From IMG/VR virus record IMGVR_UViG_3300035670_000354, positions 1-47,453 of that record: 47,453 bases of DNA; one strand, written 5' to 3'. The position numbers were made by a program, and so were the translations under genes. Origin of the DNA: a virus. The notes below the pieces were generated by a model. That model saw only the letters and a program-made list of their open reading frames with translations. It was not told where the DNA came from and did no database searches. This document shows positions 1-47,453 of the stretch, piece after piece. Position 1 is the first letter of the stretch. Each line of letters begins with the position of its first letter.

Positions 1-2
1 AC

Positions 3-167
3 GCCCGCGCCGCCGCCGACGCCGCCGACGCCGCCTACGCCGCCGCCGCCTACGCCCGCGCCGCCGCCGCCGAACCCACCACCACCGCCGCCTACGCCTC
101 CTACACCGCCGAGCGCAAAGCGCAGCTCACAGACCTTCACCAACTAGCCAAGGAGACTATCGTATGA
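3..167 (+). CDS. C-terminal fragment of an Ala-rich repeat protein (partial at left edge)
   Basis: The reading frame that starts at base 3 is open from the window edge to the TGA at 165-167. It reads as short Ala-rich repeats of the type DAADAAYAA, followed by a non-repetitive charged tail (AERKAQLTDLHQLAKETIV). I prefer this frame because its stop overlaps the ATG of the next gene (ATGA at 164-167), the same coupling seen along the whole operon. Ala-rich repeats of this kind followed by a helical tail occur at the ends of several phage hypothetical proteins; no function is assigned. Frame 1 is also open, but gives only a Pro/Thr-rich low-complexity string ending at 147. The 5' part of the gene lies outside the window. 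Confidence 0.6.
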   Translation, partial: ARAAADAADAAYAAAAYARAAAAEPTTTAAYASYTAERKAQLTDLHQLAKETIV

Positions 168-514
168 ATATCATCGAAGCACTAGCAGCGATGCGCGAGG
201 GCCACACTGTTAGGCACAGCTCGTGGCGCGAAGATGCAACCTTACGTAGAGACAATGAATCAGGCTTGTTTGAGCACTCAAGTCGAGACGGGCAAACTGA
301 GTCAGACCTTGTGGTTCGCATTGCACGAGAACTGGTAATCGAAGGCGGATGGTCGATCGTGCGCGAGCAGTTCGACTTCGCCGAGGCCGTGAGACGCATG
401 CATGCCGGCAAGCGCGTCAAGCGCGCCGCTTGGGTGGTGCCTGTCATCGGCGAGAGCCGTATTTCATGCCTGGCTGTTGCTGACGTAACCGCGACCGATT
501 GGGAGGAAGTATGA
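164..514 (+). CDS. Tad2-like (DUF2829) two-domain protein 1
   Basis: This 116-residue protein holds two short copies of the DUF2829 / Thoeris anti-defence 2 (Tad2)-like pattern. The first copy is MNIIEALAAMREGHTVRHSSW to about residue 64, closing with GWSIV. The second starts at FDFAEAVRRMHAGKRVKRAAW (about residues 69-89) and closes with the family-typical ATDWEEV at the C-terminus. Characterised Tad2 is a small phage protein that binds and sequesters the cyclic ADP-ribose-type signal of Thoeris defence. The start is the ATG at 164, overlapping the previous stop as ATGA. It is the first of three adjacent paralogues. Family membership is read from the pattern; binding of a signalling nucleotide is inference, and the short variable middles mean the ligand could differ or be absent. 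Confidence 0.72.
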   Translation: MNIIEALAAMREGHTVRHSSWREDATLRRDNESGLFEHSSRDGQTESDLVVRIARELVIEGGWSIVREQFDFAEAVRRMHAGKRVKRAAWVVPVIGESRISCLAVADVTATDWEEV

Positions 515-852
515 ATATCATTGAAGCGTTGGAAGTCATGGACCGCGGTGAGCGAGTGCGGCACGATTCGTGGCATGTCGGGATGGTTGCCGTAAAGATC
601 GACGGCACATACGCGATAGTGAGTCACGGAAAAGAGGCTGGGGTTTTTGCATGGACTCACGTCAACACAGTGCGAGACGGGTGGTCGATCGTGCGCGAGC
701 AGTTCGACTTCGCCGAGGCCGTGCGGCGGATGAACAAAGGTAAGAGCGTGAGGAGAGCCTCATGGGAAAAGCATGATTGGTTGTCTCACACAATAACTGT
801 CGGAGCTATTGCGCCAGAAGACGCAACCGCGACCGATTGGGAGGAAGTATGA
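511..852 (+). CDS. Tad2-like (DUF2829) two-domain protein 2
   Basis: This 113-residue paralogue of the preceding gene has the same layout: a first domain beginning MNIIEALEVMDRGERVRHDSW and ending GWSIV, the linker REQ, then a second domain FDFAEAVRRMNKGKSVRRASW ending ATDWEEV. The start is the ATG at 511, which overlaps the previous stop (ATGA) and has a strong GGGAGG ribosome site at 501-506. An upstream in-frame ATG at 499 would add only MGGS and would put the start inside the previous gene. The DNA around the domain linker (about 680-723) is nearly identical to 349-392 in gene 1, so the duplication looks recent or is kept uniform. Function as a nucleotide-signal sponge is inferred from the family only. 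Confidence 0.72.
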   Translation: MNIIEALEVMDRGERVRHDSWHVGMVAVKIDGTYAIVSHGKEAGVFAWTHVNTVRDGWSIVREQFDFAEAVRRMNKGKSVRRASWEKHDWLSHTITVGAIAPEDATATDWEEV

Positions 853-1181
853 ATATCATTGAAGCGTTGGAAGCCGTGGACCGCGGTGAGCGCGTGCGGC
901 ACGATTCGTGGGACGGGGAAGGGTATGTAGTAAGCAACGGCAAAGCCGTAGTCGACAAAGACGGATTCGTTTGCACCTTTGTACCTTCTTCGGCGTTGCG
1001 CGACGGGTGGTCGATCGTGTCGAAAACGTTCGACTTCGCCGAGGCCGTGAGGCGCATGAGAGGCGGCCGTTGTGTACGGCGGAGGGGCTGGAAGTTTGGC
1101 GTAGGGATCATCTCAAGCGAGCGAATCGGAGATCGTCTTACGCCGATTGACGTGTCGGCGACCGATTGGGAAGAAGTGTGA
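849..1181 (+). CDS. Tad2-like (DUF2829) two-domain protein 3
   Basis: This is the third tandem paralogue, 110 residues: MNIIEALEAVDRGERVRHDSW, then GWSIV, a changed linker (SKT instead of REQ), then FDFAEAVRRMRGGRCVRRRGW and the closing ATDWEEV. The ATG at 849 overlaps the previous stop and is preceded by the same GGGAGGAAGT leader as gene 2. The segments between the conserved joints (about residues 22-50 and 77-103) differ freely among the three copies while the joints are almost fixed. That pattern fits one fold with diversified surface or pocket residues. It is followed directly by a nuclease gene through a GTGA overlap, so the array is the head of the replication operon in this window. 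Confidence 0.72.
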   Translation: MNIIEALEAVDRGERVRHDSWDGEGYVVSNGKAVVDKDGFVCTFVPSSALRDGWSIVSKTFDFAEAVRRMRGGRCVRRRGWKFGVGIISSERIGDRLTPIDVSATDWEEV

Positions 1182-2746
1182 AAGAACTATCCGCATCGCA
1201 GCTCAAGTCCTCGTTCGGGTGTATGGCCCGATGGGGCTTGAACTACATCGAAGGCGAGCGCGAGCCCGCTACGGCCTCGACCGAGCTCGGTCAAGCCGTG
1301 CACAAGGAGCTCGAGGATTGGGTGTCCTCGGCGAAGATGCCCAAGAACCGAATCGCCCTCGCGGCGCTACCCTACGCCCCCACGCCGGGCTCGGCGTTCG
1401 TCGAGCGGGCCATCCGCTTCCGTACCGAGAGCTCGCCGTGGCGGGGCTACATAGACGTCCAGACCGTAGACGGCATCGCTAAGGTAGAGTCGTTGGCCCA
1501 GCTCGACGGGGCCGTGGCGTCCACGATCCAAGACTGGAAAACGACCTCGAGCATCCAATGGGCGCTCGACGAGGCCGGGCTGCTCGGCGACATCCAAGCC
1601 AACCTCTACGCCTACGAGACCTTCGTCGAGCAGCGGGTTCGTACCGTTCGCGGTCGGTGGGTCTACTTACCGACCAAAGGCGCGTGCCGGCCCAAGGTCG
1701 TCGAAGTCAAGTTCGACCGCAACCGAACGCTTGACTTTGTCGACGGGGTGTTAGACCCTAAGGCCTCGGAGCTGCAACGGCTCTACCAACTCCGTCCGAA
1801 ATGGACCGACTTACCTAAAGACACCTCGAAATGCTTTGCTTACGGCAAACGATGCCCTGGCTACGAACGCTGCAATCCGACCTCTAACAAGAACCTGCTA
1901 CACGGAGACGAATACATGGACTTCAAAGACGCTATGGCCGCTAAGTTCCCTGGCCTTCCGCCCGTACCCCCGCCACCGCTCCCCGCGATTCCGGCCGCTC
2001 CGGCGCTCGTAGCGCCCCCGGCCCCGCCGGTACCCGAAGCCGGGTTCGTCAACCCGCCCGAGGCCCCGCGCGTCGCCGCTAAGAGCCCCGAGCACGCCGT
2101 CCAGCTCCAGGCGGTGGTTCCGCCCGCCCCGCCCGCTCCGGTCGACGAGCTCGACGGTCTCACGCGCGACCAGCTCAAGGCGTTGGCGGTGCTCGAGGGC
2201 GCGGAGCCCGAGAACACGCGCAAGCGCGAGCAAGCCCTTAGGGAGTCGATCCGGGATTGGCGCTCGAAATGGGGGTCGTACAAGGACGCGGCGCCTTCGG
2301 TCCCGGACACGATCGTCCCGCCCGCACCTACGACCAAGAGCGTCATAGAGCTGCACATAGAAGAAGACCAGAAAAACGGAGATTGGGGCGAAGATGACGT
2401 TATGGTGCCGCCCGTACCGGACGCCCTCCCGGCCGAGGCGATCGACACACAAAACGTAACTCCGGGTTTCGTTTTGTATCTCGGGTGTGCCCCGCTCGAT
2501 GGCGACTTCATCCATCTTTCGTTGCTGGTGTCGCTAGCCAACAACCAAATCCAAAGGGAGTACAAGGTCGCGGACTACCGCCTAGTCGAGTACGGAAAAG
2601 GCCCCGGGATGCTTGCCTCCATCGTGGCCGATCTGCTAGACCGTGAGCCGCACACGCACATCGTAGCCGAGCTTTGCCCCTCGACGTCGGTGTGCATGGA
2701 CATCCTCCTAGCTCGCGCTTCTAAGGTCGTCCGCTCTTTTTCCTAG
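1178..2746 (+). CDS. RecB/Cas4-like PD-(D/E)XK nuclease with Fe-S cysteines
   Basis: This 522-residue protein has an N-terminal PD-(D/E)XK exonuclease domain (about 1-235). Visible elements are GQAVH near residue 42, GYIDV (D93), the IQDWKTT core (D119, K121) and QANLYAY near 140. Cys15 together with Cys219, Cys226 and Cys232 has the arrangement of the 4Fe-4S-binding cysteines of Cas4/AddB-type nucleases. A Pro/Ala-rich linker (about 260-325) leads to a short SAP-like helix pair (LTRDQLKALAV) and a C-terminal domain I do not recognise. The start is the GTG at 1178, overlapping the previous stop (GTGA); an in-frame TTG at 1166 lies inside the preceding gene. It is likely a single-strand or end-processing exonuclease working with the adjacent helicase in phage replication or recombination. 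Confidence 0.78.
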   Translation: MKELSASQLKSSFGCMARWGLNYIEGEREPATASTELGQAVHKELEDWVSSAKMPKNRIALAALPYAPTPGSAFVERAIRFRTESSPWRGYIDVQTVDGIAKVESLAQLDGAVASTIQDWKTTSSIQWALDEAGLLGDIQANLYAYETFVEQRVRTVRGRWVYLPTKGACRPKVVEVKFDRNRTLDFVDGVLDPKASELQRLYQLRPKWTDLPKDTSKCFAYGKRCPGYERCNPTSNKNLLHGDEYMDFKDAMAAKFPGLPPVPPPPLPAIPAAPALVAPPAPPVPEAGFVNPPEAPRVAAKSPEHAVQLQAVVPPAPPAPVDELDGLTRDQLKALAVLEGAEPENTRKREQALRESIRDWRSKWGSYKDAAPSVPDTIVPPAPTTKSVIELHIEEDQKNGDWGEDDVMVPPVPDALPAEAIDTQNVTPGFVLYLGCAPLDGDFIHLSLLVSLANNQIQREYKVADYRLVEYGKGPGMLASIVADLLDREPHTHIVAELCPSTSVCMDILLARASKVVRSFS

Positions 2747-2755
2747 AGGTGAACC

Positions 2756-5017
2756 GTGCAGCTCACTCCGAAGCAACAACTCGAAGCGATGGGCCTAACG
2801 CTAGGCGAGATGGAAGCCGCCCACGAAGAGCCGTCTAAACCCCGCTTCGACGAAGTCCCCGACGGGCCGGAGCTGCACCGTATACTTTCGTTGCCGTGGC
2901 GGGAGCCGCCTTCGCAAAGCGACTCTGAGGCAGAAAATTTGGCTAAATTTTTGACGGCCCGATTCGCCAAGAACAATTCCCCTTACCCGGGCGCTCTGCG
3001 GCCTATCCAGGCCCTAGCGCTTCGGGAAGCGTGGGAAGCCAAGGGCCTCGTCGCGATGATGGCCGTGGGCACTGGGAAAAGCCTCTGCGCGTGGCTCATT
3101 CCGCTGATTCTCGACGCGGTGCGGCCGTTGTATTGCTGCCCTGCCGGGATGGTCGGTCCCATACAAACGGAGTTCGCGAAGTTCATGCCGCATTGGCACG
3201 GACCGTTCTCCTACCCGGTGTTGTCCTACTCGAAGCTAGCGGCCCCGAAGGCGGCGGCCGTCTACGACGCCAAGGGCGACCTCTTCCGGGCTCCGTTGCT
3301 TGACCGGCTAGCCCCAGACCTTATCGTCCTCGACGAGGCGCACGCGTGCGGGAACTCGGGCTCGGCTACGACGAAGCGTATCCGAGCGTACCTCAAGGCG
3401 AACCCGACCACGAAGGTAGTGGTGATGTCCGGGACGCTGCTCCGAACCTCGATCAACCAAGGCGCCCACCTTATGGACTGGGCCTTGGGCGCGGGTTCGC
3501 CGTTACCACGCGACTTCGAGGAGCGCATGGCGTGGGCGGCGGCGCTCGACGCCGGGGCCGCCGGCGGGGGTTTGACGTTCGACGCCGGGGCGTTGACGAA
3601 GATGCTCCAACCCGGTGAGGGTACCGACCTAGACACCGTGCGTAAGGCCGTAGGGCGCCGCATCCTCTACACCCCGGGCGTCATCGGCACCCAAGGGCAA
3701 ATCGTCGACGCCGGGCTCACCGTAGACGCATGGGAGCCCGAGTCAGAGGACCCGGTGCTGAACGACGCCTTCGAGGCGCTGCGCTCGACGTGGGCGCTCC
3801 CGGACGGCGACGAGATAGCCGACGGCATCGAACTCGCGCGCCACGCCTTCACGCTTGGGAACGGCCACTATCAAACTTGGTTCTCACACGAGGGGTTTAG
3901 AGAATGCCTTACAAAGATCCTGAAATTGGAAGACAAAAAGCTAAGCAGAGAAGAGAAGCAGATATTGAGGGACATCGCCAGAGGGACAGAGATAGATACT
4001 ACGCTGGTCGTGGCTCTAGGGAACCTAGAGCGAGACTTGCCTCTCACAGAAAGCACTCTCTCCGAACACGGTACGGACTTACCCAAGAACAATACGACGA
4101 GCTTGTCGCTAAATACGACGGAGTTTGCCATGTTTGCAGGGTCAGACGTCACAGCACACTCAAAGGAAAGCCGTTGTGCGTCGATCACTGCCACGAAACC
4201 GGAAAAGTACGAGGGGTCTTGTGTAACCAGTGCAATCAATCAATCGGGAAACTGGGAGACACTGCTGAAGCGCTATACCGTGTTGCAGCCTATCTTGCGG
4301 GAGGCGATCGCGTCGGCTAAGCCTCCTGTAGAATGGCGGATGGCCCGGAACGAATGGGCGAAGTGGTGCCGCAAGGCGATCAAGGTGAACAAGCGCAACA
4401 TCCACTCCGAGGCGACGATGAAAGACGCCGTGCGCAAGGGCCTCTACAACGACGGAGGCCTTCTCGAGAAGTGGGAGGCGGCTAGGGACGCGGAGCGCGC
4501 TCGAACGGGCCTTAGAGAGCCCGCCAGTTTGACTGTATGGGTGTCAGACGAGGCTATAAGAGCAGTGAGATCCTGGCTGGCCGACCACGAAGGGGTCGTG
4601 TGGGTCCTCAACACCGGCCTAGGTGTTCGCTTGTCCGAGGAGCTCAAGATCCCTTTCTACGGGGCCCAGGGCCTCGACGCGAAAGGCAACCACATCACGA
4701 AGCACCGAGGTGGTCCCGCGGTGTCGTCCATCCAAGCCAACGGCACCGGCAAGAACCTTCAAGGGTTGTGGTCGAAGAACCTGTGGCTCACGACCCCGAC
4801 CGAACAAGCGCTGGGGCGTACGCACCGCCCTGGACAAAAGGCCGATGTCGTGCAGAATTGGATTTACCTCGGGTGTGCTGAGCACCTAGAGGCGTTTTGG
4901 CGAGCCGCGGAGCAAAAGACCGGGTTCGCCGAGCACATGACTTCGTCTTCTCAAAAGCTTACCGTAGCAAAAATCGACGTACCGAAAACAAAAACAGGGA
5001 GCGCGAGATGGAGATAG
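2756..5017 (+). CDS. SNF2-like superfamily 2 DNA helicase, interrupted by a nested HNH gene
   Basis: This 753-residue helicase has Walker A AVGTGKS (103-109), DEAH (193-196) and SGT (225-227) in the first RecA-like lobe, and the second-lobe motifs NGTGKNLQGL (about 661) and QALGRTHRPGQ (about 684), typical of phage SNF2-type helicases. Start is a GTG at 2756 with an AGAGGTGA ribosome site. Codons about 378-521 (roughly 3886-4320) look foreign. They are AT-richer and translate to a Ser/Thr-rich string with no helicase character, while another frame of the same DNA encodes an Endo VII-type HNH enzyme. The helicase frame stays open through it, so either the protein carries a neutral ~144-residue inter-lobe loop or its activity is reduced. 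The gene overlaps the following Tad2-like start. Confidence 0.85.
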   Translation: MQLTPKQQLEAMGLTLGEMEAAHEEPSKPRFDEVPDGPELHRILSLPWREPPSQSDSEAENLAKFLTARFAKNNSPYPGALRPIQALALREAWEAKGLVAMMAVGTGKSLCAWLIPLILDAVRPLYCCPAGMVGPIQTEFAKFMPHWHGPFSYPVLSYSKLAAPKAAAVYDAKGDLFRAPLLDRLAPDLIVLDEAHACGNSGSATTKRIRAYLKANPTTKVVVMSGTLLRTSINQGAHLMDWALGAGSPLPRDFEERMAWAAALDAGAAGGGLTFDAGALTKMLQPGEGTDLDTVRKAVGRRILYTPGVIGTQGQIVDAGLTVDAWEPESEDPVLNDAFEALRSTWALPDGDEIADGIELARHAFTLGNGHYQTWFSHEGFRECLTKILKLEDKKLSREEKQILRDIARGTEIDTTLVVALGNLERDLPLTESTLSEHGTDLPKNNTTSLSLNTTEFAMFAGSDVTAHSKESRCASITATKPEKYEGSCVTSAINQSGNWETLLKRYTVLQPILREAIASAKPPVEWRMARNEWAKWCRKAIKVNKRNIHSEATMKDAVRKGLYNDGGLLEKWEAARDAERARTGLREPASLTVWVSDEAIRAVRSWLADHEGVVWVLNTGLGVRLSEELKIPFYGAQGLDAKGNHITKHRGGPAVSSIQANGTGKNLQGLWSKNLWLTTPTEQALGRTHRPGQKADVVQNWIYLGCAEHLEAFWRAAEQKTGFAEHMTSSSQKLTVAKIDVPKTKTGSARWR
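3904..4320 (+). CDS. Recombination endonuclease VII-type HNH homing endonuclease, nested in the helicase gene
   Basis: This 138-residue ORF lies in the -1 frame relative to the surrounding helicase. Its C-terminal half shows the Endo VII family pattern: LTQEQYDELVAKYDGVC, a CxxC knuckle (CHVC), LCVDHCHETGKVRGVLC with the catalytic DHCH, then CNQCNQSIGKLGD and a closing helix. The N-terminal half is basic (QKAKQRREADIEGHRQRD) and probably binds DNA. The ORF fills almost the whole anomalous segment, so there is little room for a group I intron core. The likely role is a free-standing mobile endonuclease that cleaves intron-less or cassette-less alleles. It may be translated from an internal start or be expressed poorly; the ATG at 3904 has only a weak upstream AGAGA-type site. 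Confidence 0.88.
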   Translation: MPYKDPEIGRQKAKQRREADIEGHRQRDRDRYYAGRGSREPRARLASHRKHSLRTRYGLTQEQYDELVAKYDGVCHVCRVRRHSTLKGKPLCVDHCHETGKVRGVLCNQCNQSIGKLGDTAEALYRVAAYLAGGDRVG

Positions 5018-5328
5018 AGAGCGACGTAGAGATTGAGAACGGCAGAGGCTCCATCGGGGACGCTATCATTTGCCTAAAGAACGGCTTTCGTGTGTATCGA
5101 AAGGGGTGGAACGGCAAGGGAGTGTGGCTAGGCGTGTGGGGCTTTGAGCCCAGAGACGGCAATGAAGTATCACCTTGCATCACCATGAAGACTGCGCTAG
5201 ACACTTACCAGCCCGGTTGGTTGGCATCGCAAGCCGACTTACTAGCCGAGGATTGGTGTGTCCTCGAAGAGGATCTCGCCGCGTTCAGACAAGTACTCGA
5301 AGACGAAAAAGCAAAAGAAGAGGTATAA
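5008..5328 (+). CDS. Canonical Tad2-like (DUF2829) protein
   Basis: This 106-residue protein is the textbook single-domain form of DUF2829/Tad2: SIGDAIICLKNGFRVYRKGWNGKG, then WLGVWGFEPRDG, PCITMKTALDTYQPGW and LASQADLLAEDWCVLEE, followed by an acidic helix. Family members of this length include characterised Thoeris anti-defence 2 proteins, which bind and sequester the cyclic nucleotide made by ThsB. The start is the ATG at 5008, inside the helicase stop region, with a GGGAG site at about 4997-5001; longer in-frame starts to 4897 lie within the helicase. It is separated from the tandem Tad2-like trio by only the nuclease and helicase, so the same operon has four Tad2-like genes and seven domains. 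Confidence 0.85.
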   Translation: MEIESDVEIENGRGSIGDAIICLKNGFRVYRKGWNGKGVWLGVWGFEPRDGNEVSPCITMKTALDTYQPGWLASQADLLAEDWCVLEEDLAAFRQVLEDEKAKEEV

Positions 5329-5329
5329 C

Positions 5330-6010
5330 ATGTTCTCAGTAGAAGACTCAGAAGCGCCGAAGAAGGGCAAGCAATACGACAAGACCAAGCTCGAGGTCGG
5401 TCGGCATAGTTGCAAGGTCGTGGCGCTCAAGGAGCACGTCGGTAACTACGGCCACGGCTTCTTCCTCGAGTTCGAGGTGGTGGACGGACCGAGCCCCGTA
5501 GGTAAGCGCGGAACGCTCATGATCTACCCCGAGAACGCGACCGGCCAGCGCGCCGACGGCTCGCAAGCCATCCCACGCGCCCAGGCCGTGCGCCGCGAGC
5601 GCGGCCGCGTCCGCGAGACGGTGGCGGCGGTGATGGGGTACACGGCCGAGCAGGCCTCGTTCATCACGAACGAGATCTACCAGGCCGTCGTAACCACCCC
5701 CGAGCGCCCGGTACCGAGCCCGATGATCGGTCGGCTCGTCGACATCGACGCCTTCTTGACGAAGTCGGGCAAGGTCGCCTACAACGCTCTCCCCAACGCT
5801 ACGGTGACGGCTTCTATCGAGATCCCTGCCACGCCCGCTGCCGTCTCGATGCCGGCCCCTACACCCGCCGCCGCGCCGCCCGCCGTCCCGGCCGCTCCCG
5901 TCGCGCCGTCGTTCCCGCCCTACGGATGGAAGCAGCACCCGACCAACCCGGCTTACTATTATTGCGGACAAGAAGTGTTGACCGAGGAGCAGCTGCGAGC
6001 TAGAGCGTAA
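5330..6010 (+). CDS. Putative single-stranded DNA-binding / recombination accessory protein
   Basis: This 226-residue protein begins at the ATG at 5330, directly after the Tad2-like stop. Residues about 20-150 form a beta-rich, OB-like region (VGRHSCKVVALKEHVGNYGHGFFLEFEVVDG, GKRGTLMIYP and later GRLVDIDAFLTKSGKVAYNALP). This is followed by a Pro/Ala-rich linker (about 165-195) and a short C-terminal piece ending in PAYYYCGQEVLTEEQLRARA. The layout, with a compact core plus a disordered linker and conserved tip, and its place between a helicase and a nuclease, resemble phage SSB-like or DUF669-like proteins. No diagnostic motif was found, so the role is inferred from architecture and context. 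Confidence 0.5.
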   Translation: MFSVEDSEAPKKGKQYDKTKLEVGRHSCKVVALKEHVGNYGHGFFLEFEVVDGPSPVGKRGTLMIYPENATGQRADGSQAIPRAQAVRRERGRVRETVAAVMGYTAEQASFITNEIYQAVVTTPERPVPSPMIGRLVDIDAFLTKSGKVAYNALPNATVTASIEIPATPAAVSMPAPTPAAAPPAVPAAPVAPSFPPYGWKQHPTNPAYYYCGQEVLTEEQLRARA

Positions 6011-6035
6011 GCTGTCCCTCACAAAGGAGCAGCGC

Positions 6036-7385
6036 TTGAAGACGAAGTTCGTCGTGTCGTACGCACAGAACGCGACCCCTGTCCACCGACCCACGCTTCA
6101 AGCGCTGCTCCGGTTCTGTAAAGAGAACGATGCCGAGCTCCTAGTCGTAGCCGGTCGCTATCGAAACCCCACCTCGTTGTGGTCGTCCAAGGACGAGAAC
6201 GACGATTGGTGGGATGCTTCGGTGGCGCCTTACCTAGTCGAGCTCCGACGCGAGCTGGCCCCGGGGCTCACGCTCTACGGGGACATCTCCATTCAACCCA
6301 CGGCCACGCGCCCGCTCAACGGCTTCGAGCCGTTCTTGGGTGAAAGCTCGGGCATCTTCGGCCACCCCAAGCGAGCGCTCGAGACCGTGCCCGGCCGCCG
6401 AACCCCGAGGATAATGTGGACCACCGGGGCCGTCACGCAGCCGAACTACACCCGCACCCGAGCCGGTAAGCGGGCCGAGCGGCACCACGTCCTCGGCGCG
6501 TTGGTCGTAGACGTCGCCGAAGACGGCAAGCTCTTTTTCTGCCGGCATCTGTGCGCTGGCGCCGACGGGGTGTTCTACGACCTCGGACGGAAGTACTCGC
6601 CTAAGGGGTCTAGCCGGGCCCCGGCGGCGCTTAGCCTCACGCTAGGCGACTACCACGCCGGCATGGAAGACGAAGCCGTCCTAGACGCCACCAAGCGCCT
6701 CGTAGAAGAGACCCGGCCGGAGAACATCATCCTTCACGACGTTCTGGATTTCAGAACGCGCAACCACCACCACCGAACGGTGCGCTCGAAGTTCGACCAC
6801 TACTCCGACACCGTTGAGGAGGAGGTCCATAAGGCGTGCGCGGGCGTGCGTATGGTAGCGGGCTGGGGCTCGCATCGTACGTGGGTCGTGCGCTCCAACC
6901 ACGACGAGGCCTTCGAGCGGTGGCTCGAGGAGTCCGACCCGAAGCTCGACCCCGGCAACGCCGAGTTCTACCACCGGACGTGGGCGAACGCCTACGGCTT
7001 CCGTGGGCTCGTCGGGAAGTGGCCGAACTTGTTCGAGTCGGCGTTCCGAGCCGGCGGGGGTGGAGAGAACGAAGGCGTAGAGTTCTTGACGCGCAAGAGC
7101 TCGTTGCTGCTCGGCGGCGTCGAGCACGCCTACCACGGCGACATCGGGCCCAACGGCACCCGAGGGTCGTCGCTGGCGTTCACGAAGCTCGGGGTCCGGG
7201 TGACGCACGGCCACACCCACACCCCTACGATCCGGGACGGCGTGTACTCGGCGGGCGTGACGGCGCGTCTCGACCACGGCTACAACCTGCCGCCATCGAC
7301 GTGGGTGAACGCTCACGTCTTGCAATACGCGGACGGCAAGCGTACCATCATCACGATATACGACGGGAGGTACAAGAATGGTTGA
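6036..7385 (+). CDS. T5 A1-like metallophosphoesterase (putative DNase)
   Basis: This 449-residue protein starts at a TTG at 6036 with a strong AAAGGAG site six bases upstream. The N-terminal half (FVVSYAQNATPVHRPTLQALLRFC, then IQPTATRPLNGF, SGIFGHPKRALETVPGR and WTTGAVTQPNYTRTRAGKRAERHH) matches my recollection of proteins related to coliphage T5 A1. The C-terminal half has calcineurin-like metal-binding motifs: GDYHAG (about 204), HDVLDF (about 234), SNHDEAF (about 287) and HGHTHTP (about 391). T5 A1 is linked to host DNA degradation and to the two-step injection of T5. Here the enzyme sits in a replication operon, so nuclease activity on DNA is plausible but inferred. The C-terminus overlaps the next gene by eight bases. 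Confidence 0.75.
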   Translation: MKTKFVVSYAQNATPVHRPTLQALLRFCKENDAELLVVAGRYRNPTSLWSSKDENDDWWDASVAPYLVELRRELAPGLTLYGDISIQPTATRPLNGFEPFLGESSGIFGHPKRALETVPGRRTPRIMWTTGAVTQPNYTRTRAGKRAERHHVLGALVVDVAEDGKLFFCRHLCAGADGVFYDLGRKYSPKGSSRAPAALSLTLGDYHAGMEDEAVLDATKRLVEETRPENIILHDVLDFRTRNHHHRTVRSKFDHYSDTVEEEVHKACAGVRMVAGWGSHRTWVVRSNHDEAFERWLEESDPKLDPGNAEFYHRTWANAYGFRGLVGKWPNLFESAFRAGGGGENEGVEFLTRKSSLLLGGVEHAYHGDIGPNGTRGSSLAFTKLGVRVTHGHTHTPTIRDGVYSAGVTARLDHGYNLPPSTWVNAHVLQYADGKRTIITIYDGRYKNG

Positions 7386-7782
7386 AGGCGTAAAGCACGA
7401 TGCCGGCAAGCCGCGCATCCGTTTCATACCAGCCAAGATCCGCAAGGACATAATCGCTATCCAAATCACGCAGCACCCTAGCGAGCGGGACTTGTGCTTG
7501 GCGCTAGAGTCCGACGACTACGAGCGCGGCGCCGCGATGGTGTGCTACCGCATGGACCTCCCGGTATCCGGGGCCTTGCTCGAGATCGCGAAGGTCATGG
7601 AGTACGGCGCGAACAAGTACGGGAACGAGAACTGGAAGGGCGTAGAGCCGTACCGCTACATCGACGCGGCGTGGCGGCACATCGCCGCCCACTACTCGGG
7701 CGAGACCTACGACCGTGAGTCGGGATTCGACCACCTCGCCCACATCGGCGCCAACTTCGTCATCTTGGCGGGGTTATCGTGA
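7378..7782 (+). CDS. dATP/dGTP diphosphohydrolase-like protein (PF18909 / DUF5664)
   Basis: This 134-residue protein has the family signature of small phage MazG-fold pyrophosphohydrolases: KHDAGKPRIRFIP at the N-terminus, GALLEIAKVMEYGANKYGNENWKG (about 60-83), and RYIDAAWRHIAAHYSGETYDRESGFDHLAHIGANFVIL at the end, with metal-binding Glu, His and Asp residues. Such enzymes hydrolyse deoxynucleoside triphosphates, shaping the dNTP pool. ATG at 7378 overlaps the preceding gene and has a GGGAGG site at about 7366-7371. It fits with the ThyX, dUTPase and RNR genes elsewhere in the window. Related enzymes occur in diaminopurine (Z) phages, but no PurZ was found here. Confidence 0.82.
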   Translation: MVEGVKHDAGKPRIRFIPAKIRKDIIAIQITQHPSERDLCLALESDDYERGAAMVCYRMDLPVSGALLEIAKVMEYGANKYGNENWKGVEPYRYIDAAWRHIAAHYSGETYDRESGFDHLAHIGANFVILAGLS

Positions 7783-8183
7783 GCTACCGGGTAGTCAAAC
7801 AGAAGCCCGACTTCGATCCGAGCGTGTTGGACGACTTCGACCGGCTTTGCTTCGATGGCACGGACGGATGCCTGGCCGAATCGAAGGGCCACCAGTTTTG
7901 GCTGGTGAAGCACGGCCGAGAGACGATAGCCTACGCCTCAGCGGCCGTGCTCGATGACGGGTGCGTGCACCTCACGCGGTGCGCGGTGCACCCTAAGTAC
8001 CGCGGGATGGGGCTTCAGAAGCGATTAATCGAGACGCGGCTTAGGTGGGCCCGCCGCCACGCTTCGCTAGTCAAGACCTACACCACGAACGCCAACTACT
8101 CTTCGTTGAGCCGCTTGATTTCGTGTAGGTTTTGGGTCTCCGGGTTTGAGAACGGCTACGTTTTTCTCACAAGGGAACTATGA
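7779..8183 (+). CDS. GNAT-family N-acetyltransferase
   Basis: This 134-residue protein shows the GNAT acetyl-CoA-binding motif CAVHPKYRGMGLQKRLIETRL (about 68-88), i.e. V-x-x-x-x-R-G-x-G, preceded by a beta strand (GCVHLTR). It is flanked by the N-terminal substrate half. The substrate cannot be told: phage GNATs may acetylate host proteins, modify DNA bases (Mom-like) or inactivate toxins. GTG start at 7779 overlaps the previous stop as GTGA, and its own stop overlaps the polymerase ATG, so it is translated with the nucleotide-pool and polymerase genes. Confidence 0.85.
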   Translation: MSYRVVKQKPDFDPSVLDDFDRLCFDGTDGCLAESKGHQFWLVKHGRETIAYASAAVLDDGCVHLTRCAVHPKYRGMGLQKRLIETRLRWARRHASLVKTYTTNANYSSLSRLISCRFWVSGFENGYVFLTREL

Positions 8184-10084
8184 AACTCTTTCTTGATTTC
8201 GAAACGTTTTTGGTACAGCCCGCGTGCCAGGCCCCGCCGATCGTGTGCGCGGTGCTGGCCGAGGACGATGGCCCCGCCGAGCTCCTTCACGCCCGCTTCG
8301 ACCCGCTCTACGCCCGCCTAGAGGGCTACCTACGCGACCCCGACGTCGAGATCGTAGCGCACTCCGCTTCGTTCGAGGTGCTGGTGATGATGGCGGCGCA
8401 CCCGGAATGGACGTCGCTTCTCTTCCAGAAGCTCCGCGGAAAAAAGATACGGTGCACCGAGGTCCGCGAGAAGCTGATCCGCATTGGCCGCGGCGAGCGC
8501 TTCGAGCTCTTCAACCTCGAGGCGTGCCTCGGGTACTGGAAGCTGCCCGTGACCGTCGACAAGTCCTCGTATTGGCGCACGCGCTACGGCACCCTCTACG
8601 ACCAACCGTGCTCGGCGTGGCCGCAAGAGGCCCGGGACTACGTCCTAGGCGACATGGCCGTCCGAGACCTCTTCAACGCCCAAGCTTCGGTCGATCCAAA
8701 GTATCTGGTCGACGAAGCCGCCCAGGTCCGCGCGGCCGTAGCGCTGCGGCTCATGTCGGCGTGGGGCTTCACTACCGACCGCGAGCGCGCGGAGAAGTTC
8801 TTGGTGACGGTCGAGGAGGACCTCAAGAAGGCCGAGGCCGTGGTCGTCGAGAACGGCCTAGCACGCATGTCGGGCGGGAAGCTGGTCAAGAACAAGAAGG
8901 CCGCTGAGGCGCGTATCGTCGCCGCTTACACGGCCCAAGGTCGAGACGTACCCCGGGGCGAGCCTACGGAGAAGATGGTCGACGCCGGGCTCCACGAAGG
9001 CAACATCCGACTCGACAAAGAAGCGTGCGTGTTGTCCGACGACCCGGTGCTGAAGGCCTACACCAAGTTCTCTCAGGCCGACACGCTACGCTCGAAGGCC
9101 CGCCGGCTACTACACTCCCCGATTCAATGCCGGTACAACGTGCTCGTCGCCACCGGCCGAACGTCATGCTCGCAAGGAGACGACCCCAAGCCCGGGGAGG
9201 CGTGGAGCGCCTACGGGATGCAACTCCAGAACCTACCCCGCGCAGAGGGCGTCCGCGAGTGCTTCGTAGCTCGTCCCGGCCACGCGATAGTCTCGGTGGA
9301 CTACGATGCTTTCGAGATGCGGACGTGGGCCCAGGTCACGAAGTGGGTGCTCGGGTACTCCGACCTAGCTGAGATCCTTAACGACCCGAAGCGGTGCCCT
9401 CACGTCGAGATGGGCGCCGGTCTCCGAGGGATATCGGTCCAGGCGGCCTACGCGCTCAAAGGTGACGACAAGAAGGCGCTACGCGGGATGGCGAAGGGCC
9501 CGAACTTCGGCCTCCCGGGCGGCATGGGCGCCGCTAGGCTCATGGACTATTGCCGGCTCGGCTACGGCGTCGAGCTCACGATGGCCCAGGCCCAGAACGC
9601 TTGCGCGGTGTGGCGTCGGGTGTACCGTGAGGCGCAGCCGTATCTCGATTGGATCTCGACGCTGATAGGCAAGCGGGGCTCGAAGGCTACCATCGAGCAG
9701 TTCGTGTCCAAGCGCCTCCGCGGGCGCGTGGGGTATTGCGACGCCGCCAACGGGTTCTTCCAAGGCCTCGCCGCCGACATCGCCAAGGACGCGATGTGGC
9801 GCGTCACCGAGCAAGCCTACGAGGTGAAGTCTTCGGCGCTCTACGGGTGCCGACCGCTGGCGTTCATCCACGACGAGCTCCTCTACGAAGTCCCGCTCGA
9901 CCGCCTCACCGAGGCCGGAGAGCTCATGGCGTCGATCATGACGCGCACGGCTATGGAGTGGTGCCCGGACGTTTTGTTTACCGCTTCTCCGGCCGCTCAG
10001 TTACACTGGTCCAAGGCCGCCGGTGACCCGGTGCGCGACGCCAACGGGGCGCTGATCCCTTACGAACACCGGGGGCATGTGTGA
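8180..10084 (+). CDS. polA: Family A DNA polymerase with 3'-5' exonuclease
   Basis: This 634-residue replicative polymerase has an N-terminal DnaQ-like proofreading domain (DFET at 6-9, HSASFEV near 68, and GDMAVRDL near 158) and a C-terminal Pol I palm. Motif A is SVDYDAFEMR (about 372), motif B RGMAKGPNFG (about 435), and motif C HDELLYEV (H564, D565, E566). The 5'-3' exonuclease domain of bacterial Pol I is absent, as in T7-like polymerases. In motif B the Phe of NFG is retained, while the usual Tyr two turns on is replaced (LPGG), a change common in viral enzymes. ATG at 8180 overlaps the GNAT stop. An AP2-HNH gene follows through a GTGA overlap. Confidence 0.95.
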   Translation: MKLFLDFETFLVQPACQAPPIVCAVLAEDDGPAELLHARFDPLYARLEGYLRDPDVEIVAHSASFEVLVMMAAHPEWTSLLFQKLRGKKIRCTEVREKLIRIGRGERFELFNLEACLGYWKLPVTVDKSSYWRTRYGTLYDQPCSAWPQEARDYVLGDMAVRDLFNAQASVDPKYLVDEAAQVRAAVALRLMSAWGFTTDRERAEKFLVTVEEDLKKAEAVVVENGLARMSGGKLVKNKKAAEARIVAAYTAQGRDVPRGEPTEKMVDAGLHEGNIRLDKEACVLSDDPVLKAYTKFSQADTLRSKARRLLHSPIQCRYNVLVATGRTSCSQGDDPKPGEAWSAYGMQLQNLPRAEGVRECFVARPGHAIVSVDYDAFEMRTWAQVTKWVLGYSDLAEILNDPKRCPHVEMGAGLRGISVQAAYALKGDDKKALRGMAKGPNFGLPGGMGAARLMDYCRLGYGVELTMAQAQNACAVWRRVYREAQPYLDWISTLIGKRGSKATIEQFVSKRLRGRVGYCDAANGFFQGLAADIAKDAMWRVTEQAYEVKSSALYGCRPLAFIHDELLYEVPLDRLTEAGELMASIMTRTAMEWCPDVLFTASPAAQLHWSKAAGDPVRDANGALIPYEHRGHV

Positions 10085-10536
10085 GACTAATAAAGGCCAG
10101 CAACAGAGAGATCTACGCTAGAGTAGACGATGAAGACTACGATTTGCTCGTTCCTCTTACTTGGACTGCCGTACAAGGTAAGACCCACAGAAGCCCGTAC
10201 TTGAAAAGCTTCAAGCTCGGCATGTATATGCACCGATTCATTCTAGGAGCATCTCAAGGGGACTTGGTGGACCACATAGACATGGACACCACTAACAACC
10301 AAAAAGAGAATCTGCGGATATGTAGCAGAGCAGAGAACGGGAGGAACAGAGGCAAGACCAGAAGAAACAGCTCTGGTTTCAAGGGTGTGTCGTGGCACAA
10401 AAAGACAGGTAAATGGAGGGCAAGAATCAGAGCAGGGCAAGAGATACATCTAGGTCTGTTTGACAGCGCAGAAGAAGCCTATAAGGCCTACACGGAAGCC
10501 TCCGTCAGGCTACACAAAGACTTTGCTAGAGGGTAG
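10081..10536 (+). CDS. HNH homing endonuclease with AP2 DNA-binding domain
   Basis: This 151-residue protein has an N-terminal region (DYDLLVPLTWTA), an HNH core (MHRFILGA, VDHIDMDTTNNQKENLRICS, which supplies D-H-I-D and two Asn), and a C-terminal AP2-like domain (SGFKGVSWHKKTGKWRARI, then HLGLFDSAEEAYKAYTEA). This is the standard layout of phage free-standing homing endonucleases. The gene is AT-richer than both neighbours, consistent with recent arrival, and it is inserted exactly between polA and thyX with GTG (10081) overlapping the polA stop. Homing endonucleases often sit beside polymerase and thymidylate synthase genes, whose sequences they target. Confidence 0.92.
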   Translation: MRLIKASNREIYARVDDEDYDLLVPLTWTAVQGKTHRSPYLKSFKLGMYMHRFILGASQGDLVDHIDMDTTNNQKENLRICSRAENGRNRGKTRRNSSGFKGVSWHKKTGKWRARIRAGQEIHLGLFDSAEEAYKAYTEASVRLHKDFARG

Positions 10537-11244
10537 ATGGAAGGCAAAATGAAAATACTAGACCACGGATTCGTCGAGCTAAAAGACTCCATGCCGGCCG
10601 CGCCCGCCGAGCCGCCCGAGAACGGATGGGGTCCCGGGGACCAGCGAGTAGTCGAGGCCGCGCGCGTCTCTACCAACCGGCGCTCCACAGCTCAGACCAA
10701 CCTCGGCAACGAAAAGCTACTCCGCTACCTAGCCGTCAACCGGCATTCGAGCCCGTTTGAGAAGGTCCGCTTCGAGTTCCACGTCAAAGCGCCGTTGTTC
10801 GTAGCCCGGCAATGGATGCGTCATCGCATGGGCTCCTTCGCAGAGATATCGGCGCGGTACGCGGAGCTACCCAAGGAGTTCTACGTCCCGGAAAAGCAAC
10901 GGGTTCAGGCCCAAAGCTCCGCTAACAAGCAAGCATCCGGGCACCCGCTACCCGAGGCCGAGGCTAGCGCCGCGATGAAGATCTTGACGGAGCATTGCCA
11001 AGACTCTTACAGCCGCTACCAATACCTCTTGTCACTGGGCGTATCGCGCGAGCTTTCGCGGATGGTGCTCCCCGTCAACATCTACACCGAGTTTTGGTGG
11101 ACCGTCGACCTTCACAACCTAGTCCACTTCATCCGCCTGAGAGACGATGCCCACGCCCAGCACGAGATCCAAGTCTACGCCCGAGCGCTCAAGGAACTAG
11201 CCGCTACCGTCGCCCCGTTCGCTGTCAAGGAGATGCTGAAATGA
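10537..11244 (+). CDS. thyX: Flavin-dependent thymidylate synthase
   Basis: This 235-residue enzyme has the ThyX signature RHR(x7)S at residues 95-105 (RHRMGSFAEIS), plus the upstream HSSPFEKVRFEFHV strand and the C-terminal RELSRMVLPVNIYTEFWWTVDLHNLVHFIRLR block. It makes dTMP from dUMP using FAD, NADPH and methylene-tetrahydrofolate. Start at 10537 follows the HNH stop with AGAGGG upstream; an internal ATG at 10549 is also possible. It forms a nucleotide module with dUTPase, the dNTP pyrophosphohydrolase and the class II RNR. Confidence 0.95.
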   Translation: MEGKMKILDHGFVELKDSMPAAPAEPPENGWGPGDQRVVEAARVSTNRRSTAQTNLGNEKLLRYLAVNRHSSPFEKVRFEFHVKAPLFVARQWMRHRMGSFAEISARYAELPKEFYVPEKQRVQAQSSANKQASGHPLPEAEASAAMKILTEHCQDSYSRYQYLLSLGVSRELSRMVLPVNIYTEFWWTVDLHNLVHFIRLRDDAHAQHEIQVYARALKELAATVAPFAVKEMLK

Positions 11245-11597
11245 AAGAGAAGTTCTTGTCGATGCTAGATACGCACCACACCGTCTACGTGTATTTGGAT
11301 CCTCGCAAGGGTGCCACGCTGCCCCAATACCTCATGGACCGGGACGTCGTGTGCTTGGAGTGGGGCCTAGATATGCCGATACCGATTACCCGGCTAACGT
11401 GCACGGATATCTACTTGGCCGGGGACTTGTCGTTCTCGTCTGGGTCGTTCTATTGCCTATTCCCCTGGAAGTCGGTCCTTGACATTCGTCCCGGCATAGA
11501 GAAAACGAAGCGGGAGTTAGCTTCGTTTCATCCTCCCAAACCCAAGAAGGCGATCGTCCCCAAAGGCTGGGGCGTAGTGAAAGGCGGCAAGGCATGA
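11241..11597 (+). CDS. SspB-like ClpXP adaptor homologue
   Basis: This 118-residue protein reads as HTVYVYLDPRKGATLPQYL, then DVVCLEWGLDMPIPITRLTC and LSFSSGSFYCLFPWKSVLDI, followed by a Lys/Pro-rich tail ending VPKGWGVVKGGKA. The order of a short N-terminal strand, a Leu-rich strand with the DMPIPI turn, and the PFxCxVPWxAVxxI-like strand matches, as I recall it, the SspB-like proteins of deltaproteobacteria, where SspB hands ssrA-tagged substrates to ClpXP. SspB adaptors also carry a flexible tail that docks on ClpX. A phage copy could redirect host proteolysis or protect phage proteins. Start at 11241 overlaps the thyX stop as ATGA. The call is by pattern only and is moderate. Confidence 0.55.
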   Translation: MKEKFLSMLDTHHTVYVYLDPRKGATLPQYLMDRDVVCLEWGLDMPIPITRLTCTDIYLAGDLSFSSGSFYCLFPWKSVLDIRPGIEKTKRELASFHPPKPKKAIVPKGWGVVKGGKA

Positions 11598-12202
11598 GCT
11601 ACCTACTAGCTATCGACCCGGGCGGCGCGTGCCTAGGCTGGGCGTTGTTCGAGGACGGCGTGTTGATCGAGGTCGGCTTGAGCCGGACGAAAGAGCAGCT
11701 CACGGGCGCCCGAGCGCGCCACCACGCGCTGATCCTTCCCAAGGCTAGGGGCGGCCGGGTCGTGTCGGAGATGATGCGCTACCGGGGCTCTAGGAGCGGA
11801 ATCCCGCCCCAAGACCTAGTCGAGCTGAACCTCATAGCCGGGCACGTCGGCTCCGAGTGGGTCTACCCAGACGAATGGAAGGGACGCGTTCCGAAAGAGA
11901 TTCATCAGCCACGCATCTTGAAGGCCCTAACGCCCGAGGAGCTTTACCTCGTCGAGGGCGTGCGCCCGCCGACGCTACGTCACAACGCTATTGACGCCGT
12001 CGGAATAGGCCTGTATTGTCTCGGGAGACTCAAGCCCGAGGTTCAAGATGTCCAAAGGAAACGCTCTGCACTCCTTGTGGGAAAGTCCCAAGTCCGCCCG
12101 AGCCCTAGCCGGAAACGTAGGCGGCCTTCCGGCGGCCCGCGTCCAGGAGGTGCTAACACCGCCCGCTATCCTCGAACTCGCCCGAGCCGCTCTAGGGGGT
12201 GA
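11594..12202 (+). CDS. RuvC-like RNase H-fold Holliday junction resolvase
   Basis: This 202-residue ORF opens with the RuvC-type first strand LLAIDPGGACLGWALFEDG (catalytic Asp8), has a central acidic helix (QDLVELNLIAGHVGSEWVYPDEWKG), and ends its fold with RHNAIDAVGIGLYCLGRL, carrying the last catalytic Asp. The final ~50 residues (VQRKRSALL onward) are Arg/Pro-rich and overlap the next gene out of frame, so they may simply be read-through before a distant stop. It would cut branched recombination intermediates before packaging. ATG at 11594 overlaps the SspB-like stop. Confidence 0.75.
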   Translation: MSYLLAIDPGGACLGWALFEDGVLIEVGLSRTKEQLTGARARHHALILPKARGGRVVSEMMRYRGSRSGIPPQDLVELNLIAGHVGSEWVYPDEWKGRVPKEIHQPRILKALTPEELYLVEGVRPPTLRHNAIDAVGIGLYCLGRLKPEVQDVQRKRSALLVGKSQVRPSPSRKRRRPSGGPRPGGANTARYPRTRPSRSRG

Positions 12203-12653
12203 CATCCAGTTCGACCCGTGCGCGTCGACCGATCCGAAGAATTGGTTCGCCACGGAGTTGAACTGGTGTCTGCCTCCGCGCGCCGGCGAGCTTCAGGCCC
12301 TCGAGAACCCGACCAAGGCCGAGAAGGCCGAGCTCAAGGAGCTGGTCAACCGAGGGTCGCTGATCCGTTTGTGGCCGAAGGTGCGCACGTTTATCAACCC
12401 ACACTTTGACACCCTCAAGCCGTGGATGTATGCTCTGCGTACGGCCGAGGCGCCTACGGTGTTGTTGTGCCCGGTGCGCCCGCATCGTCGATGGTGGTGC
12501 GACCACGCCGGTGGGTTGTTGATCTCGTTCTTGCGGCCGTTTCCTTTCGTCGGGTCGAAGTCCCCGTTCCCGGCGCCGCTATGTTTGATCTACAAGAATT
12601 GCGAGCCCCCGATGGGGCTCCATGAACTAGAGACTAGGAGGGTGCGATGGTGA
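12048..12653 (+). CDS. Phage Dam-like (DNA N6-adenine) methyltransferase, variant motif
   Basis: This 201-residue protein follows the phage DNA N-6-adenine methyltransferase family pattern: LTPPAILELARAALGG, FDPCASTDPKNWFATELNW (the AdoMet-site-like DPCA), then a strand ending TFINPHF, and a C-terminal WWCDHAGGLLISFLRPFPF. The catalytic motif IV, normally NPP(Y/F) or DPPW, is NPHF here, so activity is uncertain. ATG at 12048 has a GAGG site five bases upstream and begins 155 bases inside the resolvase ORF. Methylation could protect phage DNA from restriction. Confidence 0.68.
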   Translation: MSKGNALHSLWESPKSARALAGNVGGLPAARVQEVLTPPAILELARAALGGDIQFDPCASTDPKNWFATELNWCLPPRAGELQALENPTKAEKAELKELVNRGSLIRLWPKVRTFINPHFDTLKPWMYALRTAEAPTVLLCPVRPHRRWWCDHAGGLLISFLRPFPFVGSKSPFPAPLCLIYKNCEPPMGLHELETRRVRW

Positions 12654-13027
12654 AACTGATCGAGTGCAGAAAGAGCCGCTATCACGGCTTCTATCGGGAG
12701 AACGAGGATTGTCCTTGGTGCCCGCCGGCACCGCAGCGAAAGCCCATACGAGACCACATGCGCGTTCGCGTGCGCCAAACGTTCATAGACACGCACCACC
12801 AAAAGGTGTCCTTCCGGCACGATTTGTCGGTGTTGGCTGGCCCTTGCGGCGGCAAGCGTTTCTCGGTATTCCCGGGGGAGAACATAGATGTGGTCCAAGC
12901 GGAGCACGAAGCGACGTGGATAGCAGAAGAGCTGGACAATCCGAACTTGCCGTTCGAGCGCGTAGTAGTGCTGAGCGATTATCTGTACTCGAAGACCGAA
13001 GTCTTTAGCTGGGGATGGGAACAATGA
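12647..13027 (+). CDS. Hypothetical protein with short Cys motif
   Basis: This 126-residue protein is not recognised. It has an N-terminal CPWCPP knuckle with an upstream Cys (ECRKSRYHGF), then a beta-rich body (MRVRVRQTFIDTH, FRHDLSVLAG, RFSVFPGENIDVVQAEH) and a Tyr/Phe-rich end. A single CxxC with another Cys might bind zinc, but no known ribbon is complete. ATG at 12647 overlaps the preceding stop; its own stop overlaps the next ATG, so it is an integral member of the early operon. Confidence 0.65.
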   Translation: MVKLIECRKSRYHGFYRENEDCPWCPPAPQRKPIRDHMRVRVRQTFIDTHHQKVSFRHDLSVLAGPCGGKRFSVFPGENIDVVQAEHEATWIAEELDNPNLPFERVVVLSDYLYSKTEVFSWGWEQ

Positions 13028-13611
13028 AATACGAATTGGCGATCGACCGAACGAAGTTGCAGCAGGCCGAGGACAACGTAGTGGGCTTCTTCAAGCTCGC
13101 CGAGACGTTGACGTGCGAGACGCAGGAACAGCAAGAATGGTGGGCGACGGCGCTCGAGTACTTCCACGCGCAATGGATGGAGTTCGACGCCGAGCGCAAG
13201 GAGCTCGTGGGCCCGGTGCTGAAGGCGCAGCGCGAGGTCAACGAGACCTTCAAGCCGGCGATGGATTCGCTAGCCTCGGCCAAGGATACGTGCAAGAAGA
13301 AGCTGGCCGAGTACCTCCGCGCTCGCGAGGAGGCCCGTAGCGCCGCGCTGGCGGCCGTAGCGTCGGCGGCCGATACCCAGAACCCCTACGCCATCGCCGA
13401 GGCCGTAGCGGCCCTGCCGGACGAGACGGCGACGTCTTGGCGCTGGGTGCCGGAGGTCGTGGACGAGTCGTTGATTCCTAGGTCGTTCATGATCGTCGAC
13501 CTAGGGCTACTTCGGAACTACGCCAAGCCGTTCGGCGACGCCGAGCCTACGCCCGTGCCCGGCGTGAAGTTCGTAAAAGAGGCCGTCGTGCGCGCCCGGG
13601 GCCGGAAGTGA
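13024..13611 (+). CDS. Conserved phage protein with coiled coil and WxWVPEVVDES domain
   Basis: This 195-residue protein has a long helical region (about 10-125; ERKELVGPVLKAQREVNETFKP, then CKKKLAEYLRAREEARSAAL) followed by a compact C-terminal domain with WRWVPEVVDESLIPRSF, then LRNYAKPFGDAEPTPVPGVKF and VVRARG. The C-terminal pattern (aromatic strand, VVDES-IPR, small helix, IPGV-F) occurs in proteins of phage recombination/replication regions, usually labelled hypothetical. It may act with the SSB-like or nuclease gene. The start chosen is the ATG at 13024, overlapping the preceding stop; MGT at 13015 lies within that gene. Confidence 0.68.
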   Translation: MKYELAIDRTKLQQAEDNVVGFFKLAETLTCETQEQQEWWATALEYFHAQWMEFDAERKELVGPVLKAQREVNETFKPAMDSLASAKDTCKKKLAEYLRAREEARSAALAAVASAADTQNPYAIAEAVAALPDETATSWRWVPEVVDESLIPRSFMIVDLGLLRNYAKPFGDAEPTPVPGVKFVKEAVVRARGRK

Positions 13612-13925
13612 AGCTCGCTATCCTCGAGTCTCCCTACGCCGGCAACGTCCGCCGTAACGTCGCCTACGCCCGACGTTGTCTGGCTGAGCTCCTCCGCGAA
13701 GGCTACGCGCCCATCGCGTCCCATCTTCTCTACCCGCAAGTACTCGATGACGTCGCGCCCGACGAGCGCCGGCTCGGCATCGACGCCGGGTTGGCGTGGC
13801 GAAAAGTCGCGGATGTGTCGTTTTTCTATGCCGGTATGGGGTGGTCCCGTGGCATGCTAGAAGCGTTGGCCTTGGCGAAAGCCGAGAGCCGTCCCTATGT
13901 CGTACGCGACGGAGAAGAACCATGA
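13608..13925 (+). CDS. Nucleoside 2-deoxyribosyltransferase-like protein (DUF7768-like)
   Basis: This 105-residue protein has the Rossmann-like first strand and turn LAILESPYAGNVRRNVAYARRC, the ASHLLYPQVLDDVAPDERRLGIDAGLAW block, and the closing SFFYAGMGWSRGMLEALALAK. These correspond to nucleoside 2-deoxyribosyltransferase-like proteins, whose relatives swap bases on deoxynucleosides or cleave N-glycosidic bonds. Catalysis here is uncertain because only the short form is present. GTG start at 13608 overlaps the preceding stop. Its neighbours (dUTPase, ThyX) make a role in nucleotide salvage plausible; a role in depleting or remodelling NAD-type signals cannot be excluded. Confidence 0.65.
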   Translation: MKLAILESPYAGNVRRNVAYARRCLAELLREGYAPIASHLLYPQVLDDVAPDERRLGIDAGLAWRKVADVSFFYAGMGWSRGMLEALALAKAESRPYVVRDGEEP

Positions 13926-14224
13926 CCGAACCCGCAGCAAAGATCGTCCTCGAGATGATGGGCGAGCCTACCGAGATCGAAGTGTCTAGCGAACACGCCG
14001 TGCTCGAATACCAAGTAGAAGTGAACGCCGTACACCCCGGCAAGCAGAAGATCTTCATGGGCGTCGAGACGATTCAAATCGGGTGGAAGAAGGGCGATTC
14101 GTCACCCACGCTAGTCATGATCAAATCCGAAGCGGCGCACTACTTACTCCAGGACCCCGACGTCTTGTCGGACTTGAAGGAAGCGGTGGCGTACCAGAAA
14201 GACCTACTACGGGAGATGAACTAA
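13922..14224 (+). CDS. Hypothetical protein
   Basis: This 100-residue acidic protein is not recognised. It is beta-rich in the middle (VLEYQVEVNAVHPGKQKIFMGVETIQIGWKKG) and has a C-terminal helix (DPDVLSDLKEAVAYQKDLLREMN). Start at 13922 overlaps the previous stop as ATGA and its stop overlaps the dUTPase ATG as TAATG, so it is translated between the deoxyribosyltransferase-like protein and dUTPase. Confidence 0.68.
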   Translation: MTEPAAKIVLEMMGEPTEIEVSSEHAVLEYQVEVNAVHPGKQKIFMGVETIQIGWKKGDSSPTLVMIKSEAAHYLLQDPDVLSDLKEAVAYQKDLLREMN

Positions 14225-14667
14225 TGAAAGTCAAATTCAAGTTGTTGCTTTCGAGTACGGTCGAGCCCCGCGTGGCCGTAGGGGACGCCGGCGCGGACCT
14301 ATACGCGCCTAACTCCGCTATACTTCCCGCCACGGGGCGGATGAAGATGGCCATGGGGCTGGCGGTGGAGATACCCGACGGGTACATGGGGCTGCTGTTA
14401 CCGCGTAGCTCGTGCGCCCAAGAGGGGTGGTCGGTAGAGAGCCCGCCGATCGACTCGTCCTACCGCGGCGAGATCCACGCGATGCTTCACAACCGCGGGC
14501 AGAAGACGTGGCGGATCAACACAGGAGACCGGATCGTCCAGCTCGTCATCGTTCCTTGCCTTCAGATCGTGCCCGAGTTCGTGTCTGAGTTGAGCTCTAC
14601 GGAACGCGGCGCGAACGGGTTCGGCTCGACGGGTAAAGGTCTGCGAATCGCGGGGAACTCGGGCTAG
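14224..14667 (+). CDS. dut: dUTP diphosphatase
   Basis: This 147-residue trimeric-type dUTPase shows all five family motifs in order: GDAGADL (1), PRSS (2), IDSSYRGE (3), GDRIVQLVIVP (4) and ERGANGFGSTG (5). It converts dUTP to dUMP, which ThyX then methylates. Start is the ATG at 14224 (TAATG overlap). Its TAG stop shares the tetramer CTAG at 14664-14667 with the stop of the convergent - strand gene, marking the boundary between the early and late halves. Confidence 0.95.
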   Translation: MKVKFKLLLSSTVEPRVAVGDAGADLYAPNSAILPATGRMKMAMGLAVEIPDGYMGLLLPRSSCAQEGWSVESPPIDSSYRGEIHAMLHNRGQKTWRINTGDRIVQLVIVPCLQIVPEFVSELSSTERGANGFGSTGKGLRIAGNSG

Positions 14668-15359
14668 TAGGCGACTAGCTCGAGCTCGCGAGCGTTGAGG
14701 TTCCAGCCCCCTTCCGCCGCGTACGGAGCCATTAGCGCGCCTTTCTCCTCCCGATGGTCGAGCCCTAGCGCATGCCCGAACTCATGCGCGGCCACCATCG
14801 GCGAACAAGAGTCTAGGCGGATCTCCGCTAGGACGATGTCTACGCGCCCGGGCTTGAGAACGACCGGGTACGAGACGGTGACGCCTAGGATGTTGTGCCG
14901 GTTGATCTCGGCGTCGACGAAATACACGTCGCCGACCTCGGCCTCGAAGTCGTCGGGCGGGTCCAGGAGGTCGAAGGCGTAGACTTCCATCGACACGCCC
15001 GAGGTTTGCCAGAACCGTAGCGCCTCTTCGACCGAGGCTTGTTCACACAACGGCAGCGAGACGTCGACTAGGACGCGCACGGGGCGGTGGCGAAGGAGCG
15101 GCGGGCTCTTAGGCAGCGGCACTGAGGCGCAGCCGGCGAAGAGCATAAGCAGCCACGCCAAGATCTCCTTGCGTTGGGCGAGGACCCCGAGCATCGCGGC
15201 GATGCCGGCCACCCACGCCACGACTCGGTCCCGGGCTTTTTCGATGGCTACGAGCCGGGCTTCCATCGCGGCGGTGGCGCGGATGTGCCCCTCGAGCGTA
15301 GAGCGAACGTGCTTGACGTTGCCGTCGATGCGCTCGATTAGAACTTCTAGTGAATCCAT
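14664..15359 (-). CDS. Membrane-anchored matrixin-like metalloprotease
   Basis: This 231-residue protein starts at the ATG at 15359 behind a perfect AAGGAG site. Residues 1-45 are a helical segment resembling XhlA-type phage proteins (LIERIDGNVKHVRSTLEGHI, AAMEARLVAIEKA), residues about 47-60 and 66-76 are hydrophobic, and FAGC at about 74-77 resembles a lipobox. The second half is a metzincin: HEFGHALGLDH at 192-202 (the HExxHxxGxxH zinc site) and the Met-turn ALMAP (Met210). Metzincins are rare in phages. It could be an envelope-anchored protease used at lysis, or a particle-borne one. An internal ATG at 15146 would yield a short lipoprotein form starting MLFAGC. Confidence 0.8.
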   Translation of the reverse strand: MDSLEVLIERIDGNVKHVRSTLEGHIRATAAMEARLVAIEKARDRVVAWVAGIAAMLGVLAQRKEILAWLLMLFAGCASVPLPKSPPLLRHRPVRVLVDVSLPLCEQASVEEALRFWQTSGVSMEVYAFDLLDPPDDFEAEVGDVYFVDAEINRHNILGVTVSYPVVLKPGRVDIVLAEIRLDSCSPMVAAHEFGHALGLDHREEKGALMAPYAAEGGWNLNARELELVAY

Positions 15360-15368
15360 GAGCGCTCC

Positions 15369-16910
15369 TTACACGATCGTTATCGGCGACCCACCAATTT
15401 GGATCTTTAGATTCGTTCCATCGAACCATATATCACCGTTGGCTGGCGATGGAGGTGTCCCGGACGCTATCAACCGCAGATGGGCTTGAGTGCCGTCCCC
15501 GGCGTCTATGATCACACCGTACCCGGAAGTGCGGTCTACGTTGACGCCGGTTCCGGTGGACGAAGCTGTAGCTTTTATGGCGTTCCCAGTAGTAGATACG
15601 CCCTCAATGCCTACGCCTCCTTGGGTCACACCTTGCACGCCTGTCCCAGAAGCGACGCTACCTTTTACGCCTATCCCGGATGTGTCTGCTGCTTCTCCAA
15701 GAACGCCTACCCCGCTGGCGCCGCCGTCACCGCACATGGCGGTGTTTCCTGCGGAGCACACGAAATGCCCGGCGTAGCCTGTAGTAGAGTTACCTTTGAC
15801 GCCGGTTCCTCCCGCAAAGGTAGCCGTGCCTACGACACCGAAACCTACGCCGGAAGCCTCGCCACGAACGCCTACGCCAGCGAGCCCCGACGCGACGCCC
15901 TTTACTCCGTCACCTGTAGTGGCTGTGGCGCTTACGCCGATGCCTGACGTTACGTCTGCGCTTAGGGCGGTGCCCGTAGTCATAGACTCGATCGTTACCC
16001 CTCGACCGCCCACAGGGGAGTCGACGAACAACGCGGAGCCGGCGGAGTCGTTGCTGCCGCTGGTACGGGTGAAGCTACCGCTGTACCCGTTCGAGGACGT
16101 AGACAGCACCCCGATGCCGGTACCGTCTCCGGTGAAGGTACCGCCTCCGCCGTTGGTGCCGGACGAGCCCTCGACGCCGTAGCCGGTACCTGAACCGATG
16201 CCGCGGACGCCGTTGGTATTACCGGCTCCGCCTGTGAATTGGCCGCCTCGCGCTCCGGCGCCGCCCGTAGCTCGAACACCCAAGCCGCCGGTTACCGAAC
16301 CGTCGCCGCCCTCGAAGTCGCCGCCGATGCCGCCGTTACCGGACGCGCCGGCGTCTCCACCGATACCCGTGACGCCCGTTCCTCCAGAGCCCGCTCCGGT
16401 CGTATGGAGCCCGCCGTAGCCGTAGACTCCTACACCGGAAGCCCCGAAGCCGTAGGCCTCTAGGCCGTTCACACCGCCCCCGGCGCCGGAGCCCGTAGCG
16501 TCTACGGCTTGAAGCCCGGCCGCGCCGGCCTTCAAGCCGGGTCCGGTGGCTCCGCCTATGCACAGCGCCCCTAGGCCGCTTCCGTAGCCTTCTAGGCGAG
16601 CTCCGCGAGAGTTACCCGATGGTGCCCCCGTCGCAGTAATGCCGGCGACATTAGCGCCCGTCGGTGAGAACGTATGCGTTCCTACCCACGGGTAAGCCTT
16701 GTTCAGGAAGTTGTCGTCGGTGTGGAGGTTCTGAAGGTACAAACACCACGAGTAGACCTTGTTCAAAACCCAGTTCACCAACGGTCCGGCGAACTGCTCG
16801 CCGGGGACGAAGCCGGCTTCTTTGTAGCCTTCGCTGGGGGTGACGACAGATCCGGTAGTAGCCCACTTCGGCAGGTCGGAGGCGTTATCGCCGGGTTTGT
16901 TGGTGGCCAT
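15369..16910 (-). CDS. Gly-rich repetitive tail fibre protein
   Basis: This 513-residue protein has a structured N-terminus (residues 1-85: DNASDLPKWATTG, GEQFAGPLVNWVLNKVYSW, FLNKAYPWVG) that probably anchors it to the baseplate. Then come about 370 residues of irregular repeats of the form GxGVxGxxxxG (e.g. GVGVRGEASGVGFGVVG), as in beta-helical or collagen-like fibres, and a C-terminal tip with SPANGDIWFDGTNLKIQIGG. Its position as the last of the tail genes supports a host-recognition fibre. It ends just before the matrixin gene. Confidence 0.82.
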   Translation of the reverse strand: MATNKPGDNASDLPKWATTGSVVTPSEGYKEAGFVPGEQFAGPLVNWVLNKVYSWCLYLQNLHTDDNFLNKAYPWVGTHTFSPTGANVAGITATGAPSGNSRGARLEGYGSGLGALCIGGATGPGLKAGAAGLQAVDATGSGAGGGVNGLEAYGFGASGVGVYGYGGLHTTGAGSGGTGVTGIGGDAGASGNGGIGGDFEGGDGSVTGGLGVRATGGAGARGGQFTGGAGNTNGVRGIGSGTGYGVEGSSGTNGGGGTFTGDGTGIGVLSTSSNGYSGSFTRTSGSNDSAGSALFVDSPVGGRGVTIESMTTGTALSADVTSGIGVSATATTGDGVKGVASGLAGVGVRGEASGVGFGVVGTATFAGGTGVKGNSTTGYAGHFVCSAGNTAMCGDGGASGVGVLGEAADTSGIGVKGSVASGTGVQGVTQGGVGIEGVSTTGNAIKATASSTGTGVNVDRTSGYGVIIDAGDGTQAHLRLIASGTPPSPANGDIWFDGTNLKIQIGGSPITIV

Positions 16911-16923
16911 TCCGTATTCTAGC

Positions 16924-17607
16924 TTACGTAGCGTCGGCTATCAAAAAACCAGCTACGAGCTCGCTGCCTCCCTCGGATATCGGCGTGTCTCCGACGGTGC
17001 CTCCGGCAGGGTCGCCGTCGCCGCCTTCGGCTACCGGCGTATCTCCGACAGCACCGACATCGCCGCCAGACACGAAATGAAGCCGTACCCCCGCCGCCTT
17101 CGCCTTCAGGAGCAGCCTAGAAGCTTGGGCGAACGTAGCGTCGCCGGTGGTGCTGGCCTCAAAGTAAAGACCGGCGTAGCCTAGGTCCCGGGCTACGAAC
17201 GTTGGGTTGTACTCCTTAGCGATGGCCTCGCCGATGGCGTAGAAGTCGGCCATCGTGCCTTCGGAGGAGTTCACGAGGATGCGGGCCCGGACGCCCGTTC
17301 GGTATTGGTCGTCGGTGCGGCCGTCGCGGCCTTCGCCTACGAGCTTGCCTAGAAGGTCGAGCTGGTCGCCCTCGGCGGTGTCGACGTTGAAGGCGTCCTT
17401 CAGCGACCACAATGCGTCCTCGAGCTCTTGGACCTGGGAGCACACCGCCTCGATGACGGAGATGTTGCGGGGCTTCTTGAAGAACTCGATCAGGTTGTAG
17501 ACGCCCTCGGCGGCGTGCTCGGTGTTCTGCGAATACACCCCGTCCACGGCCCCGGTGACGGGGCTAGAGACGGGAGGGTCGGTTAGGTAGTCGATCTCCG
17601 TAGGCAT
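16924..17607 (-). CDS. DUF2612 baseplate protein (tail fibre adaptor)
   Basis: This 227-residue protein has the DUF2612 core: VQELEDALWSLKDAFNVDTAEGDQLDLLGKLVGEGRDGRTDDQYRTGVRARILVNSSEGT (about 60-120), then a YAGLYFEASTTGD strand and a helix with KAAGVRLHFVSGG. The core links baseplate J to fibres in compact contractile tails. The C-terminal ~35 residues carry a tandem repeat (GDTPVAEGG / GDTPISEGG). It sits downstream of J and two fibre-like genes in the - strand tail operon. Confidence 0.83.
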   Translation of the reverse strand: MPTEIDYLTDPPVSSPVTGAVDGVYSQNTEHAAEGVYNLIEFFKKPRNISVIEAVCSQVQELEDALWSLKDAFNVDTAEGDQLDLLGKLVGEGRDGRTDDQYRTGVRARILVNSSEGTMADFYAIGEAIAKEYNPTFVARDLGYAGLYFEASTTGDATFAQASRLLLKAKAAGVRLHFVSGGDVGAVGDTPVAEGGDGDPAGGTVGDTPISEGGSELVAGFLIADAT

Positions 17608-17610
17608 ACG

Positions 17611-18378
17611 CTAAGAGTACTTCACGGTGAGCAGCGCCTCTATGTACTGCCGAGTCGCTAGTGCGTGTGCGGTCGGGAATACGATCACGTCCCCGATGTC
17701 GCCGGTGGTGGGGCCGTTGGTGGTGCCGCTAAGGATAAGAGCGCCCACCCAGAACCGATCGGTCGTCAACGACAACACCGAGGCCGTGGACCCGCCGTCG
17801 GTGCCGTTGGTACGTACCGACATCGAAGCGCCGTCGTAGGTGTGCGACTCGATCGCTAGGTTAGTGCCAGGCTGAACCGTCGACGTGCGTGAGTCGGTGG
17901 TGCCATTACGCCGAACGGAGACGGCGGCCCCGGTCGTAGCGTTGTAGCCGTGGTAGGCGTAGATCGGCGAGGAGGACGACCCCCACGACACCACCACACC
18001 GCCGGCAGCGACCGTCGACGCCTTGCGGACGTAGTAGATCGAGTAGGACGTCGTGCCTTCGAGGAGATCCGCCAAGACGGAGTCGGAGGTAGTGAGCTTA
18101 GTCAAGTTCGCGGCCGAGCCCGTCCAGCCCGGCTTGTTGTTCAGCCCTGCCAACGCGGCCGAATAGACGAGCCGGGTGGCGGTGCTGGTGGACGCTAGGG
18201 TGTATCCGTTGATGCGGTCTACCCACGTCGAGGCGGTGCCGTCATCCGTAGCTCGAAACGTCGGGTCGAAGTGGGCGATGGCGCCGAGCGTACGGATCTT
18301 GTCCGCGAACGAACGACGCTGCGGGTCTTGTCGATCTTCTCTACGTCGGCGTTGCATGGCGATCCTAGCCTTTTGCAT
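17611..18378 (-). CDS. LamG/concanavalin-like tail protein, possible receptor binding
   Basis: This 255-residue protein has a basic N-terminal stretch (QKARIAMQRRRREDRQDPQRR), then a beta-sandwich-like region: IAHFDPTFRATDDGTASTWVDRING, YYVRKASTVAAGG, WSSSS-type strands, ESHTYDGASMSVRTNG and FWVGALILSGTTN, ending GDIGDVIVFPTAHALATRQYIEALL. This is the pattern of LamG/laminin-like modules in phage adhesins. ATG overlaps the preceding stop as TAATG. A receptor-binding role is inferred. Confidence 0.65.
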   Translation of the reverse strand: MQKARIAMQRRRREDRQDPQRRSFADKIRTLGAIAHFDPTFRATDDGTASTWVDRINGYTLASTSTATRLVYSAALAGLNNKPGWTGSAANLTKLTTSDSVLADLLEGTTSYSIYYVRKASTVAAGGVVVSWGSSSSPIYAYHGYNATTGAAVSVRRNGTTDSRTSTVQPGTNLAIESHTYDGASMSVRTNGTDGGSTASVLSLTTDRFWVGALILSGTTNGPTTGDIGDVIVFPTAHALATRQYIEALLTVKYS

Positions 18379-19121
18379 TAGTCGGGAAGGTCGGTTTGTT
18401 CGTAGTCGGACAAGAAGATCGTGATAGTGCCGTTGTGCACCGACTCGAACGAGAAGTGAGTCCAGCTAGGGTCGACCAGCATGTCTAGGAACTGAGCGTC
18501 GGGGATGGGGTCGGCTATCGTGGCCGACCCCGTCCATGCCGGCGGTGAGCCGGATACTACCGCGCTACGGCTCGCCTCGACGCTAGCCGAGGTTCCGAAG
18601 TTCACCCAGGTCGTCGTCCCGATAGACCGGATGCGGATTCGGCGTCCGAGCCACGCCGTAGGGATGGCGTAGACGGCGTGTGTGGTCGTCGTAGCGGCCG
18701 CAAACGAAGAGGTCGAGGCCACCGGCCCTAGGACCGTCTCGATGCTCTCCAGGCGGGCGTTGTCATCCTCTACGGCCGTGAGGAGCGCTTGGCCTACGTA
18801 CCACGTCGTTTGGGCGCTGCCGCCGTTCGTCCACGTGACTTTGATGTCGTTGTGGGTCGAGATCGGGATGCTCACGACGTGGGGGCGTATCGCGGCGGCG
18901 GGGGTCGGGAGAGGCTTCTGGTAGAACTGCACCCAATCTCCCGTCCGGCTCGACTTGGCGTAGGCCTTCAGCGTCCCAAGATGGGAGTGCTTGAGCGCTA
19001 ACCGATAGCGCGCCGACTCTCGGTAGGCGAGGATGTTGTTCGACTCCTCGGTGGAGTCGTAGAGCGTGGACTCGTTGGAGTTCGCTCCGGGCGCGGAACC
19101 TGAATATTGAATGCGATGCAT
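18378..19121 (-). CDS. Hypothetical tail-associated beta-rich protein
   Basis: This 247-residue protein is not recognised. It is Ser/Thr-rich and beta-rich, with a C-terminal FSFESVHNGTITIFLSDYEQTDLPD. I chose the ATG at 19121 because AAGGAG lies at the right distance upstream; the in-frame start at 19145 precedes this site. Its place between a repeat-bearing fibre and the LamG-like protein suggests a tail appendage. Confidence 0.65.
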   Translation of the reverse strand: MHRIQYSGSAPGANSNESTLYDSTEESNNILAYRESARYRLALKHSHLGTLKAYAKSSRTGDWVQFYQKPLPTPAAAIRPHVVSIPISTHNDIKVTWTNGGSAQTTWYVGQALLTAVEDDNARLESIETVLGPVASTSSFAAATTTTHAVYAIPTAWLGRRIRIRSIGTTTWVNFGTSASVEASRSAVVSGSPPAWTGSATIADPIPDAQFLDMLVDPSWTHFSFESVHNGTITIFLSDYEQTDLPD

Positions 19122-19131
19122 AGTGATCTCC

Positions 19132-20361
19132 TTATGCCCATCCACCGACAGTAGTAGCTGATCCGGTGCCTATTGGCACTAAACGCCAAAAACTCCCGTC
19201 TCTCCAGTAGCTAGTCACACCGGGAGAGGCGCTAGTCTTGAACTCCGGGTTGAATACCGTAGACCCGGAAGTCCTTATAATCCCTCTAAGATGGTACATC
19301 TTGTACTGGTTAGTAGACGAGGCCTCCCAAGCCGAGCCAGTGTTCAGCGTCAAGAACGACCTAGAAGTAGTCGCTATGATAATGGCGTTGTCGAAGTCAG
19401 AAGAGTTCCTGAAAGTAGTCAGATCTAAAACATACGTGACGCCGCTTATGCGGACAGACACAAAGTGGGCCGTCGGCAGAGTAGTGCACCTATAGTACAA
19501 GGTAGCCTCGGTCCAATAGGTAGTGTTCGCGGCCAGGGTCACTCTATCCTGCGCTGCCGGGAATATGCTTTGGTACGTGTCTGCCAAGTTAGTGAAGGTG
19601 TAGTTTCCGTTGAGTACGGACCACAACTCCCCCGCGGAGGAGACGCTTACCGCGCCTGAAGCTAGCTTAGCGGAAGTAACCGAGGCGTCCGCTATTTTAG
19701 CCGTCGTGACGCCAGAATCGGTTATCTTAGCCGTCGTGACGCCAGAGTCTATCAGCTGCGAAGATCCTACTGAGTTCGCGGCGAGCTGCGCCGAAGCCAC
19801 GGCGCCTACTGCGATCTTGGCCTGGGTGACGGCGCCGTTAGCGATCTTGGCTTCCGTGATCGCCGAGTTGGTGATGGTCGCCGCCGCCGAGCCGGTACCG
19901 GACGCCGTGACGTCCCCGGTCAAGGCCGTGATGCCGTTGCTAGGCGTATAGATCGCCGAGTACGTGCCGCCAGCGCGCTTGTAGATGGCTCCGGTCGCGG
20001 AGTCGAGGTAATAGTCCCCGTCTTCACCTACGCCGTTGTCCGGGGCCCCGGTGCCGTCGGTCCATATCGACATAACCTCTACACTCCCTAGCTCCTGCAC
20101 CCGAAGCTGAACGCCGCCCGTAGGCCATCCACCCCGGCGCCGGATGATGAAATCGTCCCCACTCTTCGCCGAGCCTACGTACTTCCCGACGAACGCCGAG
20201 CCGTTCCACGCCGTCTCTTCGGTGTCGGTCGACACGACGTAGACGCCGATGCGAACGCCCTGGCCCTCGCGCGTATCGCTCGACAACGTGAACGCCATCG
20301 TCCCTAGGCGAGCTAGCGACTCGCCGTCCGCGGGCACGATGCTAGTGAAGGTCAAGGCCAT
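19132..20361 (-). CDS. Tail fibre protein with AKIA/SAQLA repeats
   Basis: This 409-residue protein has an N-terminal module (MALTFTSIVPADGESLARLGTMAFTL), a short collagen-tag-like piece (APDNGVGEDGDYYLDSATGAIYKR), a run of decapeptide-like repeats (ITEAKIANGAVTQAKIAVGAVASAQLA and so on, about 190-260) typical of trimeric phage fibres, and a C-terminal beta-rich head. I chose the ATG at 20361, whose A overlaps the baseplate J stop (TAATG); the longer frame upstream is an Arg/His-rich shadow of J. Confidence 0.83.
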   Translation of the reverse strand: MALTFTSIVPADGESLARLGTMAFTLSSDTREGQGVRIGVYVVSTDTEETAWNGSAFVGKYVGSAKSGDDFIIRRRGGWPTGGVQLRVQELGSVEVMSIWTDGTGAPDNGVGEDGDYYLDSATGAIYKRAGGTYSAIYTPSNGITALTGDVTASGTGSAAATITNSAITEAKIANGAVTQAKIAVGAVASAQLAANSVGSSQLIDSGVTTAKITDSGVTTAKIADASVTSAKLASGAVSVSSAGELWSVLNGNYTFTNLADTYQSIFPAAQDRVTLAANTTYWTEATLYYRCTTLPTAHFVSVRISGVTYVLDLTTFRNSSDFDNAIIIATTSRSFLTLNTGSAWEASSTNQYKMYHLRGIIRTSGSTVFNPEFKTSASPGVTSYWRDGSFWRLVPIGTGSATTVGGWA

Positions 20362-21566
20362 TACGGGCTCCCCGGGACTTCGTCGGTGGAGTCGATGGCG
20401 ATATACGTAGCGTTGCCGGTGATGACGGCTACCTCGCGGTCGGCTATCGTCACGTTGTTCGAAGACATTCCAGACACCAGCGACACGATTGAGAGTTGAA
20501 CTGAGACGTCCACCACGCCGGCTAACGCCATGCAAATCGACTCGATGCGCGAGCGCTTGACGTCGAGCCCGACCCGGTTGTTCTCGTCGTAGTAGGCCGC
20601 GATGGCGTCCCGGACGGCGGTGTCGCCGACGTACGTCGAGGGGATGACTTGAAGCGTGATGTCCATGTAGATCGGGACGGTGTCCGGGACCGTGTACTTG
20701 ATCGTGTGCTCGTTCCCTTGCTCGTCGACGTGGGTGCCGCTCGAGTCGCCGTGGGCTAGGATGCCCGCGGGCTTCGCCTCGAAGATGGCGGCGCGTATCT
20801 CGGCCGCGGTCTCGGAGCCGCCGTACACCAAGCATTCGATGGAGTGCGGCGGAATGCCGTCTACGGTCGCGTCGGTGTCGTTCTCTAGCACCGTGATGTC
20901 CGAGGTAGGTAGCGCGGCGGCGAGGTCGGCGTAGATGGCGTCTACGGTGTGCGAGCCCTTGGACGCGAGCTCCGAGCGCTGGCGGATGCGGAGGGCGGCG
21001 TCGGTCTCCTCCTCCTCGCCTACCGTAGCGGCGGGATTAGAGTCGGCCGAGACGAAGCCCGAGACCGAGTTGGCTATTTGGTTCAGCGTATCCTCTTCAG
21101 CGCGGATGGCGCCGGCGGTCTGAGAGACGAAACGCACGCTCTCGGTACCCGCAGCTGCCACCGTGACGTCTTCTTCGTTCTCCCAGACGTGGGAGGCGTC
21201 ACCGTCGACATAAAGCGTAAGCGTTCCGGCGGCGAAGGTGTAGGGGTACGTCGGCCCCGCGCCGAAGGTCACGTCGACTACTACCGTCGAGTAGGTAGCG
21301 GCTCGGCGGACGGTGCCGGTGACGGCGCACAACGCCGTGAGGGCGTCCCCCTCGGCTTGGTCGATGTCGCGCGAGGCGTAGAGCTCTTGCCCGGCTTCCC
21401 ACCCTTGGCGGATCTGCGAGGCGACGATCGAGACGTATTGCCCCAGCACCGAGGTCTCGGTCAAATTCAGCGACGACGAGACGTTAGCCCAAAGCGCGTC
21501 TTTGATCTCCGCCTCGATTAGCGCGAAGGTCTTAGCGTCGAATCCTGTAGACGTGAGACCGGCCAT
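20361..21566 (-). CDS. Baseplate J-like protein
   Basis: This 401-residue protein has the baseplate J pattern: LGQYVSIVASQIRQGWEAGQELYASRDIDQAEGDALTALCAVTGTVRRAAT (about 40-92), a GTESVRFVSQTAGAIRAEEDTLNQI linker, EETDAALRIRQRSELASKGSHTVDAIYADLAA, and a PPHSIECLVYGG strand. J subunits form the wedge ring round the tail hub. The promoter-like GTGCTATCCT lies 6 bases upstream of the ATG. The first 11 codons are duplicated as DNA near 21931-21963, part of the tandem cassette structure described separately. Confidence 0.92.
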   Translation of the reverse strand: MAGLTSTGFDAKTFALIEAEIKDALWANVSSSLNLTETSVLGQYVSIVASQIRQGWEAGQELYASRDIDQAEGDALTALCAVTGTVRRAATYSTVVVDVTFGAGPTYPYTFAAGTLTLYVDGDASHVWENEEDVTVAAAGTESVRFVSQTAGAIRAEEDTLNQIANSVSGFVSADSNPAATVGEEEETDAALRIRQRSELASKGSHTVDAIYADLAAALPTSDITVLENDTDATVDGIPPHSIECLVYGGSETAAEIRAAIFEAKPAGILAHGDSSGTHVDEQGNEHTIKYTVPDTVPIYMDITLQVIPSTYVGDTAVRDAIAAYYDENNRVGLDVKRSRIESICMALAGVVDVSVQLSIVSLVSGMSSNNVTIADREVAVITGNATYIAIDSTDEVPGSP

Positions 21567-21571
21567 GCTCT

Positions 21572-21581
21572 AGGATAGCAC
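21572..21581 (-). promoter_or_regulatory. Late promoter-like motif GTGCTATCCT before baseplate J
   Basis: On the - strand the motif ends 5 bases before the J ATG, so transcription starting here would give an almost leaderless message. It is one of the recurrent G(T/C)GCTANNNT sites. Confidence 0.5.
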
Positions 21582-21583
21582 CT

Positions 21584-21883
21584 ATGAACACCAAGCTAAA
21601 TCTAACAGCGACCAAGGAACTTCTAAGCAGCCACCTATCCGAGATCGGTGTTACACCGCGGGAGGTGTTGTTCGCCTATTACGAGACGGAAGCCGAAAAA
21701 CTACTGACTATAGGAGTAGTCATGGTGGACGGGTACTCCATAGCGTGCCCTGTAGAGGCCGAAAAAGTCGGCGAAGAAATCAAAGTAGACAATCGTGTAT
21801 TTAGCCGTGCCTTCCTGCATATCGCAGAGAATTTTTTTCTTCGGCGAGCCGACAATCTGTCTTTGCTACGTCGATTGCTCTAA
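21584..21883 (+). CDS. Small cassette protein A (paralogue of the gene at 21977)
   Basis: This 99-residue + strand protein lies between two - strand baseplate genes. It is unrecognised but aligns along its length with the next cassette gene: TKELLSSHLSEIGVTPREVLF, then a GVVMVDGYSIACPVEAEKVGEEIKVDNRVFSRAF stretch. It looks like a two-strand beta plus helix fold. ATG at 21584 follows the back-to-back J promoter region with an AGGA at 21572-21575. It is AT-richer than the neighbours, so it was probably acquired. Confidence 0.65.
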   Translation: MNTKLNLTATKELLSSHLSEIGVTPREVLFAYYETEAEKLLTIGVVMVDGYSIACPVEAEKVGEEIKVDNRVFSRAFLHIAENFFLRRADNLSLLRRLL

Positions 21884-21976
21884 AGGCCGACGACAAACGG
21901 AGCGTAGCTAGTCGAGTCGAGTCGAGTCGAGTCGAATCCTGTAGACGTGAGACCGGCCATGCTCTAGGATAGCACT

Positions 21977-22240
21977 ATGACACTACTAGACCTAATCATC
22001 ACCAAAGAGAAGTTCGAACAAGACCTGACCGACGCCGGGCTAACGCCGACTGACGTTACGTTCGAGCACCAACCAGACCTAGGCGTTGTTCGTCTAGGTT
22101 TCGTAGACGAACACGGCCGTCTTGTGGGCTGTAGCGTAAAGGCGTCCGTCTTTGACGGGGAGCTCGTCGCTAACTCCAGAATCTATAGATTCGCCGTAAA
22201 CTCCATCGTTACAGGCCAACGACAAACGGAGCGTAGCTAG
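21977..22240 (+). CDS. Small cassette protein B (divergent paralogue of the gene at 21584)
   Basis: This 87-residue + strand protein corresponds in layout to cassette protein A: ITKEKFEQDLTDAGLTPTDVTF, then VVRLGFVDEHGRLVGCSVKASVFDGELVANSRIYRFAV. Identity between the two is low, while the DNA before each start (about 45 bases, shared with the 5' end of baseplate J) and after each gene (about 35 bases, shared with the 3' end of the gp25-like gene) is nearly identical. The last 32 bases overlap the 3' end of the - strand gp25-like gene. Function unknown. Confidence 0.6.
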   Translation: MTLLDLIITKEKFEQDLTDAGLTPTDVTFEHQPDLGVVRLGFVDEHGRLVGCSVKASVFDGELVANSRIYRFAVNSIVTGQRQTERS

Positions 22241-22607
22241 TCGAGTCGAATACGGTCCCGTCGACTAGGCGGGCCGTGAAGGCCACGGAAAGAGTGCGGG
22301 CGGATCGGTCACGAGTAGAGGAGAACGAGATCAGGGCAGCCACGCCCTCGGTCCCTAAGATCACCTCTTCGAAGACCGCTCTCACGGTCTCGTCCGATGC
22401 CTTGCCCAAGATGCTTTCGAAATACGGCGTACCGGCTAGTAGGTTGGCGAACCACTCCCCGCGAAAGAACTTCAACCGAACCGTTAGGCGTTGCGCTACT
22501 TCATACGATAGCTGCGTGTGTATCACCTCCGACCCGGCATCGTCTAAGGCCAGGTCCCCGACATCGGGATTCACATCGGTTGCGGTTAGTGCGACGGCGA
22601 GTTCCAT
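22209..22607 (-). CDS. GPW/gp25-like baseplate wedge protein
   Basis: This 132-residue protein fits the gp25-like fold: DLALDDAGSEVIHTQLSYEVAQRLTVRLKFFRGEWFANLLAGTPYFESILGKAS, then EGVAALISFSSTRDRSARTLSVAFTARLVDG. The frame-conserved RGEW-x-x-x-x-x-x-G-x-P-Y motif marks lysozyme-less gp25 homologues. I chose the ATG at 22607, one base after the spike stop. Its C-terminal codons (DSTSYAPFVVGL) appear again as a non-coding remnant at about 21886-21924. Confidence 0.78.
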   Translation of the reverse strand: MELAVALTATDVNPDVGDLALDDAGSEVIHTQLSYEVAQRLTVRLKFFRGEWFANLLAGTPYFESILGKASDETVRAVFEEVILGTEGVAALISFSSTRDRSARTLSVAFTARLVDGTVFDSTSYAPFVVGL

Positions 22608-22608
22608 G

Positions 22609-23259
22609 TTACGAATCCACCTTCGCGATTGAGGAGTTAGTAGCGGCCAAAGGCCCAAGAGTCGTAGTGCGACTCACCAGCAAAGGCACGTCGGTATTAG
22701 GCGTGCCGACGGGGTGGGTGTGGCTATTGTACTTCGTGATCAAGTCGTCGAGTTTTTCTTGTAGAGAGTCGACTCTAGCGTCGACCTTAGAGGCCAGCGC
22801 CAACGCGTCGGACGGCTCGTAAGTGTAGGCTTGGCTCACTAGACCCGGAATGGCTACGGCGTGCCCCCAAGAATGGCTACGCGCGTCCTCGGGCTCGGAT
22901 GGGGTGCCCGTTCGAACCCAGCCCGAGATGTCCCGGTCGCAGCACACGAGCAGCACCGGGTCCCCGGCGCTCAACGAGCCGATGAACGAGAACCCGCGAC
23001 CACGGGGCCACATCACGGGCACGTCGGGGATGGCGGGCAGGATCTCTATCTCGTCCTCGTTGGGGTCGTTCTCGGAGCGCACGAGACGGTGCACTCCCGG
23101 CCGTACGAGGGCCGTAGGTGGCCTTGGCGGGTCGTAGGAGTTCCCATCGTCGTAGGACACCACCGTGCCCGGTAAAGCCTTTGCTAGGGCCGCCTCGCGG
23201 GCTTCCAGAACCATCGAGAGGCTTTCGGCGAAAGACAGTCTCGAGGACGGTACCGGCAT
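22609..23259 (-). CDS. Baseplate spike protein (Gp138 N-terminal-like, gpV-type)
   Basis: This 216-residue protein has an N-terminal helix (MPVPSSRLSFAESLSMVLEAREAALAKALPGTVVSYD), an OB-like domain (GFSFIGSLSAGDPVLLVCCDRDISGW, then SHSWGHAVAIPGLV), a coiled-coil stretch (VDARVDSLQEKLDDLITKYNSHTHPVG) and a C-terminal tip with the HTHPVG motif common in spike and fibre tips. I chose the ATG at 23259; earlier in-frame starts overlap the hub gene. It should cap the hub and puncture the outer membrane. Confidence 0.83.
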   Translation of the reverse strand: MPVPSSRLSFAESLSMVLEAREAALAKALPGTVVSYDDGNSYDPPRPPTALVRPGVHRLVRSENDPNEDEIEILPAIPDVPVMWPRGRGFSFIGSLSAGDPVLLVCCDRDISGWVRTGTPSEPEDARSHSWGHAVAIPGLVSQAYTYEPSDALALASKVDARVDSLQEKLDDLITKYNSHTHPVGTPNTDVPLLVSRTTTLGPLAATNSSIAKVDS

Positions 23260-23291
23260 GCCTACATAGTAGCTCACGACGGGCCCGAGCG

Positions 23292-24203
23292 CTAGGCGGC
23301 CGGAGTCAAGGCTATTTTGTGATACCAATCGTTGCCGAACGTCGAGCCGATGTGGTCGACGACCTGGACCGAGTAGAGCCCGGGGTATCGCTGGGTTTGC
23401 AGCATGACGTACCCGCCGGGGTATACGCCGGGAATGAGCAGCGACGTAGCCTCGACCTCACCCGTGGCGTTGCGGGCTGGGTCGCCTACCATGCCCGAGA
23501 CGGACGATAGCGCCGGGGCTAGGCGCTGATCGTTGGTCTTGCCGTTCTTCGTAAACTGAAGCACGCCGTTCTGGACGCTCCATTGCATCCCTAGCCGGCG
23601 GAGGATGCCCGACAGCTCGCGCTGGGCGGGCCCGTCGAGTACCGCTCCGGTCGGGAAGGCGCGGGACATTTCCTCGGAGAACTCCAGGTAGTTGCCGATG
23701 CCTACGCCCATGATGTCCGCACACATCCGCACGGCCTGGCCGACGGTCGTGCCTCGGTTCAACGTCGCCGCTACCCGGGCCGTAAGGATCGAGCGCCCGC
23801 CGTCCTCACCTTCGATCTCGGTCACCCAATCCGGGCCCTCGCGCGTCGAGATAGCCCGTCGTAAATCGCCTCTGAAGAGCAACGGCGGCTTTCCTCGAAA
23901 CAGGTCGCCCTCGTACCCGGCGTAGACCTCGACGGCGATACGGCCGGCCTTAGGGGCCCTCCCGCGCTTCGCGGCGGAAGCCTCGGCGGACTGGCGCTTG
24001 CCGCTTTGGCCCTTCACCGGCTCGTATAGGTTCAGCGCCTCGATGCGATCCCGGTTTGCCTGGGAGAGGTTGTAGATCTTGAGCCGGCACGTGTTCGGCT
24101 CCGGGCGCAGCGATTTGTGGATCTGGAACTCGATGTCGAGGTTCGAGACGTCGACCCCTTCCACCGAGACAAACCACCTACGCCCGAAGAGCTTAGTAGA
24201 CAT
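23292..24203 (-). CDS. Tail hub / baseplate protein (gpD-like)
   Basis: This 303-residue protein resembles phage hub proteins of contractile tails: MSTKLFGRRWFVSVEGVDVSNLDIEFQIHKSLRPEPNTCRLKIYNLSQANRDRIEA, then VEVYAGYEGD, LLFRGDLRRA, and a C-terminal half with VVDHIGSTFGNDWYHKIALTPA. The first strands and the RxxPNxCxLxIYNLS pattern are shared by many phage hub proteins of the gp27/gpD class. It follows the plug gene with a short overlap (24193-24203). Confidence 0.83.
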   Translation of the reverse strand: MSTKLFGRRWFVSVEGVDVSNLDIEFQIHKSLRPEPNTCRLKIYNLSQANRDRIEALNLYEPVKGQSGKRQSAEASAAKRGRAPKAGRIAVEVYAGYEGDLFRGKPPLLFRGDLRRAISTREGPDWVTEIEGEDGGRSILTARVAATLNRGTTVGQAVRMCADIMGVGIGNYLEFSEEMSRAFPTGAVLDGPAQRELSGILRRLGMQWSVQNGVLQFTKNGKTNDQRLAPALSSVSGMVGDPARNATGEVEATSLLIPGVYPGGYVMLQTQRYPGLYSVQVVDHIGSTFGNDWYHKIALTPAA

Positions 24204-24504
24204 AGATCATCCGGTGCTGCTCGCCCAACGACGTTCGCGTAGGGCGCTCTTTGTTGCCGGTCACGTCGAACAGGAAGAGCTCTCCCGGAGGCCGGCGCGC
24301 GTCGGTGCACTGCCGAAGCAAGTCGAAGTCGTTGACCAACCGGCGCCCGGAGATGATAGGCTCACCGGCGGCGTCGGCCAATGAGAAGAACCACCCCGAA
24401 CGCATGTTCCACTGGAAGCGCAGGACGTAGACGGCATTCGGGAACGCTACCCTGAGCGCGTAGTCCGGTTCCTTGGATGACAGTAGGACTTCTAGGTAGT
24501 TCAT
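24193..24504 (-). CDS. Pam3 gp18-like baseplate plug domain protein
   Basis: This 103-residue protein matches the cyanophage Pam3 baseplate plug pattern: DYALRVAFPNAVYVLRFQWNMRSGWFFSLADAAGEPIISGRRLVNDFDLLRQC, then a G-E-L-F-L-FDV strand. In Pam3 this small protein plugs the tail tube at the hub. It lies between the Dit-like and hub genes, with start and stop overlaps on both sides, as in other compact contractile tails. Confidence 0.78.
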   Translation of the reverse strand: MNYLEVLLSSKEPDYALRVAFPNAVYVLRFQWNMRSGWFFSLADAAGEPIISGRRLVNDFDLLRQCTDARRPPGELFLFDVTGNKERPTRTSLGEQHRMIYVY

Positions 24505-25340
24505 GGTATTCGCGCCCCTTCGGCTAGCTCTTCTGCCTTGGCAGGGGTAAGGTTGCGCTTGAAGGTATACAAGAACGACTCGCCTCCCGGATTGTACTCC
24601 GGGTTTTGGTATCCGCCTTGCGCGGGGGCTTGGTTGACGGGCGGGATCGGGTCTTTGTTGCGGTCCGCTTCGGGCTTCTTCTCCGGGCGCCGTACTAACA
24701 CCGATGACGTCTCGGCTTGGACGAAACGGGTGAACTCTATCGTGATGTCAATCGAGTCCTCGGCTTCGGTGCGCGTCACCGACACCGACGAGATCAGCAT
24801 GTCGTAGTAGTATCGAAGCGTGGCGTACACCGACACCGGCACGGCTTTTTGTTGGAGCTCGACCAGCTTCGAGTAGGTAGCGAAGCATCGATCGAAGCCG
24901 CCGGGGAATTGAAGCGTAGTCTCCGCGAACGCTTTGACGGTGTCGGTATATTGGGCCTTTTGGATCGTTACCGGCGCGGGGTCTATCTTGAATCCGGGCG
25001 GTTGAATCGGCGTACCGCCACCCCCGGCGTAGGTGGCTCCGTTCGTCATCACTCGACTACGGGCCTGGAAACGCATCGTGCCGTTAGTACCGACTAGCGG
25101 TTTGAACGCCTTGTTGTACTCGTAGGTAGTCGTCGATTGGATCGGGGTGTTAGTGATGGTGCCGACGAGCGTCAAGCGCGTGAGCTCGGGCTTGGCGTAG
25201 TCGGAGATGCTTTGGCCGAGCTCTACCGGGTGCGTCGTAATCGTCGACGAGTCCGAGTAGGATTCTTGGACGGTGGCGTCGAACTCGATGACCTCGAGCT
25301 GGGCCCCTAGTTCGTCCAGAGCGTAGCGGATGGAAGCCAT
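24501..25340 (-). CDS. Dit-like tail protein
   Basis: This 279-residue protein has the Dit-like N-terminal pattern: VIEFDATVQESYSDSSTITTHPVELGQSISDYAKPELTRLTLVGTITN, where T-x-HPVE-x-G-x-I-x-D-x-x is typical. A C-terminal insertion is Pro/Glu/Lys-rich (VRRPEKKPEADRNKDP...). It follows the tape measure through a TAATG overlap. It probably forms the ring connecting tube and hub. Confidence 0.83.
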   Translation of the reverse strand: MASIRYALDELGAQLEVIEFDATVQESYSDSSTITTHPVELGQSISDYAKPELTRLTLVGTITNTPIQSTTTYEYNKAFKPLVGTNGTMRFQARSRVMTNGATYAGGGGTPIQPPGFKIDPAPVTIQKAQYTDTVKAFAETTLQFPGGFDRCFATYSKLVELQQKAVPVSVYATLRYYYDMLISSVSVTRTEAEDSIDITIEFTRFVQAETSSVLVRRPEKKPEADRNKDPIPPVNQAPAQGGYQNPEYNPGGESFLYTFKRNLTPAKAEELAEGARIP

Positions 25341-27046
25341 TAGGTACCTGCACCTTCTAGCAAGGGCGCCAAAGCCCGCGTTATCTCTTTGACGATCATG
25401 CCCGCAACCTCAGTAGCGCCGTAACCGGAGGCGTTCACGTTGACCTCAATCGGCTTGGCGGCCGGAGCTGCCGGGGCTGAAGCGCTCTTGTTCGCTGCCG
25501 GTATTCGAGGGTAGAGAGGGATCTTAGGGCCCACCATCGGGAACGTAGGCTCCGAGGGCCGGACTTGGAAGTTGTCGATACGTGCGGGGCCCGGGGCCAT
25601 ACGGCTACGAGGATCTTGACCCCACTCCGCGATGTCGGTGGCGTTGGTGTCCTTCGGGTTGGCCGTGACGTGTTGCTTGCGCTGGCGCTTGAAGTCGGAG
25701 ACCCACGCGTCTAGCTGCGCCTGGCTCCTAGGGCGGCCGTCCACCGCCTCCCGGGCCTTGATATATTGGTCCAGGTTACCGGCCTCTACCGCCCGTAGCG
25801 GGGCCATAGTCTTCTCGCGTTGGGCCCTAGACGCCAGCGGCGTCGGGCCGAACTCCGCCTCTTCGGCGTCCATGGCCGCTAGCGTGGCGGTGTCGCGCTC
25901 GCGCAGCGCCTTCTCGCGCTTCAGCGCCCTAGCGTTTTGCTCGAAGAACGCGCCGGCCGCCGCCGTGATGTCTTCCCACAGCACCTTCTCGCCGGCCAAG
26001 AGCTCCAGCGTGTCGCCTATGACCGAATTCTGGTCGCGAGCGAAGTGGACGATGTCGTCTACGACGAGCCATATCCCCGCTAGCACCGCGAGGTGGCCGG
26101 CCGTAGCTAGAGCCGTCTTCTCGGCTGATATCTTGATCCACGCCCAAGCCGCTGCCGAGATGCCTAAGAAGTAAGCCATCGACTCGAACGAGCCGACGTG
26201 CTCTTGAAAGAATTTCTTGTGTTCGACCAGCGTCGCCGACACACCTCTAAAGGTCGCTAAGTATTCCTTCGCCAGCGGTAGCAACGCCGTGCCGAGCTCG
26301 ACCGTAACCTTCTTGTAGTCGGCCTCTAGCGCCTTCATCTGGTTCGCCCACGACCCGGCCGTGCGCTCGGCGTCGCCTTGCTTATCGGCCGTGTCCTTCA
26401 GGATGGCCAGCAACCGAAGCTCGGTCTTCTCTCGGAGTCCCAGCTTGTTGTAGATCGATTGCTGGCCGTTGATCTCCTTGTTTAGGCGATCCAGCCGCTC
26501 GTCGGCGAGATTGATGCCGAAGCGGCGCACCGCCTCAGTCTCACCGCTCAACCCGGACTGAAGGGCCAGCATAGCCTCTTGGTCGTTCAGGTTATAGAAC
26601 GACGCTAGATCTACCGCGAGCTCCGAGACTTGCTTCGATATCCCGGTAATGTCTTTGCCGGTGCCGGCGAACACGGGTGCGAGGAACGCGCCGACGTTAC
26701 CGGCGTAGCGCTGAAGATCGTACTCCGAGCGTTGCATCGCCTTGGCGGCGTCCTTGGACCAGTCGAACACCGAGTCGGCGGAGTCCTTGAACGTCTGTTG
26801 CACGACGTTGTTGGTCTCTTCAACGTCCGAGGCCATCTTCACGGCGGCGAAGCCGACGGCCGCGGTGCCGGCCGCTAGGACCGCGATGCCGCGGCCGAAC
26901 TGGTCGACGTCCAGGCCCTTGGACAGCGCCGCGCCCGTCTTCTTGACGGCTTGCTCGGTCTTGACGAGCTGTAGCTGAAGGTTCTTCAGCGGCCCGTCAT
27001 CGACCTTGATAGAGTAGGACGCAACTACTTCTTTCAAGGCCACCAT
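25340..27046 (-). CDS. Tape measure protein
   Basis: This 568-residue helical protein begins with a typical tape-measure N-terminus (VVASYSIKVDDGPLKNLQLQLVKTEQAVKKTGAALSKGL), contains a small hydrophobic Ala/Gly segment (GIAVLAAGTAAVGFAAVKMASDV, about 53-75), then the conserved DWSKDAAKAMQRSEYDLQRYAGNVGAFLAPVFAGTG block and ADLASFYNLNDQEAMLALQSGLSGETEAVRRFGIN. A second hydrophobic stretch (about 295-330) and a Pro-rich region follow. Its length suggests a short tail. It sits directly after the chaperone frameshift pair. Confidence 0.93.
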   Translation of the reverse strand: MVALKEVVASYSIKVDDGPLKNLQLQLVKTEQAVKKTGAALSKGLDVDQFGRGIAVLAAGTAAVGFAAVKMASDVEETNNVVQQTFKDSADSVFDWSKDAAKAMQRSEYDLQRYAGNVGAFLAPVFAGTGKDITGISKQVSELAVDLASFYNLNDQEAMLALQSGLSGETEAVRRFGINLADERLDRLNKEINGQQSIYNKLGLREKTELRLLAILKDTADKQGDAERTAGSWANQMKALEADYKKVTVELGTALLPLAKEYLATFRGVSATLVEHKKFFQEHVGSFESMAYFLGISAAAWAWIKISAEKTALATAGHLAVLAGIWLVVDDIVHFARDQNSVIGDTLELLAGEKVLWEDITAAAGAFFEQNARALKREKALRERDTATLAAMDAEEAEFGPTPLASRAQREKTMAPLRAVEAGNLDQYIKAREAVDGRPRSQAQLDAWVSDFKRQRKQHVTANPKDTNATDIAEWGQDPRSRMAPGPARIDNFQVRPSEPTFPMVGPKIPLYPRIPAANKSASAPAAPAAKPIEVNVNASGYGATEVAGMIVKEITRALAPLLEGAGT

Positions 27047-27057
27047 GCTCTATCCTA

Positions 27058-27255
27058 TCACGTTCGAGGTGCGCGGGCTTTCGAGGCCAAATCGTCGTAC
27101 ATATCCAGCACGTCGTGGGCGTCGACGAGATCCTCTAGCGACCATTCCTGAAGGATCTCGTTGGGGTTCGACACCGAGAATCGCTCCGCCGCCACGATCC
27201 GCCACACTTCCCAGTCCAAGCCCGGGGGCAGCGGGGACGAAGCTACGCCTTCTTT
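27058..27255 (-). CDS. Tail assembly chaperone, -1 frameshift extension
   Basis: This frame lacks a good start codon of its own, although it encodes a conserved-looking segment (LPPGLDWEVWRIVAAERFSVSNPNEILQEWSLEDLVDAHDVLDMYDDLASKARA). It lies in the -1 frame of the preceding chaperone gene and overlaps its last codons, where AAG AAG precedes the stop (27249-27254) and a run of five A lies further up (about 27294-27302). A -1 slip at either place would give a longer chaperone fusion, as in many tailed phages (gpG/gpGT type) at exactly this position, between tube protein and tape measure. The site is proposed, not proven. Confidence 0.65.
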   Translation of the reverse strand, partial: KEGVASSPLPPGLDWEVWRIVAAERFSVSNPNEILQEWSLEDLVDAHDVLDMYDDLASKARAPRT

Positions 27256-27668
27256 GGCGCGTCTGCGGCGCGACTCCGCAGCACGCCTTTGAGTTTTTCT
27301 AGGAACCCGCCGTAGTTGTATTGGATGCTCTCGTCCAGCCACTGGAGCATATCCTCATAGGCGCCCGCGAAAGCCTCGTTCTGGTTCTTGGGGTCGCTAA
27401 GGGCGAGCTGGCGGTCGTCCTCGAACACGACCTGGGACACCTTGCCGAACGCCTCGCACAAGTCGTCTAGGAGCTCCTGAGAGAGCCCTCCGCCCAAACC
27501 TATGGCGGCGATAGGGCCCATGCCGTTCTTGACGTCATCGGAGGTCCAGAAGGGCAAGAACGTCTGCATCTTGGACAGGACCTTGCGGCCCTCGGCGACG
27601 TTCAGCAACCGAAGGATGAACTTCTTGCCGCCGATTGTGGTCTCGTGGGTTTTGAGTAAAGCGCTCAT
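27243..27668 (-). CDS. Tail assembly chaperone
   Basis: This 141-residue protein (MSALLKTHETTIGGKKFILRLLNVAEGRKVLSKMQTFLPF, then QELLDDLCEAFGKVSQVVFEDDRQLALS, ending GGFLEKLKGVLRS) occupies the classical chaperone position between tube and tape measure genes. Phage tail chaperones of this kind coat the tape measure protein during tail assembly. The extended form is thought to be made by a -1 frameshift into the next frame. A GTGCTAGGCT promoter-like site lies 7 bases upstream of the ATG, set in an inverted repeat. Confidence 0.75.
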   Translation of the reverse strand: MSALLKTHETTIGGKKFILRLLNVAEGRKVLSKMQTFLPFWTSDDVKNGMGPIAAIGLGGGLSQELLDDLCEAFGKVSQVVFEDDRQLALSDPKNQNEAFAGAYEDMLQWLDESIQYNYGGFLEKLKGVLRSRAADAPKKA

Positions 27669-27675
27669 AGCCCGT

Positions 27676-27685
27676 AGCCTAGCAC
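27676..27685 (-). promoter_or_regulatory. Late promoter-like motif GTGCTAGGCT before the tail chaperone
   Basis: The motif lies 7 bases before the ATG. With GTGCTAG on the + strand at 27696-27702 it forms an inverted repeat (CTAGCAC at 27679-27685, 10-base loop, GTGCTAG at 27696-27702). Confidence 0.5.
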
Positions 27686-27698
27686 TAGTTTCCCTGTG

Positions 27699-28136
27699 CT
27701 AGTTACCCGCATCCTGTCTCGAGAGGTTCGCAATCGAGATCACCCACACCCGCTCGCCCATTTCGTCGGCGTAGGTGACGTTGGGGAGCTCGGAGATCCA
27801 CGCCTGGGCCGCCGCGTACATCGAGCGGCCGGAGTTGTCCTTGAGCATGATCGGTACGATGCCGGCGCCGTTGGGCGCCTCCATGTCGGTCTTGGCCAGC
27901 GCGCCTAGGTAGTCGTTGGTCTGCGACCCGGCCATGAGAGAGATGGTGAGCTTCGCGGTACGCTTGAGGATCTTCGAGCGGGCGACCTTCCCGTCCACGC
28001 CGTTCTTGTGCGTGAAGATGGGGTTCTCTTGCTCGAGCTCGATGCCCGAGCCCTCGGCGTAACCGTCAACGATCCAGCCCCCGACGATCAAGGAGACCTG
28101 GTCGAAATCATACGTAGTTAGAAACGGCGTAGGCAT
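27699..28136 (-). CDS. Tail tube protein (DUF3277-like)
   Basis: This 145-residue protein has the DUF3277 layout: TYDFDQVSLIVGGWIVDGYAEGSGIELEQENPIFTHKNGVDGKVARSKILKRTAKLTISLMAGSQTNDYLGALAKTD, then VPIMLKDNSGRSMYAAAQAWISELPNVTYADEMGERVWVISIAN. It pairs with the DUF3383 sheath, as in other contractile phages of this type. A GTGCTAAGAT promoter-like site lies about 33 bases upstream, within a palindrome shared with the + strand pair. Confidence 0.88.
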   Translation of the reverse strand: MPTPFLTTYDFDQVSLIVGGWIVDGYAEGSGIELEQENPIFTHKNGVDGKVARSKILKRTAKLTISLMAGSQTNDYLGALAKTDMEAPNGAGIVPIMLKDNSGRSMYAAAQAWISELPNVTYADEMGERVWVISIANLSRQDAGN

Positions 28137-28168
28137 CTTTTACCTCGGGTTTTAGAGCGCTCGCTTAC

Positions 28169-28193
28169 ATCTTAGCACCTAGGGTGCTAGGGT
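28169..28193. promoter_or_regulatory. Palindromic divergent promoter between tail tube and holin-like genes
   Basis: TAGCACCTAGGGTGCTA (28173-28189) is a perfect inverted repeat. It holds GTGCTAAGAT on the - strand (28169-28178), for the tube gene, and GTGCTAGGGT on the + strand (28184-28193), for the holin-like gene. Confidence 0.6.
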
Positions 28194-28208
28194 GTGGGAG
28201 GAGGCACA

Positions 28209-28373
28209 ATGGACCCTAAGGTGATGCGCGGTTTGGTGGTTCTTCTGGCACTAGTTCTATACTTCGCGGGTGCGAAGGTCGGCGGCGAGATGGGCCAATA
28301 CGCCCACGAGGCGGCGATGCTGTTGGTCGGGGTGGCGGTTTTCAAGCGCCCCGGAGACAAGGTAGGCAAGTAA
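28209..28373 (+). CDS. Small holin-like membrane protein
   Basis: This 54-residue protein has two hydrophobic segments (RGLVVLLALVLYFAGAKVGG, residues 7-26, and AHEAAMLLVGVAVF, residues 32-45) and a charged tail KRPGDKVGK, which is a minimal holin-like layout. The ATG at 28209 has a GGGAGGAGG ribosome site at 28196-28204, one of the best in the window, and sits 16 bases after GTGCTAGGGT (28184-28193). It is inside a - strand late region, and the endolysin at 31853 is on the same strand. A holin role is inferred. Confidence 0.7.
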   Translation: MDPKVMRGLVVLLALVLYFAGAKVGGEMGQYAHEAAMLLVGVAVFKRPGDKVGK

Positions 28374-28489
28374 TGAACCCGAAAAAAGTCGTGGCTTGGC
28401 TGCCCGTCATCCGTGAGGTAGTCGGGCTTGTCCAAACCATCGTAGATAACGTCCGCGAGCGGCGCGCTAAGCGCCGCGCTAGACGCTAA
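28373..28489 (+). CDS. Tiny amphipathic protein with Arg-rich tail
   Basis: This 38-residue ORF overlaps the stop of the holin-like gene (TAATG). It encodes one amphipathic or short hydrophobic helix (KKVVAWLPVIREVVGLVQTIVDNV) and ends RERRAKRRARR. The last codons coincide with a GC-rich inverted repeat (28459-28477), and the stop overlaps the end of the convergent sheath gene by 11 bases. It may be a second lysis factor or a by-product of the terminator; translation coupling favours a real gene. Confidence 0.5.
   Translation: MNPKKVVAWLPVIREVVGLVQTIVDNVRERRAKRRARR
28459..28477. terminator. GC-rich hairpin between convergent genes
   Basis: GCGGCGC (28459-28465), loop GCTAA, GCGCCGC (28471-28477) lies where the + strand tiny gene meets the end of the sheath gene. 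No T run; it may act in both directions. Confidence 0.45.
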
Positions 28490-29807
28490 GAACTCCGACG
28501 AGACTCGCTGAGTGGATGGCCCCTTCGAGATCCGCCGAGAAGCGGACGTTGCGGAGCTGGCGGGTTGAGCGGTCGTTGGCCGTGATGGTCGAGGCCGCCG
28601 GGAGGATGACCCTAGAGGAGCCGGCCACCAAAAGCCCGGGCTGGTCGGGAGTACCCTCGAAGGTCTTGAGGACGCCCAGCACCGCGTTGGCGATGGAGTC
28701 GTAGCCCTTCTGGGTGTGCGGGACCTTGGGGGCGTTCACGAAGAGCCCGTAGACGGCCTCCTGGATGCGCGCCTCGACGGCGTCGATGCCGTGGACGATG
28801 TCGATCCACTCGCCGTCGGCGACCTTGCCCTCACCCGCCCAGCTCACCGAGCGGAGGGACTGAAGGAAGTTCCAGTTGTCGGTCGAGAGGTTGCTCTTCT
28901 GGGTAGTCGTGAGCGCGTCGACCGAGGCGCCTACGAGAGTCTTGTACTTGTACGTGATGGAACCGGGGTCCTGGACGCCGCCCACGACCGCCCAGCGGAC
29001 CTGAGGGAACTGGTGCGGGTACGAAGACCAGAACAACACCGTGCGGCCGTTCGCAGCGGTGACTAGGTCGGAACCGATGGAGCCGGTTCCGGCGCGCTCA
29101 CCCGAAGAGTCAGAGCACGCGAAGAACAGCTTCTTACTGGTGCTGGCGTAGTCGCTTACCCACGTCGCTACGGCGGCGATGTTGGCCTCACTACCAGAGT
29201 CAATCGTCACGAAGTACCAGTCGTCGTACTCCTCGGAGAGGTCGGCGAGCGCGGTGTCGTAGCCGGCGTCGGCGGTAGTCTCCTCGACCGTACAGTTCTG
29301 AAGACCGTAGATGAAGACGTTGTGTAGCGCGCTGGCCGCCGTGACGGTGATGTCCGCCACCGAGGCCGAGGAGGAGATGCCGGGGACGGCTTCGATAAGG
29401 AGCTCGACCGCCGCCGCGACCTGGGTAAGTGACTGAGCAGCCGGAATCGTGTAGGAGATGTCGGTCACGGCGCCCGTGGTCGGGGCGATGACCGAGAGCT
29501 TCACGATGTCGCCCTCAGTGTTAGAGGTGACGGTCACGACGCGGGTGAACGCCGGGGTGCCGCCCATTCTCCCCACCACGACCGTAGTGGGAGCCGGGTC
29601 CTGGGCGAAAGCCGCCGCGGCCATCCGATACGCGGTCTCGTGCGAGCTGAAGTCGTCCGCGACCTCGGCTAGACTCGAGTAAAGCCGGTAGTTTTCGGCC
29701 CAAGCGTCGTGGTGGCAAAGGCAAAGAACCGTGCCGAAGCCTGTGCGAGAGACCGTCTTTGAGTCGGCCGTAATATTTACTGAGACAATGCTATCCAAAT
29801 CCGACAT
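28479..29807 (-). CDS. Tail sheath protein (DUF3383)
   Basis: This 442-residue protein has the DUF3383 features: SIVSVNITADSKTVSRTGFGTVLCLCHHDAW, YSSLAEVADDFSSHETAYRMAAAAFAQDPAPTTVVVGR, then SEEYDDWYFVTIDSGSEANIAAVATWVSDYASTSKKLFFACSD, and a C-terminal half with AVEARIQEAVYGLFVNAPKVPHTQKGYDSIANAVLGVLK. DUF3383 proteins form the contractile sheath. The GTGCTAACAT site upstream (29828-29837) is one half of a 17-base palindrome, about 20 bases before the ATG. Confidence 0.92.
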   Translation of the reverse strand: MSDLDSIVSVNITADSKTVSRTGFGTVLCLCHHDAWAENYRLYSSLAEVADDFSSHETAYRMAAAAFAQDPAPTTVVVGRMGGTPAFTRVVTVTSNTEGDIVKLSVIAPTTGAVTDISYTIPAAQSLTQVAAAVELLIEAVPGISSSASVADITVTAASALHNVFIYGLQNCTVEETTADAGYDTALADLSEEYDDWYFVTIDSGSEANIAAVATWVSDYASTSKKLFFACSDSSGERAGTGSIGSDLVTAANGRTVLFWSSYPHQFPQVRWAVVGGVQDPGSITYKYKTLVGASVDALTTTQKSNLSTDNWNFLQSLRSVSWAGEGKVADGEWIDIVHGIDAVEARIQEAVYGLFVNAPKVPHTQKGYDSIANAVLGVLKTFEGTPDQPGLLVAGSSRVILPAASTITANDRSTRQLRNVRFSADLEGAIHSASLVGVLSV

Positions 29808-29820
29808 GGGTCACCCCTTT

Positions 29821-29837
29821 GTGCTACATGTTAGCAC
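29821..29837 (-). promoter_or_regulatory. Palindromic late promoter-like site before the sheath gene
   Basis: GTGCTACATGTTAGCAC is an inverted repeat. The - strand reading GTGCTAACAT (29828-29837) is a late motif about 20 bases before the sheath ATG. Confidence 0.55.
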
Positions 29838-29858
29838 CCTCACGAAAGACTAAGGTGT

Positions 29859-30482
29859 TCACGGCTCGGGTTCCGGGGTGATCTCCCCGACGATAACCGG
29901 GATCTCGATATCCGTATCGCCGTTCGAGATAGTGCCGTCGAGCTCGGCGTTCGATACGTAACCGGAGTCCTCTTCCTCGTCTCGGTCGTACTCGACGGTA
30001 CTAAACGTCAAATCCGTGCTCGAAGCCGACATCGCTCGGCCCTCGGCGTTTTCGTACGACACGTCGAAGCTCGGATCCGCCCTAACGAACGCGACCCCCG
30101 CGGCCTGTAGGATCTCGAGAACATCCGGCCGCCGGATGCGGGTGCGCAGCCGACCAGCCATGACGCCCACGGCGTCGGCGTCGGGCTCCTGGGAGTCGGA
30201 CTGGGCTAGGACCTGGACGCCGAAGATCCGAAAGCCGCCGTATTCGGCCACGTTGATGTCGTTCTCCGAGTCGTAGTCGTATCGGATCTCGTCCGTACCG
30301 ATGGCCGTAGGGCCCGAGAACCGGAGGTCAACGAACGTCGACTCGACCATCCGCTGAGCGGACGCGCGGTTTTCCCATTCGACGTGCCGGTACTCGTTGC
30401 CGAGTTGGTCCGTCTCGTCGTCGAGCCGCATCGCCTTAGCGATCGCCAACCGCACCGCTTCGCGTACTTCGCCCCATCCCAT
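29859..30482 (-). CDS. Neck / tail terminator protein (gp12-like)
   Basis: This 207-residue protein begins EVREAVRLAIAKAMRLDDETDQLGNEYRHVEWENRASAQRMVESTFVDLRFSG and continues with a strand-helix body (YGGFRIFGVQVLAQSDSQEPDADAVGVMAGRLRTRIRRPDVLEILQAAGVAFV), the pattern of LIC_12616-like phage neck terminators. The C-terminal third is acidic and probably flexible (EYDRDEEEDSGY). It lies between head-completion genes and the sheath, as expected. Confidence 0.7.
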   Translation of the reverse strand: MGWGEVREAVRLAIAKAMRLDDETDQLGNEYRHVEWENRASAQRMVESTFVDLRFSGPTAIGTDEIRYDYDSENDINVAEYGGFRIFGVQVLAQSDSQEPDADAVGVMAGRLRTRIRRPDVLEILQAAGVAFVRADPSFDVSYENAEGRAMSASSTDLTFSTVEYDRDEEEDSGYVSNAELDGTISNGDTDIEIPVIVGEITPEPEP

Positions 30483-30488
30483 GGCTTT

Positions 30489-30498
30489 AGGGTAGCAC
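30489..30498 (-). promoter_or_regulatory. Late promoter-like motif GTGCTACCCT before the neck gene
   Basis: It lies 6 bases before the ATG at 30482; one of the recurrent G(T/C)GCTANNNT sites. Confidence 0.45.
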
Positions 30499-30518
30499 CG
30501 CGCTTAGCGGCTCTTTCC

Positions 30519-31004
30519 TTAGCGCCCCGCAAACCCCGTCTTGTTGGGTTTGCGCACGCCCTTGAAGCCGTGGTTGCGGGTCGGGGCTCCGTTCTTCTTC
30601 GACACCAAGCGCTTGAGAATGCGCATGGCTTGCTGAAGCAACCACGACCCCGAGCCGGTGCGCCCTCGGCCGCGGCGTCGGGTCGTTTGCCTTCCTCGGG
30701 CCCTACGCGCCGCTCTACGGCGCTGGCGGCGGGCCTTCTGGCGCTTGCGTTGGAGCCGACGCTGGCGCTTCCTGGCTGCCCTTTGGGCCCGCGTAGCGGC
30801 CTTACGGGCGCGCTTAGCGAGCCGCTTGACGGCCTTCGCCGCGCGCTTCTTGACGCGCGCTAGGGCCTTGGCGATCTTGCCGCGCATCCGCTGGACGGCC
30901 GTTAGCTTCCTGCGCTTAGCGCGCGGCTTCTTAGCCGGCTTGGGTTTCGCGAGCTTTACCCGGTACCGGTTATTAGGCTGTTTGCCGGTAACGTCTATCG
31001 CCAT
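30519..31004 (-). CDS. Extremely basic protamine-like protein
   Basis: This 161-residue protein has a central stretch (about 20-115) made almost entirely of Lys, Arg and Ala (KKRAAKAVKRLAKRARKAAT, RRLQRKRQKARRQRRRAARR), which recalls histone H1 tails or protamines, and a C-terminal piece (SWLLQQAMRILKRLVSKKNG, then RKPNKTGFAGR). It has no known fold. It lies within the neck module, so it may bind DNA or the portal channel during packaging. The opposite strand is open too, but only as a Arg/Leu-rich shadow. Confidence 0.7.
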   Translation of the reverse strand: MAIDVTGKQPNNRYRVKLAKPKPAKKPRAKRRKLTAVQRMRGKIAKALARVKKRAAKAVKRLAKRARKAATRAQRAARKRQRRLQRKRQKARRQRRRAARRARGRQTTRRRGRGRTGSGSWLLQQAMRILKRLVSKKNGAPTRNHGFKGVRKPNKTGFAGR

Positions 31005-31006
31005 GG

Positions 31007-31528
31007 CTACTTGCGGCCTACCACCGCTCGCTGGCGTAAGTTCTTGATACTACGAGCCTGTTTGAGCTTCGCGCGGTACGTGAGGTTATTGTGGAGCATA
31101 TACGACTCCACAAGCGGGACGTCGAAGCCTTTCTTCTTAGCGATGGTCGACTTAGCTAGTTTCGGCGTGATTCTTCCCTGGGCCATGTTGTCGCGCAAGG
31201 CCTTGGCCCACTTGAACCCGAGCTCTTGCAACGCCTTCGTGCGCGTCTCGGTGCCCTTCAACACGCGCCTAAGCCGGGTCGTAGTGTCGCGCTTCATCTT
31301 GGCGATGTTCGCGTCCAACCAATCTCCTAACCACCGGCGTCGAGGCACCCCGAGGCCTAGCTCGTGGATGGTGGCGATTTGACCTACGGTTTTGTCGGAC
31401 CCCAGGTAACGCCGGTCGGCTTCTTGTTTGTGGACGCCGAGCGTGATCTCTCCCAGCTCGCCGAGAGACGCCACCAGCTTCGAGAAGCCGTTGTCTTTCG
31501 ACTTGACCGTGGTCTTGACCTTGGTCAT
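31007..31528 (-). CDS. HK97 gp10-like head-tail joining protein
   Basis: This 173-residue protein (SKLVASLGELGEITLGVHKQEADRRYLGSDKTVGQIATIHELGLGVPRRRWLGDWLDANIAKM, then GFKWAKALRDNMAQGRITPKLAKSTIAKKKGFDVPLVESYMLHNNLTY) has the gp10/virion-morphogenesis pattern: IHE-G-x-G-x-P-x-R-x-x, an amphipathic helix, then a substrate-like I-xP-L-x-x-S-x-IA-K-K block and L-VES-x-L-x-x-x-x. I chose the ATG at 31528, just before the stop of the DUF4054 gene. It likely completes the neck. Confidence 0.75.
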   Translation of the reverse strand: MTKVKTTVKSKDNGFSKLVASLGELGEITLGVHKQEADRRYLGSDKTVGQIATIHELGLGVPRRRWLGDWLDANIAKMKRDTTTRLRRVLKGTETRTKALQELGFKWAKALRDNMAQGRITPKLAKSTIAKKKGFDVPLVESYMLHNNLTYRAKLKQARSIKNLRQRAVVGRK

Positions 31529-31529
31529 C

Positions 31530-31826
31530 CTAGAACACCCGAATACCAATGGTTCCGGACCGTTGCAGACTACGGAGCTCGTACTCCCACGTTAGCTGCT
31601 GCTCGGGGTTGGTCGAGCGCATCTTGAGCCCGAAGGGAGAGCGCAAGAGTAGGATCGCCGCCCGTAGCATCACCGCTTGGGCCGTCAGCGCCGCGGATTG
31701 GTAGATCGTCGAGTTGGTGCGCGCCGCCGCTTCGGTGAGCTTGGTAGTCACCAACCCCGAGGCCGCTCCCGCGAACTCCGGGAACGATGCTAGGAAGTCC
31801 GAGTTCGATGGGATAGGGGCAGCCAT
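31530..31826 (-). CDS. DUF4054 head-tail adaptor
   Basis: This 98-residue protein reads DFLASFPEFAGAASGLVTTKLTEAAARTNSTIYQSAALTAQAVMLRAAILLLRSPFG, matching the DUF4054 head-tail connector family (F-x-x-x-FPEFA start, then A-x-x-LAAHLL-like helix). Its promoter-like GCGCTATACT (31832-31841) and the + strand endolysin promoter form one palindromic site between the two divergent starts. Confidence 0.78.
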   Translation of the reverse strand: MAAPIPSNSDFLASFPEFAGAASGLVTTKLTEAAARTNSTIYQSAALTAQAVMLRAAILLLRSPFGLKMRSTNPEQQLTWEYELRSLQRSGTIGIRVF

Positions 31827-31831
31827 GGTGT

Positions 31832-31847
31832 AGTATAGCGCTAGACT
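31832..31847. promoter_or_regulatory. Divergent promoter between DUF4054 and endolysin genes
   Basis: AGTATAGCGCTAGACT gives GCGCTATACT on the - strand (31832-31841), with a good TATACT, and GCGCTAGACT on the + strand (31838-31847), centred on AGCGCT. Confidence 0.6.
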
Positions 31848-31852
31848 TTAGG

Positions 31853-32296
31853 ATGCCTAGATACCGCGCAGACAACGTCGATTTGCTTCTCCCTTTCTTC
31901 GCCGGCAAGACCTACGCGGTGCTGGCCTCGATGGAAGCCAAAGGCTACAAGCCGGTGCCGTTCGACACGCTACGCACGCCCGCCGAGGCCGCCAAGTTCT
32001 TCGCCCGAGGCACCGGCTCGAAGAACTCGATGCACCTCTACGGCGCCGCGTGCGACGTGATTTGCGACGTCCACGGCTGGGGCTGCCAAGCCAAAGGCTG
32101 CAACTTCTACCGTGACCTAGGGATCTCGGTCGAGCTCCAAGGGCTAGTGTGGGGCGGACGGTTCCGCTCGCGCGTCGACCTCCCGCACTTCCAGATTTGC
32201 TCCGTCGCCGACCAGCCCGCGGTGCGAGCGATCAAGGACTGGGCGGAGCGGGACGAGTTCTGCAAGAAGCGCTACCTAGAGCGCTTGAAGCGCTAG
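31853..32296 (+). CDS. M15 peptidase endolysin
   Basis: This 147-residue protein has the L-alanyl-D-glutamate / D-Ala-D-Ala carboxypeptidase M15 zinc site: SMHLYGAACDV (His61, Asp68) and DLPHFQI (His112). RFRSRVDLPHFQ and VWGGRF are typical of phage lysins. It cuts cell-wall peptides, without a recognisable signal peptide, so it depends on a holin. It is on the + strand opposite the head genes and followed by a strong hairpin. ATG at 31853 starts a few bases after GCGCTAGACT (31838-31847). Confidence 0.92.
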   Translation: MPRYRADNVDLLLPFFAGKTYAVLASMEAKGYKPVPFDTLRTPAEAAKFFARGTGSKNSMHLYGAACDVICDVHGWGCQAKGCNFYRDLGISVELQGLVWGGRFRSRVDLPHFQICSVADQPAVRAIKDWAERDEFCKKRYLERLKR

Positions 32297-32297
32297 T

Positions 32298-32337
32298 CGC
32301 TTCACTAAACTCGGCGCTCAGCCTATTTAGTGAAGCG
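32298..32337. terminator. Bidirectional hairpin between endolysin and RNR genes
   Basis: A perfect 12-bp inverted repeat (CGCTTCACTAAA at 32298-32309, TTTAGTGAAGCG at 32326-32337, loop 16) lies between the convergent endolysin and RNR genes. It has no clear T run, so it may be a rho-independent-like block for both directions or an RNA-protecting hairpin. Confidence 0.6.
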
Positions 32338-32356
32338 TTCCGCGTCCCGAGGAACG

Positions 32357-35300
32357 CTAGACGATCGCGCACACCCCGCCCGCGCACGCCGCCTCCGCGC
32401 GCAACGAGGTGTTGTCCTCGGCCTCGTGCACCTCGAGGTAAAGAACCGGCGTGTAGTTCGAGGTGAGCTCCGCCCAGCGTTTCTCGTCTTCCTCCGTGGT
32501 GATGGCCTCGTTGGGAGCGAAGGCGTAGTCTTTGTCCCCGGTCGAGGCCAGCAACGACACGCCGGTGAAGTCTTGGCGGTTCTCCCAAATGTAGTCGGCG
32601 ACCTCGTCCCATTCGTGGGGGTGGACCACGACGGTGTTCGAGACGTTGTGGTGAAGCCCCGGGGAGTCCTCGGACCTAGCGGTGCCGGGCACCACCCAGT
32701 TTTGCTGGGTAGACCGGACCATTTCCAAGAACTCCAGGGCCCGGATGTCGTCCTTGATGATGGCGCCCTCGGGGGCCTCGACGGGGAACTCGATGACCCA
32801 CTTACCGTCTGGCTTCTTGACGCACATGTGCGGGTTGGCCGCGTAGAAGGCCTGGAACACTACCTCAAGCTCGTCGGCCGTGACGCGCCGGATGTAGCGG
32901 CGGGCGTGGTGGGCGTGGTGCCCGGAGCCGACGCTCCCCAGCGCCAAAGACGTCGTACCGGACGGTTTTACGCATGTCGTACGGGCGGCTGGGCGGATGC
33001 CTAGCTCGGCCGCGTAGACCGCGTTCCACGCCTTGATCTTCTCCGCCACCGAGCGCTGGAACTCGGGGTTGCACGCCACCTCCGGCGCGTCGAGCATGCC
33101 GGTCATCCCGATACCGAGTAGCGCGTCCCGGCGCGCGATGGCCTCGGATACAAACCCCAGGTAAGGCATGTCGGTGTAAGACGCCTGGAGCGTGCCGATC
33201 AGCGTAGCGGCCTTGGCGGCCAGCTCGAAGTCGGCCAGAGACTCTAGCTGCGCCGCGTTGATCTCGCACAAGTTGCAAAACGCCCAGCCGGTATAGGCCG
33301 TGCCTTTGCGTAAGTATACGGGATTCAAGCCGATTTCGGCGCATTGTCCGGCAACTATGCCGTTGGCTGTAACGATATTGGTTTCTGGTTGTGTCAAGCA
33401 GAACACGTCCGAAAAACCGACGGACTCGATGCTTACGATTTTGGTTATGAACCTCTCAGGTTTACGGCAGTCTTCGCCCCTCTCTTCTAGGTATCGGTTG
33501 ATCTTGTCGGCCTTGCGTCCTAGTAGCCCTATCTTGTCTCGGAACGTGATTAGGTTGGGCCTATTCACGATCAATTCATACGTCTGCTTGCACCAATAGT
33601 CCTTCCGACCGCCGTTGCCGTCAGGCAAGGAACGGAAACCAGCCGGGTGCCTAGGGTACACCTTGCTGATGACTCCGAACATACTCAAGAGAACCTGAAC
33701 GTCCTCAAGTAGCTCTTTGCTAGATTGCGATAACCTCAAAGAGATAGTTTTCTTGGTGCCCTCTCCTCCTGAGAGGACCGTCCCGTCTGACATAAACAGA
33801 CCACGCAGATAGCCCGCTACGAACTCCTTGGACCCGCCCCAGACGGACTCTGGCACACGGGCCTTCAAACCCGCCACTTGCTCTCCGTCGGCTAGGGTCT
33901 CCAGCCATCGGTACAATCGCGCCCCTCCAATCCTCTTCTTGGCTACGCCTCCCTCGGTCAAGACGCCTTCCAGCCACGTACACGGCCCATAGTTCCTTTT
34001 ACGAAATGACGGAATGCTCGTAACTACAGCATTCACACAATCGCCTACGTGCTCGAGGACATCGAAGTCGGGTTGCCACAGATCTACAAAGGCTAGTTTG
34101 TCGTCGTGGGTAGAAGTACCGTCCCCTGTATACAACCCCAAGACCAAACCTTCGTCCGCCGTGCCTGTGGTGCCAAAGCTTCCTTCCCCTGACGGCAAGA
34201 GCAAGACGTCCCCGACCTTCAAATCCCTGAGCTCCTTCCTACCCTCCGGAGTCGGGAACTCGTGTCGATCCGTGACCTTGACCTTGAAGCCGTGTTCGGT
34301 GACTAGCTCGAAGACTTCGGCGTTCTTCTGGGTGAGGCGGACTGGGCCGGCAGCGAGAACGGACACGCCTTTTGTGTCGTAGATTGCGCTGCCTTTGCCG
34401 GCTCGCTTGTCGGCGACTACTAGATTCTGTGCACCCTTCTTGGCCATATCACCGATCTTCTTGTAGCCTTCGTTGGTCCAGATTCGGGTGTCCGGGTGAA
34501 AGCAGGGGTTAGTACCGTGATCGTAGTTGTCCGTGAAAAAGAACCCCGGCTCACCCCATTGCCGCGTCATTTCGAAGATGCGCTTGAACTCCTCCTCGCC
34601 GACTTCGTCCCGTTTCAGCACGACCGAGTTGTTGGCGTTCGAGAACCAAGGGTCGGTCGCCCACCACGACCCCGTCTTGGCTGCCATCATTTCGGGGTCT
34701 TCTAGCGAGAACAGCGCGATCATAGCCGAGCGTCGGATACCGCCGGACAACACCGCGTCGGCGGCGTGACACATGATGCGATGGCATTCGATAGGGCGGA
34801 GCTGGCGGCCTTGGGCGTCGGTCAGCACCCCGCGGATGCGCTCCAACGTCTCGGCCAGCTTCGCCGAGCCCGGCGCGCGCCCGCCAGAGGTCTTTAGAGG
34901 CGTTCCGGCGGGCCGGACGGCCGAGTAGTCGAACTCGAGGTGCTCCCCGGCCTGGAAGGCCGCCAGGAGGGCTTTGAGGGCATCCGCCCAGCCCTCGATG
35001 GTGTCGCCCACGACGTGGGTACGAACGCGCTCCGGGTCGACGGTGCCAATGACGGGCAGCCTCGAGACATGCCGGAACTGAACCGAGTAGCCGACGCCGC
35101 ACCCGCTCAAGAGCAAGAACAACGCCTCGGAGAACACCTCCAGCCGATCTACCAAAGAAAACGAGCAGTTGTAGATTCGGTTGCTGTTGGCTTCGATCGC
35201 CGCCCCGCCGAACTGCATCGAACGCATCGACGGCAGCACCTTCTTAGCCCGCACGAGGTCGAACGCACCTCGGATCTTGCCCTCTAGGTGCGGGAACCTA

Positions 35301-35431
35301 CGGATGTGCATGGCCTCGACCCGGGCCACGGTCTCGGTGTAGGTCTCCCGCCGAGAGAGCTCGGGTAGGAAGCGGGCGTACTTGGCTGCATGGATGTAGT
35401 CGGAGATTGCTTCTGGTCCTGGTCCGCGCAT
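32357..35431 (-). CDS. nrdJ: Class II (adenosylcobalamin-dependent) ribonucleotide reductase, intein-containing
   Basis: This 1024-residue precursor makes a 637-residue enzyme after removal of an intein at residues 310-696. Extein motifs are NCSFSLVDR, GCGVGYSVQF, the NPC-AEI active-site strand (split by the intein), CVKPSGTTS and the C-terminal CAGGVCAIV redox cysteines. Start is the ATG at 35431 with AGGAG upstream; an in-frame extension to 35539 lies over a zinc-ribbon gene. Monomeric class II reductases make deoxynucleotides without oxygen and are common in phages. It lies in the late region, away from the other nucleotide genes, and has a GTGGTAGGCT promoter-like site upstream. Confidence 0.92.
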   Translation of the reverse strand: MRGPGPEAISDYIHAAKYARFLPELSRRETYTETVARVEAMHIRRFPHLEGKIRGAFDLVRAKKVLPSMRSMQFGGAAIEANSNRIYNCSFSLVDRLEVFSEALFLLLSGCGVGYSVQFRHVSRLPVIGTVDPERVRTHVVGDTIEGWADALKALLAAFQAGEHLEFDYSAVRPAGTPLKTSGGRAPGSAKLAETLERIRGVLTDAQGRQLRPIECHRIMCHAADAVLSGGIRRSAMIALFSLEDPEMMAAKTGSWWATDPWFSNANNSVVLKRDEVGEEEFKRIFEMTRQWGEPGFFFTDNYDHGTNPCFHPDTRIWTNEGYKKIGDMAKKGAQNLVVADKRAGKGSAIYDTKGVSVLAAGPVRLTQKNAEVFELVTEHGFKVKVTDRHEFPTPEGRKELRDLKVGDVLLLPSGEGSFGTTGTADEGLVLGLYTGDGTSTHDDKLAFVDLWQPDFDVLEHVGDCVNAVVTSIPSFRKRNYGPCTWLEGVLTEGGVAKKRIGGARLYRWLETLADGEQVAGLKARVPESVWGGSKEFVAGYLRGLFMSDGTVLSGGEGTKKTISLRLSQSSKELLEDVQVLLSMFGVISKVYPRHPAGFRSLPDGNGGRKDYWCKQTYELIVNRPNLITFRDKIGLLGRKADKINRYLEERGEDCRKPERFITKIVSIESVGFSDVFCLTQPETNIVTANGIVAGQCAEIGLNPVYLRKGTAYTGWAFCNLCEINAAQLESLADFELAAKAATLIGTLQASYTDMPYLGFVSEAIARRDALLGIGMTGMLDAPEVACNPEFQRSVAEKIKAWNAVYAAELGIRPAARTTCVKPSGTTSLALGSVGSGHHAHHARRYIRRVTADELEVVFQAFYAANPHMCVKKPDGKWVIEFPVEAPEGAIIKDDIRALEFLEMVRSTQQNWVVPGTARSEDSPGLHHNVSNTVVVHPHEWDEVADYIWENRQDFTGVSLLASTGDKDYAFAPNEAITTEEDEKRWAELTSNYTPVLYLEVHEAEDNTSLRAEAACAGGVCAIV
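33344..34504 (-). mobile_element. Intein with LAGLIDADG endonuclease, inserted before the RNR catalytic Cys
   Basis: The 387-residue insertion starts with Cys1 (CFHPDTRIWTNEGYKKIGDM, block A), has a block B VTDRHEFPTPEG with the T-x-x-H-like site, and endonuclease blocks LVLGLYTGDGT and FVAGYLRGLFMSDGT. It ends ETNIVTANGIVAGQ before the +1 Cys of CAEI. The last residue is Gln rather than Asn and the penultimate residue is Gly rather than His. The encoded DNA is AT-richer than the exteins. Such an ending occurs in other inteins of ribonucleotide reductases and implies a modified final splicing step. Confidence 0.88.
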
Positions 35432-35453
35432 GTAAACTCCTGGGCGAACCAGA

Positions 35454-35463
35454 AGCCTACCAC
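35454..35463 (-). promoter_or_regulatory. Late promoter-like motif GTGGTAGGCT before the RNR gene
   Basis: A one-base variant of the late motif, 22 bases before the RNR ATG. Confidence 0.4.
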
Positions 35464-35483
35464 AGCCGACCTCGGCGAAGCAA

Positions 35484-35657
35484 CTAGTGTCTTGTGGTCG
35501 TAGAACGCAGCATGTCGCACACGTTCTCGAAGAACTCACAGCCGCAAAAGCACGCCGGAGGCGGGTCCTTGCCGTCCCACAAAGAGAAGCAATACTCGCA
35601 CGACCACATGTCTGCGTAGTGCTCGGGTTTCTCCGGGTCGCGTTTCTGCTTAGCCAT
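35484..35657 (-). CDS. Small zinc-ribbon protein
   Basis: This 57-residue ORF (MAKQKRDPEKPEHYADMWSC then EYCFSLWDG, ACFCGCEFFENVC) has six cysteines, with CEYC followed by CFCGC, consistent with a zinc ribbon or zinc-knuckle protein. ATG at 35657 overlaps the previous gene's stop (GCCAATGGCTAA). It is not long enough for a default ORF cutoff. Its function is unknown; it is part of a small-protein cluster upstream of the RNR gene. Confidence 0.65.
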   Translation of the reverse strand: MAKQKRDPEKPEHYADMWSCEYCFSLWDGKDPPPACFCGCEFFENVCDMLRSTTTRH

Positions 35658-36117
35658 TGGCGCCGGCCAGCTTCGCCGCGATGGCGTTCTTAACGTCGCG
35701 GCGGGGGTCCGAGGCCCAGCGCTTGAGGACGTTCACGTCGCTGGTGAGCTTGACCGCCACGAGCGCCTGGGCGTCGGTGTAGCCTCGAAGGTCGGCCGGC
35801 GGCACGGGCCCGTCTTCACGGCCGGCTTGGTCGTCCGAGTAGATCGTGATGCGGGGCCCGTACTTGGTGCCCTCCATCGTCACGTAGCGGACGGATTGCT
35901 GAAGGTCCTCGAGCAACAGGACGCCGGGCGAGATAGGCTTGCCGGCCTTGCCGTTCTTGCCTTCGCTCGCGACGATGTGGCTCTTGAGCTCTTCTAGGTA
36001 CTTCGTTGGGACCGTGTTCAGGCCCGGAAGCAGCCGGATTCCGGCCGGGAAGGTCTCCGTCGCGAACAAGTAGATGGCCGCGATGGTGTTGTTCTCGATT
36101 TTGACGACTTCACTCAT
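35650..36117 (-). CDS. Hypothetical structural-region protein
   Basis: This 155-residue protein starts MSEVVKIENNTIAAIYLFATETFPAGIRLLPGLNTVPTKYLEELKSHI and ends ALVAVKLTSDVNVLKRWASDPRRDVKNAIAAKLAG. It contains a beta-rich first half (an NNT-AAIYLF-xxxFPAGIRLLPGLNTV pattern I associate with small phage head-region proteins) and a helical second half. I chose the ATG at 36117; MCARPL at 36138 is less well placed. GCGCTAGACC lies just upstream. Confidence 0.65.
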   Translation of the reverse strand: MSEVVKIENNTIAAIYLFATETFPAGIRLLPGLNTVPTKYLEELKSHIVASEGKNGKAGKPISPGVLLLEDLQQSVRYVTMEGTKYGPRITIYSDDQAGREDGPVPPADLRGYTDAQALVAVKLTSDVNVLKRWASDPRRDVKNAIAAKLAGANG

Positions 36118-36124
36118 ACTGAGT

Positions 36125-36134
36125 GGTCTAGCGC
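36125..36134 (-). promoter_or_regulatory. Late promoter-like motif GCGCTAGACC
   Basis: It lies 7 bases before the ATG of the 155-residue head-region gene; its last base deviates from the motif. Confidence 0.4.
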
Positions 36135-36138
36135 ACAC

Positions 36139-36318
36139 TCACGGAGTTGCAAGGAATTTTTCAAGCCGAGGGCGCATGAGCTTGCTTATTTCGCGGATTT
36201 GGCGCTCGATGTCCTTCCTAAACAGCGTGGATTCGAAGCACGCCGCGCAAAAAGGGATGTCGCAAGAGCACAGCGTGTGGCCGGGCAGCTCGTAGGGTTT
36301 GGGCGTCTTGAGGTCCAT
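36139..36318 (-). CDS. Small Cys-rich protein
   Basis: This 59-residue protein (MDLKTPKPYELPGHTLCSCDIPFCAACFESTLFRKDIERQIREISKL then RPRLEKFLATP) has CSC-x4-CAAC, possibly a zinc site, plus a C-terminal helix. Its ATG overlaps the stop of the small membrane protein as TGATG. No known family was recognised. Confidence 0.6.
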   Translation of the reverse strand: MDLKTPKPYELPGHTLCSCDIPFCAACFESTLFRKDIERQIREISKLMRPRLEKFLATP

Positions 36319-36464
36319 CACCACACCCCCCAGAAGATCAGCCGAAGGACGGCGGACACCATGGCCGATGCCACGAAGAGCAGGCACACGAAGACCATGA
36401 AACAAACCGCGGCGAACGCGAAGGCGTCCAGCCACCACCTAGCGACTCTTGATAGTTTCTTCAT
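36318..36464 (-). CDS. Small membrane protein
   Basis: This 48-residue protein is dominated by hydrophobic residues (WWLDAFAFAAVCFMVFVCLLFVASAMVSAVLRLIFWGVW) after a basic start (MKKLSRVAR), so one long or two short membrane segments are likely. It is too short for default ORF cutoffs. Holin, antiholin or superinfection-related roles are all possible. It is coupled to the Cys-rich gene and follows the capsid terminator. Confidence 0.55.
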   Translation of the reverse strand: MKKLSRVARWWLDAFAFAAVCFMVFVCLLFVASAMVSAVLRLIFWGVW

Positions 36465-36502
36465 GCCTCAGACGCTACCGCGAAAACGGCTTCGTAGGCA
36501 AG

Positions 36503-36538
36503 AAAAAACCCGCCTAGCGCGTGAGATCACTAGGCGGG
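36503..36538 (-). terminator. Rho-independent terminator after the capsid gene
   Basis: On the - strand, CCCGCCTAG pairs with CTAGGCGGG (9 bp, 12-base loop; + arms 36509-36517 and 36530-36538), followed by a run of six T (36503-36508). This is the best terminator in the window. It would limit read-through from the abundant capsid message into the small genes and RNR. Confidence 0.85.
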
Positions 36539-36558
36539 CTAGAGCTAACTAGTTGATA

Positions 36559-37563
36559 TTACAGGGTTTGATTGTCCACGTAACAAATGCCCGGCGGGAC
36601 ATGCACGGCCACACCGGCCATACGCGCCATGCACGGGTAGGTGAGCACGAGGCCTTGCTGCGTGGGAGGGAAGATCTCGAACTCCTTGCCGACGATGAAC
36701 TCGACCACCGAGGGGTCGCGCTTGTAGGCCACGATGCGGCCGTTGGTGCCGGCTGCGTTCGCGGTGTTGAGCTTGGTCCAGCTCTCTACGGTGATATCAG
36801 GGTTCTGGCGCTGGAACGCCGTGAGCACCGTATCTCCGCTGGAGTTGGTAGCCGAGAGAAGCTTTGTGGAGACCTTGCGGAAGGCGGCCGTCGACATAAG
36901 GATCGTGTCGGGGCGATAGAGCTCGTATGAGTTCGTGATCATCTGGGTGACGATGGAGTTCAGATCGTCGAGCATCTGCTCGCCGGTAGCCGAAGCCCAG
37001 GTCCCGTTCGTCACGCTAAGCAGCGAGACGTTGGGGTTGTTCAGAAGGCCGTAGGAGTTCGTCTGAGGGCAGCCAACGGCCACCGCCTCGTCGATACCCC
37101 ACTCGATGCCCTTACGGGCTGCCATCTGAAGGCGCTCGACGAGAGGCACGCCCGCGCGGGCGGCCTGGCGAAGGTCCGTGACCGAGTAGTGGTACGAGTC
37201 GCCGATGTCGTAGTACTTCATCGTGACTTCGGTTGCACTCGCCGACACGCTGGGGAAGTCCGTTGCGTAGTTCGCCACGACCTTCGACATGAAGAACGAG
37301 TCCCACATGCGGAAGGTAATGAACTCGCTGGCGTCTCCGCCTTCGGCCGAGAACGGCACGAACGATCGACCCTTGAACTCCGGGTACTGCTTCTCATACA
37401 CGCGGTTGGAGACCGTCTCCAGCGCGCGGGCAAAGGTCATGGTCTCGCTGGCGTCGGTGACGCCAATATACTCGGCCGCGTCCCGCACCGCGCGGGGCAC
37501 GTCGGAGAGGGATTGGATCTTAGCCTCCGCCTCCGCATCGTAACACTTGTTCATCTTAGACAT
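36559..37563 (-). CDS. Major capsid protein (DUF2184)
   Basis: This 334-residue protein follows DUF2184: MSKMNKCYDAEAEAKIQSLSDVPRAVRDAAEYIGVTDAS, RVYEKQYPEFKGRSFVPFSAEGGDASEFITFRMWDSF, ATEVTMKYYDIGDSYHYSVTDLRQAARAGVPLVERLQMAARKGIEWGIDEAVAVGC, then RPDTILMSTAAFRKVSTKLLS and IFPPTQQGLVLTYPCMARMAGVAVHVP. I chose the ATG at 37563, well placed after AAAGGTGA; the GTG at 37572 is an alternative. It forms the HK97-fold shell. A CCGCTAACCT promoter-like site lies upstream. Confidence 0.95.
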   Translation of the reverse strand: MSKMNKCYDAEAEAKIQSLSDVPRAVRDAAEYIGVTDASETMTFARALETVSNRVYEKQYPEFKGRSFVPFSAEGGDASEFITFRMWDSFFMSKVVANYATDFPSVSASATEVTMKYYDIGDSYHYSVTDLRQAARAGVPLVERLQMAARKGIEWGIDEAVAVGCPQTNSYGLLNNPNVSLLSVTNGTWASATGEQMLDDLNSIVTQMITNSYELYRPDTILMSTAAFRKVSTKLLSATNSSGDTVLTAFQRQNPDITVESWTKLNTANAAGTNGRIVAYKRDPSVVEFIVGKEFEIFPPTQQGLVLTYPCMARMAGVAVHVPPGICYVDNQTL

Positions 37564-37577
37564 ACGATTCACCTTTC

Positions 37578-37587
37578 AGGTTAGCGG
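37578..37587 (-). promoter_or_regulatory. Late promoter-like motif CCGCTAACCT before the capsid gene
   Basis: It lies 14 bases before the chosen capsid ATG; first base pair differs from the motif. Confidence 0.45.
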
Positions 37588-37592
37588 AGGTA

Positions 37593-38522
37593 TTAGGCGC
37601 CTACGTAGTGGGGAAGGAAGACCCAAGCCGGACCGGCCGCGGTCGAGTTCCGCATCACGGTGGCACCGGGAATGAGGACACACGTTGAGGAGTCGGAGTC
37701 GTTGCGGAAGGCGCCAAGGTCGCTGCCGCCCGAACCCGAAGCGATACGCACGTAGAGAGCGTCGCCCTCGGTAAGGGCCTCTTCGCCGTACACGATGATC
37801 TCGCCTGCGCGGAGCAGACCGACGGGCTCGCCGTCCACGAAGTCACAGGTCACGGTCGTCGAGGTGATGCCGGGGTAGCCGTAGAGGCCGGTCGACGCGA
37901 CGGTCGTCTTCACGGGGCGGCGGATGGCCACGCCGCGGAAGTGGGCGATGGTGAGGGTCGTAAGCGCCGAGACGCCCACGGTCGCCGTACCGCCCGTACC
38001 GCTCTGCGCGGGGATGGACAGCGAGGTCACGGAGATGTACGTGTTCGCCGAGGTGACGGTACCGTTTCCGCCGTTCGGAATCGCGAGGGTCTCGGTCACC
38101 GACTGGCCGAGCTGGTTGATTCCGACCAGCGTGGCGTTAGTGGCGTCCCAGTCCGCGTTGTTCGAGAGAACCAGCGTGATGTTGCGCGCGGGCTGCATCT
38201 CGGCCGCACCGACCACGCCGTCAAGGTCGCTGCCGGAGAAGGTCTGAACGCCCGTGCTAGACGTGATCGACGTGATGATCGCGTCTACGTCCGCGCTCGC
38301 GCCGGGGTCCGGGATCTGATAGACCTCACCCGGATCCAGAAGCGACGTGCCCGATGAACCGTAGCTGGGGACTACGAACGTTCCGTAGCCCGCCTTGATG
38401 CGCCCGCGAGCAACCTTCGAGATGTTGCTGAACGGGGAAAGGGTGGACATCTGGTGCCCAAGCGAAAACTCTGAGTAAGTCGCCGGGATCGAGGATTGGA
38501 GCAGACCTGAAGAGAACGTCAT
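37593..38522 (-). CDS. Head cement / decoration protein (gp24-like)
   Basis: This 309-residue protein, gene-adjacent to the capsid, is Ser/Thr/Gly-rich and beta-rich (VTSLSIPAQSGTGGTATVGVSALTTLTIAHFRGVAIRRPVKTT, then VDGEPVGLLRAGEIIVYGEEALTEGDALYVRIASGSGGSDLGAFRND), matching structural cement proteins of phages with DUF2184 capsids. The GTGCTATTTT promoter-like site 24 bases upstream of the ATG is the strongest -10-like match of the set. Confidence 0.78.
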   Translation of the reverse strand: MTFSSGLLQSSIPATYSEFSLGHQMSTLSPFSNISKVARGRIKAGYGTFVVPSYGSSGTSLLDPGEVYQIPDPGASADVDAIITSITSSTGVQTFSGSDLDGVVGAAEMQPARNITLVLSNNADWDATNATLVGINQLGQSVTETLAIPNGGNGTVTSANTYISVTSLSIPAQSGTGGTATVGVSALTTLTIAHFRGVAIRRPVKTTVASTGLYGYPGITSTTVTCDFVDGEPVGLLRAGEIIVYGEEALTEGDALYVRIASGSGGSDLGAFRNDSDSSTCVLIPGATVMRNSTAAGPAWVFLPHYVGA

Positions 38523-38545
38523 AGCCTCACCGTTGGGTTAGAGTA

Positions 38546-38555
38546 AAAATAGCAC
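38546..38555 (-). promoter_or_regulatory. Late promoter-like motif GTGCTATTTT before the cement gene
   Basis: TATTTT with the upstream TGC makes a good extended -10 element, 23 bases before the ATG. Confidence 0.6.
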
Positions 38556-39554
38556 TTAGTCTTGGGTTGGTTTTCCGAGGGCCTCGCGCTGGGCGCGGAG
38601 CATACGCTCGCGGGCACTAAGCTGCGGGGCGGCGTCGGTCTTGGCGGTGGGTGCGGGGAGGTTGATACCCTCGGGGTCGTCGTTGGCCTTGGCGACCTCG
38701 AAGAGGGCGTCGATCGCGTCCTGCGACTTACCGGTCAGGTCCATCTTCGGGAACGCCTTCTTGACGGCCTCCAGGCGGGCCGCGCGGGCTTCGTCCTGGG
38801 CCTTCTTCTCGAGCCGAGCGGAGACGGCCGCGTCGATGGTCTCGTCCGAGGTCGCCTTCACCAGCTCGGCCTGGACGGCGTCCAGCTTCGCCTTCAGCTC
38901 GGCTACCTCTGCCTTGGCCAGCTCCAGCCTACCCTCGGTCGCGGCCAGCGCCGCGTCGAAGGCCGCCTGGGCCGCGTCTTGAGCTACTTCCTTGCCGTCG
39001 ATCTTGTACATAACTTCACCATAGTTAGGGGGAATCTCACTTGAATCTAGCAGCAACCGGACCGTCTTCCCCGCGCGGCCCTGCGGGACGATAGCGATGT
39101 GGTTCCAGCTTATGGTCTCGCGCACGACGTCGTAGGCCTCGCCGGAGTCGGTGATGCCCGGGGCGTCAGACACCTCGACGTGGTACCCCATCGACACCTC
39201 ACGGGCGGTGCCGAGCTCGATGTCCCGGATAAGCTTCTCGTCGTGGATGGCTAAGGTAGCCTTGAGGTGGCCGTCAACGAACTCGGGTGCGCCTACGACG
39301 TGCCCGGCCGCGACCTTGGTGTAGTTGGTGGTGTCGACGAACTTAGACGGGTGCCGGTTCGTCACCGGAGCGGTGGGTATCTGCGCTAGAGACGAAGCTA
39401 AGACTTGCTCCGTGTTGAGGTGGCGGACTTGCTTGCCGCCCTCGGTGTAGACCAAAACGCCGGTTTTGGCGAGGGTAGCCTCGACGATAAGCCCACCCGT
39501 GGCCGCACGTCGGTGCTCCCCTAGCCGCCCAGATTGATCAACGTAGTACTTCAC
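38556..39554 (-). CDS. Head maturation protease with scaffold domain (DUF2213)
   Basis: This 332-residue protein has the DUF2213 protease (NTEQVLASSLAQIPTAPVTNRHPSKFVDTTNYTKVAAGHVVG, ISMGYHVEVSDAPG and ISWNHIAIVPQGRAG) in residues 1-175 and a C-terminal helical scaffold (about 185-330, coiled coil ELAKAEVAELKAKLDAVQAELV). A fused protease/scaffold is common next to portal and capsid. The start is the GTG at 39554, a few bases after GTGCTAAACT. Confidence 0.92.
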   Translation of the reverse strand: MKYYVDQSGRLGEHRRAATGGLIVEATLAKTGVLVYTEGGKQVRHLNTEQVLASSLAQIPTAPVTNRHPSKFVDTTNYTKVAAGHVVGAPEFVDGHLKATLAIHDEKLIRDIELGTAREVSMGYHVEVSDAPGITDSGEAYDVVRETISWNHIAIVPQGRAGKTVRLLLDSSEIPPNYGEVMYKIDGKEVAQDAAQAAFDAALAATEGRLELAKAEVAELKAKLDAVQAELVKATSDETIDAAVSARLEKKAQDEARAARLEAVKKAFPKMDLTGKSQDAIDALFEVAKANDDPEGINLPAPTAKTDAAPQLSARERMLRAQREALGKPTQD

Positions 39555-39560
39555 CCGTGA

Positions 39561-39570
39561 AGTTTAGCAC
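39561..39570 (-). promoter_or_regulatory. Late promoter-like motif GTGCTAAACT before the protease gene
   Basis: It lies 6 bases before the GTG start at 39554. Confidence 0.55.
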
Positions 39571-40341
39571 CTAGCGCAATACCTCTACCGGGACCAGCAT
39601 GCACCGGCAGTTGACCTCCCTAAGCGTCGAAGGCGGTCGGTCCCAAGGGAAATGCTTACCTTCGTTGGCTTGATGGGTGGCGCGGACCCGGTCGTCCTTC
39701 GCGGTGACGTAGACGCCCTCGCTAGACCCGGAGAGCATGCACGAACGTCCGAAGGTGTCCCGGTACAGGTTGAAGATCTCGTCGTGCGCTATGATCCGTC
39801 CTCGAAGGCGTGAGAGCCATAGCGTGCTCTTTATTGCCTCGCGCATCGAGGTGCCTTCTCGGTACTCGCGGATGGCCCTACGAATCAGCCTGGCTTGCGC
39901 CGCACCCGCGGCTTTGAGACGCTCGACCGAACGATCGGCCATCGCTTGGGCCGTCGCGTAGCTGTCTTCCGGGAGGTCGATGCCGAGGAGCTTCTTAGCC
40001 GAGGCTCGCGCCGCGTCGATGGCCTTCTTGGCTTGGGTGAGAATAGCTTTGCGTCGAGCCGTGGCTATCGCCTCGACCTCGTACTCTAAGCGCTGGATGC
40101 CGAGCTCCAGCGCCTCGAGGTCCAAAGGGTCGCCCGATCCTAAAATAGGAAGTTGTGAAAGCACGTACTTCTCTACCCTAGCGTCGATGCCGCCAGCGAA
40201 AACGGCATTCGTCTTCTGGGTGTTGGCGACTATCTGTCTAGGCATCCTAGGCACGGCCCTACGCGCCCGCGCGTCCGCCTTCTTGCGGGCCGTTTTGCTA
40301 CGACCAGCGATGCCTTGGACCCCGGCGGCGAAAGCGTCCAT
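39571..40341 (-). CDS. Phage head morphogenesis protein (gpF/SPP1 gp7-like)
   Basis: This 256-residue protein contains RKKADARARRAVPRMP..., a long helical region, then REYREGTSMREAIKSTLWLSRLRGRIIAHDEIFNLYRDTFGRSCM, and the family-specific AKDDRVRATHQANEGKHFPWDRPPSTLREVNCRCMLVPV near the C-terminus (D-x-R-x-x-x-H-x-x-x-x-G and C-x-C-x-C). SPP1 gp7-like proteins associate with the portal and DNA. It overlaps the portal gene by one base. Confidence 0.88.
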   Translation of the reverse strand: MDAFAAGVQGIAGRSKTARKKADARARRAVPRMPRQIVANTQKTNAVFAGGIDARVEKYVLSQLPILGSGDPLDLEALELGIQRLEYEVEAIATARRKAILTQAKKAIDAARASAKKLLGIDLPEDSYATAQAMADRSVERLKAAGAAQARLIRRAIREYREGTSMREAIKSTLWLSRLRGRIIAHDEIFNLYRDTFGRSCMLSGSSEGVYVTAKDDRVRATHQANEGKHFPWDRPPSTLREVNCRCMLVPVEVLR

Positions 40342-41852
40342 TACTGCCGCCCCTTCGTCGAAGCCGGTATCTTGCGCTCCGAAGCCTTAGCCGGCGGCGT
40401 GTTGTCCGGGCCCTCGCCTTCGGCGGGTTGCTCGCGCACGCCCGTCATTTCCCGCATCGCGATCTCTTGGTAGGCCTCGGCTAGCGCTTGCTTGCGGGCC
40501 TTAGGGTCGATGTTGAGCTTCAGCCCCGGGACCATGGTCTTGAGCGATAGGGCGACCTCTTCCTCGAGGACGATGCCGTTCAGCGCTAGCGACACGGCGG
40601 CGTCGACGGCCATCTTCTCCGCGGTGGCTACGTCGAGTGGCGTCGGGCGATAAAGCTCCGGCCATTTGATCTGAAGCTTCTCCGGGGAGGCGATGCCGTT
40701 GGCGTACGCGATTAGTCGTACGAGTCTCGTAAAGTTCGGGTGGACCGACCGTCCGCGCTCGACCTCGACGCGGTTGTAGTAGAGGATCAAGTCGGACTCG
40801 CCCGTCGCGTCCTTGCCGCTCGGAGAGACGCCTAGCAAAACCGTCAGCGGCATTTCTGCCGCCGCCCCGATGCGGATGTAGTATTGCTCTAGCATCGGGC
40901 TAAGGCCGCCTAGAGCGGCGCGGTCGATGACCTCGAACTCCTCGCCGCCGTTGCCATTCTCGTCGCCCGCGTCGAGGACGATCGCGCGCCCCGAGGACCG
41001 GAGCATGTCCATCAGCGCCATGCGGGTCTGAATGTCGTTAGCGCCGGTACCATCCGCCTCGGCGAGGGACTGAATCAAGCTCTGAAGCTTGAAGACCGCC
41101 TGAGAGGCGTCGGCGAACATGTGGTCGACCGAGGACCACGCCCCGTCGAACGATTTGAGCACCGCTACGACGCGCTGAAGCGACGACAACGACCACCCTT
41201 GGTTGCGCGAGCGGGCGCGAGCGGTCGTGCGCGCGCCTTCAAACATGATCAGCCTCGAGGCGTGGACCGTACGGGGCTCGATGGACGCCGCGTAAGAGTT
41301 CGGGGTCCAGACGTACTCGGTGACGTTGCCTAAGGCGTCCCATTTCGTAGGCGTTAGGTCCTGACGGTCGAACGGGACGAGCCACTCGAGCTTCGTTACC
41401 TTCGAGTCGTCTAGGGGCTGGTCGAGTCGGCCGGCTCCTCGGGCCCCTACTACGACCCCCGCCGCGCCGAAGAGGCGCCCGAAGATGGCGCCGTCGGCCA
41501 TCTTTTGGTCGGCACCGAGGCGCTCCATTTCGGAGCAAATCGTCTCTTCCTCTTCCTCGGTGAGCTGCTCGTCCTCCGAGCCCTCTCGCTCGACCTCGAA
41601 GCCGCCCCGGAGCATATCCTCGACCGGCTTAGCGACGATCTTGTAGGCGAGATCGTGGTCCTGGAAGAGGGTCTCGAGCTCCTCCATCGTCAGCAAATCG
41701 TTGCGGACGTAGTTGGCTCCGGATAGCTTCGAGCGGCTCGTACCGGCGCCCGTGTAGACGTTCTCGAAGGCGTCGACTACGCCGCGGATTCGGTTCCGGG
41801 CCGAGATCGTCTTTATCGCTTCGGCCGAGCGCTTTTCTTTGGATTCCAGCAT
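40341..41852 (-). CDS. Portal protein (DUF1073-like)
   Basis: This 503-residue protein has the DUF1073 portal features: RIRGVVDAFENVYTGAGTSRSKLSGANYVRNDLLTMEELETLFQDHDLAYKIVAKPVEDMLRGGFEVE, FGRLFGAAGVVVGARGAG, WSLSSLQRVVAVLKSFDGAWSSVDHMFADASQAVFKLQSLIQSLAE, PLTVLLGVSPSGKDATGESDLILYYNRVEVERGRSVHPNFTRLVRLIAYANGIASP. It ends in a Lys/Glu/Pro-rich tail. GCGCTACCAT lies a few bases upstream of the ATG. Confidence 0.93.
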   Translation of the reverse strand: MLESKEKRSAEAIKTISARNRIRGVVDAFENVYTGAGTSRSKLSGANYVRNDLLTMEELETLFQDHDLAYKIVAKPVEDMLRGGFEVEREGSEDEQLTEEEEETICSEMERLGADQKMADGAIFGRLFGAAGVVVGARGAGRLDQPLDDSKVTKLEWLVPFDRQDLTPTKWDALGNVTEYVWTPNSYAASIEPRTVHASRLIMFEGARTTARARSRNQGWSLSSLQRVVAVLKSFDGAWSSVDHMFADASQAVFKLQSLIQSLAEADGTGANDIQTRMALMDMLRSSGRAIVLDAGDENGNGGEEFEVIDRAALGGLSPMLEQYYIRIGAAAEMPLTVLLGVSPSGKDATGESDLILYYNRVEVERGRSVHPNFTRLVRLIAYANGIASPEKLQIKWPELYRPTPLDVATAEKMAVDAAVSLALNGIVLEEEVALSLKTMVPGLKLNIDPKARKQALAEAYQEIAMREMTGVREQPAEGEGPDNTPPAKASERKIPASTKGRQ

Positions 41853-42007
41853 CCTGAATGGTAGCGCGACGCCGGCGGAACGGCCACCGGAAGAAGCATC
41901 ACCGGGTCGGGTTCGGCGATGTGCTGCTCCTCGGCTATGCCCATCCGCCAGAGCTTTCGGTCTTGGATGGCCTCGTAGAAGGCCTCGATTTGGGCGGGGG
42001 AGTTCAT
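41813..42007 (-). CDS. Small protein between portal and terminase
   Basis: This 64-residue protein (MNSPAQIEAFYEAIQDRKLWRMGIAEEQHIAEPDPVMLLPVAVPPASRYHSGCWNPKKSARPKR) is not recognised. It starts at the ATG at 42007, which overlaps the previous stop as TGATG, and its end overlaps the portal start by 40 bases. The overlap makes it less certain than its neighbour. It may be a head-region accessory or a fragment. Confidence 0.45.
   Translation of the reverse strand: MNSPAQIEAFYEAIQDRKLWRMGIAEEQHIAEPDPVMLLPVAVPPASRYHSGCWNPKKSARPKR
41858..41867 (-). promoter_or_regulatory. Late promoter-like motif GCGCTACCAT before the portal gene
   Basis: It lies 5 bases before the portal ATG. Confidence 0.45.
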
Positions 42008-42219
42008 CCAGTGCATAGCATGTGTCTCCGGTAGATGCGCTCGGCTCGAAGCTCGAGGGCTAGGTATTGAATCGGGTCGGTGGTGTCTTGGATACGGCGC
42101 TCGATGACCGGCCACAACGCGAACGCCGCGCTGCGGTCCCCCGGCAAGCCGCGCGCGCATAGCGCTACGACCGTACGGAGCATTTCGTGGGTGAGCCACG
42201 TCTCTTGGGCTAGGTTCAT
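42004..42219 (-). CDS. Small helical protein after TerL
   Basis: This 71-residue helical protein (MNLAQETWLTHEMLRTVVALCARGLPGDRSAAFALWPVIERRIQDTTDPIQYLALELRAERIYRRHMLCTG) is translated immediately after terminase (ATG at 42219, one base before the terminase stop codon's complement). No family was recognised. Confidence 0.5.
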   Translation of the reverse strand: MNLAQETWLTHEMLRTVVALCARGLPGDRSAAFALWPVIERRIQDTTDPIQYLALELRAERIYRRHMLCTG

Positions 42220-44835
42220 TCAGCCACGGTACCGCAACCTCGGGTTCGCCGTCAAGTTGCTTCGCGCGTTGTTCATCGCGGCCTTGAATCGAGTGACTCT
42301 CGAGCGCCCCGACATGAACAACAACGCTTGCGAGGCCGAGTCCACGGAATCATCGAAACTACCAACGGGGAAGGTAGCGAACTCTTCTATCAACCCCGGC
42401 ATCCACGACGCTAGGTGGTCGGGCGGGAACGATACGTTGCCGGCCCGGAAGTAGGGCTCTACGGCCTGCGCGCGGGAGAACTTGCCTCCCTCCGGGGTGA
42501 CGGCCATAACGCCCGGGATGGAGCGTTTGAGGGTGTCTACGACGGCGGTGCCGTTGGCTTTGTCTTCGATCAATATTTGGCCTACGAGCGGCCATTTCGT
42601 CTTCATCGCCTTTACGGCCGCGACCGTAGCCGAGAACGCCATCCGCGCTCGGTGTTGGTCCATAAGGAAGAACTCTGCCCCGCGCCACGCCCAGACTTGA
42701 ATCACGCCGTAGTCGGAGTCGTTGTTGTCTTTCAGCGAAGCATCAACGGACATACACCATCGAACCCCGGTCGGGTGCGCTTCCCATCGCTTGGCGAACC
42801 ATTCGCGCATGAACAACGCGCCGGCCTCGGGCGCGGGGCGTTGTTGCATCTGCGCGGCGAAGGCTCTAGGCGTCATCCCCGTCGGGCCGTGCTCGATGTC
42901 GTCGACGTAGTCCGCCGGGAACCGTTTAGGGGCTAAGAGCTCGCCCTCTTCGGTGCGCCAATCCGAGCCCCATTTCGATTTATACGCGCGCTTGGGCTCG
43001 AAGCGCATCGGGAGGCAAAGATGGACCGTCTTGGGGTCCTTTATCATCCGCCCGGCTAGGTCCTCTTCGTGAAGGCGCTGCATGATGCACACCTTCGCGA
43101 ACTTTTCGGCGTCGGCGACGCGGCGACAGAACGTCTCCGACCATCGCGTCCAGGCCTCGTCGAGGACGTTCTTGGCGCTCGAGCCGCCTACGTTGAGGTC
43201 CGCGGGTTTGATTGGATCGTCGACGATTAGGGTGTGCGCGTGGCGGCCGGTGGCGGCGCCGCCCATCATCGTCGAGAAGCGGACCCCGCCGGCCGAGTTC
43301 TTGAAGAGCCCTGCCGATGCGCGGTCGCCGCCGAGGATCTCCCAATCCGACCACCGCTCCCGGAACCAATCGGATTGCATAAGCGCCATCGAGCGCCGAG
43401 CGAAGTCGTAAGAGAGGTCTTTGTCGTAAGTCACGAAGATGAACTTCCGCCACGGGTTTTGGATCCAATCCCAAGCGGGATAGAGGATCGAACTTATTAG
43501 GCTTTTTGAGTTGTGCGTTAGGACGTGATGTTTAGTCACGTAGAGGTGATCTGGCGCGGAGACTTCAATACACGAGCACTCCTCTACGACGCCGGTTGGA
43601 CGGATTGATACTACCGCGCGCCTCGGGGCTCGCTGGCGGGGGTGAGAGACGAAAGCGTCGACCTTTCGCCGCAAACGGAACGGCACCACTCCGCTAGGGA
43701 ACGTCATGCGCAGAGAGAAAACTCTCTTGCCGGCCTTCTTCTCTCCTTTGTAGGTGTAGCTCGTAGCGTAGTCGTGTTTGGCACAGACCCCGCCAAGAGA
43801 CTCTACTAGCTCTTTGGCTTGATCCGCCATGGTCTCCGAGACAGTGCTCAAGACGGCGCTAGGGCCCGAGTTGTGCCCATCCGTATCAAGCAGTCCCTGA
43901 AGTAGCGCCAGTCTCTGGGCAGGTGACGCGGTCATATACGCGGAGGGAATGAATTTTGTGTGGCTACGCGTGCCGTGCAGCCTTAGATCTCTCAGTATGG
44001 CCGTCAGAGGGTTGTGGTTCCACTCCCCTTTTCCTCGGGTCCCAGTTGTCAGGATAGCCTGAATCGCGTCCGTGCCTTGCTTCTTTTCGAGCTTCAGGTG
44101 CACGCCCTCCGGCAGCACTAGGGACTGCTCCAGCCCGTCTATGCTGGTGAAGCTGGGCGTGTAGTCCAGGCACCCGTCCCCCAGCAACAGCCCCAGCGTG
44201 TAGGGGTCCAAAGGCAGGGCCGCCTCTGGACGTTGTATCGGCGCGGCGACAGGGCAGAAGAACATCGACTTGAGGTGAGCCCCGGCTTGTTTGCGAAGCG
44301 TCGTCTCCGCCCACTCAGCCGTGGTTTTGGTGACGTTAGGTGCTCTCTTCGCCAGACGGCCTCTGCGCCCGGCTTCGGTCTTGGCGGCGGGGTCCGGCTT
44401 CTTGGCTTTGGACCCTTGGCAATCGGCTTGCTCGAATGTCCAAAGGTGGCGGGCCTCACACCGGACCACCGAACCGTCGGAGAACTCTACCTCCCAGACT
44501 TCTCGCGGCCCTTGAGGGTGCACACGTAAGACGTCATGAAGCATACCGTCCGATCCGTAGACCCGGTCCCCTGGGCGAACTTCCCCCATCGGGACCCAAC
44601 CGCGCTCGAGTAAAATAGGCTCGCTGTGTGGTTGCGCCATACCCGGCGGAATAGCTACGACTAGGTCTTTGATCTCCCCGCGCGACACCGCTTCGTAGTG
44701 TGCGCAGATCAAATCCATATGCGGCTCGAATACGAGATCCGCGGCTTCGACTTGGTGCCATGCGCGCTTAACGAACTCGGCGAAGCCTTTACGTCGGATT
44801 TGTTCGCGATCTACGAGGGCGGATGGGGAGGCCAT
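42220..44835 (-). CDS. terL: Large terminase subunit with intein in the Walker A loop
   Basis: This 871-residue precursor gives a 495-residue packaging ATPase/nuclease once its intein (residues 67-442) is removed. Spliced Walker A reads AIPPGM-SKSL, followed by SILYPAWDWIQNPWRKFIFVTYD, then VDDP near the Walker B position (LIVDDPIKPADL), CIMQRLHEEDLAGRMI, and the nuclease half CMSVDASLKDNNDSDYGVIQVW, GQILIEDKANGTAVVDTLK, and ASWMPGLIEEFATFPVGSFDDSVDSASQAL. The last part is the typical phage terminase nuclease end (D-D-x-x-D). Start is the ATG at 44835. Confidence 0.95.
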   Translation of the reverse strand: MASPSALVDREQIRRKGFAEFVKRAWHQVEAADLVFEPHMDLICAHYEAVSRGEIKDLVVAIPPGMAQPHSEPILLERGWVPMGEVRPGDRVYGSDGMLHDVLRVHPQGPREVWEVEFSDGSVVRCEARHLWTFEQADCQGSKAKKPDPAAKTEAGRRGRLAKRAPNVTKTTAEWAETTLRKQAGAHLKSMFFCPVAAPIQRPEAALPLDPYTLGLLLGDGCLDYTPSFTSIDGLEQSLVLPEGVHLKLEKKQGTDAIQAILTTGTRGKGEWNHNPLTAILRDLRLHGTRSHTKFIPSAYMTASPAQRLALLQGLLDTDGHNSGPSAVLSTVSETMADQAKELVESLGGVCAKHDYATSYTYKGEKKAGKRVFSLRMTFPSGVVPFRLRRKVDAFVSHPRQRAPRRAVVSIRPTGVVEECSCIEVSAPDHLYVTKHHVLTHNSKSLISSILYPAWDWIQNPWRKFIFVTYDKDLSYDFARRSMALMQSDWFRERWSDWEILGGDRASAGLFKNSAGGVRFSTMMGGAATGRHAHTLIVDDPIKPADLNVGGSSAKNVLDEAWTRWSETFCRRVADAEKFAKVCIMQRLHEEDLAGRMIKDPKTVHLCLPMRFEPKRAYKSKWGSDWRTEEGELLAPKRFPADYVDDIEHGPTGMTPRAFAAQMQQRPAPEAGALFMREWFAKRWEAHPTGVRWCMSVDASLKDNNDSDYGVIQVWAWRGAEFFLMDQHRARMAFSATVAAVKAMKTKWPLVGQILIEDKANGTAVVDTLKRSIPGVMAVTPEGGKFSRAQAVEPYFRAGNVSFPPDHLASWMPGLIEEFATFPVGSFDDSVDSASQALLFMSGRSRVTRFKAAMNNARSNLTANPRLRYRG
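43510..44637 (-). mobile_element. Class 3-type intein with LAGLIDADG endonuclease in terL
   Basis: The 376-residue intein begins with Ala (AQPHSEPILLERGWVPMGEV, without a Cys/Ser nucleophile) and ends LTHN before Ser+1 of SKSL. It contains the W-C-T set of class 3 inteins: a Trp in block B (RHLWTFEQ), a Cys at the start of block F (CSCIEVSAPDHLYV), and the Thr of LTHN. The central part carries LGLLLGDGCL and LLQGLLDTDGHN, the two LAGLIDADG helices. Class 3 inteins use the block F Cys as the branch nucleophile. The site lies exactly at the phosphate-binding loop of the ATPase. Confidence 0.9.
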
Positions 44836-44851
44836 TCTGAATAGTAGGGTG

Positions 44852-44881
44852 TTGACGCTCTACGGGCAAGTCGGCTAGGGT
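44852..44881 (+). promoter_or_regulatory. Promoter for the + strand basic protein
   Basis: TTGACG (44852-44857), 18 bases, TAGGGT (44876-44881) with GGC just before; the ATG is at 44888. It has both a -35-like and the recurrent -10-like element. Confidence 0.55.
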
Positions 44882-44887
44882 CCGAGG

Positions 44888-45436
44888 ATGGCATTCAAGA
44901 ACCTACACGAGGACCTATCGGAGCTCTTCGAAGAGCTCGCCCAGTTCGACCCTAAGGCGGTGCTTTTCCGAGGCGGGTCGTTCGGGATCGTCAAGCGCTC
45001 GGCGGGCCCGAGGCCGAAGCTTCCGCCCGAGGAGCGCGCTCGGCGCGACTACGAATGCAAGCGCCGGTGGCGGCTTCGACGGCAAGAAGAGCTCCGCCCG
45101 GGCCGGGAGGCGAAGCGGGCCGCGAAGCGCACGCCCGAAGCGTTGGCGGCTAAGGCGGAGCGTAAACGTTTGCGGAAGAACGAGCGGCAGCGCGAGTATC
45201 GGATCCGGGCTCGGGACGCGCGTCGGGCGGAGAAGGCCGCTCGCGCCGCGCTCAAGGCGCTAGGCGGCGCTAAGCCGACTCGTCCGAGGACGCGCCCGGA
45301 TCCGGCTCGGAAAGCCCGCCTAGCGGCGCTGAGAGCCGAACGGGCGCGAGCGGCCGAGGATCGGCGTTCAAGAATCGAACGCGCTCGTTTAGAACGGTCC
45401 CGTCGTAAGGGATCCATTTCCAATGCCACCGAGTAG
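44888..45436 (+). CDS. Basic coiled-coil protein on the + strand
   Basis: This 182-residue protein starts MAFKNLHEDLSELFEELAQFDPKAVLFRGGSFGIVKRSAG and continues as a very Arg/Lys/Ala-rich helical chain (RARRDYECKRRWRLRRQEEL, RKRLRKNERQREYRIRARDA, ERARAAEDRRSRIERARLER). A TTGACG (44852-44857) and TAGGGT (44876-44881) 18 bases apart make a promoter in front. Its last ~167 bases overlap the convergent NUMOD3 gene, both frames staying open. Function unknown, possibly DNA-binding. Confidence 0.55.
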   Translation: MAFKNLHEDLSELFEELAQFDPKAVLFRGGSFGIVKRSAGPRPKLPPEERARRDYECKRRWRLRRQEELRPGREAKRAAKRTPEALAAKAERKRLRKNERQREYRIRARDARRAEKAARAALKALGGAKPTRPRTRPDPARKARLAALRAERARAAEDRRSRIERARLERSRRKGSISNATE

Positions 45437-45857
45437 CGCCTTCGAAGAACCCGTGCGAGACCTGCCCGGTGCCGTCGAAGATGGTTCGGTAGAGGAGCCA
45501 CCCGCCGGAGGCGATTAGGTCGAGGACGAGCTCGGGGTGGCCGAGGCGCATCGCGGTACGTAGGTCGCGATCGAGGGCCCGGACGCGTTGCTTGCGCACC
45601 GAGTCGTAGCTTCGAGGCGGGGTCTTGCCCTCGGCGATGGCGGCGAGTCGGGCGCGTTGGGCGGCGGCGATATTCGCTCGATGCTCGGGCGTCTTGGGCT
45701 TGCCTCGTAGGGCGGCAGCGACGCGCTGGCCGATCCATTCCGGGCGCTTTAGACCGAGCCTAGCGTCGCGTAAGCGCTCCCGGGTGATGTCCCGGACCGG
45801 AAGCTTAGGCAGCGGCTTTAAGCGCCGCTTACGGGCGGCGGGAGGCGAATCGGACAC
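45270..45857 (-). CDS. NUMOD3-like DNA-binding protein between TerS and TerL
   Basis: This 195-residue protein starts with GTG at 45857, with AAGGAA upstream, two bases after the TerS stop. It contains a NUMOD3-like element (RGKPKTPEHRANIAAAQRARLA, about 51-72), the sort of modular DNA-binding unit attached to homing endonucleases, but no HNH or GIY-YIG core was seen. The C-terminal region (GGWLLYRTIFDGTGQVSHGFFEGATRWHWKWIPYDG) is otherwise unrecognised. HNH genes are often found here in other phages, so it could be a domesticated remnant. Confidence 0.6.
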   Translation of the reverse strand: MSDSPPAARKRRLKPLPKLPVRDITRERLRDARLGLKRPEWIGQRVAAALRGKPKTPEHRANIAAAQRARLAAIAEGKTPPRSYDSVRKQRVRALDRDLRTAMRLGHPELVLDLIASGGWLLYRTIFDGTGQVSHGFFEGATRWHWKWIPYDGTVLNERVRFLNADPRPLAPVRLSAPLGGLSEPDPGASSDESA

Positions 45858-45859
45858 GG

Positions 45860-46348
45860 CTATTCCTTGGCCCCGGCGGCGAGCATCAGCCGCTCGTATT
45901 GGGCGAGCTCCTCGTCGCTAAGGCGGGAGAGGTCTAGGTTCGTGGTGTGGTTGACGTTCTTGTCGACCTTGACCTTCGTTTGATGAATCCACGTGTCGGG
46001 ATCGGCAGCCCGTAGGATCTCCATCAGCGCTCGCCAATCGGTCACGGCGTGGGCGCGAAGGAGACCGATGCCGGCTTGGGTCATCTCCGCCCGGGCGCGG
46101 AGGATCGTGGCGGCGAACTCTCGGTACAAGGGCTCGGTGCACTCGGGGTCTTCGCCCATGGCGCGCCAGTTGTTGAAGGTCGAGTAGGTGACCCCTAGGT
46201 AGTTCGCGACTTGCTGCATCGGCAGCATTTCTCGCACGAGTTTATCGACGAGAGGGATCATATACGGCTCTAACGCAATGTTGTGCCGATGTTTGACCAT
46301 CGCTCTAGGCGCGGGAATTTCAGCCAAAGGTTCAGACTTTTTAGGCAT
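45860..46348 (-). CDS. terS: Small terminase subunit (TerS)
   Basis: This 162-residue protein has a helix-turn-helix DNA-binding N-terminal half (KLVREMLPMQQVANYLGVTYSTFNNWRAMGED) and a helical oligomerisation and TerL-binding part (EFAATILRARAEMTQAGIGLLRAHAVTDWRALMEILRAADPDTW). This matches the TerS family, which recognises the packaging site. Its position ahead of TerL supports it. GCGCTAGACT sits 14 bases upstream of the ATG. Confidence 0.83.
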   Translation of the reverse strand: MPKKSEPLAEIPAPRAMVKHRHNIALEPYMIPLVDKLVREMLPMQQVANYLGVTYSTFNNWRAMGEDPECTEPLYREFAATILRARAEMTQAGIGLLRAHAVTDWRALMEILRAADPDTWIHQTKVKVDKNVNHTTNLDLSRLSDEELAQYERLMLAAGAKE

Positions 46349-46360
46349 GGGGCTGTTGTC

Positions 46361-46370
46361 AGTCTAGCGC
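46361..46370 (-). promoter_or_regulatory. Late promoter-like motif GCGCTAGACT before terS
   Basis: It lies 12 bases before the TerS ATG and would start the packaging and head operon. Confidence 0.5.
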
Positions 46371-46384
46371 GCCCGGGCCTCTCA

Positions 46385-46406
46385 GGGAGGACCTATAGGT
46401 CCTCCC
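46385..46406. promoter_or_regulatory. Perfect 22-base palindrome at the end of the HTH gene
   Basis: The sequence is a perfect inverted repeat with arms GGGAGGACCTA and TAGGTCCTCCC and no loop. The HTH gene's stop codon lies within it and the terS promoter-like site starts 15 bases on. It could be an operator or a hairpin on the RNA; a T run is absent. Confidence 0.5.
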
Positions 46407-46785
46407 CCCGTACTAGACGCTTCAGCTCCGCTAGTTCGGCTTGGAGTGCCTCTACGGCGGCGTCGTGGCGCATTTCTACGGCCGTTAGTTCGTCTCGGAG
46501 CTCCTCGACCAACCCGCGAAGGTCGCGGTCGATCGTAGATAGTGATACGGCGGATTGGGCGACTCTCGTTTTGGCTATTTTCTCGACGATACCTGCGTTC
46601 CACCTCGCGTAGCGGTAGACGGTGCCGTCTGGACGGGCTCCGGTGTACATCTGGCCGTAGAATCTACCCGTCTCGGTCAATTCGCCGGCCTCGGTGAGGA
46701 ACTTCTCCGTCTTCAGCATGCGGTTGACGGTAGCGGCGTCTTGGCCGAGCTTTCGGCCGATTTCGGTTGCGGTTAGTAGTTTCAT
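46393..46785 (-). CDS. Winged-helix / HTH regulator
   Basis: This 130-residue protein starts at the ATG at 46785: MKLLTATEIGRKLGQDAATVNRMLKTEKFLTEAGELTETGRFYGQMYTGARPDGTVYRYARWNAGIVEKI, a helix-turn-helix (TATEIGRKLGQDAATVNRML) with a following wing, and a long C-terminal coiled coil (VEELRDELTAVEMRHDAAVEALQAELAELKRLV). It is probably the regulator of late or end-region functions. It faces the repeat-rich right end and ends within a 22-base palindrome, both possible binding sites. Confidence 0.75.
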   Translation of the reverse strand: MKLLTATEIGRKLGQDAATVNRMLKTEKFLTEAGELTETGRFYGQMYTGARPDGTVYRYARWNAGIVEKIAKTRVAQSAVSLSTIDRDLRGLVEELRDELTAVEMRHDAAVEALQAELAELKRLVRGEDL

Positions 46786-47453
46786 GCCGCTAGTAGGCCA
46801 CGATCGAAGCCGGTAAAGCAACCGGAATCGTATCGAAACCAGAAAAGCGAACGAATACGGCTGGTTAGGGCCGGATACGGTCCGAAACCTTACTATAGAC
46901 CGCTAATGATCGCCTTTTAGGCTAACGAATACGTCTACTTAGGCTCGAAAACGACCGGGTACGAAGCAACGTAAGGTGTGAAGAAACTACCACACTCGTC
47001 GAAACGGCCTCGGCGAGGATTTTTCGATTCCGACCGTGTAAGTGGCTGGAACTACTACGGAACAAATCTTTCGCTTTCGTCGGCTTGCATTTCCTGAAAA
47101 AAACGCTAAACTCAATCTCCATCTGCGTTCGCGAGACTGAGACGGTGACGGATTCGGTAACCGACTTAGACGGTTACGAAATCGGAAACGAACCCGGTCG
47201 GTGGCGACCTAGACGGATCGTAAAGGATCGAGACCGTCTTAGCCAACCTAGAACGAAATCGGAAACGAAATCGGAAACGAAATCGGAAACGAAATCGGAA
47301 ACGAAGAACGTCTCCGGTCTAGGTAGACGAACCCGGTCGGTGGCGACCTAGACGGATCGTAAAGGATCGAGACCGTCTTAGCCAACCTAGAACGAAATCG
47401 GAAACGAAATCGGAAACGAAATCGGAAACGAAATCGGAAACGAAGAACGTCTC
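46786..47453. repeat. Gene-free right end with iteron-like and tandem repeats
   Basis: No convincing gene lies here. The first part has short related motifs (CGTATCGAAACC, GATACGGTCCGAAACC, GAATACGG). The second has repeats of the 12-mer GAAATCGGAAAC, four in a row, inside a 139-base unit (47188-47326) that is repeated from 47327 and cut by the window end after 127 bases. Terminal, clustered repeats next to a DNA-binding protein gene suggest an origin, packaging or partition region, or a repeated genome terminus. Confidence 0.6.
47085..47112 (+). promoter_or_regulatory. Putative early promoter facing the right edge
   Basis: TTGCAT (47085-47090), 16 bases, then TAAACT (47107-47112) within ACGCTAAACT. 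If the genome is circular, this promoter would fire into the early operon at the left edge. Confidence 0.5.

What the first reader, a model, noticed from the sequence alone, without database searches (positions are those of the whole stretch)
164..5328. Four Tad2-like genes (seven domains) in one phage operon
Three tandem, translation-coupled genes each carry two short DUF2829/Tad2-like domains, and a canonical single-domain Tad2-like gene follows 3.8 kb later. Characterised Tad2 proteins sequester the signal of Thoeris. An array of internally duplicated, diversified copies would be a new form, for example a set of sponges for different cyclic nucleotides or hetero-oligomers. The pattern is visible; ligand binding is inference.
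Basis: partly seen in the sequence, partly recalled or inferred. Interest (0 to 1): 0.8.

Follow-up and report, generated by a model that had tools for sequence, protein, structure and literature searches.

The report
Tandem array of doubled Tad2-like proteins
A phage carries three overlapping, diversified genes, each encoding two shortened copies of a fold that other phages use to soak up bacterial alarm molecules, plus one standard-looking copy nearby; such arrays turn up in unrelated phages too, but whether the shortened copies bind any molecule is unknown.

Summary
Genes A (164-514), B (511-852) and C (849-1181) overlap by ATGA and each encode two short Tad2-like domains. D (5008-5328) is a single canonical Tad2-like domain. 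All four pass the PF11195 cut-off. AlphaFold models of B and C match only Tad2 structures at the top of the PDB list.

The sponge reading fits D well. It is unproven for A-C, which keep the Tad2 scaffold but have none of the canonical ligand-loop motifs that D has. Near-identical constant blocks (up to 96% over 92 nt) are separated by unalignable cassettes lying where Tad2 forms its pocket: the pattern of tandem duplication, recombination and diversification.

The array is not one of a kind. Tandem short Tad2-likes occur in unrelated viral contigs (L235, L009, L255, L236, L238, L240) and Lactobacillus Harbinvirus phages; two-domain proteins occur in L009, L235, L255 and Ruminococcus phage phiRg507T2_3 gp19.

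One new detail: the conserved C-terminal DWE codons (TGGGAGG) resemble the next gene's Shine-Dalgarno. The Glu codon is GAG in 29/31 genes with a close downstream neighbour versus 7/24 without.

Verdict: a real, apparently undescribed variant of a known family; function of A-C open.

The parts
3..167 (+). 3' end of an upstream Ala-rich ORF cut by the window edge; its TGA overlaps gene A's ATG (ATGA)
   Evidence: read directly from the sequence
164..514 (+). Gene A: two-domain Tad2-like protein, 116 aa; domain 1 ~164-361, domain 2 ~371-511
   Evidence: PF11195 E 1.6e-8, two stretches; AAGGAG at 150-155
511..852 (+). Gene B: two-domain Tad2-like protein, 113 aa; domain 1 ~511-693, domain 2 ~703-849
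   Evidence: PF11195 E 7e-9, two stretches; AlphaFold pLDDT 81, PDB ranks 1-20 all Tad2, TMt up to 0.69
849..1181 (+). Gene C: two-domain Tad2-like protein, 110 aa; domain 1 ~849-1025, domain 2 ~1029-1178
   Evidence: PF11195 E 5e-10, two stretches; AlphaFold pLDDT 75, PDB ranks 1-24 all Tad2/AcrIIA7
5008..5328 (+). Gene D: canonical single-domain Tad2-like protein, 106 aa, with GWNGKG, PCITMKTA and GWLASQADLLAEDW
   Evidence: PF11195 E 5e-20; phmmer to AcrIIA7/HgmTad2, SptTad2, SPO1 Tad2, ModTad2 (E 8e-13 to 7e-7); all motifs present
482..573 (+). Constant block spanning the A|B junction (end of A, start of B)
   Evidence: 96% identical over 92 nt to 820-911
820..911 (+). Constant block spanning the B|C junction
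   Evidence: 96% identical over 92 nt to 482-573
343..434 (+). Mid-gene constant block of A, shared with B 675-766 (80%) and C 1001-1092 (67%); first ~45 nt nearly identical between A and B
   Evidence: family D2
227..346 (+). Variable cassette V1 of A (B 574-678, C 912-1004)
   Evidence: unalignable between genes, pN close to pS for A/B
431..484 (+). Variable cassette V2 of A (B 763-822, C 1089-1151)
501..506 (+). GGGAGG inside the DWEEV codons of A: likely Shine-Dalgarno of B (the same at 839-844 for C)
   Evidence: sequence; GAG enrichment in genes with a close downstream gene
1178..2746 (+). PD-(D/E)XK exonuclease-like gene, GTG start overlapping C's stop
   Evidence: PF12705 E 3e-6; phrog_69 exonuclease E 2.5e-9

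Best explanation
A-C are a tandem array of doubled, minimal Tad2-fold proteins in an early replication/recombination operon. Tandem duplication created the array: each unit's C-terminal DWE codons supply the ribosome-binding site for the next unit. Recombination between constant frame blocks keeps the scaffold alike (helix 1, the Trp strand, the DW strand) while the loops between diverge. D is a canonical Tad2-type sponge that most likely sequesters an ADP-ribose-type or cyclic dinucleotide immune signal. A-C most likely serve the same counter-defence role with altered specificity: each two-domain chain mimics a Tad2 dimer and presents a different pocket or surface made by its variable cassettes, alone or co-assembled with its siblings or D. 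Shown: family, fold, duplication, mosaicism, diversification, codon bias at the coupling site. Inferred: oligomerisation, any ligand, and the counter-defence function of A-C.
For: Family and fold. D keeps every canonical loop motif and aligns to four solved Tad2s. The variable cassettes fall between the first Trp and the DW strand, where a review places the gcADPR pocket of Tad2 (loops b1-b2, b3-b4, strand b4, loop b4-a3 and helix a3; PMC12043709). Constant frames have 69-78% aa identity, dN/dS about 0.2-0.3; cassettes 13-33% aa identity with different lengths. DNA blocks are near-identical beside unalignable cassettes. Similar arrays occur in unrelated contigs, with related genes in different combinations. 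Short and canonical Tad2-like domains sit in one protein in phage phiRg507T2_3 gp19 and in adjacent genes in L202. Tad2 proteins are known to bind different signals: gcADPR and CDNs, His-ADPR.
Against: No canonical ligand-loop motif in A-C. Domain 2 has only ~24 residues between its Trp and the DW strand, against ~50 in D, so it may be too small for a Tad2 pocket. Foldseek E-values of the Tad2 hits are 0.01-0.35, not below 0.001. The models rest on 4-sequence alignments. No ligand, host or co-occurring defence system could be tested. Such short domains are widespread in phages with no known function.
Confidence: 0.42

Rival explanations
1. A-C are Tad2-fold proteins that have lost ligand binding and act through protein contacts: as inhibitors of host proteins, or as accessory subunits that assemble with D or with each other. 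The diversified loops are protein-binding surfaces.
For: Scaffold kept, ligand-loop motifs absent; short plus canonical domains fused or adjacent elsewhere; loops differ in length between paralogues.
Against: No partner known; loop hypervariability at the pocket position is equally expected for changing ligands.
Confidence: 0.3
2. A-C are early-gene accessory proteins of replication or nucleotide metabolism, unrelated to immunity, translated with the exonuclease and helicase.
For: Same overlapping operon as a PD-(D/E)XK exonuclease and a helicase, followed by dATP/dGTP diphosphohydrolase, Thy1 and dUTPase genes.
Against: Low GC3 (0.60-0.67 against 0.74-0.84 for the replication genes) and fast cassette divergence suggest accessory, exchangeable genes; relatives elsewhere sit among other small hypothetical genes.
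Confidence: 0.15
3. A-C are passenger genes expanded because each unit carries its own coupling site and recombination repeats, with little function.
For: Near-identical junction repeats and a Shine-Dalgarno built into the DWE codons make tandem growth easy.
Against: All ORFs intact; frames under purifying selection (dN/dS about 0.2-0.3); arrays recur in unrelated phages.
Confidence: 0.1

Closest known systems
Tad2 (SPO1 Gp34.65, ModTad2, HgmTad2/AcrIIA7; Pfam PF11195, former DUF2829)
   Same: Same Pfam family and predicted fold; D also has the canonical loop motifs and similar length.
   Different: A-C are two shortened domains per chain, three tandem genes, and lack GWNGK, the MKTA-like strand and W..SQ.D.
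Two-domain short Tad2-like proteins: viral contigs L009 (3995-4369), L235 (12059-12451, minus strand), L255 (9878-10327, minus strand); BFVD A0A6J5RVU0 (122 aa, E 6.7e-6 by fold)
   Same: Two short Tad2-like domains per protein (L009, L235, L255 by profile; A0A6J5RVU0 by full-length fold match); in L009, L235 and L255 beside further Tad2-like genes.
   Different: Sequence identity to A-C is low (about 30% for L009); one two-domain gene per array, not three; AT-rich genomes.
Harbinvirus tandem Tad2-like genes (Lactobacillus plantarum phages Iacchus, Bromius, Lpa804)
   Same: Runs of 2-4 neighbouring diversified genes with a short Tad2-like domain.
   Different: One Tad2-like domain plus an unrelated C-terminal domain; annotated as hypothetical proteins.
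Ruminococcus phage phiRg507T2_3 gp19
   Same: Two Tad2-like domains in one protein.
   Different: Short domain fused to a canonical one; single gene near the lysis genes.
Acb4, Acb2, Tad1 sponges
   Same: Phage sponges for nucleotide signals.
   Different: Acb4 is reported to have no structural homology to Acb2, Tad1 or Tad2 (PMC11722364); not relatives of A-D.

Membership tests
Tad2-like domain superfamily (PF11195) | Score over the curated Pfam cut-off | tested here: met
   A 35.4, B 36.5, C 40.2, D 72.1 bits against 25
Tad2-like domain superfamily (PF11195) | Tad2 fold | tested here: met
   Models of C and B: the 24 and 20 best PDB hits are all Tad2/AcrIIA7; for B probability 1.00 and TMt up to 0.69; E-values only 0.01-0.35. 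D by sequence homology to solved Tad2s
Functional Tad2 (signal sponge) | Ligand-loop motifs GWNGK, P.I.MKTA, W..SQ.D..A.DW, in A-C | tested here: not met
   A-C have none of the motifs; 66-74 of 76 canonical relatives have each
Functional Tad2 (signal sponge) | Ligand-loop motifs GWNGK, P.I.MKTA, W..SQ.D..A.DW, in D | tested here: met
   D has all of them (alignment)
Functional Tad2 (signal sponge) | Single-domain chain of roughly 85-105 aa | tested here: not met
   A-C are two short domains per chain; D (106 aa) meets it
Functional Tad2 (signal sponge) | Homotetramer with pockets between protomers | not testable with these tools
   Only single-chain prediction available
Functional Tad2 (signal sponge) | Binds gcADPR, His-ADPR or CDNs; rescues phage from Thoeris/CBASS | not testable with these tools
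   Needs bench assays
AcrIIA7 | Inhibits type II CRISPR-Cas | not testable with these tools
   D aligns to chains deposited as AcrIIA7, which are also Tad2 structures; no activity test possible

The most novel reading that the evidence does not exclude
A recurrent, modular class of phage counter-defence arrays: minimal Tad2-fold units with constant scaffold and swappable pocket cassettes, self-coupled through a ribosome-binding site embedded in their C-terminal DWE codons, giving one phage a repertoire of sponges or decoys for different signals that can be reshuffled by recombination.
Probability: 0.2. Interest if true: 0.85.

Novelty: new variant of a known kind. Interest (0 to 1): 0.52.

Why it matters
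If the short Tad2-like units bind signals, phages would hold expandable, recombining sets of sponges rather than single ones, and a large body of unannotated small phage genes would gain a testable function. If they do not, Pfam's naming of these proteins as 'Tad2-like' anti-Thoeris genes is misleading. Either result can be obtained with small soluble proteins and available ligands.

Tried and rejected
Close relatives of this phage: helicase and DNA polymerase searches of viral contigs found none; C and the L009 protein have no tblastn match in 50,697 phage records; a genome-contig scan with the two-domain alignment found none. A junction pattern found nothing. An alignment mixing two-domain and single-domain rows (A3) was not used for folding, since single domains straddle the two halves. 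The longer TTG start at 4897 for D was rejected in favour of ATG 5008. NCBIfam and PADLOC gave no convincing family for A-D. Acb4 as a relative was rejected from its paper. Of 30 tandem-pattern hits with MNF starts most were chance, with no second Tad2-like gene. A literature search for tandem paralogous sponges returned nothing; the original Tad2 papers did not turn up in the held library, so pocket positions come from a review.

Full report
OBSERVATION. The first 1.2 kb of this 47,453-base IMG/VR virus record contains three overlapping genes, A 164-514, B 511-852 and C 849-1181, joined by ATGA overlaps. Gene D (ATG 5008-5328) follows 3.83 kb later, after an exonuclease-like and a helicase gene. 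All four pass the Pfam PF11195 (Tad2-like) cut-off; A-C match in two stretches each, the best over about profile positions 1-31, and D once over 2-72 of 73. A profile built only from D's phmmer relatives, drawn from 76 viral loci, finds A, B and C at full-sequence E 7e-6, 2e-6 and 2e-7, with two stretches each; after one iteration 5e-11 to 2e-14. Profile-profile comparison with 26 canonical proteins gives 94.7% and E 6e-8 over 25 columns. The two halves of one protein resemble each other only weakly, so the doubling is old (inference).

FOLD. AlphaFold models with a 4-sequence alignment reached pLDDT 75 for C and 81 for B. For C, the 24 best PDB matches are all Tad2 or AcrIIA7 chains (best E 0.021), the next being chance at E 7. 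For B, the 20 best are all Tad2 with probability 1.00 and TM up to 0.69 normalised to the target, rmsd 2.4 over 71 columns. The E-values are modest, but the exclusivity is clear. In B, domain 1 has one helix followed by five strands; domain 2 is smaller. Against predicted viral structures the best match to C is a 122-aa protein of an uncultured Caudovirales phage (A0A6J5RVU0, E 6.7e-6); Harbinvirus Tad2-likes follow closely.

WHAT A-C LACK. In 76 canonical relatives of D, GWNG[KEQ] occurs in 68, an MKTA-like strand in 74, W..SQ.D in 66. D has all of them; A, B and C have none, while DW is kept (alignment). A review describes the gcADPR pocket of Tad2 as built from loops b1-b2 and b3-b4, strand b4, loop b4-a3 and helix a3 (PMC12043709). 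By alignment this is the region replaced in A-C by cassettes of differing length. Domain 2 has only about 24 residues there. So A-C are members of the superfamily, but the features that identify a functional Tad2 were tested and not met; D meets them.

HOW THE ARRAY EVOLVED. The constant frames share 69-78% of residues between genes (dN/dS about 0.2-0.3), while the cassettes share 13-33%, with pN equal to pS for A/B (saturated, so not proof of positive selection). At the DNA level a 92-nt block across the A|B junction is 96% identical to the block across B|C, and a mid-gene block is nearly identical between A and B, with unalignable sequence between. B resembles C in its first frame (60/63 nt) but A in the start of its second (23/24 nt), which is a mosaic. 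GC3 of A-D is 0.60-0.67 against 0.74-0.84 in the replication genes, as expected of acquired accessory genes.

A COUPLING SITE INSIDE THE PROTEIN MOTIF. The last residues of A and B, DWEEV, are encoded GATTGGGAGGAAGTA; GGGAGG lies 4 bases before the next ATG. Across 71 Tad2-like ORFs from all loci, the DWE Glu codon is GAG in 29 of 31 cases where an ORF starts 9-33 nt downstream, 7 of 24 where none does, and 181 of 541 for other Glu codons in the same ORFs (Fisher 1e-6 and 1e-11). The sequences are not all independent, so the p-values are optimistic, but the direction is strong. C, followed by the exonuclease, has TGGGAAG. Duplicating such a unit therefore brings its own coupling site (inference).

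HOW UNUSUAL IT IS. Of the 76 canonical loci only L202 has a second Tad2-like gene in the flank examined. A pattern for a WE-motif followed at once by MNIIEA gave 13 stretches in IMG/VR. Among them L235 carries six Tad2-like genes, one of them two-domain, and L236, L238, L240, L113 and L069 (same contig as L009) carry about three each. Related genes appear in different combinations on different contigs (for example L240/L236 92% identical; L069/L238 77%). L255 has a two-domain gene beside a single-domain one. In named phages, Iacchus, Bromius and Lpa804 (Harbinvirus) have runs of short Tad2-like genes, and Ruminococcus phage phiRg507T2_3 gp19 has a short and a canonical domain in one protein. 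I found no case with three two-domain genes in a row, and no paper describing such arrays. The searches were pattern-limited, so frequencies are lower bounds.

FUNCTION. D is most probably a Tad2-type sponge (my estimate about 0.6); its signal cannot be told from sequence, since relatives bind gcADPR and CDNs or His-ADPR. For A-C the most likely reading is counter-defence with altered ligand or partner; I put signal binding at roughly 0.4 and protein contact at 0.3. Loop variability on a fixed scaffold and array reshuffling between phages fit an arms race but do not name the target.

VERDICT. Real, correctly counted and better supported than a sequence reading alone could show; a new variant of a known kind. 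The strong claim (a set of sponges for different nucleotides) is open.

Noticed in passing
window 3904-4320 (+), inside helicase ORF 2756-5017: A complete endonuclease VII ORF (PF02945 E 3.9e-23; phrog_2914 6.7e-31) lies in another frame entirely within the helicase ORF, which stays open; local GC is 0.51 against 0.61. It looks like a homing-type insertion read through by the helicase frame.
   Followed up: partly
window 32357-35539 (-): Ribonucleotide reductase gene contains an intein: LAGLIDADG_3 at aa 571-670 and an intein splicing match at aa 355-728.
   Followed up: no
window 42220-44835 (-): Terminase large subunit ORF of 871 aa with terminase matches split around aa 340-440 and a DnaC/primase-like ATPase match at aa 39-145; possible insertion or fusion.
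   Followed up: no
window 10081-10536 (+): HNH_3 plus AP2 protein, a probable homing endonuclease, between DNA polymerase and Thy1.
   Followed up: no
window 1-167 (+): Ala/Asp/Tyr-rich repeat tail of an upstream gene cut by the contig start; D1 direct repeats.
   Followed up: no
L235:9907-12451 (-), L009, L236, L238, L240, L113: Arrays of small Tad2-like genes in AT-rich viral contigs (GC 0.24-0.35), with related genes in different combinations between contigs.
   Followed up: partly
L224, L227 and L228 (Harbinvirus phages): Neighbouring hypothetical genes share a short Tad2-like N-terminus and a common second domain of unknown function.
   Followed up: no
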